NCBI GenBank assembly: GCA_030694985.1
Contig: JAUYTV010000020.1
Span: forward strand, 1 to 64,000
DNA length: 64,000 bases
DNA from: Methanoregula sp.
Lineage (GTDB): Archaea; Halobacteriota; Methanomicrobia; Methanomicrobiales; Methanospirillaceae
Direction of reading: 5' to 3'
Below the pieces are notes generated by a model, which had not been told where the DNA came from, did not search any database, and was given only the letters and a program-made list of their open reading frames with translations. The stretch's first letter is position 1, and each line of letters begins with the position of its first letter. Both the position numbers and the translations under genes were made by a program. Positions 1 through 64,000 of this stretch are shown one piece after another.

Positions 1-146
1 GGGAACTATCACGATGATGGTGAGGAGCAAACGACTTTTAAATGATTTTACATTTCATCCGTTAAATCTAAACATGGCCAATAAAATGTATTTTATCGAT
101 TTAATTTCAAACATTTTAGGGGCTGATTATTGATAATTACCAAAAA

Positions 147-773
147 TTATTTTTTGTTTGTACTGCTGGGAAAATTCACAATTTTAAGACACTCATCAGC
201 TTCTTTCATCCTGCCAAGATTGCGAAGGGCGAGTGCTTTGTTGTAATACACAAATGAGTTGATGGAGTTATAATTGAGTGCCTTGTCAAAAAAAACAAGT
301 GCTTCAATATTTTTACCCAGTTCCCGCAGCGCAATGCCTTTTGCAGTTGCCGCCCGGACATTATTCGGGCTTGATTCGAGAATTATATCAAAGCACGCGA
401 TGGCTTCTTTATATCGCCCCAGTTCGTTTAAGGCATACCCTTTGTTGCTCAGCGCAAAGGTATATTCCGGATCAAGAGACAGGGCCTTATCGAAACACAC
501 AACCGCTTCTTCATACCGGTGAATCTTTCTCAGGGCGTATCCTTTCTCATACCAGAGTGTGATCAATTTGGGATTTATCTTAATTGCTGCATCATAGCAC
601 GCGATTGCATCCACGTGCCGTCCAAGTGAATAATAGATATTTCCCTTTTCCTCAAGGGCTGTTGTATTACTGCCGTCCAGTTCAAGGACACGGTCATAAT
701 GTACTATGGCATCATCATACCGGCCTATCTTCATTAGGTGGTGTGCCTTTTCGAGCAATGCATTGACATCCAT
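147..773 (-). CDS. TPR-repeat protein
   Basis: About 208 residues made almost entirely of tetratricopeptide repeats: at least five units of about 34 residues with the usual pattern (for example KIGRYDDAIVHYDRVLELD, then SLGRHVDAIACYDAAIKINP). There is no signal peptide, transmembrane segment or catalytic domain, so it is probably a cytoplasmic scaffold; the partner is unknown. The open frame extends upstream to a TTG at 818, but the ATG at 773 begins right at the first repeat and is preferred. It lies alone, tail to the window edge, and convergent with nothing. TPR proteins of this simple type are very common in Methanomicrobiales; no specific role can be inferred. Confidence 0.85.
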   Translation of the reverse strand: MDVNALLEKAHHLMKIGRYDDAIVHYDRVLELDGSNTTALEEKGNIYYSLGRHVDAIACYDAAIKINPKLITLWYEKGYALRKIHRYEEAVVCFDKALSLDPEYTFALSNKGYALNELGRYKEAIACFDIILESSPNNVRAATAKGIALRELGKNIEALVFFDKALNYNSINSFVYYNKALALRNLGRMKEADECLKIVNFPSSTNKK

Positions 774-837
774 ACGACTCAGTATACCATTCACACAGTC
801 AATGATAATACCTTGCAAAAAAACAGGTGAGCCGGGT

Positions 838-1536
838 TTACTTCTTTTTCATGATAGCCGCACCCGCGCCGAGCAACACGGCAAGAAATACTGGTGCAGG
901 GGGAAGTGGGGCTTTTGTTGTCGGCTTTGGTGTGACGGGGACCGCAGTTGGCGGCGTTGTCAACACAGTCGGGGTGGGTGTAGCGGTGGGTGTCGGTGAA
1001 GTTATATCGAGCGCCGGTACCTGCTCTGAAGAGTGCATCTCGGGGTTGAGCGTGTACGTTGCCTGGCTGCTGCTTGCTATACGTGAGGTTGTGGATTTTT
1101 TTAAGTAGACTTGCAGGGTCTTGTAGGAACCTGAACCGCCAAGGTTGGCTTTGTCAACCGGCGAAGTCGTTACATAGACAAGGAACGTCCCCCCGGCTTT
1201 GATCGAGTTCTCAATACGGGCCGTGTTCCAACGGTAGGACCACTCCTGTTTACTATCCAGATCGATCTGGGTGAACTTCCCCTGGTCAGCCCGCTGGGTC
1301 ACATCGGTTAGAGTAACCCCGTTCTCCGGCAGACCCGGGCCGGTCATGAAGAGGTACACGCTGCTACCGGTGTAGGACACACCTTTGAGATTCAGGGTAT
1401 CTCCGAGATCGGCTTCGATATTTGCATCCGCTGCAGAGACGGGAAGGATCATCATTGCAGCAAGCAAGCAGGTAAGGAGAAGAACGGTATACCGGCAGGT
1501 ACCGGATCTCTGGACGAAACGGGTCAATTCAATCAC
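838..1536 (-). CDS. secreted cell-surface protein, S-layer-module type
   Basis: 232 residues, starting at a GTG. The N-terminus has a hydrophobic signal segment (about residues 16-36) ending in PVSAADA. A single globular module of about 110 residues follows, containing YLFMTGPGLPENG, a tryptophan pair WSYRW and GTFLVYV. The same module, with MFITGPNLPTRG, WSWKW and GTYTIYA, occurs in the large S-layer-like protein at 34.4-37.4 kb, so the two are related. Next comes a Thr/Pro linker (TPTATPTPT...) and a C-terminal hydrophobic anchor ending in KKK. This is the layout of an exported protein fixed to the membrane by its C-terminus, probably glycosylated on the linker. Exact function unknown. Confidence 0.8.
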   Translation of the reverse strand: MIELTRFVQRSGTCRYTVLLLTCLLAAMMILPVSAADANIEADLGDTLNLKGVSYTGSSVYLFMTGPGLPENGVTLTDVTQRADQGKFTQIDLDSKQEWSYRWNTARIENSIKAGGTFLVYVTTSPVDKANLGGSGSYKTLQVYLKKSTTSRIASSSQATYTLNPEMHSSEQVPALDITSPTPTATPTPTVLTTPPTAVPVTPKPTTKAPLPPAPVFLAVLLGAGAAIMKKK

Positions 1537-1619
1537 TGAATAGAAAATAAACTGCCGGTGGGTTTATAGATTTGTGCCCGGAATATCACCGGTTATAAAT
1601 TCGGGCGGTCAAATATTAG

Positions 1620-2255
1620 ATGAGAACAATGGTCATGTTAGAATCTGCAGAAAAAAGAAACGTGCTTATGGAAAAGAACCGCATGGAATCCTTAACTGAT
1701 GGGATCTTTGCGTTTGCCATGACCCTGCTTGTCCTGAACATGATCCTCCCTAGTGATGCAGCCATAACGCAGACTTCCAGTGCAGCACTCTTATCCCTGC
1801 TCCCTGCTTTTTACCATTATATCATCGCATTTTTTATCCTTGCGGCATTCTGGATGGGCCATCATGCGCAGTTCAACCAGATCCATCACATTGACAAGAA
1901 TTTCCTGTTCCTGAATGCGATTGGTCTTTTTTTTGTCACGCTTGTCCCATTTTCAACCAGTTTCATCGGAGATTACTCATCAGATATTCTCGCTACCTGT
2001 CTTTTTGAGTTTAATCTCCTGATTCTCGGTCTGGTTCTTGCCTTCCAGTGGTATTATTCGAGCCACAACCACCGGCTCATATCCCCGGAATTATCTCAAT
2101 ACGATATACGACTCCGGATGAACAGAAGTCTGGTCATACCGGCCATTTCCCTTGCGGCGATGATACTCACCGTGATAGGCTTTTCGAGCAGTTCCATGTT
2201 GTATATGGCATCACCTCTTGTCTCGTATTTCGTGGAGCGGTATACACAAAAATAA
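1620..2255 (+). CDS. TMEM175-family (DUF1211) potassium channel-like protein
   Basis: 211 residues with about six hydrophobic segments. The first helix carries MESLTDGIFAFAMTLLVL, which matches the conserved FSDxxFAIAxTLLVL signature that lines the pore in the TMEM175/DUF1211 family of prokaryotic potassium channels. A TATA-like TTATAAAT at about 1593-1600 lies 23 bases before the ATG, which fits a leaderless transcript starting at this codon; an internal ATG at 1668 sits closer to the family's usual start. The gene is monocistronic and divergent from the surface protein at 838-1536. Channel activity is inferred from the family, not shown. Confidence 0.85.
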   Translation: MRTMVMLESAEKRNVLMEKNRMESLTDGIFAFAMTLLVLNMILPSDAAITQTSSAALLSLLPAFYHYIIAFFILAAFWMGHHAQFNQIHHIDKNFLFLNAIGLFFVTLVPFSTSFIGDYSSDILATCLFEFNLLILGLVLAFQWYYSSHNHRLISPELSQYDIRLRMNRSLVIPAISLAAMILTVIGFSSSSMLYMASPLVSYFVERYTQK

Positions 2256-2376
2256 CGGGTTTTCTGGTTTGTGTAATTCAAAAAAATCTCAAGAGCTTTG
2301 GTAAATGACTCTGCTTTTACAGATCTGATGCAAAATGAGCTGCAACGAAAAAGAGATAGGGGGTATATTTTTGATA

Positions 2377-2994
2377 TCACACCTGAAGGGGTTCAAAGCC
2401 CTGCTTGAACACCTTCCCGAACTGTACGCGGATCTTGGGGTCCATCGCACAAACCGGACAGATATAATCGTCAGGCAGATCCTCAAATTTCGTTCCGGCT
2501 TTTATGCCTCGATGCGGTTCCCCGCGTTTTTCATCATATACATATGAACACATGGAACAGAGGTATCTTGTTGGACGCCATTCATCAAAACCCCACTTGC
2601 CGATCCTGCCTTTACCCTGGTACCCGCAGACCGGGCAGACGTACTTTTCTGGGAGATCATCAAAGGAAGTCCCCGTGGGAATTCCATTATGCGGTTCACC
2701 ACGGAGTGGGGAATAGATGTACCCGCAGAGTTTGCATTTATAACGCGTAAGATTCACTGCAGCCTTTTTGGTTCCTGCTTTGGCTGCACTTTTATTAACC
2801 GTTTTCTTTGGCTGGGCCTTGGCTGCAGGTTTAGTGGAGGGTTTCTTTACCACAGCCACTGCTTTTTTTGCCGCGGGTTTACCTGCCACTGCAGATTTTT
2901 TCTTTGCCACAGGCGATGCTTTAGCTTTTGCTGCAACCGTTTTTTTTATGGTCTTAGCACCACTCTTTTTTGTAGTTTTCACTGCTTTTGCCAT
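2377..2994 (-). CDS. tandem rubredoxin-like protein with Lys/Ala-rich N-terminal tail
   Basis: 205 residues in two parts. Residues 1-80 are almost only Lys, Ala, Pro, Thr and Val ([20 protein letters not shown] and similar), like the tail of histone H1. Residues 85-205 hold two rubredoxin-type iron sites: CKLC(87,90)...CPVC(120,123) and CSMC(146,149)...CPVC(179,182), each with the rubredoxin-like GTxFxDLPxxYxCPVC. Rubredoxins are one-electron carriers, often serving oxygen- or peroxide-detoxifying enzymes in anaerobes. The basic tail suggests binding to DNA, RNA or another polyanion, which is unusual for a rubredoxin. The gene stands alone, with no redox partner next to it. Confidence 0.85.
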
Positions 2995-3177
2995 AAGATT
3001 TCACCATTGCGGCCTTTTCATCCCGGCATAGAGGTTACGAAACTAAAAAGTCCGCCTTAAGAGATGATAGAGATTTATGGTTATTATATATTGTGAATGA
3101 TGCAAACCTGCAAAAAAATCTCCTTTCAGCAACCCGCATTTTTATCCGCAAACGGTGCATATATTCTGGATCAGACC

Positions 3178-3774
3178 ATGCAGGATCTTATACCCGGTAT
3201 CATCTATTCCTTTGCCGCCCTGTTCATCATCCTCGATCCACTCCTCTCTGTACCGATATTTGCCTCAATGACCAAAGGCCAGTCTAATGCAGAGATCCAC
3301 AAACAGGCATTCATCGCTGTCGCAGTAGCAGGCGGCCTGATGTACCTGTTCCTGATCTTTAACAAAACGATCTTTGATATCCTTGGTCTCAACCTGCCCA
3401 GTTTTCAGATAGCCGGGGGTATTTTGCTGTTCCTTCTCGGTATACAAGAAGCGCTTGGTATTGAGATTGGGCACAGCAAAGAGCATGTCAAAACCGCAGC
3501 GGGCGTTGTTATCGGAACACCACTCCTGTGCGGACCGGGCACCATCACTACCGTGATGCTGCTTTCAAGGGATTATGGACTTCTCATACCCTTTATTGCG
3601 ATCACACTCGCACTGCTCGCTACCTGGCTGATTCTCTACTATTCTGAATTCATCCAGCGCATACTCGGAGCAGTTGTCACAGATATTATGGGAAAAGTGC
3701 TCGGCATGCTCGTTGCTGCCATAGCAGTAAAGATCATTGCATCGGGGATTATCGCATTGGCTGTCGTTGCCTGA
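3178..3774 (+). CDS. MarC-family integral membrane protein
   Basis: 198 residues with six predicted membrane helices. Typical MarC/UPF0056 features are the opening segment FAALFIILDPLLSVPIF, the central GGILLFLLGIQ and the glycine/proline-rich loop GTPLLCGPGTITTVMLLS. The ATG at 3178 starts directly at the first helix and fits the family; an in-frame ATG at 3097 would add 27 residues of non-membrane sequence and is less likely. The biochemical role of MarC proteins is not established; the old link to multiple antibiotic resistance was not upheld. Confidence 0.88.
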   Translation: MQDLIPGIIYSFAALFIILDPLLSVPIFASMTKGQSNAEIHKQAFIAVAVAGGLMYLFLIFNKTIFDILGLNLPSFQIAGGILLFLLGIQEALGIEIGHSKEHVKTAAGVVIGTPLLCGPGTITTVMLLSRDYGLLIPFIAITLALLATWLILYYSEFIQRILGAVVTDIMGKVLGMLVAAIAVKIIASGIIALAVVA

Positions 3775-3813
3775 ACCGGGAAAATATTAGCCACACTTCT
3801 TTTTTTTAATCAA

Positions 3814-4035
3814 ATGATAATCCTGATCGCCATTGCCTGCCTGTTCCTCATTCCTCTCGGGGGCATATTCCGCACCGCAGGTATGCCGGGATTCTCAATC
3901 AACCTGCTCACAGGAGTGTTTGAACTTCTACCGGTCACACCCTGTGATGGAAAAGATGTTTTTTTCTGGAACAAGTATGTCCGGGCAGTGGTCTTTGTGC
4001 CCCTGCTCCTGGTTTATTTCCTTGTCAACATCTGA
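3814..4035 (+). CDS. small membrane protein resembling the C-terminal part of an M50 site-2 protease
   Basis: 73 residues, two hydrophobic segments joined by a loop. The segment GVFELLPVTPCDGKDVFFWN resembles the conserved end of archaeal site-2 proteases (LLPxxPLDG followed by a helix), where the Asp helps bind zinc. The HEXXH zinc site of the first helix is missing, and there is no room upstream for it. A TATA-like AAAATATTAG at about 3780 suggests its own short transcript. It may be a free-standing mini-protein derived from such a protease or a remnant of one. The resemblance rests on one motif only. Confidence 0.55.
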   Translation: MIILIAIACLFLIPLGGIFRTAGMPGFSINLLTGVFELLPVTPCDGKDVFFWNKYVRAVVFVPLLLVYFLVNI

Positions 4036-4131
4036 ACACATGGAAAGAATAGGGTTTTTTCCTTTTTGTCGATAAAGACAGAGGTTTTTTAAAACTGTTA
4101 ATGCGGGTTAAGATTCTCTGCAGCAAAAAAA

Positions 4132-5028
4132 TCATGAGTCGCGTTTTAAGGAGTAGACTTCAACCATATGATCGGGATGGTACCGCATCTTTGCTTCACG
4201 AAGACCAGCAACGCCAAGATCGCTTTCGCGGTTGATATAGACAAAATCTTTCTTTAGTATGGCCGCAGTTTCAGCGTTAATTTCCTTGTAGATGCCTTCG
4301 CAATCGGGCATACCTTTCTCGAAATGGACAAGCGCTGTGTCGTTATTGAGCGGTTCGTAGAGCGACATGGCACCAATTGTGTTATGAACCCGGACAACCA
4401 GCCCGGACAATCCCAACTCTCTGAAATGATCGATGGCAAAAAATGTTGCATCCTTTTCATGGGCAAGCACCGGATCTCCCTCGCATCCTTTCCATTCACA
4501 CCACTGGATTAAGAACCGTTTCACTTCCTCCCAATTATCATGAGTTATGGGCTCAACAGAATACAGGCAGTTTTTCCGGAATTTATTGACATGGTGGCGG
4601 ATGGTGAGATACTGCTTTCCAGGAAGGTCAGCAAGATCGGAAGCCCGGTACACGTACTCAAAATGGTTCCTGTCAGGAACTAGGTTAAGACCTGCGCAGG
4701 TATCCCGCATCCAGCTGGCAGTATCAGGATCTATTAACACAACCGGCTCTGCATCACTGACCTCTGATGCCAGCCGGATAAGCGAACGCAGAAGTGCAGT
4801 ATTGCGAGGACCAATTGGGGGGCGAAAGCGGGTGATGTCATCAATCGTGCTGGAGAGGATGACGTTCTTCTCGATCACGGCATACTGGTAATGGGCGTAA
4901 TGATTCCAGCAGACCATATTAGTAAACGTATTATCACTGTGCGTCTGGGGATAATGCTCATAGTGCTGCTCGAAAAACGCCCGGTCATCGAGCGTGACCG
5001 GATGGAAATCATCCTGCGTGAGTTTCAT
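4132..5028 (-). CDS. DUF2156 / phosphatidylglycerol lysyltransferase C-terminal-like protein
   Basis: 298 residues, soluble, with the double GNAT-like fold seen in the DUF2156 family (related to the transferase domain of MprF and to FemX-type aminoacyltransferases). Supporting segments are the N-terminal TLDDRAFFEQHYEHYPQTHS, the central KQYLTIRHHVNKFRKN and the C-terminal INRESDLGVAGLREAKMRYHP, which are characteristic of this family. No membrane part is present, unlike full MprF. It overlaps the GNAT gene behind it by four bases (ATGA), so the two are co-transcribed. The acceptor is unknown; transfer of an aminoacyl or acyl group is inferred from the family. Confidence 0.85.
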   Translation of the reverse strand: MKLTQDDFHPVTLDDRAFFEQHYEHYPQTHSDNTFTNMVCWNHYAHYQYAVIEKNVILSSTIDDITRFRPPIGPRNTALLRSLIRLASEVSDAEPVVLIDPDTASWMRDTCAGLNLVPDRNHFEYVYRASDLADLPGKQYLTIRHHVNKFRKNCLYSVEPITHDNWEEVKRFLIQWCEWKGCEGDPVLAHEKDATFFAIDHFRELGLSGLVVRVHNTIGAMSLYEPLNNDTALVHFEKGMPDCEGIYKEINAETAAILKKDFVYINRESDLGVAGLREAKMRYHPDHMVEVYSLKRDS

Positions 5029-5468
5029 CCGTTACCCCGTAAGAGCAGGGGCACATACCCTTGCATTGGTACAAAACCTATCGGCAGATAAAACGTTTCA
5101 GTATCCGGTTCGGCAATCAGGGCGATCCATGTTATACCTGACTGAAGGCACCGTTCAACGAGAGCAGATACCAGCTCTTTGCCAATGCCGCTCTTCCGGT
5201 AATCGGGAAGAACCACCAGATCCTGGATATATCCATCAGAAACTCCGTCTGAGATAACCCGTCCCATTCCAATCGCCTTACCGCTTTTTTTGTCAACCGC
5301 AACCGCAAACGAAAAACTTCCACGGATCAGAGAGCCGATAGCGGCAGGATCATAATCTTCCTTCCACCATCCCCCGGCCCGGTACAGGTCAGCGATCTCG
5401 TTGTTGTCCCACGAACGGACCAGCTGAACTACGATCTCATCTCCCACAGTTATCATACCCTTTGCCAC
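5025..5468 (-). CDS. GNAT-family N-acetyltransferase
   Basis: 147 residues, a single GNAT domain. The acetyl-CoA binding motif is visible as DLVVLPDYRKSGIGKELVSAL (about residues 95-115), preceded by the strand AIGMGRVISDG. It is the first gene of a two-gene unit with the DUF2156 protein and overlaps it by four bases. The start is a GTG at 5468; an ATG four codons later is equally possible. The substrate cannot be told from the sequence. Confidence 0.88.
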   Translation of the reverse strand: MAKGMITVGDEIVVQLVRSWDNNEIADLYRAGGWWKEDYDPAAIGSLIRGSFSFAVAVDKKSGKAIGMGRVISDGVSDGYIQDLVVLPDYRKSGIGKELVSALVERCLQSGITWIALIAEPDTETFYLPIGFVPMQGYVPLLLRGNG

Positions 5469-5561
5469 ACGAAAAAGGATTTCCCTAAAAACTCTTAAAA
5501 AAAAATGTCAGTATAATAGAACGGATCAGAAAAGTGCGTTTTGTTATAAAGACGAAAATAA

Positions 5562-6104
5562 CTATTCCGGTGATTCGCGTTTTATCTGGGCGATCGCTGT
5601 ATCAACAATGGCACCAAGCGCTTCAACCCCCCAGTGTTGGGAGTTCAGTGTCAGGTGATAGAGGGATAGATCGTTGATGTCAATGGAATAGTACGACCGG
5701 TATCGTAATGCTTCACACTGCTCGCGCTCCAGAGTGACATCTCCGGCAGTTTTCTCATCAACCACGTGGTCACGGAATACGATCCGTTTTACACGGCAGC
5801 CGATTGGTGCATGCACCCAGATCTTGAGGTCGGCGTTTTCCACCATCCAGCCGGAGAGCCTGCCTTCAACAATAATATTGTCCTGCTGACCGGCAATCTC
5901 TTTTTGCCGGGCATCAATCATCTTGTCAAAGGACGAATCCCCTTCTGCAAGTCGCCCGAACTCGGCAAGACCCATGTTATGTTCCTTAGCCAGTTGCCGG
6001 AAAACTTCCCCGGCTGATATCAAAGAAAAGCCGTGACGTTCTGAGAGATACCGTGAGAGGGAAGTTGTCCCGCTGCCGGGTAACCCGCTCACGGTGATCC
6101 GCAT
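5562..6104 (-). CDS. cmk: cytidylate kinase, archaeal type
   Basis: 180 residues. Phosphorylates CMP/dCMP with ATP. The P-loop GLPGSGTTSLSRYL lies at residues 6-19, with the archaeal hallmark GTT in place of GKS/T; the lid-side segment VEGRLSGWM and the arginine-rich NMP region also fit. The open frame extends upstream, but the ATG at 6104 overlaps the stop of the EMC3-type gene (ATGA) and starts exactly at MRITVSGLPG, so it is chosen. It is the last gene of the ribosomal superoperon, in the order secY-adkA-EMC3-cmk that is common in euryarchaea. Confidence 0.93.
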   Translation of the reverse strand: MRITVSGLPGSGTTSLSRYLSERHGFSLISAGEVFRQLAKEHNMGLAEFGRLAEGDSSFDKMIDARQKEIAGQQDNIIVEGRLSGWMVENADLKIWVHAPIGCRVKRIVFRDHVVDEKTAGDVTLEREQCEALRYRSYYSIDINDLSLYHLTLNSQHWGVEALGAIVDTAIAQIKRESPE

Positions 6105-6715
6105 CAGAGCCCCCCGATGTTTAAGGACTTCCTGATGATCTGACTGAGTGTTATTGAACAGATCATGTACCAGAGCATCCATGCGGGAATGATCCAAAAA
6201 GCTGCTGCTTCCAGCCCGACAGTGCCCATATAGGGCATGCTGATGGTACTTTTAACATGATCAAGCCTGAATAAAAGCCAGAAGAAGATCGGTACGGTCA
6301 GCACGAGGATATATGCCATCGGTTTGAACTGCTGCTGTGACATCTCAAGCTGTTCGCGCATTACCCGGTCTTTTTTCGCATCCATCTTCTTGATCTTCTT
6401 CTCATCCTGGGATAGCTGAGCTTCGCGATACTCAGTCTGAAACTCTTTCATCCGCTCTTGGGAATCGGTCATCTTTTCGTAATCGATTGTGTATTTCTGG
6501 ATGATCGAAGAGTACAGCCCGGTAAATGCAGAGAGGATCACAATGAGGATGTAAAACGGAATCGCAAACCCGTCAACAACGGGCGAAAATGCACTATCAA
6601 TACCCTGCCCGACACCCACCCGTAACCACTCGATGCTGTACGAGAACATCATCAGCATCATGAAACCGAGCGCTATGTAGATACCGTATTTATCCCAGAT
6701 TTTAGCAAAATCCAT
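6104..6715 (-). CDS. EMC3/TMCO1 (DUF106) family membrane-protein insertase
   Basis: 203 residues: an N-terminal membrane helix, a second helix near residue 60, a long charged coiled coil (QERMKEFQTEYREAQLSQDE...), then further helices. This is the layout of archaeal DUF106 proteins, relatives of YidC/Oxa1 and eukaryotic EMC3/TMCO1 that help insert membrane proteins. Its position directly behind secY and adkA in the ribosomal operon is typical and fits a role next to the translocon. The start at 6715 (MDFAKIWDKYG) leaves only 4 bases to the stop of adkA. Confidence 0.9.
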   Translation of the reverse strand: MDFAKIWDKYGIYIALGFMMLMMFSYSIEWLRVGVGQGIDSAFSPVVDGFAIPFYILIVILSAFTGLYSSIIQKYTIDYEKMTDSQERMKEFQTEYREAQLSQDEKKIKKMDAKKDRVMREQLEMSQQQFKPMAYILVLTVPIFFWLLFRLDHVKSTISMPYMGTVGLEAAAFWIIPAWMLWYMICSITLSQIIRKSLNIGGL

Positions 6716-6719
6716 CTGT

Positions 6720-7292
6720 TCACCTGAGCACGTTTGCCATTTCATCGGCAGCACGTTCGAGTAAGAAATCAGCATTGATCACATATTTTATCGTGCAACC
6801 CGTGATCATTGCATAAGCAGCTGCAATTGAGCGGTTGAACTGCTGGTGTTCCCCAATCGCACGGGACCCTTCTTTATCCCGTGCGCGGGTTTCATCGTTC
6901 AATCGCCGCATGAGAATCTGGTCATCATCCGTTTCAACAAGGACTATTGTGTCTGGCATAATCTCGCGGAGCACCCATTCCGGGAGGCCCGCAAGATAAC
7001 CTTTTGGCGTCTTGACCGATGCGTGCGTATCAATGAGCACGTTGCCCGTTACCTTTGCAATCTCCTGCGCGGCACGTTTCTGCAAATGTTTCTGGACAGC
7101 GCGATCGAGCGTACGCATCTGGTCGCGATCCTGGACAACATTATCGCTCTTTGCCACATCAAACATGAAGGTGCCAAAATTAATTGACTTGTATTCTACC
7201 CCCTCACTCTTGAGTTTCTTCAATGCCTCGTTGACAACCGTCGTCTTGCCGACGCCCGGTACACCGGTTATGATGACCTTTCGTCCCTGCAT
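6720..7292 (-). CDS. adkA: adenylate kinase, archaeal AdkA type
   Basis: 190 residues. Converts AMP and ATP to two ADP. The P-loop GVPGVGKTTVVNEAL lies at about residues 10-24; SINFGTFMFDVAK and RDQMRTL are AMP-binding segments typical of the archaeal family, which is about 190 residues long and trimeric in known cases. It sits 18 bases behind secY and 4 bases before the EMC3-type gene on the same strand. Confidence 0.95.
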   Translation of the reverse strand: MQGRKVIITGVPGVGKTTVVNEALKKLKSEGVEYKSINFGTFMFDVAKSDNVVQDRDQMRTLDRAVQKHLQKRAAQEIAKVTGNVLIDTHASVKTPKGYLAGLPEWVLREIMPDTIVLVETDDDQILMRRLNDETRARDKEGSRAIGEHQQFNRSIAAAYAMITGCTIKYVINADFLLERAADEMANVLR

Positions 7293-7310
7293 TTGTGTCC
7301 CTTCCTTACC

Positions 7311-8744
7311 TCAATCTTTACCAAAGAATGTCCGCATGAACGGGTACATCTCCATGATCTGCTGGCTTGCTATCTCTTCATAGAGCCGGTAAGTGATACT
7401 GACCGTCAAGAGCAGACCGGTTCCGCTCACAGCACCGATGACACCAAAGAGGTTGGCTACAACACTGAGCAACCCGATAAAGACACCACCAATAACCGTG
7501 ACACGGGGAATATACCGGTCAAGATATTTTTCCAGTACCTGCGGATTCCTGCGGTAGCCGGGAATGGACATGCCTGAGCGCTGGATCTGTTGGGCAACAT
7601 CTTTTGAGTCAAGCCCGGCTGTTTTGATCCAGAACAGTGCAAAGACAGCACCGCCGACCACCATGACAGTCATATTGATGCCCAGACGTAAAAGCACCTC
7701 CCATGCGGGATGACCGAGATCGGATATCCACCACATCCAGTCAGACGGGCCGTTGATAGGCGCAAGGAAATACATGATACCGTTCAATGGGGTGGAGCCG
7801 TCGAATTTACCAAATATTGTGATCCCGACATTCGATAAGAACATGCCCAACATCTGGATATTTGCCAGGAGCACCATCACAAGGATCATTGGGAGAACGC
7901 TGGCGTAGATAAGTTTTACGGGAAAACGCGCCCGTGCCCCGCGTACCTGCGCATGGGCAAGAGGAATCTCAATGCGCGTAGATTCCACGTACACAATGAT
8001 TAAGAAGATGGTGATAGTGGTAACAAATGCGAGAATATCTTTTCCAAAGAAGGTGAAATAGTTCCCGCCATCGATACCAATAGCAACAAGACGAGGGAAG
8101 AACCCGACAGGATACTGGTCAACAACCGGCACCCAGTTGATGAACCCATTAACAATTGCCTGTGATATACCGGCAATAATAAAGAGACCAACACCAGAGC
8201 CGATACCCCATTTTGTCACCACTTCATCCATGAGGACTACAAGTGCGGCTCCAATACAGATCTGGATGAAGATCATGAACGAGAGTGTAAACAGGTTGCC
8301 GCCAAAGAACTGCTGCGCAATAACGGGATCGGGTAGCAGAAAACCACCCACAAGGTTGGGGGCAGCTTCGATGATAATCATGACAATGATAAGGATCTTC
8401 TGAAGACCCATGTACATGACCTGTCCGCGAGTTTCGCTGGTATCAATGCGGAGGATGTCTGCACCTTTGAGCAGCTGGAGCACGATGGATGCAGTGACGA
8501 TCGGTCCGATACCCAGATGGACAATCGAACCGCTTGCCCCGGCAAGGAGTGCTCGCCATGCTTCAAAAAGATCCACTGACTGGGGTGCAATTCCAAAAAG
8601 CGGGATATTTGTAAGGGCAAAATACAGAATCAGTATACCGAGCGTCCAGATCAGTTTATTCTTGAAATGAACATGTCCCTCCGGACTCTTGACTGCGGGC
8701 ATCGCAGCGAGCAGGGGTTCCATTCGATCCAGCAGGTTTCCCAT
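7311..8744 (-). CDS. secY: preprotein translocase subunit SecY
   Basis: 477 residues, ten predicted membrane helices, the usual size for archaeal SecY (Sec61alpha). It forms the channel for protein export and membrane insertion. Seen: the plug/TM2 region GASGSIVHLGIGPIVTASIV, the TM7-10 region and the cytosolic loop with IPGYRRNPQVLEKYLDRYIP that contacts the ribosome. An SD-like GGAGA precedes the ATG. It follows L15 in the operon, as in nearly all archaea. Confidence 0.97.
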   Translation of the reverse strand: MGNLLDRMEPLLAAMPAVKSPEGHVHFKNKLIWTLGILILYFALTNIPLFGIAPQSVDLFEAWRALLAGASGSIVHLGIGPIVTASIVLQLLKGADILRIDTSETRGQVMYMGLQKILIIVMIIIEAAPNLVGGFLLPDPVIAQQFFGGNLFTLSFMIFIQICIGAALVVLMDEVVTKWGIGSGVGLFIIAGISQAIVNGFINWVPVVDQYPVGFFPRLVAIGIDGGNYFTFFGKDILAFVTTITIFLIIVYVESTRIEIPLAHAQVRGARARFPVKLIYASVLPMILVMVLLANIQMLGMFLSNVGITIFGKFDGSTPLNGIMYFLAPINGPSDWMWWISDLGHPAWEVLLRLGINMTVMVVGGAVFALFWIKTAGLDSKDVAQQIQRSGMSIPGYRRNPQVLEKYLDRYIPRVTVIGGVFIGLLSVVANLFGVIGAVSGTGLLLTVSITYRLYEEIASQQIMEMYPFMRTFFGKD

Positions 8745-8770
8745 GGTTTCTCCAAAAAATATTGGGAGGC

Positions 8771-9199
8771 TCAGACGACCTGCGCCTTTCCACCCATCTT
8801 CTCAATCTTTGCCTTTGCAGTTTCAGAGAATTCCTCTGCAGAGAGGTTAATCTTTTTAGTGACCCTGCCACTGCCGAGCACCTTTTCAATGCCCATGTCA
8901 GCAACATTGATCGTAACTGCATCTCCTTCCTGTTTGGCAATACCCTGCGCAATAAGCGACGGTATGATCTGGTCGATTATCCCGACATCAATCGTTGTAA
9001 CAAGGGTTGCCGGGTTGTGGAAGAAACCATCCTTACCAAAGACAGGGCCTCCCATTTCCTTATACCACTTGACGAAGTGGTGGGCATTGATGCCGGCGCG
9101 TCCCCGGCCTCCACGGTTACCTGCACCACGACGATTCTTATGGGTGCCTCCGCCGCATGTCCGCGATCCGCGGTACTTTGAACGTTTATTTGTTGGCAT
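8771..9199 (-). CDS. rpl15: 50S ribosomal protein L15 (uL15)
   Basis: 142 residues. The N-terminal part has the glycine/arginine-rich stretch typical of L15 (RGSRTCGGGTHKNRRGAGNRGGRGRAG), which threads into 23S rRNA, and the archaeal C-terminal domain with INLSAEEFSETAKAKIE. A good SD, GAGGTGA, lies 7 bases before the ATG. Operon position between L30 and secY is canonical. Confidence 0.97.
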   Translation of the reverse strand: MPTNKRSKYRGSRTCGGGTHKNRRGAGNRGGRGRAGINAHHFVKWYKEMGGPVFGKDGFFHNPATLVTTIDVGIIDQIIPSLIAQGIAKQEGDAVTINVADMGIEKVLGSGRVTKKINLSAEEFSETAKAKIEKMGGKAQVV

Positions 9200-9206
9200 C
9201 TTTGCT

Positions 9207-9668
9207 TCACCTCATCTTATAGAGGAGAGTATTGATCTCCTGACCATAATAGCCGAGCGCTCCACCCTGGTTGAATGTGCGCTTGGTGGTCTTGTGTCCC
9301 TTGCGTGGCGGGTGAAGACGGAGAACCGGTTTAAGTCCCGGAACCTCGCGTAGCTTTGTTTCACCGCTGGCAAGCGCCTGTGCAAACTCACTGATGCTGG
9401 CATACGTGGAGTTGGTTTTAAGGTACTCCTCAGTTAATGGCGCATCACCGAGCACTCTGCCGCGGGTCTGCAGCAGGGTCTCAACGGTGGGTGCATCCAC
9501 TTCGCCGTATGCAACGTAATCCTTCACCTTGCGTATCATGCCCAGATTTTCCGGCGTGTCCGGAACGAGCACGCAGTGATTGATGTGGTGGAGACGCAGC
9601 ATCTTTAAGGTGTCTTTGATGTCGCTACGGGTATTTACAACCCCGCGAACCTGAACGACCGCGTACAT
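9207..9668 (-). CDS. rpl30: 50S ribosomal protein L30 (uL30)
   Basis: 153 residues, the long archaeal/eukaryotic (L7-like) form. The N-terminal MYAVVQVRGVVNTRSDIKDTLKMLRLHHINHC matches the L30 ferredoxin-like fold; the C-terminal RLHPPRKGHKTTKRTFNQGGALG is typical of archaeal L30. It directly abuts the S5 stop codon. Confidence 0.96.
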   Translation of the reverse strand: MYAVVQVRGVVNTRSDIKDTLKMLRLHHINHCVLVPDTPENLGMIRKVKDYVAYGEVDAPTVETLLQTRGRVLGDAPLTEEYLKTNSTYASISEFAQALASGETKLREVPGLKPVLRLHPPRKGHKTTKRTFNQGGALGYYGQEINTLLYKMR

Positions 9669-10286
9669 TTACTGTGACCCCCCGGTCCTGATCATGTTGG
9701 TTGCTTTGAGCGCGTTGAATGTCGCTTTTGCAAAGTTGATCGTTGTGCGGGTCTGTCCGCGGGCAAAGGTCCAGGTATCCTTGATACCGGCGAGTTGCAG
9801 CACTTTCTTGCTGATATCACCGGTTACAAGCCCTATTCCCTGTGGGGCGGGCTTTAAGGTAACCTTGACACTGCCGGCAGTTCCTTCTACCTGCATAGGG
9901 ATGGAGTGGTTTGCATCGCAACCGCATTCCCAGCTGCCACAGCCGCGGTGAACCTTTACAAGGTTCATCTTTGCCTTGACAATTGCCTTCTTGATCGCAT
10001 TGCCGACCTGAACATCCTTGCCCTGCCCAAATCCAATGTAGCCGTTGCGGTTGCCTACAATGACAACTGCACGGAACTGGACACGGCGGCCTGAGTCGGT
10101 CATACGCTGTGTCATGGCAATATCAAGAACCTCATCTTCAAGATCCGTAAGGAACGCATCAACAATTTCTGGTTCCTTGATCGGTCTGCCGCTTTCGAGC
10201 ACCTGATCAATACTCTTGATCTCTCCTGATGCTACGAGTTTCCCCAGACCGGTTACCGGGTGCCACTCCTGTTTTTCGTATGCCAT
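9669..10286 (-). CDS. rps5: 30S ribosomal protein S5 (uS5)
   Basis: 205 residues. The double-stranded RNA-binding-like S5 N-terminal domain is visible in [23 protein letters not shown], followed by the S5 C-terminal domain with [23 protein letters not shown]. It contributes to decoding accuracy on the small subunit. It abuts both neighbours (L18 and L30) with no spacer, implying tight co-translation. Confidence 0.97.
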
Positions 10287-10811
10287 TTATACCAGCTCCT
10301 TTTTAATGGCGACTGCAGCCAGTTCAACCATCTTAACGATATCTCCGGCATTTTTGTTATAGGCCGCGATATGCGCACCCCTGGCCCGCTCATCTGAGGG
10401 GAGGATCTCTTCACCATGAGGAACGTCAAGACCGGCCTCGACAGCGCCTTTGAGTGCTGCAAAGACTCTGGCGCCCTTTGTTGCATGGCTGAGTCCAATG
10501 TCCAGGATTGCCCGCTCATGGTTGGCTTTCTTTGCTTTAACGGCAAAGAGCATGCCGGTCAGGTATGCTGCCGGTGTGCTGGAAGTCGATCCCTTGTATC
10601 CGTAGTGTTCCAGTTCGGCAGAATTTGCTGCCACGAGTGTGCGGTCTCCGTCCATCTCCGCAGTGACGAGCTGGATGATGACGTGCCGGTTTGTCCTGCG
10701 CACAACCATCCTTGGCGCGTCTGCTACGACAAGTGCGGTCCGCTTATAGTAATCGGTTTTGCCTTCCCTTCGCCTTCGGAAAGGGACAAAATACCGTGCT
10801 CCTGTTGCCAT
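10287..10811 (-). CDS. rpl18: 50S ribosomal protein L18 (uL18)
   Basis: 174 residues, archaeal/eukaryotic L5-like form of uL18 that binds 5S rRNA. Seen: the basic N-terminus FRRRREGKTDYYKRTALVVAD, the strand RMVVRRTNRHVIIQLV and the helix GYKGSTSSTPAAYLTGMLFAVKAK. Start and stop adjoin L19e and S5 without spacer. Confidence 0.96.
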   Translation of the reverse strand: MATGARYFVPFRRRREGKTDYYKRTALVVADAPRMVVRRTNRHVIIQLVTAEMDGDRTLVAANSAELEHYGYKGSTSSTPAAYLTGMLFAVKAKKANHERAILDIGLSHATKGARVFAALKGAVEAGLDVPHGEEILPSDERARGAHIAAYNKNAGDIVKMVELAAVAIKKELV

Positions 10812-10812
10812 G

Positions 10813-11265
10813 TTACTTCATCCTCCCTGCGAGGATCTCCATCTGCGCCTTCATGTGCGCGACACTCCTGAACTGACCGCCGGCGGCTTTCCTGTACACA
10901 AGGCGGTACATGTGCCGGTCAATCGTTCCGGCATCACGGAGTGCTACGAGCACCTTTCTGATTGCACGAATCTTCTGGATCCATGCAGTCTTGCTCGGGT
11001 TTCTGGCTCCTGCCGCACCCTTTCTTTTTCCGGGACCTTTGCGGTGCCCGTACGACCGCTTTGCAATCCGTGCCCGGGCTCTGCCACGGCTCACGCCTTT
11101 CTTCTGACGTGCCTTGATCGCACCATCGGAGGTAAGCCCACGCAGATCTTCACGTGAGATTGCGTTCTCGATATCCGAGATCCGGGCCGGGTCAAACCAG
11201 ACACGGTTGACACCGCACTTCAATATGGAGGCTGCGATGCGTTTCTGGCTAAAGACATCACTCAT
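10813..11265 (-). CDS. rpl19e: 50S ribosomal protein L19e (eL19)
   Basis: 150 residues, a protein of archaea and eukaryotes absent from bacteria. Hallmarks are QKRIAASILKCGVNRVWFDP at the N-terminus and the long basic helix with RGRARARIAKRSYGHRKGPGKRKGAAGAR. The start overlaps the stop of L32e by eight bases. Confidence 0.97.
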   Translation of the reverse strand: MSDVFSQKRIAASILKCGVNRVWFDPARISDIENAISREDLRGLTSDGAIKARQKKGVSRGRARARIAKRSYGHRKGPGKRKGAAGARNPSKTAWIQKIRAIRKVLVALRDAGTIDRHMYRLVYRKAAGGQFRSVAHMKAQMEILAGRMK

Positions 11266-11974
11266 TCTTCTTCACCCCTGAACCGGTCTTCTTTGTTGCC
11301 TTTGGTTTTGAAGCAGCACTCTGTTTTGCTGCAGGCTCGGCAGTTTTTTCTGCCTTGGGCTTTGCAGTTTTGTTAGCTGCCTTCTCTTCCGGAGCTTTCT
11401 CTGCTTTTGGCTTTGAAGGTTTCTTTGCTTCTTTCACCGGAGCTTTTTTCGCTTCAGGTGCTGCATCCTTCTCCTTCTTTGCACCTTTCTTTACCGGTGC
11501 ACCGGTTGCCTTGGGTTTCACAGGCACCTTTGTCTCCTTTTTTGGAGTTGCTGATTTCTTTGCTGCGGGGGTTGCTTTTTGTGTCTCTTTTGCACTCGTT
11601 ACCGTTTTTGCATTGAGTACCTTAAGACCGGCATCTATTGCTGCAGCCTGGAGACCGACACGCTTACGGTCGCCGACAGTTCCGGATATACGGACTGCCT
11701 GCGTCTTTGGATCGAGTCCCTCAAGTTCTGTTAAGGTTGCAACCAGCACTTCGAAAAAACCGCTGGGGTGCATACCGCGTACCGCAATCGGGCTTCCAAA
11801 ACCAGGCTTTGGGAGAGCTCCCTTGGCCTTCTTCTGCTCCCTCTGTTTGTTGTGCTGTCCTTTGGGCTTTCTCCAGGAATCGGAGAGCTGTCGTTTCTTG
11901 CCGTATCCATCGCGCTTGAAGACAGCACCCTTTGCTACCCGCACACGGATCAGTCGCTTTATTTCTGTTGTCAT
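11258..11974 (-). CDS. rpl32e: 50S ribosomal protein L32e (eL32) with long Lys/Ala-rich C-terminal tail
   Basis: 238 residues, much longer than the roughly 130 expected of archaeal eL32. The first about 125 residues are a normal eL32 core (FKRDGYGKKRQLSDSWRKPKG, PNPxFGSPxxVRGxHPSGF-like segment, then ISGTVGDRKRVGLQAAA). The rest is a low-complexity tail of Lys, Ala, Pro, Glu and Thr (KKGAKKEKDAAPEAKKAPVK and so on), similar in composition to the tail of the rubredoxin-like protein at 2.4-3.0 kb. The tail may contact rRNA or nucleoid or be a variable appendage. The reading frame is intact. Confidence 0.94.
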   Translation of the reverse strand: MTTEIKRLIRVRVAKGAVFKRDGYGKKRQLSDSWRKPKGQHNKQREQKKAKGALPKPGFGSPIAVRGMHPSGFFEVLVATLTELEGLDPKTQAVRISGTVGDRKRVGLQAAAIDAGLKVLNAKTVTSAKETQKATPAAKKSATPKKETKVPVKPKATGAPVKKGAKKEKDAAPEAKKAPVKEAKKPSKPKAEKAPEEKAANKTAKPKAEKTAEPAAKQSAASKPKATKKTGSGVKKNE

Positions 11975-11981
11975 AAGCTAC

Positions 11982-12506
11982 TCAACCCCTCTGCACGATA
12001 TAGATGCCATCCTGGAAGACACGGGGGTCGCGGTCGCGGATGTGGGTTGCATGCTCAATGTTTGCTGCTGAGTTACCAACCAGTTCACGGTCGATACCGG
12101 TAAGCACAACTTCATCGTTTGCTATCTTTGCCACAACACCCGCTTCGATCCGTGCGGACCGTGCTTTCTTCTCTCCAAGGAAGTTAGCGATCTCAAGCCG
12201 GTTTCCCTGGAGTTTTAACTGGATCGGGAAGTGGCTGTAGACTACCTTCATGTGGTACTCAAACCCTTCACTGACACCGCGGCACATGTTTTTGGTGTGT
12301 GCCTCGAGCGTTCCGACCATTGCCGTAATCTTTTTAGTCTTGGATTCGGTCGAAATGGTGACCTCGTTTCCATCACAGGTTACAACAACCTGCGGGAACC
12401 GCATGTTGCGGGAGAGCTGACCTTTTGGACCGGTCACTCTGAGCAGCGAGCCTTCAAGCTGGGCTTTTACGCCCGCGGGAATAGTTACTTTTCTGATTGC
12501 CGACAT
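11982..12506 (-). CDS. rpl6: 50S ribosomal protein L6 (uL6)
   Basis: 174 residues with the two tandem L6 domains; it sits near the factor-binding site of the large subunit. Seen: VTIPAGVKAQLEGSLLRVTGPKGQL at the N-terminus and FLGEKKARSARIEAGVVAKI in the second domain, typical of archaeal L6 (L9-like). It lies 13 bases behind S8. Confidence 0.97.
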   Translation of the reverse strand: MSAIRKVTIPAGVKAQLEGSLLRVTGPKGQLSRNMRFPQVVVTCDGNEVTISTESKTKKITAMVGTLEAHTKNMCRGVSEGFEYHMKVVYSHFPIQLKLQGNRLEIANFLGEKKARSARIEAGVVAKIANDEVVLTGIDRELVGNSAANIEHATHIRDRDPRVFQDGIYIVQRG

Positions 12507-12519
12507 CTTTTAGCACCTT

Positions 12520-12912
12520 TTAGTAAACATACCCGAGCAGTTCGCCACCAATGCTCTCTTTCTTCGCCTGTTCATGCGACATGACTCCGCGCGAAGTAGA
12601 AAGCATAATGAGCCCGAAATTCTTTCCGGGCAGGTACTGCTTCTCCCAGTATTCCATTTCATCCAGCTGTACTGAAAACCGCGGCGTGATTGCCCCGCAG
12701 CGGTTAATTTTGCCCGTGAGGTGGACCTTAAGCTGCCCGCCTCTGCCGTCATCGATAAACTCGAAACTTCCAATATATCCGGCGTCTTGCATAATGCGGA
12801 GCATTGCGCCGAGGAGTTTACTTGCGGGTTCGATGATGCACACGGACTTACCGGTGTCACCGGCATTTTTTAAGGCACACATTCCGTCTGCTAGTGTATT
12901 TGATCGTGTCAT
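12520..12912 (-). CDS. rps8: 30S ribosomal protein S8 (uS8)
   Basis: 130 residues. The signature [27 protein letters not shown] at the C-terminus and the N-terminal [26 protein letters not shown] identify archaeal S8, a primary 16S rRNA binder. It starts 13 bases after the S14 stop. Confidence 0.97.
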
Positions 12913-12925
12913 TGTGCATTCACCT

Positions 12926-13081
12926 TCAGCTCATCTTTTTAAAGCCAATTTTCGAGGCCCATTCGCGGAAGCACTGCCTGCAGAACATGATATGGTATCT
13001 GCGTACGAGACCCTGTTTGCGCCCGCACATCTTGCATTCGTTCGCACCGCGACCGTAGATCTTCTTTCGTTCTCCAGCCAT
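12926..13081 (-). CDS. rps14: 30S ribosomal protein S14 (uS14), zinc-binding
   Basis: A short gene of 51 residues read by hand from the minus strand: it begins [20 protein letters not shown] and ends [11 protein letters not shown]. It has the two CxxC pairs (CKMC and CRQC) of the zinc-binding type of S14. The ATG shares one base with the L5 stop (TAATG), and the stop lies 13 bases before S8. Order L5-S14-S8 is canonical. Confidence 0.96.
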
Positions 13082-13587
13082 TAGCGCACCTCGACCTGGT
13101 ACTCTTCTTTAAGGAATGCAATTGCATCCTGCTTGTTCACACGCTGTTTTGCGGGGAGTTTCTTTCGTTCCGCGCGCCTGCGGGTGATACGAATGCCATT
13201 GCGCTCGAGAACAACATTGACATCCATGCCAAAGATACCAATCTGGGGATCATAGGACATGCCGGGAAAATCCGTGTGTTCCTCAACACCGAACGAGATG
13301 TTGCCGCTCTTGTCGAACTGGCTCTCGAATACGGTTTTGTTCAGGATACCGACTGCTGTCTTGAAGAAATCCCGCGCAGTCTTTCCGCGGAGGGTGACTT
13401 TGCAGCCAATCGGGGCTCCCTTACGAATGGAAAACGCCGGCTGGGTCATCTTTGCAATGGTTCGAATCGATGTCTGACCGGTGATAGTCTTTATGATGTT
13501 TTCAGCTTTTACGAGCTTTTCTCCGCTCTCGCCTACTCCCATGTGAACAACCACCTTGTCGATGTGGATATCGCGCATCGACGTCAC
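13081..13587 (-). CDS. rpl5: 50S ribosomal protein L5 (uL5)
   Basis: 168 residues, the 5S rRNA-binding protein of the central protuberance. Seen: [20 protein letters not shown], then [27 protein letters not shown], typical of archaeal L5. The start overlaps the S4e stop by four bases (ATGA). Confidence 0.97.
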
Positions 13588-14309
13588 TGTTCATGCCCCC
13601 ATTGTGCAATCGCGGATGTCTTTTTACCAACAATGTAGATGTAAGGCGAGATGGTCTCAAATTTTGTGCCTGCGGATTCATCCTCAAGGATGATCTTGTT
13701 TGGCACACTGCCGGGCATCTTGATGATCTCGGTAATTCTTGCCACCTTTCCGGAATGTTTACCGCCAATGATCATCGCCATGTTGCCAACTGCAAACGGG
13801 AAATGATCGATGATCTTAAACCTTGTTTCAGGTTCAAGGGAGAGCACAAGCGAGTCACCTGACTTGTAGGTGTTGTCAGCGAGAAGGTTTGAGCCGTCTC
13901 TCATGTTCAGCTGGACCTTGCCACCGGGAACGGTGGATTTGTTCTTCACTTTGCACAGGCGGGTCTTTGCTGCCTCTGCATCAATGACAATGGAAACATG
14001 ACGACCGTTCTTGTCGCGCAGGATACGGTAGTATTTGTTGATCTTCGGAAGTGCGATGATATCAAAGATACCAATACCCATCCGTGGGTCACGACAGGGT
14101 CTTCCATTGATGATGACATCATGCTGCTGGAGAATCTGCTTGACCTCTTTTAAGTTCCGCGCTAAGCCCATGTGATCGCGAAGCCAGACAGTAATTGGCA
14201 TGGCATTTGCATTGTGCGGACCAGGCGCTGTCTTTGTGATGAACTTTGTTGTCTTCTTTGCGATGTGCCACGAGTCCGGGGCATTCAACCGCTTTAAATG
14301 GTCTCCCAT
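13584..14309 (-). CDS. rps4e: 30S ribosomal protein S4e (eS4)
   Basis: 241 residues, an archaeal/eukaryotic protein. Domain order is S4e N-terminus ([19 protein letters not shown]), S4-type RNA-binding domain ([22 protein letters not shown]), central S4e domain and a KOW motif ([23 protein letters not shown]). The start shares one base with the L24 stop. Confidence 0.97.
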
Positions 14310-14674
14310 TATTCAGCCTCCGCTAATTTTGCCTCACGGCGCTTGTCTGCAAGATTCAGTTTGGTGATATGGACGTTCGACGCATCAACGGGCCGGGGTA
14401 CTTCAGTTCCGTCAGCCTTGGTTGAGGTAACACCGTGGACAACTATCTTTGACTTCCTGGTATTAACGGCATCAACGATCCCTTCATCACCGGCAAAATC
14501 TCCACGGGTGACCTTAACTGTGTCACCCTTGACAACGCGCAGGGTCTTTATTTTGTATTTGTCTTTTAGTGCCGCTGAAAGCGGGGCGTTTAAGTATTTG
14601 GACTTCACGTGTGAAGGTGCCTGATAGCGTGCCTTTCTCTGCTTTCTTGGCTGTTCGCTTTGTATTCTTACCAT
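14309..14674 (-). CDS. rpl24: 50S ribosomal protein L24 (uL24)
   Basis: 121 residues with the KOW motif KGDTVKVTRGDFAGDEGIVDAV, and the archaeal N-terminal extension RKQRKARYQAPSHVKSKYLNAPLS. It is an assembly initiator of the large subunit. It lies 10 bases behind L14. Confidence 0.97.
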   Translation of the reverse strand: MVRIQSEQPRKQRKARYQAPSHVKSKYLNAPLSAALKDKYKIKTLRVVKGDTVKVTRGDFAGDEGIVDAVNTRKSKIVVHGVTSTKADGTEVPRPVDASNVHITKLNLADKRREAKLAEAE

Positions 14675-14684
14675 ACTTCACACC

Positions 14685-15083
14685 TCATACGATGATCGTG
14701 GCCATGGATCCGAGTTTTGGGAACCGCTCTGCCACTTCACGGGCAACCGGTCCTTTGATCTCTGTTCCTTTTGGCTCGTTCTTCTCATCCACAACGACAA
14801 CTGCGTTGTCATCGAAAGACACCCGCATGCCGTTTGGCCTGCGAATCTCCTTTTTCTGTCGGATGACAACCGCACGCACCAGCTTGCGGCGCATGTCCGG
14901 TGTACCCTTCTGGACACTCACCGTGGCGAGATCCCCAAGGCCAAGCTTGGGCTGACGGCGCCTGACACCATGAAAGCCAAAGACCGAGATGATCTGCACT
15001 GTTCTGGCACCGGTATTATCGGCGCATGCAAGCCTCGTTCCTGTGGCGAGTGCTCTTGGGGTCTTTGAACCCTTTGCCTTCAT
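14685..15083 (-). CDS. rpl14: 50S ribosomal protein L14 (uL14)
   Basis: 132 residues. Seen: [20 protein letters not shown] and the conserved [19 protein letters not shown] region. The open frame reaches upstream, but the ATG at 15083 (MKAKGSKTP) overlaps the S17 stop (ATGA) and gives the normal family length, so it is chosen. Confidence 0.96.
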
Positions 15084-15406
15084 GGCTTTAGCACCTCTAC
15101 GACAACAAAGGTGGTGCTCTTTGAGAGCGGTCTGCACTCAGCAATCTTTACCATATCGCCAACCTTTACCTGGATGCAGGGGGAGTTGTGCGCATGGAGT
15201 TTCGAGCTGCGTTTTTCGTACCGCTTGTATTTCCGGATGTAGTGCATGAAATTGCGCTCTACTACAACCGTTCCCATCATTCGATCGCTCACGACTTTGC
15301 CGGTGATCACCTGGCCGCGCACCGGTAAAGTGCCGTGAAACGGACAATTAACATCCGTGCACACCTTCTGGGGTGCCTGGACGTTCAATCCAATGTTTAG
15401 TGCCAT
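15080..15406 (-). CDS. rps17: 30S ribosomal protein S17 (uS17)
   Basis: 108 residues, OB fold, with archaeal features [23 protein letters not shown] and [19 protein letters not shown]. The start shares one base with the Rnp1 stop, and the stop overlaps L14. Confidence 0.97.
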
Positions 15407-15687
15407 TATGGTATCCTCTTCCTTTCGTGCAGGTTGATTCTCTTTTCAGGAGCCAGAGCCATCACGGATCCATCTATCTCGACAATTCTGCTGCCTAAGT
15501 GCAGCTGAAATCTGGTGTGCATCTTGGGGATGCGCTTTATGCCGGTTAGGGTCATAATTACCACCAGATTTTTTGTTTCATCGATGATGCGTCCGCAGAT
15601 TCCCCGGTGAAGGGGGTTACTGGCTCCCGATACCAGAACGTCTAGGCCGATCAATTCGTGCCTGATGACGTTCTGGGGAGAGATCAT
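15406..15687 (-). CDS. rnp1: ribonuclease P protein component 1 (Rpp29 homologue)
   Basis: 93 residues. A protein subunit of archaeal RNase P, which trims the 5' ends of tRNA precursors. The Sm-like fold shows as [26 protein letters not shown] and [19 protein letters not shown]. It lies between L29 and S17 with four-base and one-base overlaps, as in other euryarchaea. No SUI1/aIF1 gene is inserted here. Confidence 0.94.
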
Positions 15688-15887
15688 GCAGTTCTCCTGC
15701 GGTTCTGCTCAGTCAACATGCGGGCGATCGTTCTCCTGAGTTCGCCGATATGTCCCGAGTTCTCGGTTGCGCCACCGGCACTGACTTTACCGTAGTGCTG
15801 GACCAGCTCCATCCGGAGTTTCCCCATCTGTTCCTGAAGTTCCACATCCGAGAGCTGCCTGACATCATTTGCCCTGAAGATCGCCAT
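15684..15887 (-). CDS. rpl29: 50S ribosomal protein L29 (uL29)
   Basis: 67 residues, two-helix protein near the exit tunnel. Seen: DVQLSDVELQEQMGKLRMEL-like N-terminus (NDVRQLSDVELQEQMGKLR) and IGELRRTIARMLTEQNRR. It abuts S3 and overlaps Rnp1 by four bases. Confidence 0.96.
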   Translation of the reverse strand: MAIFRANDVRQLSDVELQEQMGKLRMELVQHYGKVSAGGATENSGHIGELRRTIARMLTEQNRRRTA

Positions 15888-16583
15888 TTACTGGTCCTCC
15901 CCTAATCTCTCATCAGGAAGTGCCGGCTCATCAGAATCAACATCACCAATTCTGGTAACGGTTGCTGCGGGTGCCGGTGCCTTCTTCTTCTGCTCGATGA
16001 TTGTGAAATGATCGGGCATCTTTGCGCCACCGGGAACCAGCTTGACCTGAACACCGATAACGCCGAGTTTCTTAATCGCTACTGCGTAGCCTTTCTCAAC
16101 GATCGTGTTGCTCGGTTCACCGCAGTGCTTGATGTAGCCCTCGGTGAACTTCTGGGTGCGTGCACGTGCACCGGTAAGCTTACCGGCAATCACGACTTCA
16201 CAGCCAAGGGCACCGGATTCCATGACACGGCGCAGGATGCTGGTGCCTGCCTTACGGAAGTACCAGCCTCTCTCAAGAGCGTTTGCCAGCCGTTCTGCCA
16301 TGATCTGGGCATTAAAGCTGGGGTTTGTGACCTGCTGTACCTCGATCTGCGGCGATTCAACACCATAGTTCTGGGCGAGATCCAGAGTGAGCTGGTGGAC
16401 GAGTTTTCCGCCCTTACCAATCACGATACCGGGCTTCTCAGCAAAGATTGTGACCTGCGTGCCCAGAGGGGTCCTTGCAATGTCCATACCGCCGTATCCC
16501 GCACGTTTGAGTTCCTTTGAAAGGTACTTCTCTACGCGGGCTTTTCTTACACCCTCTGAAATAAATTTTCTCTCGACTGCCAT
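15888..16583 (-). CDS. rps3: 30S ribosomal protein S3 (uS3)
   Basis: 231 residues. The KH domain is clear (FAEKPGIVIGKGGKLVHQLT, with the GxxG loop), followed by the S3 C-terminal domain (LERGWYFRKAGTSILRRVM). A short acidic/Ala-Pro tail follows residue 200. It adjoins L22 and L29 without spacer. Confidence 0.97.
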   Translation of the reverse strand: MAVERKFISEGVRKARVEKYLSKELKRAGYGGMDIARTPLGTQVTIFAEKPGIVIGKGGKLVHQLTLDLAQNYGVESPQIEVQQVTNPSFNAQIMAERLANALERGWYFRKAGTSILRRVMESGALGCEVVIAGKLTGARARTQKFTEGYIKHCGEPSNTIVEKGYAVAIKKLGVIGVQVKLVPGGAKMPDHFTIIEQKKKAPAPAATVTRIGDVDSDEPALPDERLGEDQ

Positions 16584-17048
16584 TTATGCCACCTCGCGAA
16601 CGATAACTTCGAGGTTCACAGATTCGCGGACTTTGGGAGTTGCCCTTCCCATTGCACGGGGGAAGAATGCTTTCTGGGCCCGGCCGCGGCTTGCCGTGGC
16701 ATGAATGATCTCTAAGTTTTCCGGGTCGAGGCCGATGTACTCGGCATTCTTTTTTACCGATTCAAGGAGGCGGATATACGCCTTTGATGCCTTTACCGGG
16801 AACCTGCCTGCATCCCAGTTACCGGGAAGACCACGCTTGTGGGCAACGTTCCGGTTAAAACGCCGGAACGGAATTGCCTTTTTCAGGGTGACAACCTGGT
16901 TTAGGTATGCGATTGCATCGTTCACGTGCTGATGCCTGATGAACGTGGCAATTTCGATCGAATGCTTGGGCGACATGTTTAATTCATTTGCCTTTCCTCT
17001 GGCAATCTCGTCACCCTTGATTTTCAGTGAATAATCAGTTCGTGCCAT
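16584..17048 (-). CDS. rpl22: 50S ribosomal protein L22 (uL22)
   Basis: 154 residues from the ATG at 17048 (MARTDYSLK), the usual archaeal start; a GTG at 17057 would overlap S19 and add three residues. Seen: [26 protein letters not shown] and the long hairpin that lines the exit tunnel, ending with [21 protein letters not shown]. Confidence 0.96.
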
Positions 17049-17053
17049 TTCCA

Positions 17054-17473
17054 TCACTTCAGCGGAACGTACTTGCTTCCTCGTGTTGCACCGATACCGG
17101 CGCTTCCGTGAGAGATCCTCTTTCTGGTCAGTGCAAACTCTCCGAGGTAGTGGAAGACAGATTCCGGCTGGAATTCAACTTTTATGAACTCCTTGCCATT
17201 GTAGATCTCAATCGTCTTTCCGATCATTTCCGGCATGACAAGCATTTCACGGAGATGTGTCCTGACTTTGTCATCGCCACTTCGAACCTTTGCAAGTAAT
17301 GTCTCTTCCCCGCGGGAGAAACCGCGTACAACCTTGCGGCGTGGACGGGAAGGCATTAAAGGGAGGAGTTCGTTGATCCCCTTTGCCTTGAGCTCGTCGA
17401 TAGTAAAGCCGCGATAGGTGAACTCCTCACGCCGTCTTGGCATTCTCTTTTGTGTCTTTTTAGGTGCTGCCAT
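17054..17473 (-). CDS. rps19: 30S ribosomal protein S19 (uS19)
   Basis: 139 residues. The archaeal S19 hallmark [20 protein letters not shown] is near the N-terminus, and [20 protein letters not shown] plus [24 protein letters not shown] at the C-terminus. The ATG at 17473 follows an SD-like GAAGGG; a GTG at 17482 overlapping L2 is a less likely start. Confidence 0.96.
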
Positions 17474-17478
17474 ACCCT

Positions 17479-18195
17479 TCACTTCCTGCTCTTACCTGTC
17501 CTGCGCGCAGCCACATGTCCGACAGTCCTGCCTGGAGATGTGCCTCTTGCAATGGTCTTCGGGCGACCCGGGTGCTGGTGTCCACCACCACCGAACGGGT
17601 GGTCGATGACGTTCATTGCGACACCACGTACGCGTGGCCAGTTGGATGCGGTGTTCTGCATCTTATGGTGCTTGTTGCCTGCTTTGACAAACGGCTTGTC
17701 AACGCGGCCGCCACCGGCTACGATGCCGATGGTTGCCCGGCAGCGGTGATTGAACCATTTGGTCTTGCCACTCGGCATCCGGATACCAACACGGTCTTCA
17801 ATTTTGTCTACAACAACTGCCTGGACTCCTGACGCCCTGACAAACTTACCGCCATCATTGGGGCGGGATTCGATATTGCAGATGTAGGTACCGGTCGGGA
17901 TGTGCTGGAGTGTGAGCGTGTTTCCGTTTTTAACTTCCCCGCTGGATCCCCATGTGATGACTTCTCCGATTCCGAGCCCTTCGGTCACAAGCATATAGAC
18001 CTTGGATCCGCTTTCGAGTTTGACGAGTGCAATTGGTGCATTGCGGGCCGGGTCGTGTTCAATGTCGATGACACTTCCGGTGATATTTTGTGTATCATCA
18101 CCGATGTGCTTTAACTCTGCTTTGTAACGGTGGGATGGCGCCCTGTAAGTCGGGCCTCCCTTGCCACGGGCCTGTGTTGTGATTCTATGTCCCAT
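17479..18195 (-). CDS. rpl2: 50S ribosomal protein L2 (uL2)
   Basis: 238 residues. It has the RNA-binding OB and SH3 domains; the conserved peptidyl-transferase loop is seen as WPRVRGVAMNVIDHPFGGGG followed by HQHPGRPKTIARGTSPGR, with the key histidine retained. It lies 10 bases behind L23. Confidence 0.97.
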   Translation of the reverse strand: MGHRITTQARGKGGPTYRAPSHRYKAELKHIGDDTQNITGSVIDIEHDPARNAPIALVKLESGSKVYMLVTEGLGIGEVITWGSSGEVKNGNTLTLQHIPTGTYICNIESRPNDGGKFVRASGVQAVVVDKIEDRVGIRMPSGKTKWFNHRCRATIGIVAGGGRVDKPFVKAGNKHHKMQNTASNWPRVRGVAMNVIDHPFGGGGHQHPGRPKTIARGTSPGRTVGHVAARRTGKSRK

Positions 18196-18205
18196 TTTTC
18201 CCCAC

Positions 18206-18454
18206 CTACATTATGCCTAGCCGGCTCAGAATTTCTTCGGCTGCTTTATCGTTCTCAAAGCTCACGATGGCTTTCTTTTCGCCATGCATGTTCATAAGGG
18301 TACGAACGCTTTTTACGTTCTGCCCAAACGTCTTTTCGATCTCGCGCTTGATCGAGATCTTTGTTGCCTGACGGTTGACAAGGAACTGGAGTTTGCTCTG
18401 GTTCTCTAAAAGGACCATCGCCTTCTCAGTTACAAACGGGTATTTCAGAACCAT
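18206..18454 (-). CDS. rpl23: 50S ribosomal protein L23 (uL23)
   Basis: 82 residues, compact archaeal form. Seen: KYPFVTEKAMVLLENQSKLQFLV and EKTFGQNVKSVRTLMNMHGEKKAIV. It sits at the tunnel exit, where SRP and the translocon dock. It abuts L4. Confidence 0.97.
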   Translation of the reverse strand: MVLKYPFVTEKAMVLLENQSKLQFLVNRQATKISIKREIEKTFGQNVKSVRTLMNMHGEKKAIVSFENDKAAEEILSRLGIM

Positions 18455-19201
18455 TTATCTCCCCTCCAGACGAACGAGTGCACTTTCTGTCCACACGGTC
18501 AGGCGTCCTGCCAGCATACCGGGTGCAAGGTGCTCAACATTCAGCTGATCTACGGTCACTACATCGACACCGGACAGGTTGCGTGCTGCACGCAGAGGTG
18601 TTCCGGCAGTGACGATGAGCAGGCTCTTTCTCTGCTTAAACCGTCGACCACGCATCTTGCCTCTTCCGGCTTTGACCTTCTTGCTGTCCTTTGCCCGCTC
18701 GATATCTTCGTAGAGACCAGCGGTAGTGAGTGCGGTGATGACATCTGCCGTCTTATCAAGAGACTCAAATTTGTCTTCAAGGACAAACGGGGCTGCGCCA
18801 TCGAAAATGTGGCCTCTTCCCCTGATGAGCTCCTCGCAGATGCTTGCTGCAACTGCTGAACGGAATGCCTTTTGCTTTTCCTTCTGGTTGATCTCTTTTA
18901 CCAGTATTTTGGCTACTTTCGGGGGGTGTGCTTCGCGCCCGCCCTTTGCCTGCGGAACCTTGGCTGCCCGTGAACCGTTCTTGATACGGGGCACGTGCGA
19001 TGAACCGCGACCACTTCCCCAGCCAACTGCTGAAGAGCAGATGCCGGCAAACGGGTTGGTCCCGTGCGGCTGCCTGCGGGTGCTCTGGAGGGCCATGACT
19101 GCCTTTTTGATCAGATCGGGGCGGTAAGCTTCTGAGAAGAGTTCCGGAAGTTCAATATCTTTTACAACGCCACCTTCAATGGTTTTAACCTGTGCTTTCA
19201 T
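18455..19201 (-). CDS. rpl4: 50S ribosomal protein L4 (uL4)
   Basis: 248 residues, archaeal/eukaryotic L4. Seen: the tunnel-lining loop GWGSGRGSSHVPRIKNGSRA and the globular part with LRAARNLSGVDVVTVDQLNVEHLAPG. It lies 6 bases behind L3. Confidence 0.97.
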   Translation of the reverse strand: MKAQVKTIEGGVVKDIELPELFSEAYRPDLIKKAVMALQSTRRQPHGTNPFAGICSSAVGWGSGRGSSHVPRIKNGSRAAKVPQAKGGREAHPPKVAKILVKEINQKEKQKAFRSAVAASICEELIRGRGHIFDGAAPFVLEDKFESLDKTADVITALTTAGLYEDIERAKDSKKVKAGRGKMRGRRFKQRKSLLIVTAGTPLRAARNLSGVDVVTVDQLNVEHLAPGMLAGRLTVWTESALVRLEGR

Positions 19202-19207
19202 CTCTGA

Positions 19208-20221
19208 TCACCCCTGCTTGCTCTGGACGCTCACAAACTGGATTGACGGCATCCTGACAACATGTTCACCGAGACGAATCGCCGGGCGGATACGTATAAG
19301 ACGCTTGACCGGGCCGGGTATTGATCCCTTGACCAGAACATATGGGCTCTTTAAGACACCATAGTGGAGGAATCCACCCACTGGGGTGATCTCACTCGCA
19401 TTATCGCTGACTTTTAAGATCCGCTTGTTGAATTCTGTGCGCTGCTGGAATCCCAACTGGCCGATCTGGGGGACCTGCCATCTTACATGGTGGGGGTTCC
19501 AGGGTCCAAGAGTTCCGATATGTCGTTCTTTCTTGCCGCGGGAGTGTTTGCGTTTGCGCAGTGCGATACCCCAGCGCTTTACAGCGCCCTGGGTACCTTT
19601 TCCGGTTGTGATTGCCGTAATATCAGCATACGAGCCGGTCTGGAGGACGTTGTTTAACGATACCTCTTTTCCTAAAAGGCTCTGGGCGAATTCAAACAGT
19701 TTCTTGATATCGCCACCGCCAACTTTGATTTCCATCAGGTCGGGGACTTTTTTAGGAACGCCGGTTAAGGCTGCGGGTTGCGTATAGGTAATCGCATGGA
19801 TCTCTACAACAATGCCGGCATTTATTGCATCTGCAAATTTCTTCTGCGCGGCATCTTTGTCGTAATCCTTGGGCATGGTGATCCTGCGTCCAAGAACTGC
19901 ATCGAGCGGTTCTGCCCAAAGTTCAGTCAGGGCATGTTTACCGTATGTATCACAGGAATAGGCACGAATCGCAGCAACTTTCATTGAGGGGATTTCAATA
20001 ACGGTGACGGGCACCATGATCTCCTTTCCCTCTGTGGGGCTGCTCTTGTGATCATCTACCATGATAACATGCGTCATACCTACTTTGTATCCGGCAAATC
20101 CCTGCAGCATCGGCGCACCTTCGGTAGCGGGCCACGACTGGTATTTCGGGATTGGGCTCTTTGCACGCTTTCTCGGGCTGAATGCTAGAGAACCACGGCG
20201 GGGTCTGTTAATTTTTGGCAT
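19208..20221 (-). CDS. rpl3: 50S ribosomal protein L3 (uL3)
   Basis: 337 residues, first gene of the superoperon. The archaeal N-terminus [20 protein letters not shown] and the conserved [20 protein letters not shown] region with the [19 protein letters not shown] segment identify it. The leader is short; a TATA-like element lies about 55 bases upstream of the ATG. Confidence 0.97.
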
Positions 20222-20893
20222 GTGTTAATCAATCCTTTTTTTGCGTGTAGGTTATTCTGATTGCGACACGAATTTTTAAGATTAATCCGAGCTTTTGAAA
20301 CGTATTGTTCCAGAAACTAACACGCGGTACGGATAAGGATATACAGCTGCTTCCGTGGCTAATCCATATTCGGATTAACGGCTCTGATGACGGTTGCTGA
20401 ATATTTGTCCGTAGTAAGGGGATGCAACAGATATTGCATCGCTTATGCCAGTGTGCACCGGCATTCCTGTCTCGCGAAAGAAGATCCTGACAATGGCGCA
20501 TCCACCTGCTTTTATTGCAGCAGAGGGAACGGGCTCGTTGCACGAACGTCGACCCATGCGTCCTGATCAGACCCACTCAGTCAGCCTGTTGTGACGAATC
20601 ACAACTCCTTCTCGGTATACCCCACCTGTATGGCGAGGGGCACCAATCGAGGATCACCCACGGCACAACCGTTGTTCTTTGTGTCTTTAAGATACGGTTC
20701 CGCCGTTTCCAGAGATCAAATGCTGCTTTTCATACGATTGGCAGACTGATTCTGAATAGGATAACCTCATATCGGCTTCCATAATTATTGTAGAAAAGAA
20801 GATATAAATATATGCCAGCGATACGTCAGGATTTTTTCCGAGATGGAGGAGCCGCCATGAGCGTCGGCTGAGTTTTGTTATCGGGAATTTTTA
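20222..20893. other. intergenic region upstream of the ribosomal operon
   Basis: 672 bases between L3 and the Tfx-type gene, without a convincing gene. On the minus strand an AT-rich TTAAAAATT at 20271-20279 is the best TATA candidate for the L3 transcript, giving a leader of about 25-30 bases. Open frames on the minus strand around 20375-20557 (60 residues) are of unclear status, lack a good SD and match nothing I recognise. The remaining sequence shows no tRNA or clear hairpin. Confidence 0.4.
20271..20279 (-). promoter_or_regulatory. probable TATA box of the ribosomal superoperon
   Basis: TTAAAAATT read on the minus strand, about 25 bases upstream of a presumed transcript start near 20249 and 50 bases upstream of the L3 ATG. 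It is the only AT-rich element at a suitable distance. Inferred from position, not from experiment. Confidence 0.35.
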
Positions 20894-21298
20894 TTATCCG
20901 AAATAGAGTTCTCCCTGATCCGTGATGTATACAACGATATCTTCACAGATGCACCGGGCTTTGCAGCATTGGGGGCGCGCTTCCCGGATACGGTTGATTA
21001 AGGATATGGTATCGTATTTTACCTTGATGTTTATTTTTTCTGCTTCACTGAATACGATGGCAGGAACATCGAACAGATCGGTTCCTGACGGGATGGTGCA
21101 GAGATGGGTGGCATCGAGCGTGTAGAGGAATTCGAGCGTCTCTTTTGCGCGGCGGATGTTTTCCATGGCGCTCTTTTCAATCGTGCAGACATTGGCTTTT
21201 GATGTGGAGATGATATCAGCGATCTGCTGCTGGGTAAGTCCCTGTTTCCTGTACCTGAGAATTTCCATCTGACGATCGGTGAGCAGCCCATCTTTCAT
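20894..21298 (-). CDS. Tfx-family DNA-binding protein
   Basis: 134 residues. The N-terminal helix-turn-helix LTDRQMEILRYRKQGLTQQQIADIISTSKANVCTIEKSA closely follows the Tfx pattern; the C-terminal part (DVPAIVFSEAEKINIKVKYD) is the archaeal effector-like domain of the family. In Methanothermobacter, Tfx binds downstream of the promoter of the molybdenum formylmethanofuran dehydrogenase operon. Here it is divergent from mtd, another methanogenesis gene, so control of mtd or of itself is plausible. Two cysteine clusters near the C-terminus (CCKARCIC) could bind a metal. An upstream start at 21319 adds seven residues. Confidence 0.85.
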   Translation of the reverse strand: MKDGLLTDRQMEILRYRKQGLTQQQIADIISTSKANVCTIEKSAMENIRRAKETLEFLYTLDATHLCTIPSGTDLFDVPAIVFSEAEKINIKVKYDTISLINRIREARPQCCKARCICEDIVVYITDQGELYFG

Positions 21299-21350
21299 AG
21301 AATTTAATTTTCTTGCCAAACTTAAACACTTTTCGTTAACTTCAGAACAA

Positions 21351-21370
21351 TGGATGGTAATGGATGGTAA
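21351..21370. repeat. two direct 10-bp repeats in the tfx-mtd divergent promoter region
   Basis: The unit TGGATGGTAA occurs twice in a row, followed by a third partial copy TGACTGGAA. The repeat lies between the divergent starts of the Tfx-type gene and mtd, about 50 bases from the former. It could be a regulator-binding site, or chance. Confidence 0.45.
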
Positions 21371-21457
21371 TGACTGGAACTAATTTTTTTTAAGGAATTG
21401 TCCGGGTAAGGAAAAATCCTGTTCGGGGGTTTCCGGCGTGAAATTACATTTCAAAAT

Positions 21458-21506
21458 GTTTATATGAATACCGGATCATAATATCGTGTTATAACAAATC
21501 GAGGTG
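21458..21506 (+). promoter_or_regulatory. mtd promoter and ribosome-binding site
   Basis: A TATA-like GTTTATATGA at about 21458-21467 and a strong SD, GAGGTG at 21501-21506, seven bases before the mtd ATG. A leader of about 25-30 bases is expected. The match to archaeal consensus is good, in line with a highly expressed methanogenesis gene. Confidence 0.6.
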
Positions 21507-21513
21507 TAATTAG

Positions 21514-22353
21514 ATGGTTGTTAAAGTAGGAGTTGCCAAGCTCGGCAACATCGCAAGTGGTGTAATGGCAGAACTGCTTCTCGATGAGAGAGCAGACCGT
21601 GAAGACATGCAGACATTCATGGCCACCAGCGGCACAAAACTTGAGCCGGCTGATGTTGACCGTGTTGTTTCCAATTTAAAGGCATACAAACCGGACTTCT
21701 GTATTGTAGTCTCCCCCAACGGGGTTCTCCCCGGACCAACCGGTGCCCGCGAACAGCTTGCTGCAGCAGGTATCCCGGTCATCATCATCACCGATGATGT
21801 GACCACAAAGAAGGAATGGGAAGGAGTCAAGGCCAGCAATTTCGGCTACATCATCATGAAGGCAGACTCCATGATCGGTGCACGCCGCGAGTTCCTTGAC
21901 CCAGTAGAGATGGCCGACTTCAACGGCAACCTTGTCAAAGTGCTGGCAATTACCGGTGCATTCCGCAAACTCCAGCTCGCTGTTGATCTGGTCATCGACC
22001 AGGTGAAGGCAGGCAAGAAGGGCGCAGAACTTGTGCTCCCGAAGATCGTCATGACCACTGACAAGGCTGTTGAGGGTGAGTTCACCAACAACTATGCACT
22101 GGCAAAGGCACGCGCAGCCCACGAGATCGCAATGGCTGTTGCAGGACAGAATGTAAAGGGCTGCTTCATGACCAAGGAATGGGAGAAATATATCCCTATC
22201 GTTGCAAGCGCTCACGAAATGCTGAAAGTTGCAGCAATGCTCTGTGACGAAGCCCGCGAGATCGAGAAAGCCTGCGACAGCGTTATGCGCAAGCCCCACA
22301 AGAAAGATGGCACACTCGTCTCCAAGAACAAACTCGTTGCAAAATTCGAGTAA
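21514..22353 (+). CDS. mtd: F420-dependent methylene-tetrahydromethanopterin dehydrogenase
   Basis: 279 residues, the usual length for Mtd. It catalyses the reversible reduction of methenyl- to methylene-H4MPT with reduced F420, a central step of CO2-reducing methanogenesis. The N-terminus [30 protein letters not shown] and the segment [18 protein letters not shown] are diagnostic. It is monocistronic, has a strong SD, and is divergent from a Tfx-type regulator; mer, the next pathway step, lies 1.3 kb further on the other strand. Confidence 0.97.
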
Positions 22354-22368
22354 ATTTTTTTACTTTCT

Positions 22369-23424
22369 CTATTTTTTGTAAAATTTTCCCAGGTCTTCTG
22401 GAAGCGTCATGATTACCGGTTCAAGGTGGAGCCGCTCCATGAATGCAGAATCGCTTGTGGATGAAGGGTTGGGGTTGATCCGTGAGATCATGGAACAGAA
22501 CGCCCGGAATCCATGGTCATTTTCGCTCTTATCAAAAAAAATGGACATATTGAACGCATGGGTTCCCAGTTCCCGGTATAATGCGATGATCTCAAGTATG
22601 CCCCGCGCTGCGAGATCCACGTAGTCTTCCATTTCGTCCAGTGTGGAGATGGGCAGTAACCCCCGTACCTCGCGCTCACCTACCGGTACCGCATGGGCAG
22701 ACCAGAGAATCTCATCCCCGAACAGGTAACGATCAGAGGAGCGTTCCTGCTCTCTCACAACATCCCAGTAGTTCCTGCCCTCTTTTTTTCGGTACTGCTC
22801 ACTTGCAGCGAGATACAGGTCAGCAATACGGGACGGATGGGAGTCTGAAAGCCCCTGCATGTGGGGATGTACAAGACTTGCACCAGCAGATGGCAGGAAG
22901 TTCCAGTTGATGCTGGGATATCCATCAAACTGCTGTAGTGCCTCGATCTGCGAGAGTAGTGCATCCACCACCTGTTGCCGTGAAAAAGAGACGACCGCGT
23001 GTTCATGGGTCATAACAGTTACCACATGGCCTTCACCGAAAGGAAAGAGGTTGGGAAACGTGACACTTTCGCCACGGATGATCCGGTTGCCATTGGGAAA
23101 TGTGGGGGTAACAGTCATCACAGCATCGCAGCAGAACGGGCAACCCACGGCATTTGAAGGAAGATAAAGTGACTGATCGATCTGCCGTTTTAACCGGTCA
23201 GGACTGATCCTGCACCTGAGTCCGGTGTGGTGCTCCTCGCGATATTGTAGTGTGCCCCTGCTGGTGACAACTTCCCTGACAGAATACATGCCTGTTAAAG
23301 ATAATATTTCCGGCAGGAACTGATAGTCGTTTGCACTGCGATCTGTTGACCGTGGGGATTGTTGTAAAAGTGTGCAGTCCGATCCTGATGCGGGATTTTT
23401 CTTTTTTATAAGGTTGGAAAACAC
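22369..23424 (-). CDS. galactose-1-phosphate uridylyltransferase-like (HIT superfamily) protein
   Basis: 351 residues. The GalT-type nucleotidyl-transferase motif appears as GASLVHPHMQ, with the His-Pro-His of the covalent uridylyl intermediate (family HPHxQ). A CPFC pair near residue 95 fits the zinc site of GalT enzymes, and the strand WNFLPSAG precedes the motif. The substrate may be a sugar-1-phosphate other than galactose; archaeal members are poorly studied. It is convergent with mtd and probably monocistronic. Confidence 0.75.
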   Translation of the reverse strand: MFSNLIKKKNPASGSDCTLLQQSPRSTDRSANDYQFLPEILSLTGMYSVREVVTSRGTLQYREEHHTGLRCRISPDRLKRQIDQSLYLPSNAVGCPFCCDAVMTVTPTFPNGNRIIRGESVTFPNLFPFGEGHVVTVMTHEHAVVSFSRQQVVDALLSQIEALQQFDGYPSINWNFLPSAGASLVHPHMQGLSDSHPSRIADLYLAASEQYRKKEGRNYWDVVREQERSSDRYLFGDEILWSAHAVPVGEREVRGLLPISTLDEMEDYVDLAARGILEIIALYRELGTHAFNMSIFFDKSENDHGFRAFCSMISRINPNPSSTSDSAFMERLHLEPVIMTLPEDLGKFYKK

Positions 23425-23639
23425 ATGTGTATATTAGATTTTACAGGAATCCTCCCCCTCCCCGTCATCCATCCAGGCACGAGCTACGCGCAAGTAGAAA
23501 GTGGGCACAAAAGCCCAATTCCCCATGTAAGGTATTCACTCAAGGGAGATACCGGAAAAGGGTGAAAAAATGATTGTTAATATCTGCCGGGGATTTCTGC
23601 CCATATCAGGGAGTGTCCCCGACAGGTATTGTTCCGCGC

Positions 23640-24626
23640 CTATACTACGTATTTGCCGAGGAGGCGGATGGAGTTGGTCATGTCTGGACCAAGGGGTGAA
23701 CCGAAGATAATCTGGGTGACACCGGCCTTGGTTAAGTCTTCGCATTTCTGCTTGACCATTGAGGGGGTTCCTGCAATGGTGAATGCATCGATCTCTTTGT
23801 CTCCAACGAGTTCTCCAACCGTTTTGAAGTCGAACTTTCCAAGTGCATCTTTAATCTTTGCAACATTGGCAAGGTCGAGGCCGTGGCGGGTGAGGAGGTC
23901 TGGCGGTGAGCCGGCTGCAATGAATGCGGCAACAATCTTTGCTGCATTGCGGGCCTTCTTCTCGCTCTGGTCAATTGACATTGCAGTGTATGCACCGATA
24001 TCAAAGTTCTTCTTGCCGACTTTGTCAGCTGCTGCCTTGATGATCGGGATTGCAATGGCAAAGTCCTTGGGGTTGGATGCGTTGATCAATGCACCGTCGC
24101 CGATTCTTCCGGCGAGGTCAAGAACCTTGGGGCCCTGTGCACCGATGTACATCGGGATACCCTTCTTTCCGGGCAGGGTGACACCGGTCAGCTTTGCACC
24201 GTCATAGTCAAAGAACGTCATTCCTGACTTCTTGACTTCTTCACCGGCACAGAGCTTGCGGATCTGGACTACGGCTTCCTCGAGGCGTCCGACTGGTTTA
24301 TCAGGGCTGATTGCCAGCTTCGGGAGCGTGGAGAGGTCACCGGGACCAATACCGAGGACTGCACGTCCATCGGAGATCTCATTCAGTGTGCAGGCAAAAG
24401 ATGCCATTGCAGCGGGCGTATCGGTAAACGCATTCATGATACCCGGACCCATCTTAAGTGACGTGGTCGCCTGCGCGATGGCCGCGAGGGTGGGGTAGCA
24501 GTGACGGTTGTTGTAGTGGTTAGTGATCCATGCGAAATCTATGTCTTTGGATTCTGCAAGTTTACAGAAGTTGACAACTTGCTTTACATTGACATTTCCT
24601 GGTACAAATTCAATTCCATATGTCAA
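23640..24626 (-). CDS. mer: F420-dependent methylene-tetrahydromethanopterin reductase
   Basis: 328 residues, normal for Mer, a luciferase-like TIM-barrel enzyme that reduces methylene-H4MPT to methyl-H4MPT with reduced F420. Diagnostic segments: TYGIEFVPGNVNVKQVVNFCKLAE, FAWITNHYNNRHCYPTLAAIA and LGIGPGDLSTLPKLAI. The start codon is TTG (TTG ACA TAT GGA), supported by a strong SD GAGGTGA seven bases upstream and by the family N-terminus MTYGIEF. It is transcribed alone. Confidence 0.97.
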   Translation of the reverse strand: MTYGIEFVPGNVNVKQVVNFCKLAESKDIDFAWITNHYNNRHCYPTLAAIAQATTSLKMGPGIMNAFTDTPAAMASFACTLNEISDGRAVLGIGPGDLSTLPKLAISPDKPVGRLEEAVVQIRKLCAGEEVKKSGMTFFDYDGAKLTGVTLPGKKGIPMYIGAQGPKVLDLAGRIGDGALINASNPKDFAIAIPIIKAAADKVGKKNFDIGAYTAMSIDQSEKKARNAAKIVAAFIAAGSPPDLLTRHGLDLANVAKIKDALGKFDFKTVGELVGDKEIDAFTIAGTPSMVKQKCEDLTKAGVTQIIFGSPLGPDMTNSIRLLGKYVV

Positions 24627-25083
24627 GGTTTGTTCACCTCATGGAGTATTACCGTACACACAGTTAAATAAATTATGATTTTATGTTGAGTTAGTTGGAA
24701 GGCTCAAAGAAAAAAAGCCCGTTCTGACGTTTTTTTTATAAAAAACCCTGAAACATCAGCGAAAGCGGAGGTGAACGCAGGAAGATCCGGCCATTCGATC
24801 GGTAAAGGCGTGTTTTTTTTAAAGTTTTTGGGGGTTTTGGATCGGACTCCATGAATACTGACCCGTAACGGATTTTTTTATCCAATAGTAAATGTAAAAA
24901 ATTCTGGAACCCTGCGGAACACCGTGCGCAAACATACTAAAAAAACACAGAAGTTCTCGTTCATTGTGCAACAAACCTTTTTTTCAATCAGACGATATTA
25001 TCCTATAAGATATTCAACTTCCAGCAATCAATTGTACATATCTTACTTACAATTCTTACCACCGGACTTGACAAGGGACGCGC
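24627..25083. other. intergenic region between mer and the FtsZ-like gene
   Basis: 457 AT-rich bases holding two divergent promoters. The mer SD lies at its left edge. On the plus strand, ATCCTATAAGATATTC around 24999-25015 is the best TATA candidate for the FtsZ-like gene, giving a leader of about 40-50 bases; no strong SD precedes that ATG. Several runs of T and A occur at 24730, 24820 and 24880. No gene or stable hairpin is evident. Confidence 0.4.
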
Positions 25084-27402
25084 ATGAGAATACTGGCAAT
25101 CGGACTTGGAGGTGCAGGATGCAGGATCGCAAACAGCCTGTATGCTGTAGACCGTCGCAGCAGCAAAGTGGCTTGTGTCCAGGCATTTGCTGTAGATGTC
25201 GATGATACTACCTTATCGCAGCTCAAGGGCCTGCCTGAAAATTCCAAGATATATTTCCCTGCGCTGGACCCCGGACCCGCGGATGCAACAGGAGATAGCA
25301 CCCAGACTGCAACGATCGATATAGGTGAGGTTCTCTCCAGAGTCCAGAACGTTGATCACGGAGAGACCGATGCGATCTTCATCTGCCTGGGGCTTGGCGG
25401 AAGCATGGTGGATGTGGCACCCCATATCATTGCAGCTCTCAGGAACTCCGTTGTGGAGCCAATATTTGGCCTCGTCACGCTTCCCTGCCTTGCTGAAGGT
25501 GAGCGGAAGTCTGCAAAAGCCGCAGATGATATCGATATGCTTTCATCCCTGCTCGATGGCATTATCCTTTTCGATAACGAGACGTGGTTTAAAAAGATCA
25601 GATCACAGAAATCCACACTGGCAAAAAAAGAGAAGAGTTTTGCAGAAAAGATGGGCTTTGTAAAAGAGCAGCCTGTACTATCTCCAACGCTTGCAACCTA
25701 TCTCCTGTTAAACGATGCGATTGTAAAGAGGATCAGTCTTATCCTGCGGGCAGGGGAGTTCAAGGCAGACGGGGGTCTTGAACTCGCAGAAGTGGTGCTT
25801 GATTCCGGTGAAGTTCTCAATACAATGAAAGGAATGGGCTTTATCACCATAGGTTATGCTGTTGAACACCTTCCCCGCGATCCAATGGGTTTCCTTTCAT
25901 GGCTGCGACCTGCGGCAATTTCAGCCGACCATCACAATAAAAGAGCCTCACGTCTCGTTGAGCTCGCAAAGCAGGCAATATATCACGAGATTTCAACACC
26001 GTGTGACATGACCAGTGCCCACAAGGCGCTCATCCTCATTGCCGGGCCATCTCATGAACTCTCTTTAAAAGGGTTCATGACCGTCCGCAAATGGATCGAC
26101 CGCAGCATTGCCGGGCTTGAAACCCGATCCGGGGATTACCCGGTGGTGAATACACAAAATGTTGCGATCATCATCATGCTCTCCGGCCTTGAAAACATTC
26201 CCCGTATAGATGAGATCCGGGGAATCCGTGCACAGGGCAGAACAGGTTATCAGAAAGAGTCGGATAGTGAGATCGAATCCATCTCCCTTGAAACCATCAC
26301 CGTGTCAAAGGGTTCAAGAAACTCAGCGGGCCCGGAGGCTGTCTCTCAAAAACAGGTAAAAAGACAATCGCGGGAAGAGGGGATTGCTCTTCTTGTAAAG
26401 GAACCCACGGGCAGGGATCCTGGTGCGCATTCTCCGGTTGCGCGTCTGCAGACCCCTGAGAGTCCTGCAGAAATCCCCGTGACCATAAAAAAAGGATTGA
26501 CGGGTGCAGAGTATCTGCCATCAGCAGGTACTCAATCAACAACAGCGGGTATGCAGGAGAGAACCGCACCGCATCGTGAGTTGAGGGGAAAAGAGCCACA
26601 ACACCGGGTTGTTGCCCGGCAGGAACACGAGGCTCAAACCCATCATACTACCCCGGTACACCATCCCAGGTCGCACACAACATTACACCATGATGCACCG
26701 GCATCAGGTACAAAAGTGCAGGAACCGGCAAAAGAGGCAGGAGTCCACATCAGTGACAGCCAGATACGGACGAAGGATACCGAGCGCCAGAGGATAGAAA
26801 AAGATTTGCAGAGGCAACGGATGAGTGCCATCTCCGGCCGAACACTCAAGACAACTACTGACATTCTGAAAAAACCGGTTACCATGCCCGGACGTGCTGT
26901 CATCTCAGAGGAATCGCCCACTGAGTTACCCCAAACCCGCGTGCAGGTGCAACCCCGAACGGTTCCAATCGTAGAAAAACCCACTGAACAACGAACAGTC
27001 ATCATTGGAAAACGAAAGATTCTGCCCATAGAGCAGAAGGACATCGATACGGGAGAACAGGTTGTAGAAGAACCCGTGGTGCGTGAGGAGGAATTTTTTT
27101 CACCGGGCCCTGTAGCCGATGCACCCGAAGCAGACTCTGATGAGATGAAAGTCAGCGTGAAAGATCCCAGTTACCGGGCAAAGGATGAGATTTTTGGGGG
27201 AAAGAACGTTTTGCGCACAGCAGTTCCACAAGCAAGGGACTCAGGACTCATCCATACCAGTCTCGCACAGAAAAAGAGTGGGCCGGGAATGGGGGATGAT
27301 AATGAAGATAAATTGCAGGAAGAGACCGCCACAGGACAATCACAGACAAAGGGTAAAAAAAGGAATATCACCACAAAAAAAGATGATTTTTCATGGATCT
27401 GA
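25084..27402 (+). CDS. divergent FtsZ/tubulin-superfamily protein with long disordered tail
   Basis: 772 residues. The first about 385 follow FtsZ element by element: nucleotide-binding loop GLGGAG (7-12); a T4-like loop GLGGSM (103-108) followed by APHIIAAL where FtsZ has APVIA; VTLPCLAEGERKSAKAADDI (131-150), the T5/T6 region (FtsZ VVTKPFxFEGxxR); DGIILFDNE (158-166), like FtsZ IPND; and a T7-like loop VLDSGEV (238-244) keeping an acidic pair D240/E243 where FtsZ has NxDFADV. MGFITIGYA and LILIAGPSHELSLKGF match the end of the FtsZ core. About 387 low-complexity residues follow, rich in Pro, Gln, Thr, His and charge, ending in KKDDFSWI. It is not a normal FtsZ (T4 is degenerate). It stands alone between mer and nrpR. 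GTP binding and polymerisation are inferred. Confidence 0.8.
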   Translation: MRILAIGLGGAGCRIANSLYAVDRRSSKVACVQAFAVDVDDTTLSQLKGLPENSKIYFPALDPGPADATGDSTQTATIDIGEVLSRVQNVDHGETDAIFICLGLGGSMVDVAPHIIAALRNSVVEPIFGLVTLPCLAEGERKSAKAADDIDMLSSLLDGIILFDNETWFKKIRSQKSTLAKKEKSFAEKMGFVKEQPVLSPTLATYLLLNDAIVKRISLILRAGEFKADGGLELAEVVLDSGEVLNTMKGMGFITIGYAVEHLPRDPMGFLSWLRPAAISADHHNKRASRLVELAKQAIYHEISTPCDMTSAHKALILIAGPSHELSLKGFMTVRKWIDRSIAGLETRSGDYPVVNTQNVAIIIMLSGLENIPRIDEIRGIRAQGRTGYQKESDSEIESISLETITVSKGSRNSAGPEAVSQKQVKRQSREEGIALLVKEPTGRDPGAHSPVARLQTPESPAEIPVTIKKGLTGAEYLPSAGTQSTTAGMQERTAPHRELRGKEPQHRVVARQEHEAQTHHTTPVHHPRSHTTLHHDAPASGTKVQEPAKEAGVHISDSQIRTKDTERQRIEKDLQRQRMSAISGRTLKTTTDILKKPVTMPGRAVISEESPTELPQTRVQVQPRTVPIVEKPTEQRTVIIGKRKILPIEQKDIDTGEQVVEEPVVREEEFFSPGPVADAPEADSDEMKVSVKDPSYRAKDEIFGGKNVLRTAVPQARDSGLIHTSLAQKKSGPGMGDDNEDKLQEETATGQSQTKGKKRNITTKKDDFSWI

Positions 27403-27411
27403 TCGAAGGGA

Positions 27412-28365
27412 TCAGTTGGTTTCCATCACTTTTGAGAACTGGATATTTCCGGCTCCTATCTCTGTTTTAATCTCAATGCCGTGCTCAACCGTATTTCCAA
27501 TATAATTCAAACCGCTGAAGGCAACAATCGAGAGCCGGTAGGGATTGTTGGGTAAATTAAAGACCTGCGTTCCCAGCCCGACAGGAAAGATAAAGCCGCA
27601 TTTGTTCATCTGGTGAATGGTCTCTTCCACCTGTGATTTTGCTGCGCAGGGAACTTCGCGGACGTTTGCAAGTGCAATGCCGGTTTTTGTCCGGGCGAAA
27701 CTGGAAATGGAGGTAAGTCCTGATGAGATAAAGAGTTCCAGCGGATCGATGGTTGTTCCACGGTAGCCGATCAGATCCTTAAAGCGCCGGGGCGTGCCCT
27801 GTTCGATCTCCAGTGTTCCGCCAAATGCCATCTTGACCGGTATTCCCTTTCTCTGGAATACGCCATCCATGGAAATACTGCAGATGGTTATGAAACCTGC
27901 CGATCCATGAGGGATCCGGGGATCGCGATCGATTATCCGGTAGGATTTGAAAAATCCACAGCCGGATTTTACCACTTCATCGAATGCTGCAGTAACCTTT
28001 TCTAAGGACTCTGCAGGCACAATAGAGAGATTATATGCCACATCTCCGGTGCCGGTCTCCGGATCAAACGTGCTCCGGTACGCAAGCCGCTCAAGTTTTG
28101 ATATGACAAACCCAATCCTGTCGTCAACAAGAGCGTTGTCGGTCTCATCCCGGCCAAGAGGTGTTAATAATCTTCCCAGGTTTCCAACCTTCTCGGTAAA
28201 TCCCATTGTGTCGAGATAGCTGAGATAATACTGGACTGCACGGTCACTTAAGACAAAACCCCGGTCTGCCATAAGTTCTGAAAGGCGTTTTGCACCCACC
28301 GGTTCGCTGTGCTCTTTTAATATTCTTAAAATTTCGATATATTTTCTCTCGGTACGTATCACCAT
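27412..28365 (-). CDS. nrpR: NrpR-type transcriptional regulator (DUF128)
   Basis: 317 residues. An N-terminal winged helix (ERKYIEILRILKEHSEPVGAKRLSELM) is followed by one NrpR effector domain (DUF128), seen in VAYNLSIVPAESLEKV, GFITICSISMDGVFQRKGIP and YRGTTIDPLELFISSGLTS. In methanogens NrpR represses nitrogen-fixation and glutamine-synthetase genes and is released by 2-oxoglutarate. Some species have one protein with two effector domains or two partner proteins; here only one domain is present, so a partner elsewhere is possible. The start shares one base with the dcd stop, so the two are one unit. Confidence 0.85.
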   Translation of the reverse strand: MVIRTERKYIEILRILKEHSEPVGAKRLSELMADRGFVLSDRAVQYYLSYLDTMGFTEKVGNLGRLLTPLGRDETDNALVDDRIGFVISKLERLAYRSTFDPETGTGDVAYNLSIVPAESLEKVTAAFDEVVKSGCGFFKSYRIIDRDPRIPHGSAGFITICSISMDGVFQRKGIPVKMAFGGTLEIEQGTPRRFKDLIGYRGTTIDPLELFISSGLTSISSFARTKTGIALANVREVPCAAKSQVEETIHQMNKCGFIFPVGLGTQVFNLPNNPYRLSIVAFSGLNYIGNTVEHGIEIKTEIGAGNIQFSKVMETN

Positions 28366-28802
28366 TATTTCGCCTCAACAACGCCCTTGCTATCCTGGTA
28401 ACGCCCCGCATACAACCGTGTTCCTTCCAGCACTTCGTGAAGTATCATCTGGACAATCCGGTCGTTCTTCTGCACAGTTATTGTATCTGCACCCATATTG
28501 GTCAGGCAGAGTGTCAGCTGCCCCCGAAAACCCGGGTCCACAAAACCTGCGCCCAGTAATACCCCACGTCTCCCAATGGATGACCTGCACCGCAGCGTTC
28601 CGGCAATATCCATGGGCAGTTCAACCCATTCGAGTGTCGGGACGAGTGTGCATGCACCTCGTTCAAGCACTATATTGTCAGCAGCGCGGAGATCATAAGA
28701 CGCGGGTTGCTGGCATTCGGCCCCATACGGGGTGATAACAAGTTTCCCTGCGGGGCTGTCAATGTCGAGACGGCGCTCAATTTCAGGTGCAGACAGAATC
28801 AT
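28365..28802 (-). CDS. dcd: dCTP deaminase / dUTPase family protein
   Basis: 145 residues, a trimeric dUTPase-fold protein. Conserved segments: YDLRAADNIVLERG near residue 35, RCRSSIGRRGVLLGAGFVDPGFRGQLTL (motif 3 region) and NDRIVQMILHEV near the end. Related enzymes deaminate dCTP and/or hydrolyse dUTP to supply dUMP for thymidylate synthesis. It is shorter than most Dcd proteins (about 190), lacking part of the C-terminus, so which activity it has is open. A thyA gene is in the same window. Co-transcribed with nrpR. Confidence 0.75.
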   Translation of the reverse strand: MILSAPEIERRLDIDSPAGKLVITPYGAECQQPASYDLRAADNIVLERGACTLVPTLEWVELPMDIAGTLRCRSSIGRRGVLLGAGFVDPGFRGQLTLCLTNMGADTITVQKNDRIVQMILHEVLEGTRLYAGRYQDSKGVVEAK

Positions 28803-28859
28803 TGAAGTAGTGTATCGGTAGAAAATGCTTAATATCTTTTGATGTAAAGAAGATGTGAA

Positions 28860-28931
28860 GGATCCATGGGGTAGAGGATATCCTCTTGGGCTTCGAACCC
28901 AAGGACGCGGGTTCGATTCCCGCTGGGTCCG
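28860..28931 (+). tRNA. tRNA-Arg (anticodon TCG)
   Basis: 72 bases. Acceptor GGATCCA pairs with TGGGTCC (one G-T). The anticodon arm is TTGGG-CTTCGAA-CCCAA with anticodon TCG, and the T arm carries GGTTCGATTCC. No CCA is encoded and no intron is present. Confidence 0.93.
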
Positions 28932-29130
28932 TTTTTTTTAAATTAAAATACTCATATGAAGATTTTTTTACACCAGACGGAGGTTTTTTGCACTGACCGG
29001 AATGCACGTATCGTTTGTTATTGTGGATAATCAGAATTTCCATGACCTGTTCCGTTCATTTTTAAAAAAAAATGTCAGAACACTGGTCTTTGCAGGATTC
29101 TTAATAAAAAACCGGCCGAATAAAAAGAGA

Positions 29131-30525
29131 TTATATTTCGTTCCTTCTGATGCCATGATGCCGCTTTCTCTTGTGACCAATCATCCTGATGACCGCAAAC
29201 AGCACAAGAATGCCCACAATCCCTGCTGCAATAGTGGCTATAAGTCCCCAGTCCAGGCTCTTTTCCAAAGTGAGAGTGGCTGAGGCTGTTGCATTCCCCG
29301 AAACGACTTGTTTCTGGATAGAGGCAGGCTGGTAACCATCCTTTGATGCGGTGATATTGTAAGGGGTATTGAAATTCAGTCTGGTATTGTACTGCCCGCG
29401 ATCATCAGTCATGCCAAGAACATTGCCATTGACATAGATGCTGGCATTTGGAACAATCTTCTGCTCATTGTCCTTGACAAAGAGGGTGAGAACAGCATTT
29501 TCAAACGGCATCACGAACATATAATCTTCATTAACGTTTGATACCTGGATCGGGCGGCTCACCGTCACATACCCTGCTTTCCTGATCTCAACCGGGTACG
29601 TTCCCGATACTAAGGTTGGGGATGTGCTGCGTCCGTACTGGTTGGTACTCCCGAGCAAATTGCCATTGATATATACATCCGCACCACTGATCGCTACACG
29701 GTTTTCATCTACAACAAAGATAAACGCACCAATGGGGGCTTTGGTGATTTCTACGGAATAGATCGCATCCGCATCACTGATGATTCGGGATTCCGTATAA
29801 GTCTGGTATCCGGTCTTACTGATCTCAATGGTATAGGAATTTCCGCGGGTAACAGGTATAACGAGCCTTCCTTTGGCATCAGTCTTTCCCACAAGTGCTG
29901 AATTGATACGCACTTCTGCGTCAGGAAGCGGTGCCTTTCCATTCTTGTCTTTGATTTCAATAGCAAAGCGGTTCCCCGGAAGCAGCCAGTACTGGACGTC
30001 CCGGTTTTCTAATGCCATATCTATCGTAGTACGGCGAGGCTGGTAGTTGGCTGCTTCAATATTCACAGAATAAAGGGTTGATGCAGTCACGCCAAACAGT
30101 GCAGAGCCGGAGATCTCCGTCTGCTTTCCCATTGTCACATTTTCTGCAGAAATATTTACAAGGGCTCCAGAAACCGGCACCAGAGTGTCTGAGTCAAAAA
30201 GACTCACTTTAAGGGTGAGTGTTTTTCTGCTCAGGTTGACCAGGAGGGCTGTTTCATTTCGGCTTACCGTTTTTACCCAGTCATCATAACCGGTCTTTGA
30301 GACCACGATTTGTAAGTCATTCAATCCGGAATGTGTTAGGTACACCTGACCAAGGGTATTTGTCCGGGCAATGTTGCCGCCGTTAAGAAATACCGTGGCA
30401 TATGGGACAGAGGAGTTGTCGATATTGTCCTGCACAGATATCTGCAGGTTCGTTGCCTGAACAGAGCTGCAGAGAAGGATCACGCACAGCAGAGCAAAAA
30501 GGAAACGATGCCTTTGACTATACAT
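29131..30525 (-). CDS. membrane-anchored PEGA/carboxypeptidase-regulatory-like repeat protein
   Basis: 464 residues. A signal peptide (FLFALLCVILLCSSVQA) is followed by four to five beta-sandwich repeats of 70-90 residues, each built on xVPYATVFLNGG or AGADVYINGNLLGST-like strands and ending in a glycine-tyrosine pair (KTGYxxW, KAGYVTV, KDGYQPA). These are PEGA or CarboxypepD_reg-like modules of surface proteins. A C-terminal membrane helix (IATIAAGIVGILVLFAVIRM) and a basic tail anchor it. Probably a cell-envelope protein; ligand unknown. Confidence 0.85.
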   Translation of the reverse strand: MYSQRHRFLFALLCVILLCSSVQATNLQISVQDNIDNSSVPYATVFLNGGNIARTNTLGQVYLTHSGLNDLQIVVSKTGYDDWVKTVSRNETALLVNLSRKTLTLKVSLFDSDTLVPVSGALVNISAENVTMGKQTEISGSALFGVTASTLYSVNIEAANYQPRRTTIDMALENRDVQYWLLPGNRFAIEIKDKNGKAPLPDAEVRINSALVGKTDAKGRLVIPVTRGNSYTIEISKTGYQTYTESRIISDADAIYSVEITKAPIGAFIFVVDENRVAISGADVYINGNLLGSTNQYGRSTSPTLVSGTYPVEIRKAGYVTVSRPIQVSNVNEDYMFVMPFENAVLTLFVKDNEQKIVPNASIYVNGNVLGMTDDRGQYNTRLNFNTPYNITASKDGYQPASIQKQVVSGNATASATLTLEKSLDWGLIATIAAGIVGILVLFAVIRMIGHKRKRHHGIRRNEI

Positions 30526-30565
30526 GATAAATTATCGCTACCTGCTCATATATCAGCCAATCGGT

Positions 30566-32089
30566 CTATATCTCTGAAATTGAGGGGACACGGTCGAGCA
30601 GCATGCCTTCAACAAGCACCGGCATCAGGCGCCTGCCTTCCTCAATTGCATTCTGGAGCCGCCAGTTCCGCTCAGCATACAGGGTAAAGAGCGGTTCTCC
30701 GGTTTTTACGAGTTTGCCTTTTTTGGCGTGCAGGAGAATGCCGGCACCGGCGTCTTGCGGGGCTCCTGCTGTGCGGGCAAGGGTAATGAGGGAACGGTTG
30801 TTCATCTCTATTACGTATCCGGAGGCCGGGGCTTTTACTACATACTGGTGTTCACCGGGAATAATATCATCGGATTTTACCTTGGGGTCTCCACCCTGTA
30901 TCTCAATAATCTGGCGGAATTTTTCGAGCGCTTTTCCTTTTGTGAGGATTTCCTGTGCCATTGCTGCACCGGTTCCCCGTGCAGCTTTTCCCGACATTTC
31001 AAACGCGATCCCTGCAAGCGCGATACTCTTCTGGATAAATGAGTTGGGTTCGGTTGCTCCCTCAAGCACCCGCAGGGCTTCTTTTACCTCAAGTTTTGGG
31101 CCGATACTGTGCCCTACGGGAATATCTCCATAGGTCAGAGCACATTCAACTTTCATGCCGAGCCGTTCACCCAGTTCGATAAATTCCCGGGCAAGTTTTC
31201 TTCCATCTGCCATGGTCGCTACTTTGGTATGCAGACCGACTGGAATATCGATTACCACGAGATTTGCGCCCACGGCAAATTTTTTTGCCATGACGCTGGC
31301 AAGCATCTGTCCTCTGGCGTCAATCTTGAACGGATATTCCTGGATGATGATACTATCATCGGCAGGTGCGATATTTGTCGCACCGCCCCAGACAATTACT
31401 CCACCAACTTTTTCAGTCATCTGCTGGACTTCCCCGGCAGAAAACTCCACAAATGCGAGGGTTTCCATAAGATCCGCTGTTCCGCCGGCACCAGTGATTG
31501 CCCGCGAACTGGTCTTTGGTATTTTGAGACCGCTTGCGGCAATGATGGGGACTACAAGAAGCGATATCTTGTTGCCCGGAACGCCACCGATGGAATGCTT
31601 ATCCACAATCGGGCGTGATGCAAACTTGATCTGTTCGCCGGTTTCTACCATCGCACGGGTGAGATACTCGACTTCATCCATGTCGAGCGGGTTGATGTAG
31701 GACGCAGTGATGTATGCTGTGAGTTCGGCCGCGGACAGATCGTCACTCACCACATCCTTGATGATGGTCAGGGTCTCTTCTTTGTTGAGCCTGATGCCAT
31801 CCATCTTCTTTTTTATAAAGTCTAAGGAGGCTGGTCTTTTTGCTTCACGGATCTCTACTTCTGCTCCGTCTTCGAGATGCAGGCGCTCATTGGTAATCCT
31901 GTATATGCCAACAGTGCCCTGCCGTGCGATTGTTGAGGTTGTGTGCACTAATGCGGCTGTCGATATGCCGCTTATTATGTTTATTATCTGGACCCGATCG
32001 CCGTCAAGCACACCGATGCTGCGGGCATCTGCCCGGTTGAGAAGTACGCCTCGCGTTGCAATGTCAAGAATGTTTGCGCTGAATTTCAC
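30566..32089 (-). CDS. deoA: AMP phosphorylase (thymidine phosphorylase family)
   Basis: 507 residues. Converts AMP and phosphate to adenine and ribose-1,5-bisphosphate, feeding the archaeal AMP pathway with ribose-1,5-bisphosphate isomerase and type III Rubisco. The family core shows [26 protein letters not shown] and [21 protein letters not shown]; archaeal members carry an extra N-terminal domain of about 85 residues, as here. The GTG at 32089 follows a perfect SD, GGAGG, 9 bases upstream, and starts like the family; an ATG at 32107 in frame is less likely. A hairpin precedes the SD. Confidence 0.9.
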
Positions 32090-32113
32090 TGAATAGTCCC
32101 TCCACATGATGCG

Positions 32114-32142
32114 ATGTAACCTGCGTTAGCATCGGGTTACAT
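32114..32142. promoter_or_regulatory. inverted repeat upstream of AMP phosphorylase
   Basis: ATGTAACC at 32114-32121 and GGTTACAT at 32135-32142 are perfect 8-bp arms with a 13-base loop. It lies between the presumed TATA (near 32165) and the SD, so it would sit at the start of the transcript: either an operator over the start site or an mRNA hairpin. Confidence 0.5.
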
Positions 32143-32288
32143 TTACGTTAACCGTTCTGGCATTAAAAGGTGTTACGCCATGTTTGGGGATGAGGCAAAC
32201 GTATGGATGGGACGGGTGTGCATGTGTCTTTGGTTAAAAAACACACATGAAGCCCAAATGCACATGCGGTAATATCGGGGACAGAATT

Positions 32289-32382
32289 GGTGAATCTTAT
32301 TCCGACCAAACTAGGTTCTTATTCCAACGTGATTGGGGATTCTTTCGCCGAAATAACTGGGGAATTTCAAACCGTCATTGAC
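32289..32382. repeat. tandem imperfect repeats resembling an IS21-family transposon end
   Basis: Four units start GGTGAATCTTATTCCGACC, GGTTCTTATTCCAACG, GGGATTCTTTCGCCGAAA and GGGAATTTCAAACCGTC at 32289, 32314, 32336 and 32360. Each has a shared WTTCTTATTCCGA-type core, spaced 22-25 bases. IS21-family elements have such multiple terminal repeats that bind the transposase. No istA or istB gene is nearby, so this would be a remnant of one end. Assignment from memory of the family pattern. Confidence 0.5.
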
Positions 32383-32394
32383 ACCCTTTGCGGA

Positions 32395-32652
32395 TCATAT
32401 TCGGAGCTCGATTATATCTGTGGATGTGTAGGTGGTATCTTCATCTTCCATTCCTTTCATCGCTGATGCAAGTGAGAAATTACACCATGATTTATCATCT
32501 GCTCTTCTTTCTTCATATTGCAATTTACGGGTTTGTAAAAATTCTACAAAATCAAGTACTTCTAACTGAGCCACATCAGGAAACGATTCGAGGTGATCTA
32601 CAATGATTCGAATCGTGTGTGCCTTATTTTCAATCGCTCTCGATGCCCCCAT
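32395..32652 (-). CDS. DUF2281-like antitoxin-type small protein
   Basis: 85 residues from the ATG at 32652, preceded by an SD-like AAGGTG. The segment EVLDFVEFLQTRK and the following SLASAMKGMEDEDTTYTSTDIIE match small antitoxin-like proteins (DUF2281), usually encoded just before a PIN-domain VapC toxin. No toxin gene follows here: the next sequence is the transposon-end-like repeats, 13 bases after the stop. It is therefore an orphan, perhaps cut from its partner by the insertion. Confidence 0.6.
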   Translation of the reverse strand: MGASRAIENKAHTIRIIVDHLESFPDVAQLEVLDFVEFLQTRKLQYEERRADDKSWCNFSLASAMKGMEDEDTTYTSTDIIELRI

Positions 32653-32775
32653 ATATAACACCTTCACATGTCATTAATATGAAATTACGTATTCATGGTT
32701 AAAACCGGATATATCCGATGCATTTTTTACATTTTTCATTTTTTGATTTACCTGTAAACCCTGTCGGATGTCATC

Positions 32776-33990
32776 CTACACCTGATCCTTATCACCAATC
32801 GCCCACAAATGTGATGCAGTTCTCAGCGTATGGAGGATCCGGTATTTTGGATGAACGGGTAATGTAACCCGGAAATAGGTCCGGGTCTCATCAAAGTCAA
32901 ATTTCGCAGCAGGCGAACCATTTTCCTGCATCCTTCTTCTGATCTTTGGAACTCCGGTTCCACGCCCCTCGGCAAGTCGTAATTCTTTGAGCAGTTCTCC
33001 GATTCGCCGGTTTCTTGCCGGGACTTGTGGAACACTCTGCCCCGGTTCAAAATTATTTAACTGGATTCCGGCAACAGGTCCTGGGTAACTGATGATTTCC
33101 ATCCGGTCCGGGTAAAGGTACACTTTGACAGGTTCGGGAGTGGATTCATAACTTCGATGATAGACTGCATTTACGAGTGCTTCTTCCATTGCTTCATAAG
33201 GATAGGGCACTGTTTTTTCAACTTCTGCCTGACCCGGTACTTTTTGCAGTAACGATCCTCCAAGTGAATTGAGATAGTTCAGACACGATTTTATTTGCTG
33301 GTTCAATGGACCCTGAAATTCTTTTTCTTCAATTAAATCACCGGCATCATCACCGAATTGCACTACTTCAATATGGGCTCCATTGAAAAATTCCTCCGGG
33401 TCTTCGCTGAAAAATAAGAGTGCAATGTTCTTTGGAACTTCATGGCTGTTTACGGGAACTACGATCTTCATATCCCGGTATATCTGGCGAATATTTGAGA
33501 TGACATCGCGGGAAAAATAACTTTTAACATCTTTTAAAAATTTTTTTACAAGAACCGGTGATATGTTCTCAACTTTTCCGGTTAAACTTCTTCGATCATC
33601 GAACGGAATTTTTGCGGTCTGTTCGATAAGTTGTCGTTTTATATCGCCCGTTGCTTCTATGGTCGCAGAACCACTTCTTACGTGATAACCACGGCCACTG
33701 TGTCCTCCTTTTTTGGGGGCTTCATATGGTCGGTTATCTCCGCCCGGTGCCCATATGACAAGAATGGTTTTATCCTGATAGGTCTCTTGAGAGACAAGCG
33801 GAATATATTCAGGTGAGATTTTTCCTTTACATTCCCCGACAATTTCCCTCTGGATTTTGTCCCGGTCATAATTGTCCAGTCCTTCAGGAGGTAATACTGG
33901 ATTTCCCTTGTCATCCGTTTTTATCCCTAAAATAATGTACCCGCCATTCAGATTGAGAAGATCGTTTGAAAATGCAGAGACCGTTCTCAC
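32776..33990 (-). CDS. AlbA_2-domain ATP-binding protein (RecG-like transcriptional regulator), N-terminus cut by an in-frame TGA
   Basis: 404 residues from a GTG. N-terminal AlbA_2 (Schlafen-type) domain: SAFSNDLLNLNGGYIILGIKTD, and VWAPGG-type strand with RGYHVRSGSATIEA. C-terminal HATPase_c_4-like part: YPYEAMEEALVNAVYHRSYES (ATP-binding Asn) and RNRRIGELLKELRLAEGRGTGVPKI (Gly-rich lid). The frame reads on upstream as RLEFKEGWDDNIKDAV, the normal start of AlbA_2, then meets a TGA at 34042-34044; before that come 19 more codons back to an ATG at 34101 (MSQVLLINLDNLL...SVE). So the ancestral gene began at 34101 and one base change made a stop. Reinitiation at GTG would lose the first AlbA strand. 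Likely impaired. Confidence 0.75.
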   Translation of the reverse strand: MRTVSAFSNDLLNLNGGYIILGIKTDDKGNPVLPPEGLDNYDRDKIQREIVGECKGKISPEYIPLVSQETYQDKTILVIWAPGGDNRPYEAPKKGGHSGRGYHVRSGSATIEATGDIKRQLIEQTAKIPFDDRRSLTGKVENISPVLVKKFLKDVKSYFSRDVISNIRQIYRDMKIVVPVNSHEVPKNIALLFFSEDPEEFFNGAHIEVVQFGDDAGDLIEEKEFQGPLNQQIKSCLNYLNSLGGSLLQKVPGQAEVEKTVPYPYEAMEEALVNAVYHRSYESTPEPVKVYLYPDRMEIISYPGPVAGIQLNNFEPGQSVPQVPARNRRIGELLKELRLAEGRGTGVPKIRRRMQENGSPAAKFDFDETRTYFRVTLPVHPKYRILHTLRTASHLWAIGDKDQV

Positions 33991-34101
33991 AACTGCATCT
34001 TTGATATTGTCATCCCATCCCTCTTTGAATTCCAGACGCGATCATTCTACGGACCGGCAATGAAGGAGATTGTCGAGATTTATTAACAGAACCTGTGACA
34101 T

Positions 34102-34448
34102 GGGTGGTGACCTTTTGTTGATCTTATATGGTGATGGAGGAATTAATAGATTATAGTCTTTTTATCGTTTAAAAAAAAATCAGACCTGCTCCAACCCGTA
34201 ATTCTGATTCCAGATACCACGAATAAAAGGGTTGTGCGTATGGATACAAAGATTCGATTATGGGATAAAGATGCACGATTTTTTACATTACAGGTGACTG
34301 ATGAACTCGTTGAGCTCAATCAACCGAACAGCAAGAACGAACCCGGCATGAGAATGCCTCATGGTCTTTCACCAGACAAAACTAAAAAAGCCAATCCGGT
34401 TTATCGCTTGAAAACTGCAAATAAAAAAAAGATTTTTAGATTTTGGTT
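34102..34448. other. intergenic region between the AlbA_2 gene and the S-layer-like gene
   Basis: 347 bases with the promoter of the AlbA_2 gene at its left side and the 3' end of the S-layer-like gene at its right. An open frame 34240-34452 on the plus strand (about 70 residues, rich in Asn and Lys) has no SD and no recognisable match; I do not call it a gene. A small hairpin GGCAT-GAGA-ATGCC near 34347-34360 may help end the S-layer transcript. Confidence 0.35.
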
Positions 34449-37391
34449 TTAGTGCCTGCGCACAACGATGAACGCAACTGCGCCAAGACCAATCAATGCG
34501 ATCAATGCACCGTAGCCGGGGGCCGGCTTGGGTGTGGTCGGGACTGCGGTTGTTACAACGGGTGCTACAGTTGTTACAACGGGTGCAACAGTTGTTACTA
34601 CAACAGGTGCTTTGGTTGTTACAACGGGTGCTGCGCCTTCAAGAACATTGAAGAGTGCAGTGCCGGTTGCTACCTGAAGAATTGCGCTTGCAGTAACAAT
34701 GTACTCGTCCGGTTTGAATGTTGATGAGTCAACAGGGAACGAGATCATGTTCATACCGCTGTCACCCTTGGTGACCTTGACGGTACCGGTTGCTCCGCTG
34801 AACTCGCCGCTCTGGCTCTTCTGAGTCGGCTTGAATGATGATGAGTAGACTGTGACGAGGATTTCGTCATCTACCGCGAGGTTGGTTGATGCAGTGATGG
34901 TAAACTTGTCACCAACATGCTTGTCGCCAACCGGGTTGATACGGATGACTGGTACCTCGACGAGGAACTGGAGCTTGGTGTAGGTATCATCAACATTGGC
35001 GCTGTTGATACCCTGAACAAGAGCTTCAGCTGCGTCGGATCCCTGGAGGCTTCCTGCTCCGAGGAGCGTGAAGACCTTGGATGCGGTGGTTGTACCTTGC
35101 GTGCTCAACTGCTTGTTGATGACGACGGTCTTACCTGCATCTGTAGTACCTGCTGTGCCGGCAACCGCATCGATATCGAACACATTGTTCTGCATCGGGT
35201 GCTGAACGACAACGAAGTACTGACCGGGGTAGAGAGACTTGGTGTCACTACCAGCGAGCTCGTATTTGAACGAGGCATCGGCATTCACAGACTGAGTCTT
35301 GACTTGATTGGCGGTAGCCGGGTAGTTCTTTCCGAGGATCCAGATCTTGACACCCAGAGTGGGTTGACCTTGTGCAGTTCCTGCGATGATGATCTTGTCA
35401 CCCTGTGCGACTGTGGACTGGGATGCTGTGGCAGATACGAACGGCTTCTTGATGATGATAGAGACCGTGCCGAATGCTGCGTTTTGCAGGTTTTGATCAG
35501 CAGCGTTGTTGGGCTGGCTTACTGCGTAGATGGTGTACGTGCCTGCATCGAGTGCCACAGTTGAAGTTCCCCACTTCCATGACCAGGTGTTGTCAGCGAG
35601 GACTGATGCCTGCTGGTAGTCTGCTGCAGCTCTGTTTTGAACACCTTTTTCCCCGTCAGAACCAAGTGCTGCTCTCGGGTCAGTGCTATAAATGATACCA
35701 CCACGAGTGGGCAGGTTTGGACCAGTGATGAACATGTAGGTTGTGTAAGTCTCTGTGTTGGTACCTGAGAACTTAATCTCTTCGCCGAGGTAATAGCTCT
35801 GGGAGCCGGCTGCCACGATAGTGACTGCGCCTTTCTCGACCTTTACATTGACTTCGTCACTCCTGTATGTACCGGTGTTATAGACCGCATCGGAACCATC
35901 TTTATTCTTCATGTTCCGTGATGATGGGTCGTATCCGCTGTTATATGTCGAAGCATTAAATTGCTGTTCAACGCGGATGGTATAGGTCTGTGCCTTGGTC
36001 CAGTTGGTGGTTTGCCACTCAACGGTTCTTGTACCAGTTGCTGAAGTGGTCACGTTTGCATAGAATAGTGTCCCGTTCTGAACCTTCGGTCCTACAGTTG
36101 CAGAGTATCCACTTGCATAGTATACATTGTTAAAGATAGTCTGACCAGCACCATTCTGAATTTGGTACATACTTGCGATACCGCCCGTGGGTACGCCAAG
36201 TCCAAGACTTGGAGTGGCAGAATCATTCACGACACCTGCCTGATATGGAGTGATCATCGGGGGCTGGTTGTCATAAGAACCATCCATGCTGGAGGTTCCC
36301 TTAACCCACATGTGGTAAAGTGTGCTGGGCTTACCTGTGATGGTAACTGCAAACGGCTTGCTCCTGACTACGGAATCCTTGTTTGCCTCAATCTTGATAG
36401 AGTCAGAGACGAGGGTCATGGTTACCGCGGCAGTAACTGTCTTGCCGGTGTAGTCTGCGCCTGCGTTCTTGTAGTTATCCTTCATGGCGTTAAGCCAGGA
36501 TTCTGCTGTGATAGTGTAGGTACCTGGCGGGTAATAGTACTGACCATTTGCGTCAAGTGCAGCGGTAGACCAGTTTGAATAGAAGGGTGTTGCTGCAGCT
36601 GAGCCGGGCATCCACGTTGAGGGGGCTGTTCCCCAGTACCATGTCGCAGTCGAAACGTTCTGTTGCAACAGGGTTAGAGGATAGTTAGTTGGTGCAGATG
36701 CATTCACAAGGGCTGTTAAGGTGGTTCCTGACGGGTCCTTGACCTTGATATCAATGTAACCATCTCTGATATTATTAAAGTAACTCGGGTTGGACTGAGC
36801 TCCAAATGTACTGGATGGGAACCTATTCAGGTTGTTGATGGCCGCATACATGTTGGTATCAACCTTGAACACAATCTGCTGTCCCTGAACAACGGACTTG
36901 CCTGACATATCTTGTCCTGTGCTAAGACTCAAGTCATATGGGGCAATAACGAGGGACGGATCCTGAACGTTGAAGATTGCCGGTGTCATAGCCTTTGTGT
37001 CAGTAGAGTTGACAATATACCAGTTACCAGTGTAACCAACAAAGTCTGTTGGTGCAACCGTGAATGAGAGGTTCCGGCCAGTCAGTAAAACCGTCTTTGT
37101 TGGATTAGTAGACTGAATTACTGCTGCTGATGCCCACCAACCGACGGTCATACCTGTTGATAACTCAACTCCCTGGATGGCTGGAATTATAGGTCCAACG
37201 CCTGCTGTTGTATCACCAGCTCTTCCATAGAGAGATGTTTGTGCATGAGACAGGTTTATTCCTGACTCTCCAATAAATATGCTTGCACCCTGTGAGATGT
37301 TCTGTGCCACATTATATGCCGATACCGGCATAACTGCCATAAGCACGAACAGAACAACTGCAACAAGTGCAATAGTTAATCGCTTAGTCAT
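34449..37391 (-). CDS. large S-layer-like cell-surface protein with C-terminal anchor
   Basis: 980 residues from the ATG at 37391, which follows a strong SD (GGAGG, about 10 bases upstream); an upstream start would add 29 residues before the signal. Signal peptide: IALVAVVLFVLMAVMPVSAYN. Then an about 200-residue N-terminal domain (DUF3821-like, with GASIFIGESGINLS), several beta-rich modules of about 100 residues, including MFITGPNLPTRG...WSWKW...GTYTIYA shared with the protein at 838-1536. A Thr/Val-rich linker of APVVTT repeats follows, then the C-terminal helix PAPGYGALIALIGLGAVAFIVV and RRH. This is the layout of archaeal S-layer glycoproteins with a PGF-CTERM-like tail. The leader is long (about 110 bases). 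Probably a main wall component. Confidence 0.88.
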   Translation of the reverse strand: MTKRLTIALVAVVLFVLMAVMPVSAYNVAQNISQGASIFIGESGINLSHAQTSLYGRAGDTTAGVGPIIPAIQGVELSTGMTVGWWASAAVIQSTNPTKTVLLTGRNLSFTVAPTDFVGYTGNWYIVNSTDTKAMTPAIFNVQDPSLVIAPYDLSLSTGQDMSGKSVVQGQQIVFKVDTNMYAAINNLNRFPSSTFGAQSNPSYFNNIRDGYIDIKVKDPSGTTLTALVNASAPTNYPLTLLQQNVSTATWYWGTAPSTWMPGSAAATPFYSNWSTAALDANGQYYYPPGTYTITAESWLNAMKDNYKNAGADYTGKTVTAAVTMTLVSDSIKIEANKDSVVRSKPFAVTITGKPSTLYHMWVKGTSSMDGSYDNQPPMITPYQAGVVNDSATPSLGLGVPTGGIASMYQIQNGAGQTIFNNVYYASGYSATVGPKVQNGTLFYANVTTSATGTRTVEWQTTNWTKAQTYTIRVEQQFNASTYNSGYDPSSRNMKNKDGSDAVYNTGTYRSDEVNVKVEKGAVTIVAAGSQSYYLGEEIKFSGTNTETYTTYMFITGPNLPTRGGIIYSTDPRAALGSDGEKGVQNRAAADYQQASVLADNTWSWKWGTSTVALDAGTYTIYAVSQPNNAADQNLQNAAFGTVSIIIKKPFVSATASQSTVAQGDKIIIAGTAQGQPTLGVKIWILGKNYPATANQVKTQSVNADASFKYELAGSDTKSLYPGQYFVVVQHPMQNNVFDIDAVAGTAGTTDAGKTVVINKQLSTQGTTTASKVFTLLGAGSLQGSDAAEALVQGINSANVDDTYTKLQFLVEVPVIRINPVGDKHVGDKFTITASTNLAVDDEILVTVYSSSFKPTQKSQSGEFSGATGTVKVTKGDSGMNMISFPVDSSTFKPDEYIVTASAILQVATGTALFNVLEGAAPVVTTKAPVVVTTVAPVVTTVAPVVTTAVPTTPKPAPGYGALIALIGLGAVAFIVVRRH
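34528..34640. repeat. tandem repeats coding for the APVVTT linker
   Basis: Units of GTTGTTACAACGGGTGC and variants follow each other inside the S-layer-like gene and encode Ala-Pro-Val-Val-Thr-Thr repeats. Such low-complexity linkers are often O-glycosylated. The array is prone to slippage, so its length may vary among strains. Confidence 0.8.
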
Positions 37392-38390
37392 ATGTTTAGT
37401 TCCTCCAAAGTTTACATCATACATTTCAAGCCGCGAACCGTTTCGACAGATGCCGAATAACAGTTCTGCGAGCCCCATACTCCGATTAGACGGAATATGG
37501 AACAGTATTTGTAAAAGAGTTAATATATCCTTTGTGGTCTTTTTTTCAGGGGGTTTTGTGACAGAATTGCGCCCCGTTTTTGATTTAAGACAGATAAAAT
37601 GAGTTTTTGTTGGTCCATACTTACCCGGTTTGATTCATGATTTTTCACACTGGGTTTTCTGAATGGGTTATATGTCGCGCACTGTAACATTTCTCTATAA
37701 TCACCATATGTTATACACAGATGAACAATGTTGGACATCCATCTTTTTTGCTTTGGAAATTATTCTGCAAGAGTGTTTTGCAGCACACTGTACTTCCGTT
37801 TGTCATAGATGAAGAAAAAGTTGCGGTTCGCATGAAACAGAACAAAAGGATCCAGAACATTTCGTACCAGGAATGTGCTTATGTTTTTTGAATATCACGT
37901 TCACGTATTCAACGCTCAACATCGGCCAGTGGATTTTTCCGGACGGGACGATTGAACATTGGCAAACGAATAGAATTTTCTGGGGATGCCCGGCTGTTCA
38001 CTGCGCCACACATGACCGGATGTAGGCAGACTAAAGGAGTTGAAAAGAGAGATGTAGCAAATCGATACAGTAATCCCGATAAAGCTTGTGGAGGATAAGA
38101 TAAGAAAATGGTATACTCGTATCGGCATCACTACAAGATCCTGCACAGACTAAAACGACCCGGACTATAATCGCATCAAAGTGCGGCACCCCCACTCCAA
38201 CAATCAGCATTTCACGCAAAAACAGCCCGCAAAACCGGATTTCGACCCGGCTCGTGCCGCGTGTCTGTTCGCAAAGGAAAAAACCGGATAATCCGGGTCG
38301 TTAACGAACCCGGACGGATGGAGTTACTGCGACATTTTCCGAAGTCATCCAATCCCTTATATATCCAAAACCAAGATGTTGATTTATACA
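37392..38390. other. intergenic region at the left edge of the mobile block
   Basis: About one kilobase. A TATA box TAATATAT at 37521-37528 (minus strand) drives the S-layer-like gene and implies a leader of about 110 bases. From 37.7 to 38.37 kb I see no gene with SD and coding character on either strand; small open frames are shadows. A TATA-like CTTATATATCC at about 38352-38362 (plus) stands before the first small gene of the mobile block. Confidence 0.4.
37521..37528 (-). promoter_or_regulatory. TATA box of the S-layer-like gene
   Basis: Minus-strand GATATATTA element with purines upstream (AAAGG), like an archaeal BRE-TATA pair. The start site expected about 25 bases on gives a leader of about 110 bases, long for an archaeon; long leaders occur on strongly expressed surface-protein genes. 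Confidence 0.5.
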
Positions 38391-38633
38391 ATGTTTCGAG
38401 ATACCTTCGCACGACTGGGAACGGGGCTGAATGAGATTGCAAAAACCATCCGGGCAAAGATCGGTGTAGCAATCCGCCAGTGTATGCCATCACTCCCGGC
38501 TTATGCAGGAATCAGAGAGAACATTGTCGTAACCGGAACAACAAACGCATTGAATGCGGGGAAGCGGTACAGGTTAACAAGCAACCACTCTCCAATCTTT
38601 TCACTCTTTACCTTTTTTGGTCATCGTCAGTAA
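38391..38633 (+). CDS. small hypothetical protein at start of mobile block
   Basis: 80 residues from the ATG at 38391 (or 85 from 38376), with a TATA-like element about 30 bases upstream but no SD, so possibly leaderless. The N-terminal part FARLGTGLNEIAKTIRAKIGVAIRQC can form an amphipathic helix; the rest has no match I recognise. Could be a small virus or plasmid protein; it may also be a chance frame. Confidence 0.3.
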   Translation: MFRDTFARLGTGLNEIAKTIRAKIGVAIRQCMPSLPAYAGIRENIVVTGTTNALNAGKRYRLTSNHSPIFSLFTFFGHRQ

Positions 38634-38824
38634 CGCTGGATACACCAGTGATCGGGGATTATCTGCAGGAACTCTTTGACAGGTCACCTGCCGTCTATAA
38701 TAAAAGATGGCCATGACCAGCAACGAGCCATAGCGATACCCGGTCACCACGGAACCGGTGTAAAAAAAATGAGGAGCGTGAGCTCACTTGCAGGAACTGT
38801 CAGAAAGAAAAAAGGAGGTCAAAT

Positions 38825-39193
38825 ATGGAAACAAAAGAACAGGAAAACACAACCGGGGAATCATTACAGATTTCCGTGCAGAGAAGCGCCGGAGATACCG
38901 GACCTTTCTGCAATCTGTCCGGACAGGATGCAGCAGCGTCCGTTCCGGACAAAGCCGGACTGGAGAAGAACAATGCTGGCAACAGCGACACCACAAAGAA
39001 GAGTACGCACAAGGCACCGCGAATTGTTAACCGAAAGACCGGACTACGCGGGCAGGATATTGGTGCTTCACGGGAATCTAAAAGCACGATCCGGAAACGG
39101 ACAGAGCAGGATATCTACAGCCCGGATCCTGAAGTAACGTACGTTAAAGCAGAGAGGGCGAACCGTGACCTTGTCTGCATGCTCATGGTGTAG
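38825..39193 (+). CDS. hypothetical protein of the mobile block
   Basis: 122 residues, hydrophilic, rich in Ser, Thr, Arg and Lys, probably disordered; no membrane part, no known domain. A perfect SD, GGAGGT, lies six bases before the ATG, which makes it a real gene in spite of the lack of a match. Three other small frames overlap it and lack an SD. Confidence 0.55.
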   Translation: METKEQENTTGESLQISVQRSAGDTGPFCNLSGQDAAASVPDKAGLEKNNAGNSDTTKKSTHKAPRIVNRKTGLRGQDIGASRESKSTIRKRTEQDIYSPDPEVTYVKAERANRDLVCMLMV

Positions 39194-39202
39194 CAGGACC
39201 GG

Positions 39203-39286
39203 ATGAACGAAGAAATCTTTCTCAAAATAAACGATCTCGGGTACCGGATGGAGGACCTTGAGATATGGAGAGAAGAGGAACTCTGA
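39203..39286 (+). CDS. very small open reading frame (27 residues)
   Basis: Encodes MNEEIFLKINDLGYRMEDLEI followed by WREEEL: acidic, helical, ten bases behind the previous gene. Short but without stop or rare codons, and it reads like a helix used for protein contacts. No strong SD. Status uncertain. Confidence 0.25.
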   Translation: MNEEIFLKINDLGYRMEDLEIWREEEL

Positions 39287-39376
39287 TAACGGTAACCCTA
39301 CATGAGGCATACCCAAAAGAAGTCTTGCAGTATCGATGAATCATTGTTGAATAAAAATTTACAGGTCGTGATAATT

Positions 39377-39916
39377 ATGCAGTTCTTATCTGCTGAAGGG
39401 TCCGCAAGGATCGGGGAAGAGATCGAGACAATAGAGATGGCGATCGGCTTCCAGAGAATCGCAATGCCGAAAACAGAAGAGAAGGAGGAAGTCCTGTCAG
39501 GACTCTTACCGTGTGACAAAATACAATTGCCACACGAGAAGACACAAGGGACCACCGCTCAAAAAACCGGGGAAAAACCGGGAGAACATCACCACCACCC
39601 CTTAAGGCAACATGCACTGGTGATGCGGGAGATTCCGCTCCTTAAGATTCCTGCCGCTCTGCAACGCGATATGAAGGAGAAAGGCGGGAAGGTGTACCGT
39701 ATAGGGATAGTCCACTCATTCTGGAATCACTATACCATTAAGATCCGGTGCAACCCCAAAAAAGCGGTAGAGCATTATGTTCAATTGCGGAATACGGATC
39801 AATTAGTGCATACTGATGATGTAGTGCATACACATCAATCACAAAACAAGGAACAATCGCAGAATATGGATCAAACGAACACGACCGGATCCATAAATTG
39901 TGGTGATGGATCATGA
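39377..39916 (+). CDS. hypothetical protein next to PrimPol gene
   Basis: 179 residues from the ATG at 39377 (an upstream ATG at 39302 is possible). The N-terminal third has a short helix (GSARIGEEIETIEMAIGF); the middle is a His-rich linker (EKPGEHHHHPLRQH); the part LVMREIPLLKIPAALQRDMKEKGGKVYRIGI may be a small globular domain. Ends in a Thr/Asn/Gln-rich tail. It overlaps the PrimPol gene by four bases (ATGA), so the two are translated together. Perhaps an accessory protein of the replication gene; no match recognised. Confidence 0.6.
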   Translation: MQFLSAEGSARIGEEIETIEMAIGFQRIAMPKTEEKEEVLSGLLPCDKIQLPHEKTQGTTAQKTGEKPGEHHHHPLRQHALVMREIPLLKIPAALQRDMKEKGGKVYRIGIVHSFWNHYTIKIRCNPKKAVEHYVQLRNTDQLVHTDDVVHTHQSQNKEQSQNMDQTNTTGSINCGDGS

Positions 39917-42482
39917 CTAACGATCCATCTCCCACATTTATTCCTGCGAATGGAATTACACAGGCGAACCCGATCCTTTCAGCGCCGGGGCAGGTATTCG
40001 AACTTCGGGCGCTTGCTGATAATGCGATACACAGCGGATACTTTAACGATTATGCCGCGTGTGCCCGGTTTTCTGAAGTGCTTGATACCGACCCTTCCGT
40101 TCACGGCTGTTATGTAACGTTAAACATGGTGAACCCGGCACTTCTGGCAAGACGGGCAAACCGGATCAAAATGTATCTCACGCGGTCGGATGCAACAACT
40201 TCCGATGCGGATATTATAAGGCGCCGCTGGCTCCCGATCGACATCGACCCGGTGCGACCAAGCGGAGTCTCTTCAACTGATGAAGAGCACGAAATCGCTC
40301 TGGCAAAAGCAGAAGAGATTGCCGGCTGGCTATCCGGATTGGGATTTCCCGGACCAGTGACCGGCGATTCCGGCAATGGTGCTCACCTGCTCTACCGGAT
40401 CGATCTGCCCAATGATGAACCCTCAACGCAACTGGTAAAAGCGGTACTTGGTACGCTGGATGCACTGTTTTCAGATTCCGGAGTCTCAGTTGATACAGCG
40501 AACTATAATGCCGGGCGGATCTGGAAACTCTACGGGACTCTCGCAAAAAAAGGAGATCACACTCCAGAACGCCCGCACCGCCGAAGCCGGATCATCTCTG
40601 TGCCGTGTTCAGTGACGGTTGTGACTGCTGAACAGTTGCACAATCTCGCCGCACAATTCCCAATTGAAGCGAGCGCACTACTCCCGAACGGAACCGGCAC
40701 ACAACGGACTGCCGGAAAAGAGAATGTAGTCAACTTGGGAACCTGGCTCAAAGATCACGGGATCGCCATCCGTTCCCAAAAACCTTACGGTAATGGCGGC
40801 ACACTCTTCACGCTTGACCAGTGCCCGTTTTCATCTGCGCACAAGGACGGGGCGTATGCGATCCAGTTCAATAATGGTGCAATCCATGCGGGCTGCCATC
40901 ATGCTTCGTGTGGAGGCGGGAAGCAGCGGTGGAAGGAACTGACGGAGAAGTACGAGACTAAGAAGGAGAAGCACGACCGGCAGGAGCAGTGGAACAAGGT
41001 ATGGAGAAAAGTGCGGGCGAGGGCAAAGGCGGGGGCGGAAAATCAAACCGTCCCCACGGGTGATGCAGCCGGGCAGGATGCTCCGCGTGAATACGCGCTA
41101 ACCGATGCCGGCAACGCCGAGCGACTGATTGCACAGTATGGCGATTCGATCCGTTACTGTGCTACGTTCAACTCGTGGTACCTCTGGAACGGAGAAGTCT
41201 GGGTCAGGGACGATGCCGGCCGGATGCTGCTCATCGCAACCGATGTCGCCCGCTCAATCCACCGCGATGCAGCCGAAGCAAAAACCTCTGATCGCTCCCA
41301 TGCGCTATCCCGCTTTGCGATCCAATCAGAGAGCCTGCATGCGAGGAAGGCGATGATCGATTCAGCCGCCCCGCACATTCCGGTCCTGCCCTATGAGTTC
41401 GACGCACACCCGGAACTCTTCAACTGCCGGAACGGCACCCTCGAACTTGCGACCATGACGTTCCGAAAACACCGGAAGGAGGAGATGCTCACAAAAAAGG
41501 CAGCAGTTGATTACGATCCCGCTGCACAATGCCCCCGGTGGCTCGCCCACCTTGACCTGATCTTCAAAGGAGATACCGATTACATATCGGGCTTCCAGTC
41601 CATGTGCGGATACACACTGCTTGGCACAAACCCGCAGCAGATCATGTTCATCCTTTACGGCAGGGGAAGGAACGGGAAATCAAAGACGATAGAAGTCCTT
41701 GCAAGGATCTTTGCCGACTACGCGGTCAACATCGCAGCCGACTCCCTGATGGCCAAGCGCTTCGAGAACGCCCGCTCCGACTTGGTCGGCTCGCAGGAGC
41801 CCGTCTTGCCACCGCAGCAGAAGGAGCAGAAGGCGCACGAATGGACGAAGCGATCATCAAGCAGATCACGGGCGAGTACGTGATCACGGTCCGGAAACTC
41901 TATGAAAACGAGTTCGAATTCACGCCCGTTGCCAAGATCTGGATGACTACCAACCACGAACCCGTCATCCCCGGCACTGATGACGGTATCTGGCGCCGCA
42001 TCTGGATGGTGCCATTTTCAGTCCAGATACCGGAGGAGAAGTGCGACACGGATATTGCAGCAAAGCTGTTGTCGGAGTCATCCGGGATTTTGAACTGGTG
42101 CCTAGCCGGGCTTTCCCGGTATTATGCAAAAGGGAACCGGCTCGTGCAGCCCCGGAAGGTTTTGCAGGCTACAGCTAACCTGCGGACGGTGAGTGATACG
42201 GTTGGGCTGTTTCTTGCGACCGAGTGTACTTTTGAATCGGAGGCGTGGTTATCAAGATCTACGTTCAGGGAGATGTTTGAGAAGTGGTGCACGGAGGAGG
42301 GGATACACCGGGCACCGACTGGCAGGAAAATTTCAATGGCGCTTAAGGAACGAGGAGTCAATGAAGGTGGACGATCCGGAAATGATCGGAGATGGTCAGG
42401 AATCCGGTGGAAAAATCTGAATGAGCGTGTCGAGTTCGAACAAACCGGGAATTACCAGGATGTGCTTACCCATGCTTCATGA
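39913..42482 (+). pseudogene. PrimPol-SF3 helicase replication protein of a mobile element, interrupted by a one-base deletion
   Basis: Two overlapping frames form one protein: residues 1-624 (39913-41784) and then the frame ending at 42482. The N-terminal primase-polymerase part shows metal-binding DID (110-112, LPIDIDP) and SGNGAH (153-158). A zinc-binding region follows (CPFSSAH...CHHASC). The helicase has Walker A GRGRNGKSK (583-591) and, in the second frame, EGARMDEAIIKQITGEY and MTTNHEPVIPGTDDGIWRRIWMVPF (SF3/D5-like). The whole span is 2570 bases, one short of a multiple of three; adding one base after TTG at 41782-41784 (DL, then A or similar, RLAGARL) restores an 856-residue protein. 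Such proteins replicate plasmids and viruses. Co-translated with the small gene in front. Confidence 0.8.
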
Positions 42483-42501
42483 AACAAAAAAATCGATCAA
42501 G

Positions 42502-42606
42502 TGCGTCACTTGCGTCACTATGTACCCTTTTTCCGGGATCTCTTACGAGAAAATAGTACAAAAAAAAGATCCCGGAAATGGCATGCAATGTGACGCAAGT
42601 GACGCA
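42502..42606. repeat. nested inverted repeats behind the PrimPol gene (possible replication origin or Rep-binding site)
   Basis: Outer arms: TGCGTCACTTGCGTCAC at 42502-42518 and its perfect 17-bp reverse complement at 42590-42606. Each arm is itself a direct repeat of the 9-mer TGCGTCACT-type box, so the region holds four copies of TGCGTCAC, two in each direction. Inner arms: TTTCCGGGATCT at 42530-42541 and AGATCCCGGAAA at 42567-42578, also perfect (12 bp). Between them lies an AT-rich stretch. This is the layout of an iteron-type origin or a long hairpin. It sits 20 bases behind the PrimPol gene. Confidence 0.75.
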
Positions 42607-42689
42607 ATGTGCCGGAGAATAAGGACCTACCGGAACCAGAATAGTATACAGAAGAACGATGCATATGATCTACTGATGGAGAAATCTGT

Positions 42690-43154
42690 ATGGCAGAAAT
42701 CGTGACTGTAACGGAAGATGAAGCAGCAAAACTGGCACTTGAAGGGGACGCAATTATTCTTGGCGGGGTTGAAGTGCATGTGCAGTTCGTCCGCCACAAG
42801 GGAAATCCCGGCATCCAGATTGATTATAAGCCACCGTTTGGACCTGATGATTGCCCGGACTGGATGGAGGATATCAATAACCGGATCGCCGGACTCTGCC
42901 GGTCGATGGTCATGACCATGAAAGACCATGCAAAGAAACGCCTTCTCGATCTCGTTGAACAAGATGGCGGGAAAGACCGGATGATCTACCGTTTGTTTGT
43001 GACTTCGCGTATCGAAGACGATGGATCGCGTGATAAACAGGTTCATGATTTTATCGATCCGGATTTTTTGCGGGTTGATGCCGGGATTGCAAAACGGGCA
43101 AAGGATGCACGGCGGGAGATCGAGCGGGTGCTGGGGATAAAGGATTCACAATAA
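42690..43154 (+). CDS. hypothetical protein of the mobile block
   Basis: 154 residues with an SD-like GGAG eight bases before the ATG. The opening MAEIVTVTEDEAAKLALEGDAI and the segment VHVQFVRHKGNPGIQIDYKPP suggest a small globular beta-alpha domain; the C-terminus is a charged helix (KRAKDARREIERVLGI). No known domain recognised. It is the last gene of the mobile block. Confidence 0.6.
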   Translation: MAEIVTVTEDEAAKLALEGDAIILGGVEVHVQFVRHKGNPGIQIDYKPPFGPDDCPDWMEDINNRIAGLCRSMVMTMKDHAKKRLLDLVEQDGGKDRMIYRLFVTSRIEDDGSRDKQVHDFIDPDFLRVDAGIAKRAKDARREIERVLGIKDSQ

Positions 43155-43416
43155 ACGCATGTAACTCTGGCTGGCCAGAATTACCGGCAAAACCGTAAAA
43201 AAAATATGGAGAAGAATTAGGATCGAAATCCGGATGAGTATGATGTATGAGCGTATGAGTGATGATATGGGAGGACTCCCTTCATATCACAGCGTACACT
43301 ATTACATGATACATCTCCCGCTTTCCTTAGATACTAAGGCACACCATCACCACCCCCCTAAAAGGTCCCGCGTACATTTCAACAAATATACAACATAACA
43401 AAACACACATTTCCTC

Positions 43417-44142
43417 ATGAGAGTCATCCGGGCGCCGAGCATCGGGCATGCACACGAACAGGTCATCAAAATGATCTTAGAAAAAGGCTGGACCCTCCGG
43501 ACAGAAGATGCCGAAGCAACAGTCGAGTTCGAAGAGATCGCCATGCAGGTGGATACCCCGCTTGCCGAACCCATGACAAGCCCGCATTCAAAGTTTCAGT
43601 TAAGGTTCGTTGAACAGTACGCCCGCGATCTGATCCACGGTTCGCATGCAAACTTCGAGTACGATTACCATGGCCGGCTCTTTGACTGGGGCGAACGACT
43701 CGTTACTGATGGACAACCCGTGCATGTGGATCAGATTGCCTACATAGTAGACAAACTCCGCACCCATCCTGAAACACGCCGGGCTGTAGCCATCACCTGG
43801 AACCCGGTCATCGATGAGAAACTCGATGACTGCCCCTGCCTTCAGCTGGTCCAGTGCATTGTGCGGGACAACAAGCTCCACATGCGGGTGATCTTCCGGT
43901 CAAACGATATGCTCACTGCAGCCGGCGCCAACATGTATGCACTTGTGCAGCTCCAGAAACATATCGCTGACCAGCTCGGAGTTCCCTGCGGGACATACAC
44001 CCACATCTCGCTTGTCCCTCACATCTACTATATCCGGGACATGCACGACATCGAACCCTTCTGTGGAAAAGGCCAGTTCATACAGCCGGTAAAAGAAGTC
44101 TGCCGCACCTGCAAGGGATGCGACCGGGCACAGAACGTATGA
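43417..44142 (+). CDS. thyA: thymidylate synthase (archaeal ThyA)
   Basis: 241 residues. Converts dUMP to dTMP. The catalytic cysteine is in DDCPCLQLVQ (about residue 146-155), with the conserved RAVAITWNP before it and IFRSNDMLTAAGANMYALVQLQKHIADQLG (substrate-binding, RSND motif) after it. Shorter than bacterial ThyA (about 264), as is typical of methanogens, whose enzyme uses a folate-like pterin. Ends in a cysteine group CRTCKGC. Confidence 0.9.
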   Translation: MRVIRAPSIGHAHEQVIKMILEKGWTLRTEDAEATVEFEEIAMQVDTPLAEPMTSPHSKFQLRFVEQYARDLIHGSHANFEYDYHGRLFDWGERLVTDGQPVHVDQIAYIVDKLRTHPETRRAVAITWNPVIDEKLDDCPCLQLVQCIVRDNKLHMRVIFRSNDMLTAAGANMYALVQLQKHIADQLGVPCGTYTHISLVPHIYYIRDMHDIEPFCGKGQFIQPVKEVCRTCKGCDRAQNV

Positions 44143-44202
44143 ACGGGCACGGGCAGTCCGTCACTTTAATTAAGCAACAGCGGCAAAAAGTATGAGGCAT
44201 AT

Positions 44203-44275
44203 AGCCCGGTAGTGTAGCGGTCAATCATGGTGGCCTCTGGAGCCGCCGACAGCAGTTCGAATCTGCTCCGGGCTA
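44203..44275 (+). tRNA. tRNA-Gln (anticodon CTG)
   Basis: 73 bases. Acceptor AGCCCGG pairs with CCGGGCT; anticodon arm GTGGC-CTCTGGA-GCCGC with anticodon CTG; T arm with GTTCGAATC. Discriminator A. No intron. Confidence 0.9.
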
Positions 44276-44360
44276 CTTCTTTTCGTGTTCTTCTTATCCA
44301 TCGGATACTGTTCAGCACAGCATTTCGTCACCCTTCTGACTGCTCGCGTACCAGAAACGC

Positions 44361-45077
44361 TCATGCAATAAGCGCAGGAAGGATACAGCAGATGAAGATA
44401 GCGCCAAAGGTACCGACCCCCCCGATGCTGAGATCTGCCACATCAAGTGCTTTTATCCGGTGAAGCTGGGCAAGATTTCCACCCAGTAAAATTCCGATAG
44501 TCCCGCTGACAAATGCAAGAACCGTTGCCGGGATTCCTGCGCCCCCAAACAGGAGCAACCCCATGAGAAGCGCGGTAAGACCCGGTATGATCAGGGGCAC
44601 CCGCAATCCCACACCCATAATTTGGCGCGTAGAGACAAAGGTGACGAGTGAAACGATTGCAATGCCTGCCCCGACAGGTATCAGAAGAGAGGTGCCGGTG
44701 ATGTGCACTGCCTGATACAACAGGTACAGCGATATGCATATTGGTATGATCGCTCCGCCAAGATTTATCGAGATAAGAGTATCCCAGACAGGTGCCGGAC
44801 TCCACGGGGTGTCTGCACTGTACAGTGAAGTAGTGTCCGGAGAGACACGGACCATGTCGCGCTTTATTGTGTACACCGGGATGTTGACATAACTCCCAAA
44901 GAGCATCAGCAGGACAACTGCAATCGCAGTAATCCAGGAAAATCCCAGCTTGGTAAACGCAGCCCCGATCACTCCAAGGAAGAGCAGAGGGATAAGAAGG
45001 ATCACGAGCCCGACAAGCAGGAGGATTACGAGCACGGATAAACCCCCGGCAGAGACGAAACGAATACCGCCAGCCAT
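44361..45077 (-). CDS. DUF1614 integral membrane protein
   Basis: 238 residues with about seven hydrophobic segments, family DUF1614 (present in many archaea and some bacteria). The pattern GSYVNIPVYTIKRDMVRV and GGAIIPICISLYLL is characteristic. Function unknown. It starts 2 bases after the fibrillarin stop, so it is the end of the nop5-fibrillarin unit. Confidence 0.8.
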   Translation of the reverse strand: MAGGIRFVSAGGLSVLVILLLVGLVILLIPLLFLGVIGAAFTKLGFSWITAIAVVLLMLFGSYVNIPVYTIKRDMVRVSPDTTSLYSADTPWSPAPVWDTLISINLGGAIIPICISLYLLYQAVHITGTSLLIPVGAGIAIVSLVTFVSTRQIMGVGLRVPLIIPGLTALLMGLLLFGGAGIPATVLAFVSGTIGILLGGNLAQLHRIKALDVADLSIGGVGTFGAIFICCILPALIA

Positions 45078-45079
45078 GA

Positions 45080-45691
45080 CTACCTCACACCGGGTTTTGT
45101 GCAGACAATTGCTGCATGATCCTGGTGGTAGGGTAAAAGCCAGAGACTCTCCTGCACCACAAATCCTGCGGATACAAGTGCTTCTACCGTTTCTTTAAAT
45201 ATCGCACCAGGTTCCTTTCTCACATCCACGCTCCGGGTCTTTAACATCAGGATTATCTTTCCGTCAGGTTTTAAAAACGCAGAGTTCCGTATTGCAATCA
45301 TTGCCTGATCCGGTTGGGCTACATCCTGGTACACGAGATCCACTGATTCAACCAGAGGTGCATACTGTTCCGGGCGGGTGGCATCGGCCATGATCGGCAC
45401 AATATTTTTGCGGCGACGGGCAACTTCCAGGAGATCCTGCATAGGACGGGGGGCAAACTCCACCGCATACACCACATCAGCATAATCTGCCACATGCGAG
45501 ACCGTAGTTCCGTTTGCCGCGCCGAGATAGAGCACACGGGTATCTGAAGTGATCTCAACTCCAGTTCCCTCATAATAGAGCGCTGCCAGTTTGCTGCGGA
45601 ATGGATCCCATACCCGTGCATTTCCCAGCATACGTTCACTATACACGCCCCCCTCGCCCTGCGATACCAGCACATCACCGATCCAGATCAT
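45080..45691 (-). CDS. flpA: fibrillarin-like rRNA/tRNA 2'-O-methyltransferase
   Basis: 203 residues. The methyltransferase of C/D-box guide RNPs. Seen: the SAM-binding motif TRVLYLGAANGTTVSHVADY (motif I), VYAVEFAPRPMQDLL, and VDLVYQDVAQPDQ, with the Lys-Asp-Lys-type catalytic residues in the last segment (IILMLKTRSVDV). It overlaps nop5 by four bases. Confidence 0.96.
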   Translation of the reverse strand: MIWIGDVLVSQGEGGVYSERMLGNARVWDPFRSKLAALYYEGTGVEITSDTRVLYLGAANGTTVSHVADYADVVYAVEFAPRPMQDLLEVARRRKNIVPIMADATRPEQYAPLVESVDLVYQDVAQPDQAMIAIRNSAFLKPDGKIILMLKTRSVDVRKEPGAIFKETVEALVSAGFVVQESLWLLPYHQDHAAIVCTKPGVR

Positions 45692-46584
45692 GATTCATTC
45701 CCCTTCCCGGTCACTTTTTCGGTCCCTTTCCCTGTAACACTTCCCATAAGATCAATGCGTGCCTGTGCAGATTCAAGAAATACCGGGTCTGCCACTCCAC
45801 GGTAGTGGTCGATCCGGGCGGCAATCGCCAGTTTTCCCGCAAGCACGCGGGCAACCTTCCCGCGACATTCCCGCGGCGCATTGTGCACCCGACGGTGCTG
45901 GAAGATGATCCCGTGCTTGGGAGACGGGGACCTGGTCCGTAGATGTGCAAACAGGGCAGTCCGCGCACCGAGCACCTGAATAGCACTGGCAGGCATCCGG
46001 GAAAGATCTGATAAACCCCCCGCGTGCGACATGAGCCTGGCGGCAACAAGTCCGCCAATAAGCGCGCTGGTATTTGGCATCACGTCATTTGCCCGTCCCG
46101 ATACCGCCTTTGCAAGTTCAGTCCTTGTGGCAGAAAGACGCTCGATCTCTCCTGCCACAAAAGATAGCGCACCACGCGATTTCTCACGTATATTTTTCAC
46201 CAGAATATGCGCAGGAGTTCGCCGGTATTTCCGGGTAAATGTCGGGTGACGGATCTGGTACCACTCCACTGCCCGTTCGGTTAACAGGTTGATGACCGTA
46301 TCCATCTCATCAAGGGTTCTTACCATCTGGAGCAGTTCGGCATCTTTACCGGAATATTGCACCTTAATATCGCGCTCAGCTGCGGCAAAACAGATCTCGC
46401 GGAGCTTCTGGATATAATCCGCACGGTCACGGCACGCGCCGCACGCCACTGCCAGTTCCCAGTCCGGTGGGACAAAAGTATCCATGCTGGTAATCGATCG
46501 GACGCGTTCAGCCTTTGCCAGCACATCTCCGCCAGCTGGCGTACACAGTCCATCCTCCACATCCCCGAACCAGTAGGATCGCAT
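45688..46584 (-). CDS. Nop5/Nop56-58 family C/D-box RNP protein
   Basis: 298 residues. Scaffold that links fibrillarin and L7Ae on C/D guide RNAs. The Nop domain shows TSALIGGLVAARLMSHAGGLSDL and SAIQVLGARTALFAHLRTRSPSPKHG, both conserved. Slightly shorter than usual; the N-terminal part is reduced (LCTPAGGDVLAKAERVRSI) and a short Lys-rich tail ends the protein. Co-transcribed with flpA. Confidence 0.93.
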   Translation of the reverse strand: MRSYWFGDVEDGLCTPAGGDVLAKAERVRSITSMDTFVPPDWELAVACGACRDRADYIQKLREICFAAAERDIKVQYSGKDAELLQMVRTLDEMDTVINLLTERAVEWYQIRHPTFTRKYRRTPAHILVKNIREKSRGALSFVAGEIERLSATRTELAKAVSGRANDVMPNTSALIGGLVAARLMSHAGGLSDLSRMPASAIQVLGARTALFAHLRTRSPSPKHGIIFQHRRVHNAPRECRGKVARVLAGKLAIAARIDHYRGVADPVFLESAQARIDLMGSVTGKGTEKVTGKGNES

Positions 46585-46665
46585 ATTACAAAGATAAGGG
46601 GTGTGAGCCCGTATAAAACCAGATCACACCGGACATCCGGGCGCCTGTGGGGGCGGTTGAACGCT

Positions 46666-47880
46666 TCACACCCAGGCAATACCAAACGAGTAAAGGATCA
46701 CCGGAATCATGATAGCCCCCATACAATACATCCTCGGCACGTTCACCAGATGCGGCACAAGCCCGAGCACAATTGCAAGCAGCAGGATCAATACACCAAA
46801 AGGACCCGTGAAAATGAGACACAGTATGAAGATGAACACAATCACCGCACGGTTCAGCAACCGCACATCAATCCCGTTGAGCCGACAAGCCGATTTGGAG
46901 AGCCACACTGTAATCACATACGCAGCACAGGCAGCAAGCACACCGATAACAGTCAGCTCGCTCATCGAAGGCATGGGAAGTTCTGATAGCGCGACCATCA
47001 CGCCGTTTCGCATCCGCGATAAAGCAAAGAGCGCAGCAAGCCCGATAAAGGCATTGGCCGTGTTCGCCGCATTAGTAGCAAGGATATACGCGCGGCGATC
47101 TTTCTCGTATCCGATAACTGAAGCGAGCACACCGTTTGCTGATGCAGTGGAAAGGCCGGGCAGCCACCCGACTGCCACACCGGCAGCAGTTCCAAGCACC
47201 GAGCATTTTACTATAGTCCGGTCTTCCATCCGGATACCGCGGAAAAACTGCTCCGGCATCTTCCCCTGCGAGGAAGTGAGGAGCACCGAAATACCGAACA
47301 GCCCGGTGAGCAGCGGCATGAGGATCGCACTGCCCCCCGCAAGCGTATGCCAGCTGAGAAACGCGTAGTGGAGTGAGAATACACCCAGCAGACCGGATAC
47401 AACAAATATGCCAAGCGCCCAGCCCGGTGCATCGCTGGTGACGATCATATACCCAACCGACGCAATCAGCAGGATACCAATCCACCAGTCAAAGTACGGC
47501 TGGAGCGCAGGGAGCAGGAGAAAACAGAGCACCGAGAGCGGGACTGCGATCACCATGGCACACGCGCTCCCGAGCGCAGCGATCCGAACGGCTTCTTCAC
47601 CATTGCCTTCAAGGCAGAGCGCGTGGGCAGGCAATACCGCAAGCGATGTATCAGCATCAGGGATACCGAGGAATGTGCTGGGGATCGCATCGACAAACGT
47701 GTGGGTGATGAGCGCAGCAAACATCGCACCGGCAAGCGCGAGCGGTCCGAGAAGGGCAAGGAGCGCTACCTGAAGGCTTAAGAGAATACCGGCAAGAGTG
47801 TTGGCATGCACACCGGGGATGATCCCGCTGATGGTCCCAAGGATCACGCCAATAAGAACACCCAGCAGGATCTCAATCAT
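46666..47880 (-). CDS. TctA-like (tripartite tricarboxylate transporter) permease-family protein
   Basis: 404 residues with about ten membrane helices. The motif LGTISGIIPGVHANTLAGILLSL (about residues 15-37) and GVAVGWLPGLSTASANGVLASV are the repeated GxxPGx signature of the TctA/DUF112 family. Archaeal members lack the partner proteins TctB and TctC, as seems the case here, so the substrate is open. It is divergent from hemD. Confidence 0.8.
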   Translation of the reverse strand: MIEILLGVLIGVILGTISGIIPGVHANTLAGILLSLQVALLALLGPLALAGAMFAALITHTFVDAIPSTFLGIPDADTSLAVLPAHALCLEGNGEEAVRIAALGSACAMVIAVPLSVLCFLLLPALQPYFDWWIGILLIASVGYMIVTSDAPGWALGIFVVSGLLGVFSLHYAFLSWHTLAGGSAILMPLLTGLFGISVLLTSSQGKMPEQFFRGIRMEDRTIVKCSVLGTAAGVAVGWLPGLSTASANGVLASVIGYEKDRRAYILATNAANTANAFIGLAALFALSRMRNGVMVALSELPMPSMSELTVIGVLAACAAYVITVWLSKSACRLNGIDVRLLNRAVIVFIFILCLIFTGPFGVLILLLAIVLGLVPHLVNVPRMYCMGAIMIPVILYSFGIAWV

Positions 47881-47958
47881 TCACTAGAGTTACGGGAGAG
47901 TGGACATAAATTCACCGAAATGCAAATCATATTATCATACAGGGGCAATGAATCCGTA

Positions 47959-48648
47959 ATGAAAATTGCAGTCACCCGTCTTTTGGGAAAGGAGAAGAGC
48001 GATGCTGCCAGATGCGCAAAGGCCGGTCATACCTGCTACAGCGTTCATCCGCTCCGTTCAGATCTGCGCGAGTCTGCGATTGCAGAGTTCGTAAAAGGAG
48101 TGAGCAACAAAGAATTCGACTGCATCTTCTTTACAAGTGCTCTTCCGGCAAAGATCATCGCCCCTTTCCTGAAAAAGGGTCCACGCGTGATAGCGATCGG
48201 TCCACAGACGGCAAAGGAGCTGGAGCAATCGGGTATCGTGTGTGAAACGCTTCCCGGTTTCTACTCCCGGGACTTCGTGCCATATCTCGGGAAGTGGATT
48301 GATGGAAAACATATCGGTATCCCCCGCGCCGATGTCCCAAACCCTGCCCTCCTTGATGCGATTGCTGCCGCAGGCGGGATCGTCCATGAGTTCCGGTGTT
48401 ACGGGCTTGAACCCACAAGAGAGACGCTCGCACTTGATACTGCCGATGCTATTCTCTTTACCAGCGCCATGTCATATACAAAAGCGATATGGACACCACG
48501 CGGGGATCTGCTTGTGATGGCAATTGGCGATATCACGGCTGCGGTCATGCGCACTGGAGGCACTGTGCCTGCAGTTGTAGGAGACGGTTCATTGGAAGGA
48601 ACCCTTGCAGCGCTGAACAACTATCTCGACAATAACCAGAGTGGATAA
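47959..48648 (+). CDS. hemD: uroporphyrinogen-III synthase
   Basis: 229 residues. Closes the tetrapyrrole ring (used for F430, cobamides and sirohaem). The fold and weak motifs fit: MKIAVTRLLGKEK at the start, DCIFFTSALPAKIIAPFL, then IAIGPQTAKELEQSG and ILFTSAMSYTKAIW; sequence conservation in HemD is always low. The ATG at 47959 starts at the first strand; the frame extends upstream without support. Its stop overlaps a GTG of the next gene. Confidence 0.8.
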   Translation: MKIAVTRLLGKEKSDAARCAKAGHTCYSVHPLRSDLRESAIAEFVKGVSNKEFDCIFFTSALPAKIIAPFLKKGPRVIAIGPQTAKELEQSGIVCETLPGFYSRDFVPYLGKWIDGKHIGIPRADVPNPALLDAIAAAGGIVHEFRCYGLEPTRETLALDTADAILFTSAMSYTKAIWTPRGDLLVMAIGDITAAVMRTGGTVPAVVGDGSLEGTLAALNNYLDNNQSG

Positions 48649-48649
48649 T

Positions 48650-49678
48650 ATGGAATCACCGATTGCCGATACCGGACAGACTGAGCAAAAAAAGAAGACG
48701 GCCTTATGGAAAGGGGCGGGCATCATTGTAGTGGACAAGACACAGGGGCCGTCAAGCCATGAGATTGCCGCATGGGTAGGACAGATGCTCGGCTGCGAGG
48801 TAGGACATTCCGGTACACTCGATCCGCAGGTGTCCGGGTTACTCCTCATCATGCTGGGAAACGCTGTGCGCCTCGCCCCACTCCTCCTTGCGCACGACAA
48901 GGAATATATCTGCCTGATGCGGTTGCATGGCGATGTTGACCCTGTCCGTATTGAGAAGATGGCAGAGGAGTTCACCGGCAGGCTCTACCAGCGCCCGCCC
49001 CGGAAGAGCGCGGTGAAGCGAAACTTACGGATTCGCACGATCCATAAACTCCAGATCCTCAGCATCGAAGGAAGGCTTGTCCTATTCCGGGCGAACTGCG
49101 AGGCGGGAACCTACATCCGCTCGCTCTGCCATCACATGGGGTTTGCGCTGGGAGTGGGCGGGCACATGCAGGAACTGCGCCGCTCACGCTCCGGGGCATT
49201 TGACGAAACATCGATGCACACGCTCCATGAGATCAAAGATGCCTGCGTGGCAGCAGAAGCCGGAGACCGGACTGCCCTTGAGTCTATGGTGATGTCGGTC
49301 GATGCCGCAGTGCCTGATCTTCCGGTTGTTATTGTGCGCGATACCGCAATCGATGCCATCTGCCGTGGCGCAGTAATCGCAGGTGTGGGGGTGATCAGCT
49401 GCGATGAGTTTCTAAAGAACCAGACCATTGCAGTCCTCTCACAGAAACGCGAATTTGTATGTCTGGGTAAAGCGCTCGTGCCTTCATCTTCTTTTAAACC
49501 CGGTGACAACGGACTTGTTATCGCATCAACCGCTGTTTTCATGCAACCGGGCACCTATCCGCGGGGCTGGACAAAATCCGATAAGCCAGTACAACACGGT
49601 AAAAAACCGGTTAAAAAGCCGGTCCAGAAATCTGCCAGAAGAACATCTGTCCAGTTCCAGAGAAAGAGATACCCTTAA
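48650..49678 (+). CDS. truB: Cbf5/TruB-type tRNA/rRNA pseudouridine synthase
   Basis: 342 residues from the ATG at 48650; a GTG nine bases upstream is in frame and would overlap hemD. The catalytic motif is in VGHSGTLDPQVSGLLLIMLGNAVRLA (Asp in GTLDP). A PUA domain follows (residues about 250-335), and a basic tail (KKPVKKPVQKSARRTSVQ) ends it. The archaeal form is the catalytic subunit of H/ACA guide RNPs and also acts on tRNA U55. Confidence 0.93.
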   Translation: MESPIADTGQTEQKKKTALWKGAGIIVVDKTQGPSSHEIAAWVGQMLGCEVGHSGTLDPQVSGLLLIMLGNAVRLAPLLLAHDKEYICLMRLHGDVDPVRIEKMAEEFTGRLYQRPPRKSAVKRNLRIRTIHKLQILSIEGRLVLFRANCEAGTYIRSLCHHMGFALGVGGHMQELRRSRSGAFDETSMHTLHEIKDACVAAEAGDRTALESMVMSVDAAVPDLPVVIVRDTAIDAICRGAVIAGVGVISCDEFLKNQTIAVLSQKREFVCLGKALVPSSSFKPGDNGLVIASTAVFMQPGTYPRGWTKSDKPVQHGKKPVKKPVQKSARRTSVQFQRKRYP

Positions 49679-49713
49679 AAAAATTCCCTGCATACAAATA
49701 GGATACACTTTTT

Positions 49714-49797
49714 GCTGAGGTAGTCTAGCGGTAGGGCGCAGGCCTGGAAAGCCTGTGGTGCGAAAGTGCCTCGGGGGTTCAATTCCCCCCCTCAGCG
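49714..49797 (+). tRNA. tRNA-Ser (anticodon GGA)
   Basis: 84 bases with a long variable arm (TGGTGCGAAAGTGCC), typical of tRNA-Ser. Acceptor GCTGAGG pairs with CCTCAGC; anticodon arm CAGGC-CTGGAAA-GCCTG with anticodon GGA. Discriminator G. Confidence 0.93.
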
Positions 49798-49983
49798 CTT
49801 CATCATTTTTTGGTTTTTCATGTGTTCAGATCGGTTTTCGATCGTTTGGAGGAATTGCCGGGTTCGGAATTGATCCCCCCTAAATTTTCATATCAGCGTG
49901 TGGAAAAAATAAAATAAATATTTCAGAACCGGGGATTAATATTTTGGAAAAAATTGTGAAGAGAACTGCACCCACCCTTCACT

Positions 49984-50571
49984 TCACCGGCAAATCCCGC
50001 CAAATTCCCGTCCCATCTCAAACGCCTTCACATTAATCTCCACCGTCTTTTTCGGCACAAGGCGCCGGACTGCTTCAAGCAGCGACTCGGCTTTGAGGGG
50101 GATGGACATGGATGCAGCGCCCAGCATCACCACATTCTGGGAAAGCGGACTTCCCGCATCGGCTGCCATTTTGTCTGCATCAAGCAGGCAGAGCGTGTGC
50201 TTTTTTAATGCTGCAATGATCTCATCTTCTGTTGGCGCGACCAGCTTCTGCGTGTACACCGATGTGGGAAGCACAAGGTGGTTGTTCACTATAAGCCGGC
50301 CCTCTTTTTTCAGGTAATGCGAGTAGCGGAGGGCTTCTAACAGATCAAACGAGATCATGAGATCTGCCTGCCCGGGGGGGATAAGCGGTCCGAACAACCC
50401 GTCGATCCGTATGTGACTCTCCACAGAACCGCCGCGCTGCGCCATGCCGTGCGTCTCTGCACCCTTGACATGCCGTCCCTCAATCAGGCAGGCTTCACCA
50501 AGAATATTGGATGCAAGGATCGTTCCCTGTCCCCCAATCCCTACCATCAGGATATCGAAACTTCTGTTCAT
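49984..50571 (-). CDS. iorB: indolepyruvate ferredoxin oxidoreductase, beta subunit
   Basis: 195 residues from the ATG at 50571. Pairs with IorA to oxidise arylpyruvates (from aromatic amino acids) to aryl-acetyl-CoA with ferredoxin; in methanogens it may also run in reverse. Seen: SFDILMVGIGGQGTILASNILGEA, the gamma-type POR domain, and ETHGMAQRGGSVESHIRI. It overlaps the iorA stop by four bases (ATGA). Confidence 0.92.
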   Translation of the reverse strand: MNRSFDILMVGIGGQGTILASNILGEACLIEGRHVKGAETHGMAQRGGSVESHIRIDGLFGPLIPPGQADLMISFDLLEALRYSHYLKKEGRLIVNNHLVLPTSVYTQKLVAPTEDEIIAALKKHTLCLLDADKMAADAGSPLSQNVVMLGAASMSIPLKAESLLEAVRRLVPKKTVEINVKAFEMGREFGGICR

Positions 50572-52337
50572 CTCTTTCCCTCCCTTACTATCGCTCCCAC
50601 AGGACAGATCTGGACGCAGACAGCACAACCGCTGCACAGGTCATTAATCTCCGCCTTTTCATCGGCAAACTCAATCGCAGGACATCCGAACCGCACACAG
50701 TTACCGCAGCCGGTGCAGGCATCTGTGTCAACCAGATATCTCCCGCGCTTTACCCCGGCCCGGCGCGCTGATATGACGCACATCTGTTTGGCGATGATAA
50801 CCTTGACACCTTTACGCTTCTTTGCCTGCTCCAGCACATGCATCATGCCCGTGATATCAAACGGGTCCACCGATTCAACAAAATGAACCCCGCAGGCACG
50901 GCACATCACATCGAGCGAAACATGCGGGCTTTCAACACCGCAGGCCGTCAAGCCGGTATTCGGGTTTGGCTGGTGCCCGGTCATTGCCGTGATCCGGTTG
51001 TCGAGAATGACAACAGTCATGTTTGCCCCGTTGTATACCGCGTTTAACAACCCCTGGATACCGGTATGCAGGAACGTAGAATCGCCAATTGTACAAAGAA
51101 TATCCCGGGGATCACCGGAATGGGCGATACCACTTGCAACAGTAATCGAAGCCCCCATACAGATGGTTGTATCAACAACTCCCATCTGGAGCCCGAGCGT
51201 GTAGCACCCGATGTCACTGGGATAAATTGAATCCTTAAAGACTTTTTTTATCGCATAGGCGGCACTGCGATGCAGGCAACCGGCACAGAGAATTGGCGGG
51301 CGCAGCGGAAGGTTCTGCACCGGATCCACCGACGGGAACGGATTTGCGGGAAGTAAACCGGCTTTTACAAGAATCGCAGCAACTGCCGGCGGAGACAACT
51401 CCCCTTCATAGGAACCGTACCCGTTCTTCTTCCCAAACACAGGAACGCAGCCGGCAACCTGCCGCACAACCTCCTCAACTTCCGGTGCAAGTTCTTCGAT
51501 CACCAGCACTTTTTCATGCTTACCAACAAATGCACCCAGCCATTCCTCATCGATCGGGTATGCACCGATCTTCATGAACGAAATACCGGCTGGCAGCAGT
51601 TCCTGAACATAGGATGCAGCGATACCGCTGGCAATAACTGCGGTCTTTCCACGGATTTCGAACCGGTTGTATCCCAGTTCTACCAGCCGTTTTTTAATAG
51701 CGGGCTGTTTCTCGTTGAGCTTTTTGTGGAGGATGCGAGTGTGGGCCGGAATCACGACATACTGGCGGGGATCCTTATGGAACTCTCCTAGCCTCGTACT
51801 GGGGACGACTTCTCCCAGCGCCACATCACTTTTCGAGTGGCAGATGCGGGTTGTCGGGCGGAAAATTACCGGAAGTCCGAACTCCTCAGAGAGCCTGAAG
51901 GCAGCAGGCATCATGTCGTGCGCTTCCTGCACGCTTTCCGGATCGAGGCAGGGCACCCGCGCGAATTTGGCATAGCAACGGGTATCCTGCTCGTTCTGGG
52001 AGCTGTGAGCGAAAGGATCATCCGCGCTCATGATCACAAGACCGCCTATAACACCCGTGTAGGCACTCGTCATCAGCGGATCTGCAGCAACATTGAGTCC
52101 CACATGCTTCATCGTGCAGAGTGCGCGGATGCCGCACCATGCAGCGGCAAGCGCATTCTCCAGCGCAACCTTCTCGTTCACTGACCATTCGATATAGTAT
52201 GAAGGTTCCGGCTGTGCCCGCATCACATCGATTACTTCTGAAGAAGGCGTACCGGGGTAGCCGCTCACAAAATCCACACCGGATTCAATACAGGCGTGGG
52301 CAATTGCTTCATTCCCAAGGAGGTATTTTCGTTCCAT
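50568..52337 (-). CDS. iorA: indolepyruvate ferredoxin oxidoreductase, alpha subunit
   Basis: 589 residues from the ATG at 52337 (the longer frame runs into the tRNA-Ile gene and is not used). Domain order: pyrimidine-binding domain (LLGNEAIAHACIESGVDFVSGYPGTP), the middle CoA/thiamine region, the TPP-binding domain with GDSTFLHTGIQGLLNAVYN, and at the C-terminus two [4Fe-4S] sites, CTGCGNCVRFGCP and CSGCAVCVQICP. Confidence 0.95.
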   Translation of the reverse strand: MERKYLLGNEAIAHACIESGVDFVSGYPGTPSSEVIDVMRAQPEPSYYIEWSVNEKVALENALAAAWCGIRALCTMKHVGLNVAADPLMTSAYTGVIGGLVIMSADDPFAHSSQNEQDTRCYAKFARVPCLDPESVQEAHDMMPAAFRLSEEFGLPVIFRPTTRICHSKSDVALGEVVPSTRLGEFHKDPRQYVVIPAHTRILHKKLNEKQPAIKKRLVELGYNRFEIRGKTAVIASGIAASYVQELLPAGISFMKIGAYPIDEEWLGAFVGKHEKVLVIEELAPEVEEVVRQVAGCVPVFGKKNGYGSYEGELSPPAVAAILVKAGLLPANPFPSVDPVQNLPLRPPILCAGCLHRSAAYAIKKVFKDSIYPSDIGCYTLGLQMGVVDTTICMGASITVASGIAHSGDPRDILCTIGDSTFLHTGIQGLLNAVYNGANMTVVILDNRITAMTGHQPNPNTGLTACGVESPHVSLDVMCRACGVHFVESVDPFDITGMMHVLEQAKKRKGVKVIIAKQMCVISARRAGVKRGRYLVDTDACTGCGNCVRFGCPAIEFADEKAEINDLCSGCAVCVQICPVGAIVREGKR

Positions 52338-52471
52338 AATTCTAATCCTTACTAATACCGTGATTTTTCTGCACATATCCCTATCTGAATATTTTTTTAC
52401 GCTCCCAAGAGATTCACAACCTATAAAAACTCTGGTGGAGTAGTAATTAGGGTAAATTAAGGCAATCTTTT

Positions 52472-52545
52472 GGGCCCGTAGCATAGCCCGGTGGTGCGCC
52501 CGGCTGATAACCGGGAGGTCATGTGTTCGAATCACATCGGGCCCA
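52472..52545 (+). tRNA. tRNA-Ile (anticodon GAT)
   Basis: 74 bases. Acceptor GGGCCCG pairs with CGGGCCC; anticodon arm CCCGG-CTGATAA-CCGGG with anticodon GAT; T arm with GTTCGAATC. It shares acceptor and anticodon stem with the CAT-anticodon tRNA at 63.7 kb. Confidence 0.93.
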
Positions 52546-52707
52546 TCCGGCACTTTTTGTTTTAAAGTTTTTGTACATTTCGTCGCAGACCATACAGTGA
52601 ACTTTACCGGATTACTTTACCGGATTGATGGATGAGAAAGGGATTGTAAACCCAGTGAGCAGAGACGCGGGCTTTTCATAAAAAAAGCAAAAAGAGATGA
52701 TGATATT

Positions 52708-53253
52708 TTACACTTTTTTTGCAAAAACATACCCGATCACTTTTTCGAGGGCTTCAATCAGTGCCTCTTCCCCTTCGAGGTAATCGCGAAGTGCGCAGTA
52801 GAGCATGAACAGCACATCGTATCCATACTGGTCAATCGCAGTTTTTGCATCAATGGAGTTGAGATAAGAATCTGTAAGAAATCCATCATCGCTGTACATC
52901 AACTCAAAAAATTTGCCTTCTTCAGACAAGACACAGAACTGATCAGTGACCTGTTTTTGAGGATTATCAGGGCGGAATGCAGCGGATTCAGCTTTTCCTA
53001 AAATGATCATTTTTTTAGGATAATACATGGGATCATACAGTTCTCCCTTTGTATCCTGTTTGCCCATTTTGAGCATATTCAGACCAATTGTTTTTATCAT
53101 AGGTGCTGCCGATTTTGCCATTCGGGAGAGGAGTTTTGCATCGTTTTCTTTGATCTGTTCTGAGAGTCCGGCAATTTTCTCCTGTGTTTTCTCACTCTGA
53201 CTCTCTTCGATCTTCTGTTTCAGTTTTTCAAATCCGGCTTCAATTTCATCCAT
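52708..53253 (-). CDS. conserved-looking hypothetical protein with N-terminal coiled coil
   Basis: 181 residues from the ATG at 53253. The first about 50 residues are a coiled coil (EIEAGFEKLKQKIEESQSEKTQEKIAGL). A globular part follows with YDPMYYPKKMIILGKAE and DAKTAIDQYGYDVLFMLYCALRDYLEGEEALIEALEKVIGY. No domain recognised. No membrane segment. It is monocistronic. Confidence 0.7.
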   Translation of the reverse strand: MDEIEAGFEKLKQKIEESQSEKTQEKIAGLSEQIKENDAKLLSRMAKSAAPMIKTIGLNMLKMGKQDTKGELYDPMYYPKKMIILGKAESAAFRPDNPQKQVTDQFCVLSEEGKFFELMYSDDGFLTDSYLNSIDAKTAIDQYGYDVLFMLYCALRDYLEGEEALIEALEKVIGYVFAKKV

Positions 53254-53356
53254 AGCATTCACCAGCACCCGTCACAAATATTGCAAAGGTTAAGATCTGT
53301 TTATACTGCGGCTATAAAACCACTCGTTTTTGGTCTTGTCAGCAGTTCTCTACCAA

Positions 53357-54625
53357 CTAACAGACCCTTTTTCCGATAAAGAAATATTTTCGATCTTTTA
53401 CAAGGATTGCCCGTCCCTTGTAACCTGCAGGAAGATTTTCGTTAAGAACAATGCCCGTGTAATTCGCTGCACGGGCCATCACCGATCCCTCCCTTATGAT
53501 CTCTGTGACTATGAACGGTACAACCGTTCCAAGAAGTGGACGGTTGAGCAACCCATAGAGCAGTTCGGCACGGGAATTTAATATGCGGGAACGATCTTTT
53601 TTTACCGAATCAGGAAAATCTTTTTCTGAAGAGACAGGAGTAAACGGGCGGCAGGAATAGCGGGTGATATTTACTTTGTTCGGGCGCACCCGGTCAATGA
53701 GATCACACGACATGGAAAAATCGGTTTTTGTTTCTTTCGGAAAACCGACAATCATATCGGTTGCAATAGTGATGTCCGGATATCGTTTCCGGAATGCAGC
53801 AACGATTTTCTCACATTCCGCAACGGTATATTGCCTGCCCATCCGTGTGAGCACCGCATCAGATCCTGACTGGAAAGGGATATGAACGAATTTGAAAATG
53901 CGATCATAAGAAAATGCATCAACCAGATCATCCAGACAATCGTTCACAGTCGTTGGATTCATCATCCCTACCCGGACCATGAACCGGCCCGGAATTTTAT
54001 TAATGGCCACGAGCAGTTCGGGAAATGTACGCCCGCAGTCACGACCCCATGCACTCACATCCTGCGCGGTCAGCTGGATCTCCGGAATGCCGGAACGGAC
54101 AAAGTTCTGCACCTGCAAAAGAATCTCTTCTTTTGAAAAACTCTTAAGCGAACCACGCGCAAGGCGGGTAAGGCAGTACGTGCAGTGGCCCAGGCATCCC
54201 TGTGAAATCTGCACAATCCCCGGTTCCCCATCATCGACCGTCATCACTTTCCGGTATTCCTCACGAATTTTTTCAGGAGGGATGAGCGTAGGAGTACATA
54301 CAGAAAAGATCGCTTCCCGCTGGACTTCTGGCATGCACCCGGTAACATAGAGTTCATGATCCCGGTACCGGCTGAGCTGCCTGAGCATACGACGCTCGGT
54401 CGGTCCAACCACCGTACATGTGTTGATAATCACAGCATCGGCAACATCGGCAGATCCGACAATGGTGCTTCCATTGTTTTTTAAGATCTCCACAAGTTTT
54501 GCCGTGTCACCGAAATTATAACGACACCCGTAGGTTTCGATAAATACGCACCGGTTTGAGAGCGCTGCTAACCACCCGGTACTTGCGGTGCTGCAACAAT
54601 CGTTTCCTGATCCTTTTACCGGCAT
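53357..54625 (-). CDS. tRNA N6-threonylcarbamoyladenosine methylthiotransferase (MtaB/CDKAL1 type)
   Basis: 422 residues. Radical-SAM enzyme adding a methylthio group to t6A37 of tRNA. N-terminal UPF0004 domain with IETYGCRYNFGDT and INTCTVVGPTERR, then the radical SAM cluster SQGCLGHCTYCLTRLARG (CxxxCxxC), and a TRAM domain at the end (LGTVVPFIVTEII...NYTGIVL). A minus-strand TATA CTTATATTC near 54661 and the ATG at 54625 with a 10-base leader support this start. Divergent from nadX. Confidence 0.9.
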   Translation of the reverse strand: MPVKGSGNDCCSTASTGWLAALSNRCVFIETYGCRYNFGDTAKLVEILKNNGSTIVGSADVADAVIINTCTVVGPTERRMLRQLSRYRDHELYVTGCMPEVQREAIFSVCTPTLIPPEKIREEYRKVMTVDDGEPGIVQISQGCLGHCTYCLTRLARGSLKSFSKEEILLQVQNFVRSGIPEIQLTAQDVSAWGRDCGRTFPELLVAINKIPGRFMVRVGMMNPTTVNDCLDDLVDAFSYDRIFKFVHIPFQSGSDAVLTRMGRQYTVAECEKIVAAFRKRYPDITIATDMIVGFPKETKTDFSMSCDLIDRVRPNKVNITRYSCRPFTPVSSEKDFPDSVKKDRSRILNSRAELLYGLLNRPLLGTVVPFIVTEIIREGSVMARAANYTGIVLNENLPAGYKGRAILVKDRKYFFIGKRVC

Positions 54626-54741
54626 TTGACAACTACCAGATCCATTGAACGCATTTGAATATAAGGCCGGTTTTACCGTTGCACATCGATACACTCGTGC
54701 AAGCACAACGCTTAACCAATGGTATTCATAATCTGTTTACC

Positions 54742-55500
54742 ATGATACGAATCGGGCTGCTCGGCTGTGGCAACATCGGCCATATCATCGCACAGCACGC
54801 GGGCAGTTTCGAGATCCGGGCGGTATACGATCAGGTGTTTGAACGGGCACAGGAGATCGCCACCCTGTCAGGTTCAAAAGCCTATGAAAATTTTGAAACG
54901 TTTATTGCTGCCGATATGGATATCGTTGTTGAGGCAGCCTCTGTCAGCGCTGTCAAAGTCTATGCAGCAGCAGTGCTTTCAGGCAACAAAGATCTGGTAA
55001 TCATGAGTGTGGGAGCACTTGCTGACCCGGTATTCAGAGAAGATATCCAGAACACTGCCATTAAATCCGGTCAAAAAGTCCACATTCCCAGTGGGGCGAT
55101 CTTCGGGCTCGATAACCTGAAGATCGGCAGGATCTCAAAGTTCAAAAAACTCCTGCTCAGGACAACAAAAAGCCCGGCGTCTCTGGGGATTGCTTCTGAT
55201 TCCCGAAAGATGATCTTCTCAGGAAAAGCCAATGAATGCATAAAGGCATTTCCAAAAAATGTGAATGTCTCGGTTGCCATGAGCCTTGCAGCAGGACAGG
55301 ATACGGATGTGGAACTCTGGGTTGATCCTGCGGTTGACCGGAACGTGCACGAATTGTTTGTGGAAGGGGATTTTGGTGAGACCTATGTCAAAGTGACAAA
55401 TTTTCCAAGCCCGGACAACCCTGCCACAAGCTATCTGGCAGCCCTTTCGATCCTCTCACTTCTTGAAGATCTCAACAGTCCGATAGTTGTTGGAACATGA
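54742..55500 (+). CDS. nadX: L-aspartate dehydrogenase
   Basis: 252 residues from the ATG at 54742. Oxidises aspartate to iminoaspartate for NAD biosynthesis. Rossmann motif GLLGCGNIGHIIAQHAGSF at the start; conserved IPSGAIFGLDNL in the middle and VAMSLAAGQDTDVELWVDP near the end. nadC follows in the same operon; nadA, the enzyme between them in the pathway, is not in the window. Confidence 0.93.
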   Translation: MIRIGLLGCGNIGHIIAQHAGSFEIRAVYDQVFERAQEIATLSGSKAYENFETFIAADMDIVVEAASVSAVKVYAAAVLSGNKDLVIMSVGALADPVFREDIQNTAIKSGQKVHIPSGAIFGLDNLKIGRISKFKKLLLRTTKSPASLGIASDSRKMIFSGKANECIKAFPKNVNVSVAMSLAAGQDTDVELWVDPAVDRNVHELFVEGDFGETYVKVTNFPSPDNPATSYLAALSILSLLEDLNSPIVVGT

Positions 55501-55525
55501 TACAGGTATATTGGTGAAGAAATCT

Positions 55526-56359
55526 ATGGTATCCCTTGAGTACCTGCTGCACTTTATCGACGAGGATGCACCATCAGGCGATTTGACATCGGAAGCCGTG
55601 ATTCCCGACATCTGCTGTAGTGCAGAGATCGTTGCAGAGCAGGCGGGTATCATTGCAGGACTCTGCGAAACAACCATGCTCTTTTCCCATTACGGTATTG
55701 CAGTAAAACAGTTCGCACAGGATGGGCAAACTGTCAAAGCAGGGGATAAACTCCTATTGCTCCACGGAGATGCTAAAAAGATCCTGCTGGTTGAACGGAC
55801 TGCACTTAACATCATCGGCAGAATGAGTGGTATTGCAACCCGGACTCAGGAGATGGTTGGAACCGTATCTGCAATAAACGGAAAATGCAGGATCGCAGCA
55901 ACGCGAAAAACCTCTCCAGGATTCAGGGCACTTGACAAAAAAGCAGTCCAGCTCGGGGGTGGGGAACCCCATCGTAGTAGTTTAAGTGACGGGATTCTCA
56001 TTAAAGACAACCATCTGGTGCTGGTCTCATTAAAAAAAGCCATTACTGCTGCAAGAAAGATCACGCAATACAAAAAGATCGAAGTGGAAGTCGAGACCCC
56101 CGCTGATGCCCTGCTGGCGGCATCCGCTGGTGCCGATATTATCCTGCTCGACAACATGAATCCCGGACAGGTGAAAAATACTCTCGATGCACTCAGGAAG
56201 AAGGGGCTTAGGGATCGCGTCATCATAGAACTCTCCGGAGGTATTACTCCCGACACACTCAGTGATTTTGCCACTTTGGATGTGGATGTGATCAGCATGG
56301 GTGCACTTACCCACACGGTTAAGAATTTTTCAGTGAAACTTGAAATTATACCAGGATAG
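55526..56359 (+). CDS. nadC: nicotinate-nucleotide pyrophosphorylase (carboxylating)
   Basis: 277 residues. Makes nicotinate mononucleotide from quinolinate and PRPP. Seen: EDAPSGDLTSEAVIP at the N-terminus, NIIGRMSGIATRTQEMV, AATRKTSPGFRALDKKAVQLGGGEPHRSSLSDGILIKDNH (active-site block) and IELSGGITPDTLSDFA. The ATG at 55526 follows an SD, GGTGA, 8 bases upstream; an upstream ATG would overlap nadX. Confidence 0.95.
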   Translation: MVSLEYLLHFIDEDAPSGDLTSEAVIPDICCSAEIVAEQAGIIAGLCETTMLFSHYGIAVKQFAQDGQTVKAGDKLLLLHGDAKKILLVERTALNIIGRMSGIATRTQEMVGTVSAINGKCRIAATRKTSPGFRALDKKAVQLGGGEPHRSSLSDGILIKDNHLVLVSLKKAITAARKITQYKKIEVEVETPADALLAASAGADIILLDNMNPGQVKNTLDALRKKGLRDRVIIELSGGITPDTLSDFATLDVDVISMGALTHTVKNFSVKLEIIPG

Positions 56360-56530
56360 TACTAATCCTTTTTTCATCACTGGATGTGGTGGAACTCGAT
56401 TTTTTTTAAAATATTTCGGATAGTGAGATTCTCATGGTTTTATTTACATCATAAAAAAACACAGATAAAAAGCCAAAGGAAAAACTTAATCGTGCGAAAC
56501 CACGTATCGATGGCTATTGAGGTTGTGTAA

Positions 56531-57112
56531 TTGCCCGATGCTGAATTGCCAGTGACTGAAGATGAAGTCCCAAAAGAGGATCCGGTTGTAGTCGAAGAAC
56601 AGCGTAAGGGGCGGGTAAAAGGATTTATTAACCTCTTACAGGATGAAAACCTTCATTACCGTTGGAAAGCAGCAGAGGCGCTGGGTGAAGAGGGGGATGT
56701 CTCGGCAGTTGAACCTCTCTTAAAAGCCCTTAACGATCCCTATGTAGAGGTCCAGTGGCTTGCCGCAAAATCATTGGGAAAAATTGGGGATATTCGCGCT
56801 CTTGAACCCCTGATTGCAACACTGAAATCTGATGATAAATGGCTCCGTCAAGGCGCGGCATGGGGACTGGGCAGACTTAAGGATCCACGGGCAGTTGAAC
56901 CACTCCTTTTACTACTTGACGATCCGAAAAAAGGCGTCCGGAAGGACGCCGCATGGGCCCTTGGAAATATCGGTGACGAACGAGCCATTGAAGGACTCAC
57001 ACGCTTACTAAAAGATCCTATCAAAGATGTTTGTGAAGCTGCACAAAAAGCACTGGCATCTATCAGCAGGGCGAACCAAAAAAAGCGTGCTGACACTTCA
57101 GCCACAGAATAA
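56531..57112 (+). CDS. HEAT-repeat protein (PBS-lyase HEAT type)
   Basis: 193 residues starting with TTG, supported by an SD GAGGT seven bases before. About five HEAT repeats of 31 residues follow an acidic N-terminus (LHYRWKAAEALGEEGDVSAVEPLLKAL, then WLAAKSLGKIGDIRALEPLIATL, and so on). Short Lys-rich tail. Scaffold for protein contacts; partner unknown. Similar proteins are frequent in Methanomicrobiales. Confidence 0.85.
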   Translation: MPDAELPVTEDEVPKEDPVVVEEQRKGRVKGFINLLQDENLHYRWKAAEALGEEGDVSAVEPLLKALNDPYVEVQWLAAKSLGKIGDIRALEPLIATLKSDDKWLRQGAAWGLGRLKDPRAVEPLLLLLDDPKKGVRKDAAWALGNIGDERAIEGLTRLLKDPIKDVCEAAQKALASISRANQKKRADTSATE

Positions 57113-57278
57113 TCCCGCAACAGAACAAACGTTTGCACGACCAGAAGATTTACACAAACTTATCCAACCCGACTGCCATTACTCCGTAGATCGCAGGATA
57201 ACAAAACAACCACCCATTCAGCTCCGTTTTTTTAAATCCGCAATAAGTCTGCGGTACAATATCTGCGATCCTTTCCCG

Positions 57279-57641
57279 TTATAAAAAGTGGATATCCTCG
57301 GCCGAACTCACAATAATTTCTTTCTTCCCGCGATAGGTCTCAACAATCCCATACACAGAAATATTTGCTCCTTTCTTAATCGTGAGATCACGGGCTGCCT
57401 GAGCCGGAATAAAAATCGCGAGTCCATTGATCTGCAGGTTCATATGCCCACCGGTTTTGGTCAGGGCAACCTGGTCGACGGTGCCTTCAACATGTACAAG
57501 TTCACCATCTGCCGAATTGTTTGTAAATGGCTTTGAAAACGGTTGTTTACCGAACGAACCAAGAAAAAGGTGCGCTGCAATCACTGCAACCGCAACGCCG
57601 ATCAACAGCAGGATTGCCAACCGTTCCTGGCGCTCGAACAT
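57279..57641 (-). CDS. membrane-anchored OB-fold protein
   Basis: 120 residues. N-terminal membrane helix (LAILLLIGVAVAVIAAHLFLG), then a linker and an OB-fold domain (VEGTVDQVALTKTGGHMNLQ ... KKGANISVYGIVETYRGKKEIIV), like the tRNA_anti type. Probably faces the outside. Function unknown; nucleic acid or oligosaccharide binding would be usual for the fold. Confidence 0.7.
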   Translation of the reverse strand: MFERQERLAILLLIGVAVAVIAAHLFLGSFGKQPFSKPFTNNSADGELVHVEGTVDQVALTKTGGHMNLQINGLAIFIPAQAARDLTIKKGANISVYGIVETYRGKKEIIVSSAEDIHFL

Positions 57642-57712
57642 AAAGGAAGTATTGAAAATCTGGGTTTAAATGACCGACAGGTTAATGTGTTAACAGTGTT
57701 AACATATCGACC

Positions 57713-57958
57713 ATGTATCCTACAACACTACCTCCGTCATCAAAGACGGTACTGGAGATACTGGATAACGGTGGGGCAATGACCCACAAAGATCTTGTAT
57801 CGCGAACAAACCTTGCGCCGCGGACTGTGCGGTATGCCTTAAAGAAATTAAAAGAACGTCATCTCATCATCGAGAAGTTTAACTTCCGCGATGCACGCCA
57901 GATCATCTACCAGAACCGGACGGAACAGGCAGCTAAGCCCCAATCTGCGTGTGTATGA
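57713..57958 (+). CDS. winged helix-turn-helix regulator
   Basis: 81 residues. A single winged-helix domain, LEILDNGGAMTHKDLVSRTNLAPRTVRYALKKLKERHLIIE, of the MarR/HTH_20-like type. Likely a local DNA-binding regulator. Its stop overlaps the start of the next regulator by four bases (ATGA), so both act together or are co-expressed. Confidence 0.8.
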   Translation: MYPTTLPPSSKTVLEILDNGGAMTHKDLVSRTNLAPRTVRYALKKLKERHLIIEKFNFRDARQIIYQNRTEQAAKPQSACV

Positions 57959-58263
57959 CAAAGCATACCTGTACCCTGATGCACTGTGACACGATGGTGA
58001 GAAATCTCCTTCCCCCCATGAGAGCGGAGATGGTATTGAGACTTGTCCAGAGACAAGGGATCAGCCAGAGTGATGCGGCAAAACGGCTCGGGATTACACG
58101 GGCAGCAGTCTCCCAGTACATGAGCAGGAAGCGGGGTGCGGGCGAAGTTGTATTGTCAACAGAACTGGATTTGATTATTGATCGCTGGGCGCTTGCCGTA
58201 GTCACCGGAGAAAGCGACATCAACCTGTGTGACGTGTGCCAGTGTGCACTCAAAAAAATTTAA
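57955..58263 (+). CDS. XRE/COG2522-type helix-turn-helix regulator with cysteine pairs
   Basis: 102 residues. Helix-turn-helix: VLRLVQRQGISQSDAAKRLGITRAAVSQYMSRKRGAGEV, typical of the archaeal COG2522 regulators. Cysteines before it (TCTLMHC) and after (CDVCQC) suggest a metal or redox site. Co-transcribed with the winged-helix gene in front. Confidence 0.85.
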   Translation: MTKHTCTLMHCDTMVRNLLPPMRAEMVLRLVQRQGISQSDAAKRLGITRAAVSQYMSRKRGAGEVVLSTELDLIIDRWALAVVTGESDINLCDVCQCALKKI

Positions 58264-58366
58264 TTAAACGTGTTCAGTGTGAACACCTGTTTTTTAAAAA
58301 GTGCAGAGTTTTTGCCTTTGCCCGGAATTTTTAAATCCACATCTTCGAGAGAACGTTTTTTTTTTC

Positions 58367-60040
58367 CTACCGGATATGTTTGCGATAGTAGATGACAAGC
58401 AGCAGCAGGATTACGACAACCACAATAGCGATTTTGGTATAATCGGTTTTCGATTGAGGAGATGTCACCGTATTATTCCAGTCATCTTCAAACACCGTAA
58501 GGAAATATTGGGCAACCCCCGTATGGTCAATGATAACTCCCGCCTCCCGGTTGAAATTGGGGGAGTTGCTGTTCCAGTTGATGCTGCTGACAAGCACGCG
58601 CTGCCCGTCCACGATTACACCCTTATTGTGGATCTTCTCAAGATTGCTTGCCGTAAGATCCGCACACCGCCCTTCGAGCGGGATCTTTTCCGTTGAACCG
58701 ATATTGGTGATAAGGGCCGCCATCTCATCGTTGTCCTTCTCATCTTCGATATTATACCAGTACGAGTCCAGCAGCACCCTCACGTGAACACCGCGCCGGG
58801 ATGCGTTGATTGCAGCAGCAAGATACGGGTTTAAGGTTAAAGGCGTCTCGTTGGTGATATATGCCTGCTCGATCTCAATGCTCGTCCGGGCGGACTGTAT
58901 CAGATCGATTATCTGGCTGCTGGTGTCAGGAGAGAGAACGGGTCTGACCGTAGCGCCGGAAAATTGTGCCGGTGTAAATTTTACTGCATGTTTTCCTGCA
59001 GGAACTGTTTCGGGATTTCCCAAAGAGCCGTAGATAGGGATAACTGAAGGCCCGGTGGAATCGGTCTGGTATACTGTTGAAAAATATTTTGCAAGAGCAG
59101 GATCTTCAAGATACACCCCCCACCCCCGGTTACTGTTGAAACCCGCAGGGGGAAACCCGCTGTACTTGAAATTCTCACTCGTGAGAAAAACCGCCCTGTG
59201 ATCGAGCACAAGATATTTGGCATGAACATAGCGGTAGGGTGGATGAACATCTTTACCTGCGGCCATCTGGAGAACGGGTATCCCGCCGGCATTCAACCTC
59301 CATATAGCAGCATTCTCTGCCGGACTGATACCCCCTACAGGCCCTCCCTCAACAAGAACCGAAACATTCACCCCCCGCCCCCGCGCGGCAATCAGGGAAT
59401 CGGCCATCGAGGGGCTTGAAAATTCATAGACATTGAGAAGTATCTCATCCGATGCACGATCCACAGCATAGGTGAACATCTCACTTGAGCAGTCCGGTGA
59501 GACAAAAGTTGTTACGGTCACATTATGGAATGCTGCAGGTTCGAACCGGGACTGCCCGATCATGAGGGGGCGGGGATCCCATACCCCGTTTTTTAGATAA
59601 TGAACCTGCCCCTCGCGGGGTTTGACATCCTTTGGCCATGCAACACGCTGGATCAGTTCAGAGCCTTTGTATAGCAGCAGTTCGTCTCCGGTATTTGCAA
59701 GACGAAGTGGATTACCGTTGATCACATCGGGAACAACCGGTGAGTAGTCCTGCCATTCAAAATCTGGAAGTTTTCCATGACTCTGCAAAAATGCCGGACC
59801 ACTTCGGGCGATCGTCAGTGCTCCATTAATACGGGTGCCGGGAGGAAACCGGAATCCACCCCTCCCATCCGAGACAGTGATACCATCAAGTGAACCGGTG
59901 CCGGATAGCACCAGGTACTCATCCATATCATTGAAAAGATATGGATCAGGACAGAATTCTGTAATCCTGACATCAGTGGCTGCATACACCACACCGACGA
60001 TGAGCAGGGAAAAAATGATGAACAGGCAGAATCGTCGCAT
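58367..60040 (-). CDS. membrane-anchored phospholipase D-like protein
   Basis: 557 residues. Signal peptide (FCLFIIFSLLIVGVVYAA), then a lamin-tail-like beta domain of about 130 residues (ITEFCPDPYLFNDMDEYLVL), then two PLD half-domains with HxKxxxxD motifs: HAKYLVLD and IHNKGVIVDG, each followed by a Ser/Asn run (TSENFKYSG, SSINWNSNS). A C-terminal helix (TKIAIVVVVILLLLVIYY) anchors it. Probably an exported phosphodiesterase; the substrate (lipid, nucleic acid) is not known. Confidence 0.85.
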   Translation of the reverse strand: MRRFCLFIIFSLLIVGVVYAATDVRITEFCPDPYLFNDMDEYLVLSGTGSLDGITVSDGRGGFRFPPGTRINGALTIARSGPAFLQSHGKLPDFEWQDYSPVVPDVINGNPLRLANTGDELLLYKGSELIQRVAWPKDVKPREGQVHYLKNGVWDPRPLMIGQSRFEPAAFHNVTVTTFVSPDCSSEMFTYAVDRASDEILLNVYEFSSPSMADSLIAARGRGVNVSVLVEGGPVGGISPAENAAIWRLNAGGIPVLQMAAGKDVHPPYRYVHAKYLVLDHRAVFLTSENFKYSGFPPAGFNSNRGWGVYLEDPALAKYFSTVYQTDSTGPSVIPIYGSLGNPETVPAGKHAVKFTPAQFSGATVRPVLSPDTSSQIIDLIQSARTSIEIEQAYITNETPLTLNPYLAAAINASRRGVHVRVLLDSYWYNIEDEKDNDEMAALITNIGSTEKIPLEGRCADLTASNLEKIHNKGVIVDGQRVLVSSINWNSNSPNFNREAGVIIDHTGVAQYFLTVFEDDWNNTVTSPQSKTDYTKIAIVVVVILLLLVIYYRKHIR

Positions 60041-60100
60041 TAAGACTGTATAGTATCTCCATTCCCCTTTTATAATCTGGCGATATAATTTTCCAGAGAG

Positions 60101-60721
60101 ATGGTGCAGGCAGGAGATTCAATAAGAAACCCGCAGAATCCGCTTGTAGTGAAACTGGGAGGCAGCCTGCATCAGCAGATTCCGGAGATCGTCCCGGTAT
60201 TGTGCAAATCCGGGCGTCCGCTGCTGGTTGTTCCCGGAGGGGGACTTTTTGCCGATGCCGTGAGGCAGGAACAGGTGGAGGGCAATGCCGCGCACTGGAT
60301 GGCAATCGCTGCCATGGAGCAGTATGCATGGGTTATCGCATCCCATGGAATGAAGACAACAGATATCCTCGCCGCACCAGAAACAACCGCAGTCTTTCTT
60401 CCGTATATCAGCATGCGACAGCATGATCCGCTCCCCCATTCATGGGATGTCACCTCCGACACCATTGCTGCATGGATAGCAGCTGAACTGGGAACTGAAC
60501 TCCTTGTTCTCAAATCGGTTGACGGGATCTCTTTTGAAGGAATACATCAGGAACGGGTAACAATACCCATAAAAAATGACGTGGTAGATCCGTTTTTCAT
60601 TCCATTTGTCCTGAAACACCGGATGAAAACTACCATTATCAACGGGAAATTGGGCGGAAGTATTGAAAAATTTTTAAACGGTGAAGCGATCCTATGCACC
60701 AAAATCGGTACAACCTTTTAA
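60101..60721 (+). CDS. mfnE: amino acid kinase-fold protein, probable methanofuran-biosynthesis kinase MfnE
   Basis: 206 residues. Amino acid kinase fold: VVKLGGSL near residue 17, VVPGGGLFADAVRQ in the middle, and DGISFE and LGGSIEKFLNG near the end. The motif HSWDVTSDTIAAWIAAELG is typical of the methanogen family of MfnE, which phosphorylates 5-(aminomethyl)-3-furanmethanol phosphate in methanofuran synthesis. A TATA-like TTTATAATC lies 25-30 bases upstream, so it may be leaderless. Function inferred from the family. Confidence 0.7.
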   Translation: MVQAGDSIRNPQNPLVVKLGGSLHQQIPEIVPVLCKSGRPLLVVPGGGLFADAVRQEQVEGNAAHWMAIAAMEQYAWVIASHGMKTTDILAAPETTAVFLPYISMRQHDPLPHSWDVTSDTIAAWIAAELGTELLVLKSVDGISFEGIHQERVTIPIKNDVVDPFFIPFVLKHRMKTTIINGKLGGSIEKFLNGEAILCTKIGTTF

Positions 60722-60764
60722 AGGTTTTAAAAGAGATACAATAAGAATCCTTGGAGGAGCTATA

Positions 60765-60926
60765 ATGTCAGATAAAAAGTGTACATCCTGCAGTGCACCG
60801 CTTGCAGAAGAGGGCGCAACGCAATTCGGGTGCCCCGCATGCGGTTTTGAGATTAACCGGTGTTACCGGTGCAGAGAACAGAGTATCCCCTACACCTGCC
60901 CTAAATGTGGATTTGGGGGACCGTAA
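60765..60926 (+). CDS. small zinc-ribbon protein
   Basis: 53 residues with four Cys pairs: CTSC, CPAC, CYRC and CPKC. Strong SD, GGAGGAGC, before the ATG at 60765. It belongs to the archaeal small zinc-finger family seen next to EF-1beta in many euryarchaea (HVO_2753 type). Its stop lies three bases before the start of the aEF-1beta gene, so the two form a unit. Confidence 0.85.
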   Translation: MSDKKCTSCSAPLAEEGATQFGCPACGFEINRCYRCREQSIPYTCPKCGFGGP

Positions 60927-60929
60927 AGC

Positions 60930-61187
60930 ATGGGAAGTGTTGCGGTCATTATGCGGGTGATGCCGGAATCGCCCGAAGTCGATCTTGAACAACTAAAAAA
61001 GGCGCTCAAAGAAAAACTGCCCGGTATCCAGGACATGCAGACAGAGTCAATCGGATTTGGCTTAAAGGCGATCAAGCTTGCCGCAGTAATCAATGACTGT
61101 GGGGGCGAGACAGATGCAATCGAAATGTCCCTCAATGAGATTGCGGGCGTTGAGCGCGCAGAGATCATTGAAGTAACCCTGAACTAA
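60930..61187 (+). CDS. ef1B: translation elongation factor aEF-1beta
   Basis: 85 residues, GDP/GTP exchange factor for aEF-1alpha. Seen: VAVIMRVMPESPEVDLEQLK and ESIGFGLKAIKLAAVINDCGG, and FxDEIxxxx-like C-terminal strand (VERAEIIEVTLN). The short archaeal form has no extra domains. It follows the zinc-ribbon gene. Confidence 0.95.
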   Translation: MGSVAVIMRVMPESPEVDLEQLKKALKEKLPGIQDMQTESIGFGLKAIKLAAVINDCGGETDAIEMSLNEIAGVERAEIIEVTLN

Positions 61188-61212
61188 AACAGTCAGTTCA
61201 TCTCTTTTTTAC

Positions 61213-62166
61213 TTATTGTTCAAGCGATGCCATAACATTCCGGGTGATTGTGCGTATCTTTTCAACGGATTCGCGGAATGCCATCACTTCCGATTCATCG
61301 ATCTTAATCGAGATGGGAAAGACACCATGACAATTCACGCGGGCGGGTACACCAATGCATACATCCCCCTCGCTGACACCATGCACTTCCTCTTTGATAT
61401 AGGCAGAGACGGTCAGGATACGGTTTTCATCGCTGAGTACGGTCTTTACCAGCGAAGCGATCGCCTCACCGGGACCATAGACCGTTGATCCCTTGTTTTT
61501 TATGATCTCACCACCGCTGCATTTTACAGAATTTATGATCTCCTGGACAGGCAGATGAGAAAATGTCGGCAGGTTTGAGATCTTGATACCCCCGATGGAT
61601 GTTGCAGACCAGAGCGGAACAAGACTATCGCCATGCTCTCCTATAATGCGCGTGTGGACTTCACTCACATGCACTTTAAAGTATGCGGCGATTAGGGATT
61701 TTAAGCGCATTGAATCCAGGTGCGTGCCCAGTCCAAAAACCTGGCTGGGTGGAAGACCTGAGCATTTCAGGGCAACACAGGTCATTACATCGACGGGATT
61801 TGTTACAATCAGAATCTTTGTGTCCGGTGCAATGACACCGATTGTCAGAGCAAGCGGAGCAATGATCCTTGCATTTCCAACAGCAAGATCCATACGATTC
61901 TGGCCGGGTGTGCGCGGAGCGCCTGCAGTTATTACAACAACTGCGGATCCTGCCACGTCTTTTAAATTGGTTGTCCAGTTGATCTCGACGTCGGTTCCCC
62001 GTGCGGCGAACGAATCGACAAGGTCCTGGGTTATGCCCTTTAAAAGAGACTCACGTCCTTCCCTCCCGTAAAGCAGGATCTCACTTACGTGAGGGATCGA
62101 CGAAATCGCATGTGCGGCAAACATCCCGACATTGCCGGTTGCACCGATAATGGTCACTTTTGCCAT
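61213..62166 (-). CDS. mdh: malate dehydrogenase (archaeal LDH-like type)
   Basis: 317 residues. NAD(P)-binding motif TIIGATGNVGMFAAHAI; NPVDVMTCVALK; the catalytic His region RIIGEHGDSLVPLWS. The frame extends upstream to 62388, but that part lies inside the SRP RNA gene; the ATG at 62166 is the real start. It is probably used for C4-acid metabolism in the incomplete Krebs cycle of methanogens. Confidence 0.93.
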   Translation of the reverse strand: MAKVTIIGATGNVGMFAAHAISSIPHVSEILLYGREGRESLLKGITQDLVDSFAARGTDVEINWTTNLKDVAGSAVVVITAGAPRTPGQNRMDLAVGNARIIAPLALTIGVIAPDTKILIVTNPVDVMTCVALKCSGLPPSQVFGLGTHLDSMRLKSLIAAYFKVHVSEVHTRIIGEHGDSLVPLWSATSIGGIKISNLPTFSHLPVQEIINSVKCSGGEIIKNKGSTVYGPGEAIASLVKTVLSDENRILTVSAYIKEEVHGVSEGDVCIGVPARVNCHGVFPISIKIDESEVMAFRESVEKIRTITRNVMASLEQ

Positions 62167-62177
62167 AATAATCGTAA

Positions 62178-62488
62178 ATAGGGACGCGTTATCGGTCGAC
62201 TGTACGTTACTACGTTTACCAAAGCATTCATCCTCCGCCCCGTTACCCCATGGGCGCCGAATGTCTACGGTAAGTCTGCTCCCTTCCGGGCCTGAACCGG
62301 TCCCCGCAGCAACAGGTCGCCATTCCCTCCGGAATATTGATACCTGGCCATCGACCTCATGGGACGAGGTTTCACAGTCAGAACGCACAAGCTCCCGCAG
62401 GCCGTTGCAGCCTTCCTCAAACTTCGCCCCCCGCGTAACGACGGTTTCAGGTTACAGGTGACGCCGAACCACCCGGGCTAGTCCCCAT
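62178..62488 (-). ncRNA. ffs: signal recognition particle RNA (7S RNA)
   Basis: About 311 bases. Helix 8 carries the SRP hallmark GGTTCAGGCCCGGAAGGGAGCAG (conserved GGAAG and GCAG loops); the 5' part reads CCGGGTGGTTCGGCGTCACC followed by TGTAACC and TGAAACC, typical of archaeal 7S RNA. Ends form helix 1: ATGGGGAC at the 5' end (62481-62488) pairs with GTCCCTAT at the 3' end (62178-62185), 8 of 8 with one G-U. A TATA-like CTTTATTG lies 20-25 bases upstream (about 62510). mdh starts 12 bases after the 3' end. False open frames cover it on both strands. Confidence 0.92.
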
Positions 62489-62506
62489 ATACCTTTGTGC
62501 ACAGCT

Positions 62507-62514
62507 CAATAAAG
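62507..62514 (-). promoter_or_regulatory. TATA-like element of the SRP RNA gene
   Basis: CTTTATTG read on the minus strand, centred 22 bases before the 5' end of the RNA. Distance and AT content fit an archaeal promoter; no other candidate lies closer. Confidence 0.45.
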
Positions 62515-62587
62515 GTTTTTTACCCGGCCATTTTTACCCGGTCATAATAATCGCCTCTGCAATCAGTCAGCCAAAAAGAAGAAAGAC

Positions 62588-63619
62588 TCATGGGACGAAC
62601 AGATCCCCACCGATCTTTTCCTTCCACTCGCTTTCGATCTGCTGTAATCCCTGCTTGTCATTTTTATCAAAGAGATCCAGTGCAGTCACCATTGCGCTCT
62701 GAGGGGGGATTACCGTGTAAAGTCTCCGGAAATCCCCCTGGTAGACTTCAATTTTCTGCTCACCTTCGGTCTCGGCAATTTTTATTGGGTTTTTCACAAC
62801 CGGGTGCTTTTCCATATCCTCCATCTGTTCAAATATTTTAACCCGGCTGATCCTGAAATACTCCCGGTTCACTTCGAGATTGAAGGCGGACCAGAACGCT
62901 GAGGCATACCATGCATCATTCATAATCACGTGCGGCACACCAAGGCATGCAGCGGTCAGCCCGAGTGTCCCTACACCTGAACAGGCATCGATAAAGATCT
63001 TTGCCGGTGGTATTCCCACATGCTGCTCCAATGCCCGGATCTTTGGCGCATATCCCCGTGAAAATTCGATGTGGACCAGTGACTGCTGTTTGTACATGAC
63101 AAGCGGACCGGTTCTGAGCGGGAAGATATCTGCCCGGACATCGCACCCTGCCAGAAGATCATACACTTTTGGCACAGATTTTAAATCTGCCTTTGCTATC
63201 CCCGGCACAAAGTTTCCGGTCTTTACCACCCCCCGCAGTTCGGGCACTTCGTTCATCAGCCGCACGGCAGTTTTTTTTATTGCTTTCTGGGTTAACAGCA
63301 CAAGGGATTTATCAGAAAGAAATGGCGGGCGTTCCATGGGAAATCCCGGGTGTATGAGCGGGGATCCCACCGCTATCAATGGTTCCGTGGGCTTCATATC
63401 CCCTTCTTCTACCATGATCACGTACAGGTGGGCAAAAACTTCATCAATAAACCGTTTCCCGCAGGAGCAGGGCTGGGCGTATTCGAGCGTTGGGAGCGGG
63501 GCACGTTTATTAAGCACGCGGGCACTGCAATTTCCACAGGGTTGGAACAATGACGGGAGTATAGTAAGAATATCTTTTGCTGATCTGACGCAGTCCGTCT
63601 GGCAGACAGGGCACTTCAT
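62588..63619 (-). CDS. zinc-ribbon SAM-dependent methyltransferase-like protein
   Basis: 343 residues from the ATG at 63619. The N-terminal zinc part has CPVCQTDC, then CGNC and CSCGK. The C-terminal half shows a class I methyltransferase fold: IFIDACSGVGTLGLTAACLGVPHVIMND, with the Gly-rich SAM loop CSGVG and the acidic MND at strand 2. The middle part, VYDLLAGCDVRADIFPLRTGPLVMY, may be a substrate domain. Similar proteins occur in methanogens; I cannot name the target (protein, tRNA or cofactor). Confidence 0.75.
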   Translation of the reverse strand: MKCPVCQTDCVRSAKDILTILPSLFQPCGNCSARVLNKRAPLPTLEYAQPCSCGKRFIDEVFAHLYVIMVEEGDMKPTEPLIAVGSPLIHPGFPMERPPFLSDKSLVLLTQKAIKKTAVRLMNEVPELRGVVKTGNFVPGIAKADLKSVPKVYDLLAGCDVRADIFPLRTGPLVMYKQQSLVHIEFSRGYAPKIRALEQHVGIPPAKIFIDACSGVGTLGLTAACLGVPHVIMNDAWYASAFWSAFNLEVNREYFRISRVKIFEQMEDMEKHPVVKNPIKIAETEGEQKIEVYQGDFRRLYTVIPPQSAMVTALDLFDKNDKQGLQQIESEWKEKIGGDLFVP

Positions 63620-63708
63620 TATGCTCCCTTTGTGCTTCTTTGTTAGAAACTTTTTCAATCGGTTTTAAAAAAACCAGTTTATCCGCTGAATAAAATCTTA
63701 AAAAACAG

Positions 63709-63783
63709 TGGGCCCGAAGGGATTCGAACCCATGACCGCCCGGTTATGAGCCGGGCGCTCTAACCGGACTGAGCTACGGGCCC
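63709..63783 (-). tRNA. tRNA with CAT anticodon (probably Ile2, possibly elongator Met)
   Basis: 75 bases. Acceptor GGGCCCG pairs with CGGGCCC; anticodon arm CCCGG-CTCATAA-CCGGG. It shares acceptor and anticodon stem with tRNA-Ile(GAT) at 52.5 kb, which suggests tRNA-Ile2, whose C34 is changed to agmatidine in archaea; a Met role cannot be excluded. Confidence 0.9.
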
Positions 63784-63788
63784 AAAAA

Positions 63789-63861
63789 CGCCCCCCACAG
63801 GGCTCGAACCTGTGACATTCGGATTAACAGTCCGACACTCTACCAACTGAGTTAGGGAGGC
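63789..63861 (-). tRNA. tRNA-Asn (anticodon GTT)
   Basis: 73 bases. Acceptor GCCTCCC pairs with GGGGGGC (one G-T); anticodon arm TCGGA-CTGTTAA-TCCGA with anticodon GTT; T arm with GGTTCGAGCC. It lies five bases upstream of the CAT tRNA on the same strand, so both are probably cut from one transcript. Confidence 0.93.
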
Positions 63862-64000
63862 ACACTCGTGCGCCTTATTAGATTCTTTTTGGGGACTTTT
63901 AAAGGTAACTATGAGGTTGATCGAAGTTAAAAATGAGAAAAATCAGAGATCTGGCCAAATCACTGTCGCTTCATCTCTGCGAGTAACCGTATCAGCTCAT

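Follow-up and report, generated by a model that had tools for sequence, protein, structure and literature searches.

In tubulin and FtsZ, the T7 loop of one subunit completes the nucleotide site of its neighbour. What is known of CetZ function comes almost entirely from Haloferax, and a regulator derived from a broken CetZ is not known to us. Archaea and bacteria also have other divergent members of the tubulin superfamily, FtsZl-1 and FtsZl-2 (Tubulin_2), reportedly described by Makarova and Koonin in 2010. In Haloferax, SepF has been reported to bind FtsZ2, and CetZs have been said not to be division proteins (PMC8187382); archaeal SepF binds the tips of FtsZ via a GID-centred motif (PMC8178401). 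In plants, ARC3, a chimera with FtsZ, negatively regulates assembly of the FtsZ ring (PMC5877594). According to the passages of Brown and Duggin (2023) on deep-branching CetZs, which mention a short M-loop, each Methanomicrobiales or Archaeoglobales genome has two CetZs, one Halobacteria-like and one deep-branching, and such pairs were suggested to be functional pairs (PMC9856176). Santana-Molina and colleagues found CetZ-like groups of unstable position in Halobacterota (PMC9871819), to which the protein studied here could not be matched.

The present report concerns the window, a 64,000-nucleotide stretch of contig JAUYTV010000020.1 from Methanoregula sp., and one ORF in it (25084-27402, forward strand, ATG start, stop included) that encodes a tubulin-superfamily protein of 772 aa, called X below. 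The closest named relatives also point to Methanoregula, with 97% identity to a Methanoregula sp. MAG. Residue conservation in X was counted over 82 aligned orthologs. The sequence facts on X are solid. X does not in itself make a new branch of the superfamily; it is a striking CetZ variant whose proposed mechanism can be tested.

Identity and fold of X

The first conclusion of this study, of which we are nearly certain, is that X is a divergent CetZ and not an FtsZ, and that it is CetZ-derived, ancient and order-wide. Its globular tubulin/CetZ domain (residues 1-385, 25084-26238), delimited by profiles, phmmer, an AlphaFold2 model and fold matching, is matched by Pfam Tubulin over residues 2-170 (45 bits, above the cut-off of that model) and by CetZ_C (PF21011) over residues 205-379 (25696-26220) with 140.6 bits against a cut-off of 21.6. 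By sequence, the nearest solved relatives are CetZ1 and CetZ2 of H. volcanii (phmmer E=2.4e-45 for CetZ1, 4b46), which are also the top Foldseek matches (4b46 and 4b45, TM 0.86 on the target) of the AlphaFold2 model of residues 1-385, built with 58 orthologs (pLDDT 83.6, pTM 0.84). X has in common with CetZs the two-domain fold, the CetZ_C domain, an AGE motif before T7, the VVDxxEhxNT signature of T7-H8 and the RxGDYP strand; compared with canonical CetZs it has an insert of ~30 aa after T6, and it has lost their T2 Asn, T3 and T4 (GGGTGSG) signatures.

In contrast to FtsZ1 and FtsZ2, X has a CetZ-type C domain, the FtsZ T4 signature GGGTGTG is absent from it, and its score with the FtsZ equivalog model (NCBIfam ftsZ), 38.7 bits, falls far below the cut-off of 295.2, which rules out an assignment to FtsZ1 or FtsZ2. 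The Tubulin_2 family is ruled out by the lack of any Tubulin_2 match at E<=10 in a Pfam search; with FtsZl-1 and FtsZl-2, X shares the status of a divergent tubulin-superfamily protein, but not this domain. An unrelated Rossmann fold is ruled out by the model and its CetZ1 and CetZ2 matches.

A preliminary description, made from the sequence alone, had placed X in the tubulin/FtsZ superfamily and had proposed structure prediction as a check; the Pfam matches agree with that placement, and so does the model, a tubulin/FtsZ-type fold nearest to CetZ1 and CetZ2. The motifs that it quoted are present, namely GLGGAG (residues 7-12), GLGGSM (103-108), APHIIAAL (112-119), EGERKSAKAADDI (138-150), LFDNE (162-166) and VLDSGEV (238-244), the last of which does contain the acidic T7 pair, D240 and E243. 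Its statement that X is "not FtsZ1, FtsZ2 or CetZ as usually defined" is right as regards FtsZ and wrong or incomplete as regards CetZ: the CetZ_C score, the CetZ-type T7 and the AGE motif put X on the CetZ branch, and it does not lie outside every named family. The description also overlooked the long tail, whose tip is FtsZ-like, and the existence of relatives beyond Methanomicrobiales.

Distribution and locus

Searches of Methanomicrobiales, another proposed check, gave a match at E<=0.001 in each of the 60 related genomes searched, and a C-terminal profile recovered both X and a canonical CetZ in 60 of 60 genomes of the order, as a rule in single copy, except that canonical CetZ is present in two or more copies in one genus. 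The genome that carries the window also encodes FtsZ1, FtsZ2 and one canonical CetZ, and these genes lie away from the X locus, as does that for SepF, which was found in 59 of 60 genomes of the order. Decay into a pseudogene is ruled out, the frame being open and conserved in the aligned orthologs with two exceptions. These are loci L100 (G312) and L029 (G030), where X is split over two frames in one and carries an in-frame TAA in the other, through sequencing error or recent loss.

As had been noticed before, X stands alone between mer (23640-24626, reverse strand; Bac_luciferase), from which it is divergent, and an nrpR-like regulator gene with NrpR regulatory domains (27412-28365, reverse strand; NRD1_2), with which it is convergent, both assignments being backed by synteny. 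The order mtd, galT-like, mer, X, nrpR, dcd recurs in most loci examined and in all six families, so the locus is old and vertically inherited, and a functional partnership of X with these metabolic genes need not be assumed. For the galT-like ORF (22369-23424, reverse strand), a name taken from its sequence only, Pfam gave nothing at E<=0.01, although its place between mtd and mer is kept throughout the order. On the other side of X, 29131-30525 (reverse strand) encodes a surface-type protein with carboxypeptidase-regulatory/PEGA repeats and a hydrophobic C-terminal stretch, which is also found at several related loci.

The nucleotide pocket and the T7 face

The second conclusion is that constraint in X is inverted relative to ordinary CetZs. 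Among canonical CetZs the N domain is the more similar one (68.7%, against 60.5% for the C domain), whereas X proteins compared among themselves reach 51.5% in the N domain and 63.0% in the C domain, and X compared with canonical CetZs reaches 28.2% and 37.4%, the C domain being higher in every pair. Among the canonical-invariant positions of T2, T3 and T4, 4 of 24 are kept in at least 90% of X proteins (0 of 2 in T2, 0 of 10 in T3 and 4 of 12 in T4); T7-H8 and the S9 (GDYP) strand together keep 13 of their 16.

Loop by loop, T1 (IGLGGAGCR, residues 6-14, 25099-25125) keeps glycines 7, 9 and 12 in all 82 orthologs. At T2 (25195-25203), the Asn of canonical CetZs (N37 in the CetZ of the same genome) has given way to D38-V-D40, with D38 in 81 and D40 in 73 of the 82. 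T3, KGHGVGxDN in canonical CetZs, is missing from its site (25252-25308), and T4 (GLGGSMVDVAP, residues 103-113, 25390-25422) is degenerate, as the preliminary description had seen, with GLGG retained and TGSG gone in every aligned ortholog. T5 (PCLAEGERKSAKAA, residues 134-147, 25483-25524) keeps its P, E and G, T6 (FDNETW, residues 163-168, 25570-25587) its D, N and W, and the Asn of H7 (N210) is kept as well. In T7/H8 (EVVLDSGEVLNT, residues 236-247, 25789-25824), the acidic pair D..E is followed by NT, as in CetZ, and is present in 81 (D240) and 80 (E243) of the 82 orthologs; ETRSGDYP (residues 346-353, 26119-26142) aligns as the counterpart of the canonical EVRGGDYP. By these alignments, the phosphate side of the pocket has been dismantled family-wide, and the face that would touch the next subunit's nucleotide has stayed.

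The earlier suggestion that X, having kept the catalytic pair, may hydrolyse GTP does not follow, because T7 serves the nucleotide of the next subunit and the phosphate site of X itself (T2, T3 and T4) is dismantled throughout the aligned orthologs. With T1, T5, T6 and the H7 Asn kept, X may still bind a guanine nucleotide weakly. We infer by analogy with tubulin and FtsZ that the T7 rule may carry over to X, so that its T7 would act in trans. The T7 residues could instead have been kept for folding, which is less likely given their near-complete retention beside a lost pocket.

Three other accounts of this pattern have to be weighed. X might self-polymerise without nucleotide, or with weakly bound guanosine or GDP, into a static scaffold whose tail recruits clients and membrane and whose T7 serves for contact only. 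An intact fold would suit this, as would the base/ribose side (E138 of T5, N165 of T6, N210 of H7) that is kept together with all T1 glycines, but the deleted T3 is part of the longitudinal contact of the superfamily, and the acidic pair, with no phosphate to act on, is nevertheless kept in 80-81 of 82 orthologs; we consider this account unlikely. It is improbable that the pocket has been rebuilt for another ligand, with D38/D40 and GxGGAG forming something like a dinucleotide or metal site of a Rossmann protein and X acting as a ligand-gated scaffold. The two Asps are new and conserved, not decayed, and X is set among genes for F420-dependent enzymes (mtd, mer); however, dinucleotide enzymes gave no profile or fold match to X, part of an Archaeoglobi-like group of relatives lacks the Asps, and synteny with mtd and mer may be plain vertical inheritance. 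Finally, X falls next to the CetZ branch and keeps T5, T6 and T7, as would an ordinary CetZ still able to bind and hydrolyse GTP with its unusual loops, but the absence of T3 and of the T4 TGSG from all aligned orthologs makes this a very improbable account.

Relatives outside Methanomicrobiales

In other families, a CetZ_C search detected a second, short protein in family f9 (6 of 6 genomes tested), which is probably Archaeoglobaceae, and in family f30 (2 of 2), and a joint profile found it across f9. These relatives of X, present in Archaeoglobi-like genomes and in a third lineage, are ~300-340 aa long and tailless. Their pocket is more eroded than that of X, with T3, T4 and T5 lost, and part of the Archaeoglobi-like group is also without the T2-site Asps; they keep EVV[VI]DTSDxxN, in which the T7 acidic pair is D..D. 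One short-group protein was modelled and has a CetZ fold (pLDDT 87.1), nearest to CetZ1 (TM 0.80). At the f30 locus L271, the short gene shares its strand with a canonical cetZ and precedes it by ~150 bp on the upstream side; this adjacency was seen in a single genome.

In a mixture-model tree, canonical CetZs, X and the short group each form one supported clade; the canonical clade (100/99) leaves X outside, and X is its sister (96/76). The tree, also proposed as a check, bears out the separate methanogen branch that had been suggested for X, a clade that lies beside the canonical CetZs. In the free tree the short group stands beside the FtsZ outgroup, apart from X, possibly as a long-branch artefact, and a tree in which X and the short group were held together was not rejected (AU p=0.384). 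A pair made of one canonical CetZ and one pseudo-CetZ may predate the split of several archaeal orders.

Two further observations concern other loci. L268 (G392) encodes, at 871-2058 (forward strand), another tubulin-superfamily protein of 396 aa with GGTGSS at T4 and an only marginal CetZ_C score. In the Halobacteria-type loci L125 and L118, CetZ frames are 615 and 726 codons long, the part upstream of the CetZ domain being probably open frame and not protein.

Set beside the pairs of Brown and Duggin (PMC9856176), the genomes studied here hold one canonical CetZ and one X or short relative each, and, from these counts and the tree, X and the short group are very probably the "non-Halobacteria-like" deep-branching CetZs of that paper, whose passages on them make no mention of pocket loss, tail or FtsZ-like tip. 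The family is thus probably contained in published CetZ trees; for the pocket loss, the tip and the tail repeats we found no description, nor did we find a described pseudo-GTPase CetZ in the open-access literature.

Tail, tip and repeats

The globular domain of X is followed by a low-complexity tail of 387 aa (26239-27399) with no Pfam domain. P, E, S and K are abundant in the tails of X proteins, which are 83 to ~570 aa long where present and are lacking from eight genera, with at least four changes between presence and absence on the tree. The tailless genera presumably include Methanospirillum and Methanosphaerula.

The best conserved stretch of the tail is its last residues (DDISWI, DGITWIR, SIDWIT, SINWIP, etc.), and the usual end, [ILF]-[STDN]-W-[IL], is FtsZ-like, unlike the ..[DE]PLF(E) end of CetZs. 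In the window X ends in KKDDFSWI (27376-27399), which by sequence comparison resembles the archaeal FtsZ tips EIDFLK and TLEWVG; with FtsZ1 and FtsZ2 of the same genomes, X proteins share a flexible linker and a tip composed of a hydrophobic, a small or acidic, an aromatic and a hydrophobic residue. Within the order, a single tip regex matched 28 of 30 FtsZs, 50 of 69 tailed X proteins (18 of 27 after clustering at 75%) and none of 39 canonical CetZs. Its stricter W form was found at 3 of 1640 background ORF ends and never within the tails (22,149 residues); when the 69 tails were shuffled, at most 1 had it. Most X tips have S or T in place of the D of the GID motif. Of the 69 tailed proteins, 19 lack the strict tip; 7 of these have near variants (among them DDFSWK, DDASWVR, IIFWIP, MLWL and LYFM) and the others have lost it. 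In several close, Methanoregula-like relatives (loci L012, L016-L020, L022 and L025), the long tail is kept and the terminal W peptide is missing.

A degenerate repeat, RPKD..F.G..[IV], occurs in many X tails and was counted 156 times over all of them, against 28 expected from shuffles. The window has two degenerate RPKD..F.G repeats by pattern search of the tail (RAKDEIFGGKNVLRTAVPQA and RDSGLIHTSL, 27175-27264), the full pattern occurring once in this tail, which for a single tail is not above chance, and no DNA-level tandem repeats were found in it. The tails at L043, L047, L048 and L054 have up to 11 copies of the degenerate ~16-aa unit, nearly identical in runs within a single protein.

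The tip raises the question of whether FtsZ, and not CetZ, is the target of X, which would then be an ARC3-like negative regulator of FtsZ assembly, acting either by taking up FtsZ ends or by using its FtsZ-like tip to compete for SepF. That the tip resembles those of FtsZ1 and FtsZ2 and not that of CetZ, that FtsZ1, FtsZ2 and SepF are present alongside X, and that ARC3 sets the precedent of an FtsZ chimera working against ring assembly (PMC5877594) are all in keeping with this. The lower face of X is CetZ-type, however, as shown by its CetZ_C and ftsZ scores, tailless orthologs exist, and the f30 relative is found beside cetZ and not ftsZ, so that we do not think it likely. ARC3 would be a functional analogue of X in that it regulates rather than builds a ring; it belongs to another lineage and has other extra domains, and X has no comparable fusion domain.

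Proposed role of X

With its own phosphate site lost, T7 kept and a canonical CetZ alongside, X is best read as a one-sided subunit that would derive from a CetZ paralog, and its CetZ-type lower face makes canonical CetZ the first candidate partner. X would be unable to hold GTP phosphates or to assemble with itself into an ordinary GTP-driven polymer. Through its T7 face it would dock where another subunit, in all likelihood canonical CetZ, exposes its nucleotide, and X would then cap the nucleotide-exposing end of the filament and stop its growth, stimulate hydrolysis at that end or copolymerise as a defective subunit. The long tail would reach SepF or another receptor of FtsZ tips and tie CetZ filaments to the membrane or the division site. 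The lost phosphate loops, the kept T7 and the FtsZ-like tip together suggest that X may cap or anchor other filaments and not form its own. We give this reading, in which a one-sided X acts on the nucleotide of CetZ, serves CetZ filaments as a cap or scaffold and has SepF as its tether, a probability of roughly 0.4, and all of it that goes beyond the sequence facts is what we infer.

Since tail and tip have been lost in several genera, the core role must lie in the domain, the SepF tether being accessory. Eight genera have no tail, and 19 of the 69 tailed proteins are without the strict tip, so SepF tethering cannot be the core function. We are more doubtful of the fuller proposal that X is an ancient CetZ-derived pseudo-GTPase, retained over entire archaeal orders, whose T7 caps or switches off CetZ (or FtsZ) filaments in trans and whose tip links them to SepF.

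With the activating face kept and the phosphate site lost, X allows one to test directly how filaments of archaeal tubulins are ended or anchored, and its FtsZ-like tip would connect CetZ physically to SepF-based division, which can be tested too. If the fuller proposal is true, X would be a dedicated filament-end factor made from the filament's own subunit, joining the tubulins of cell shape and of division.
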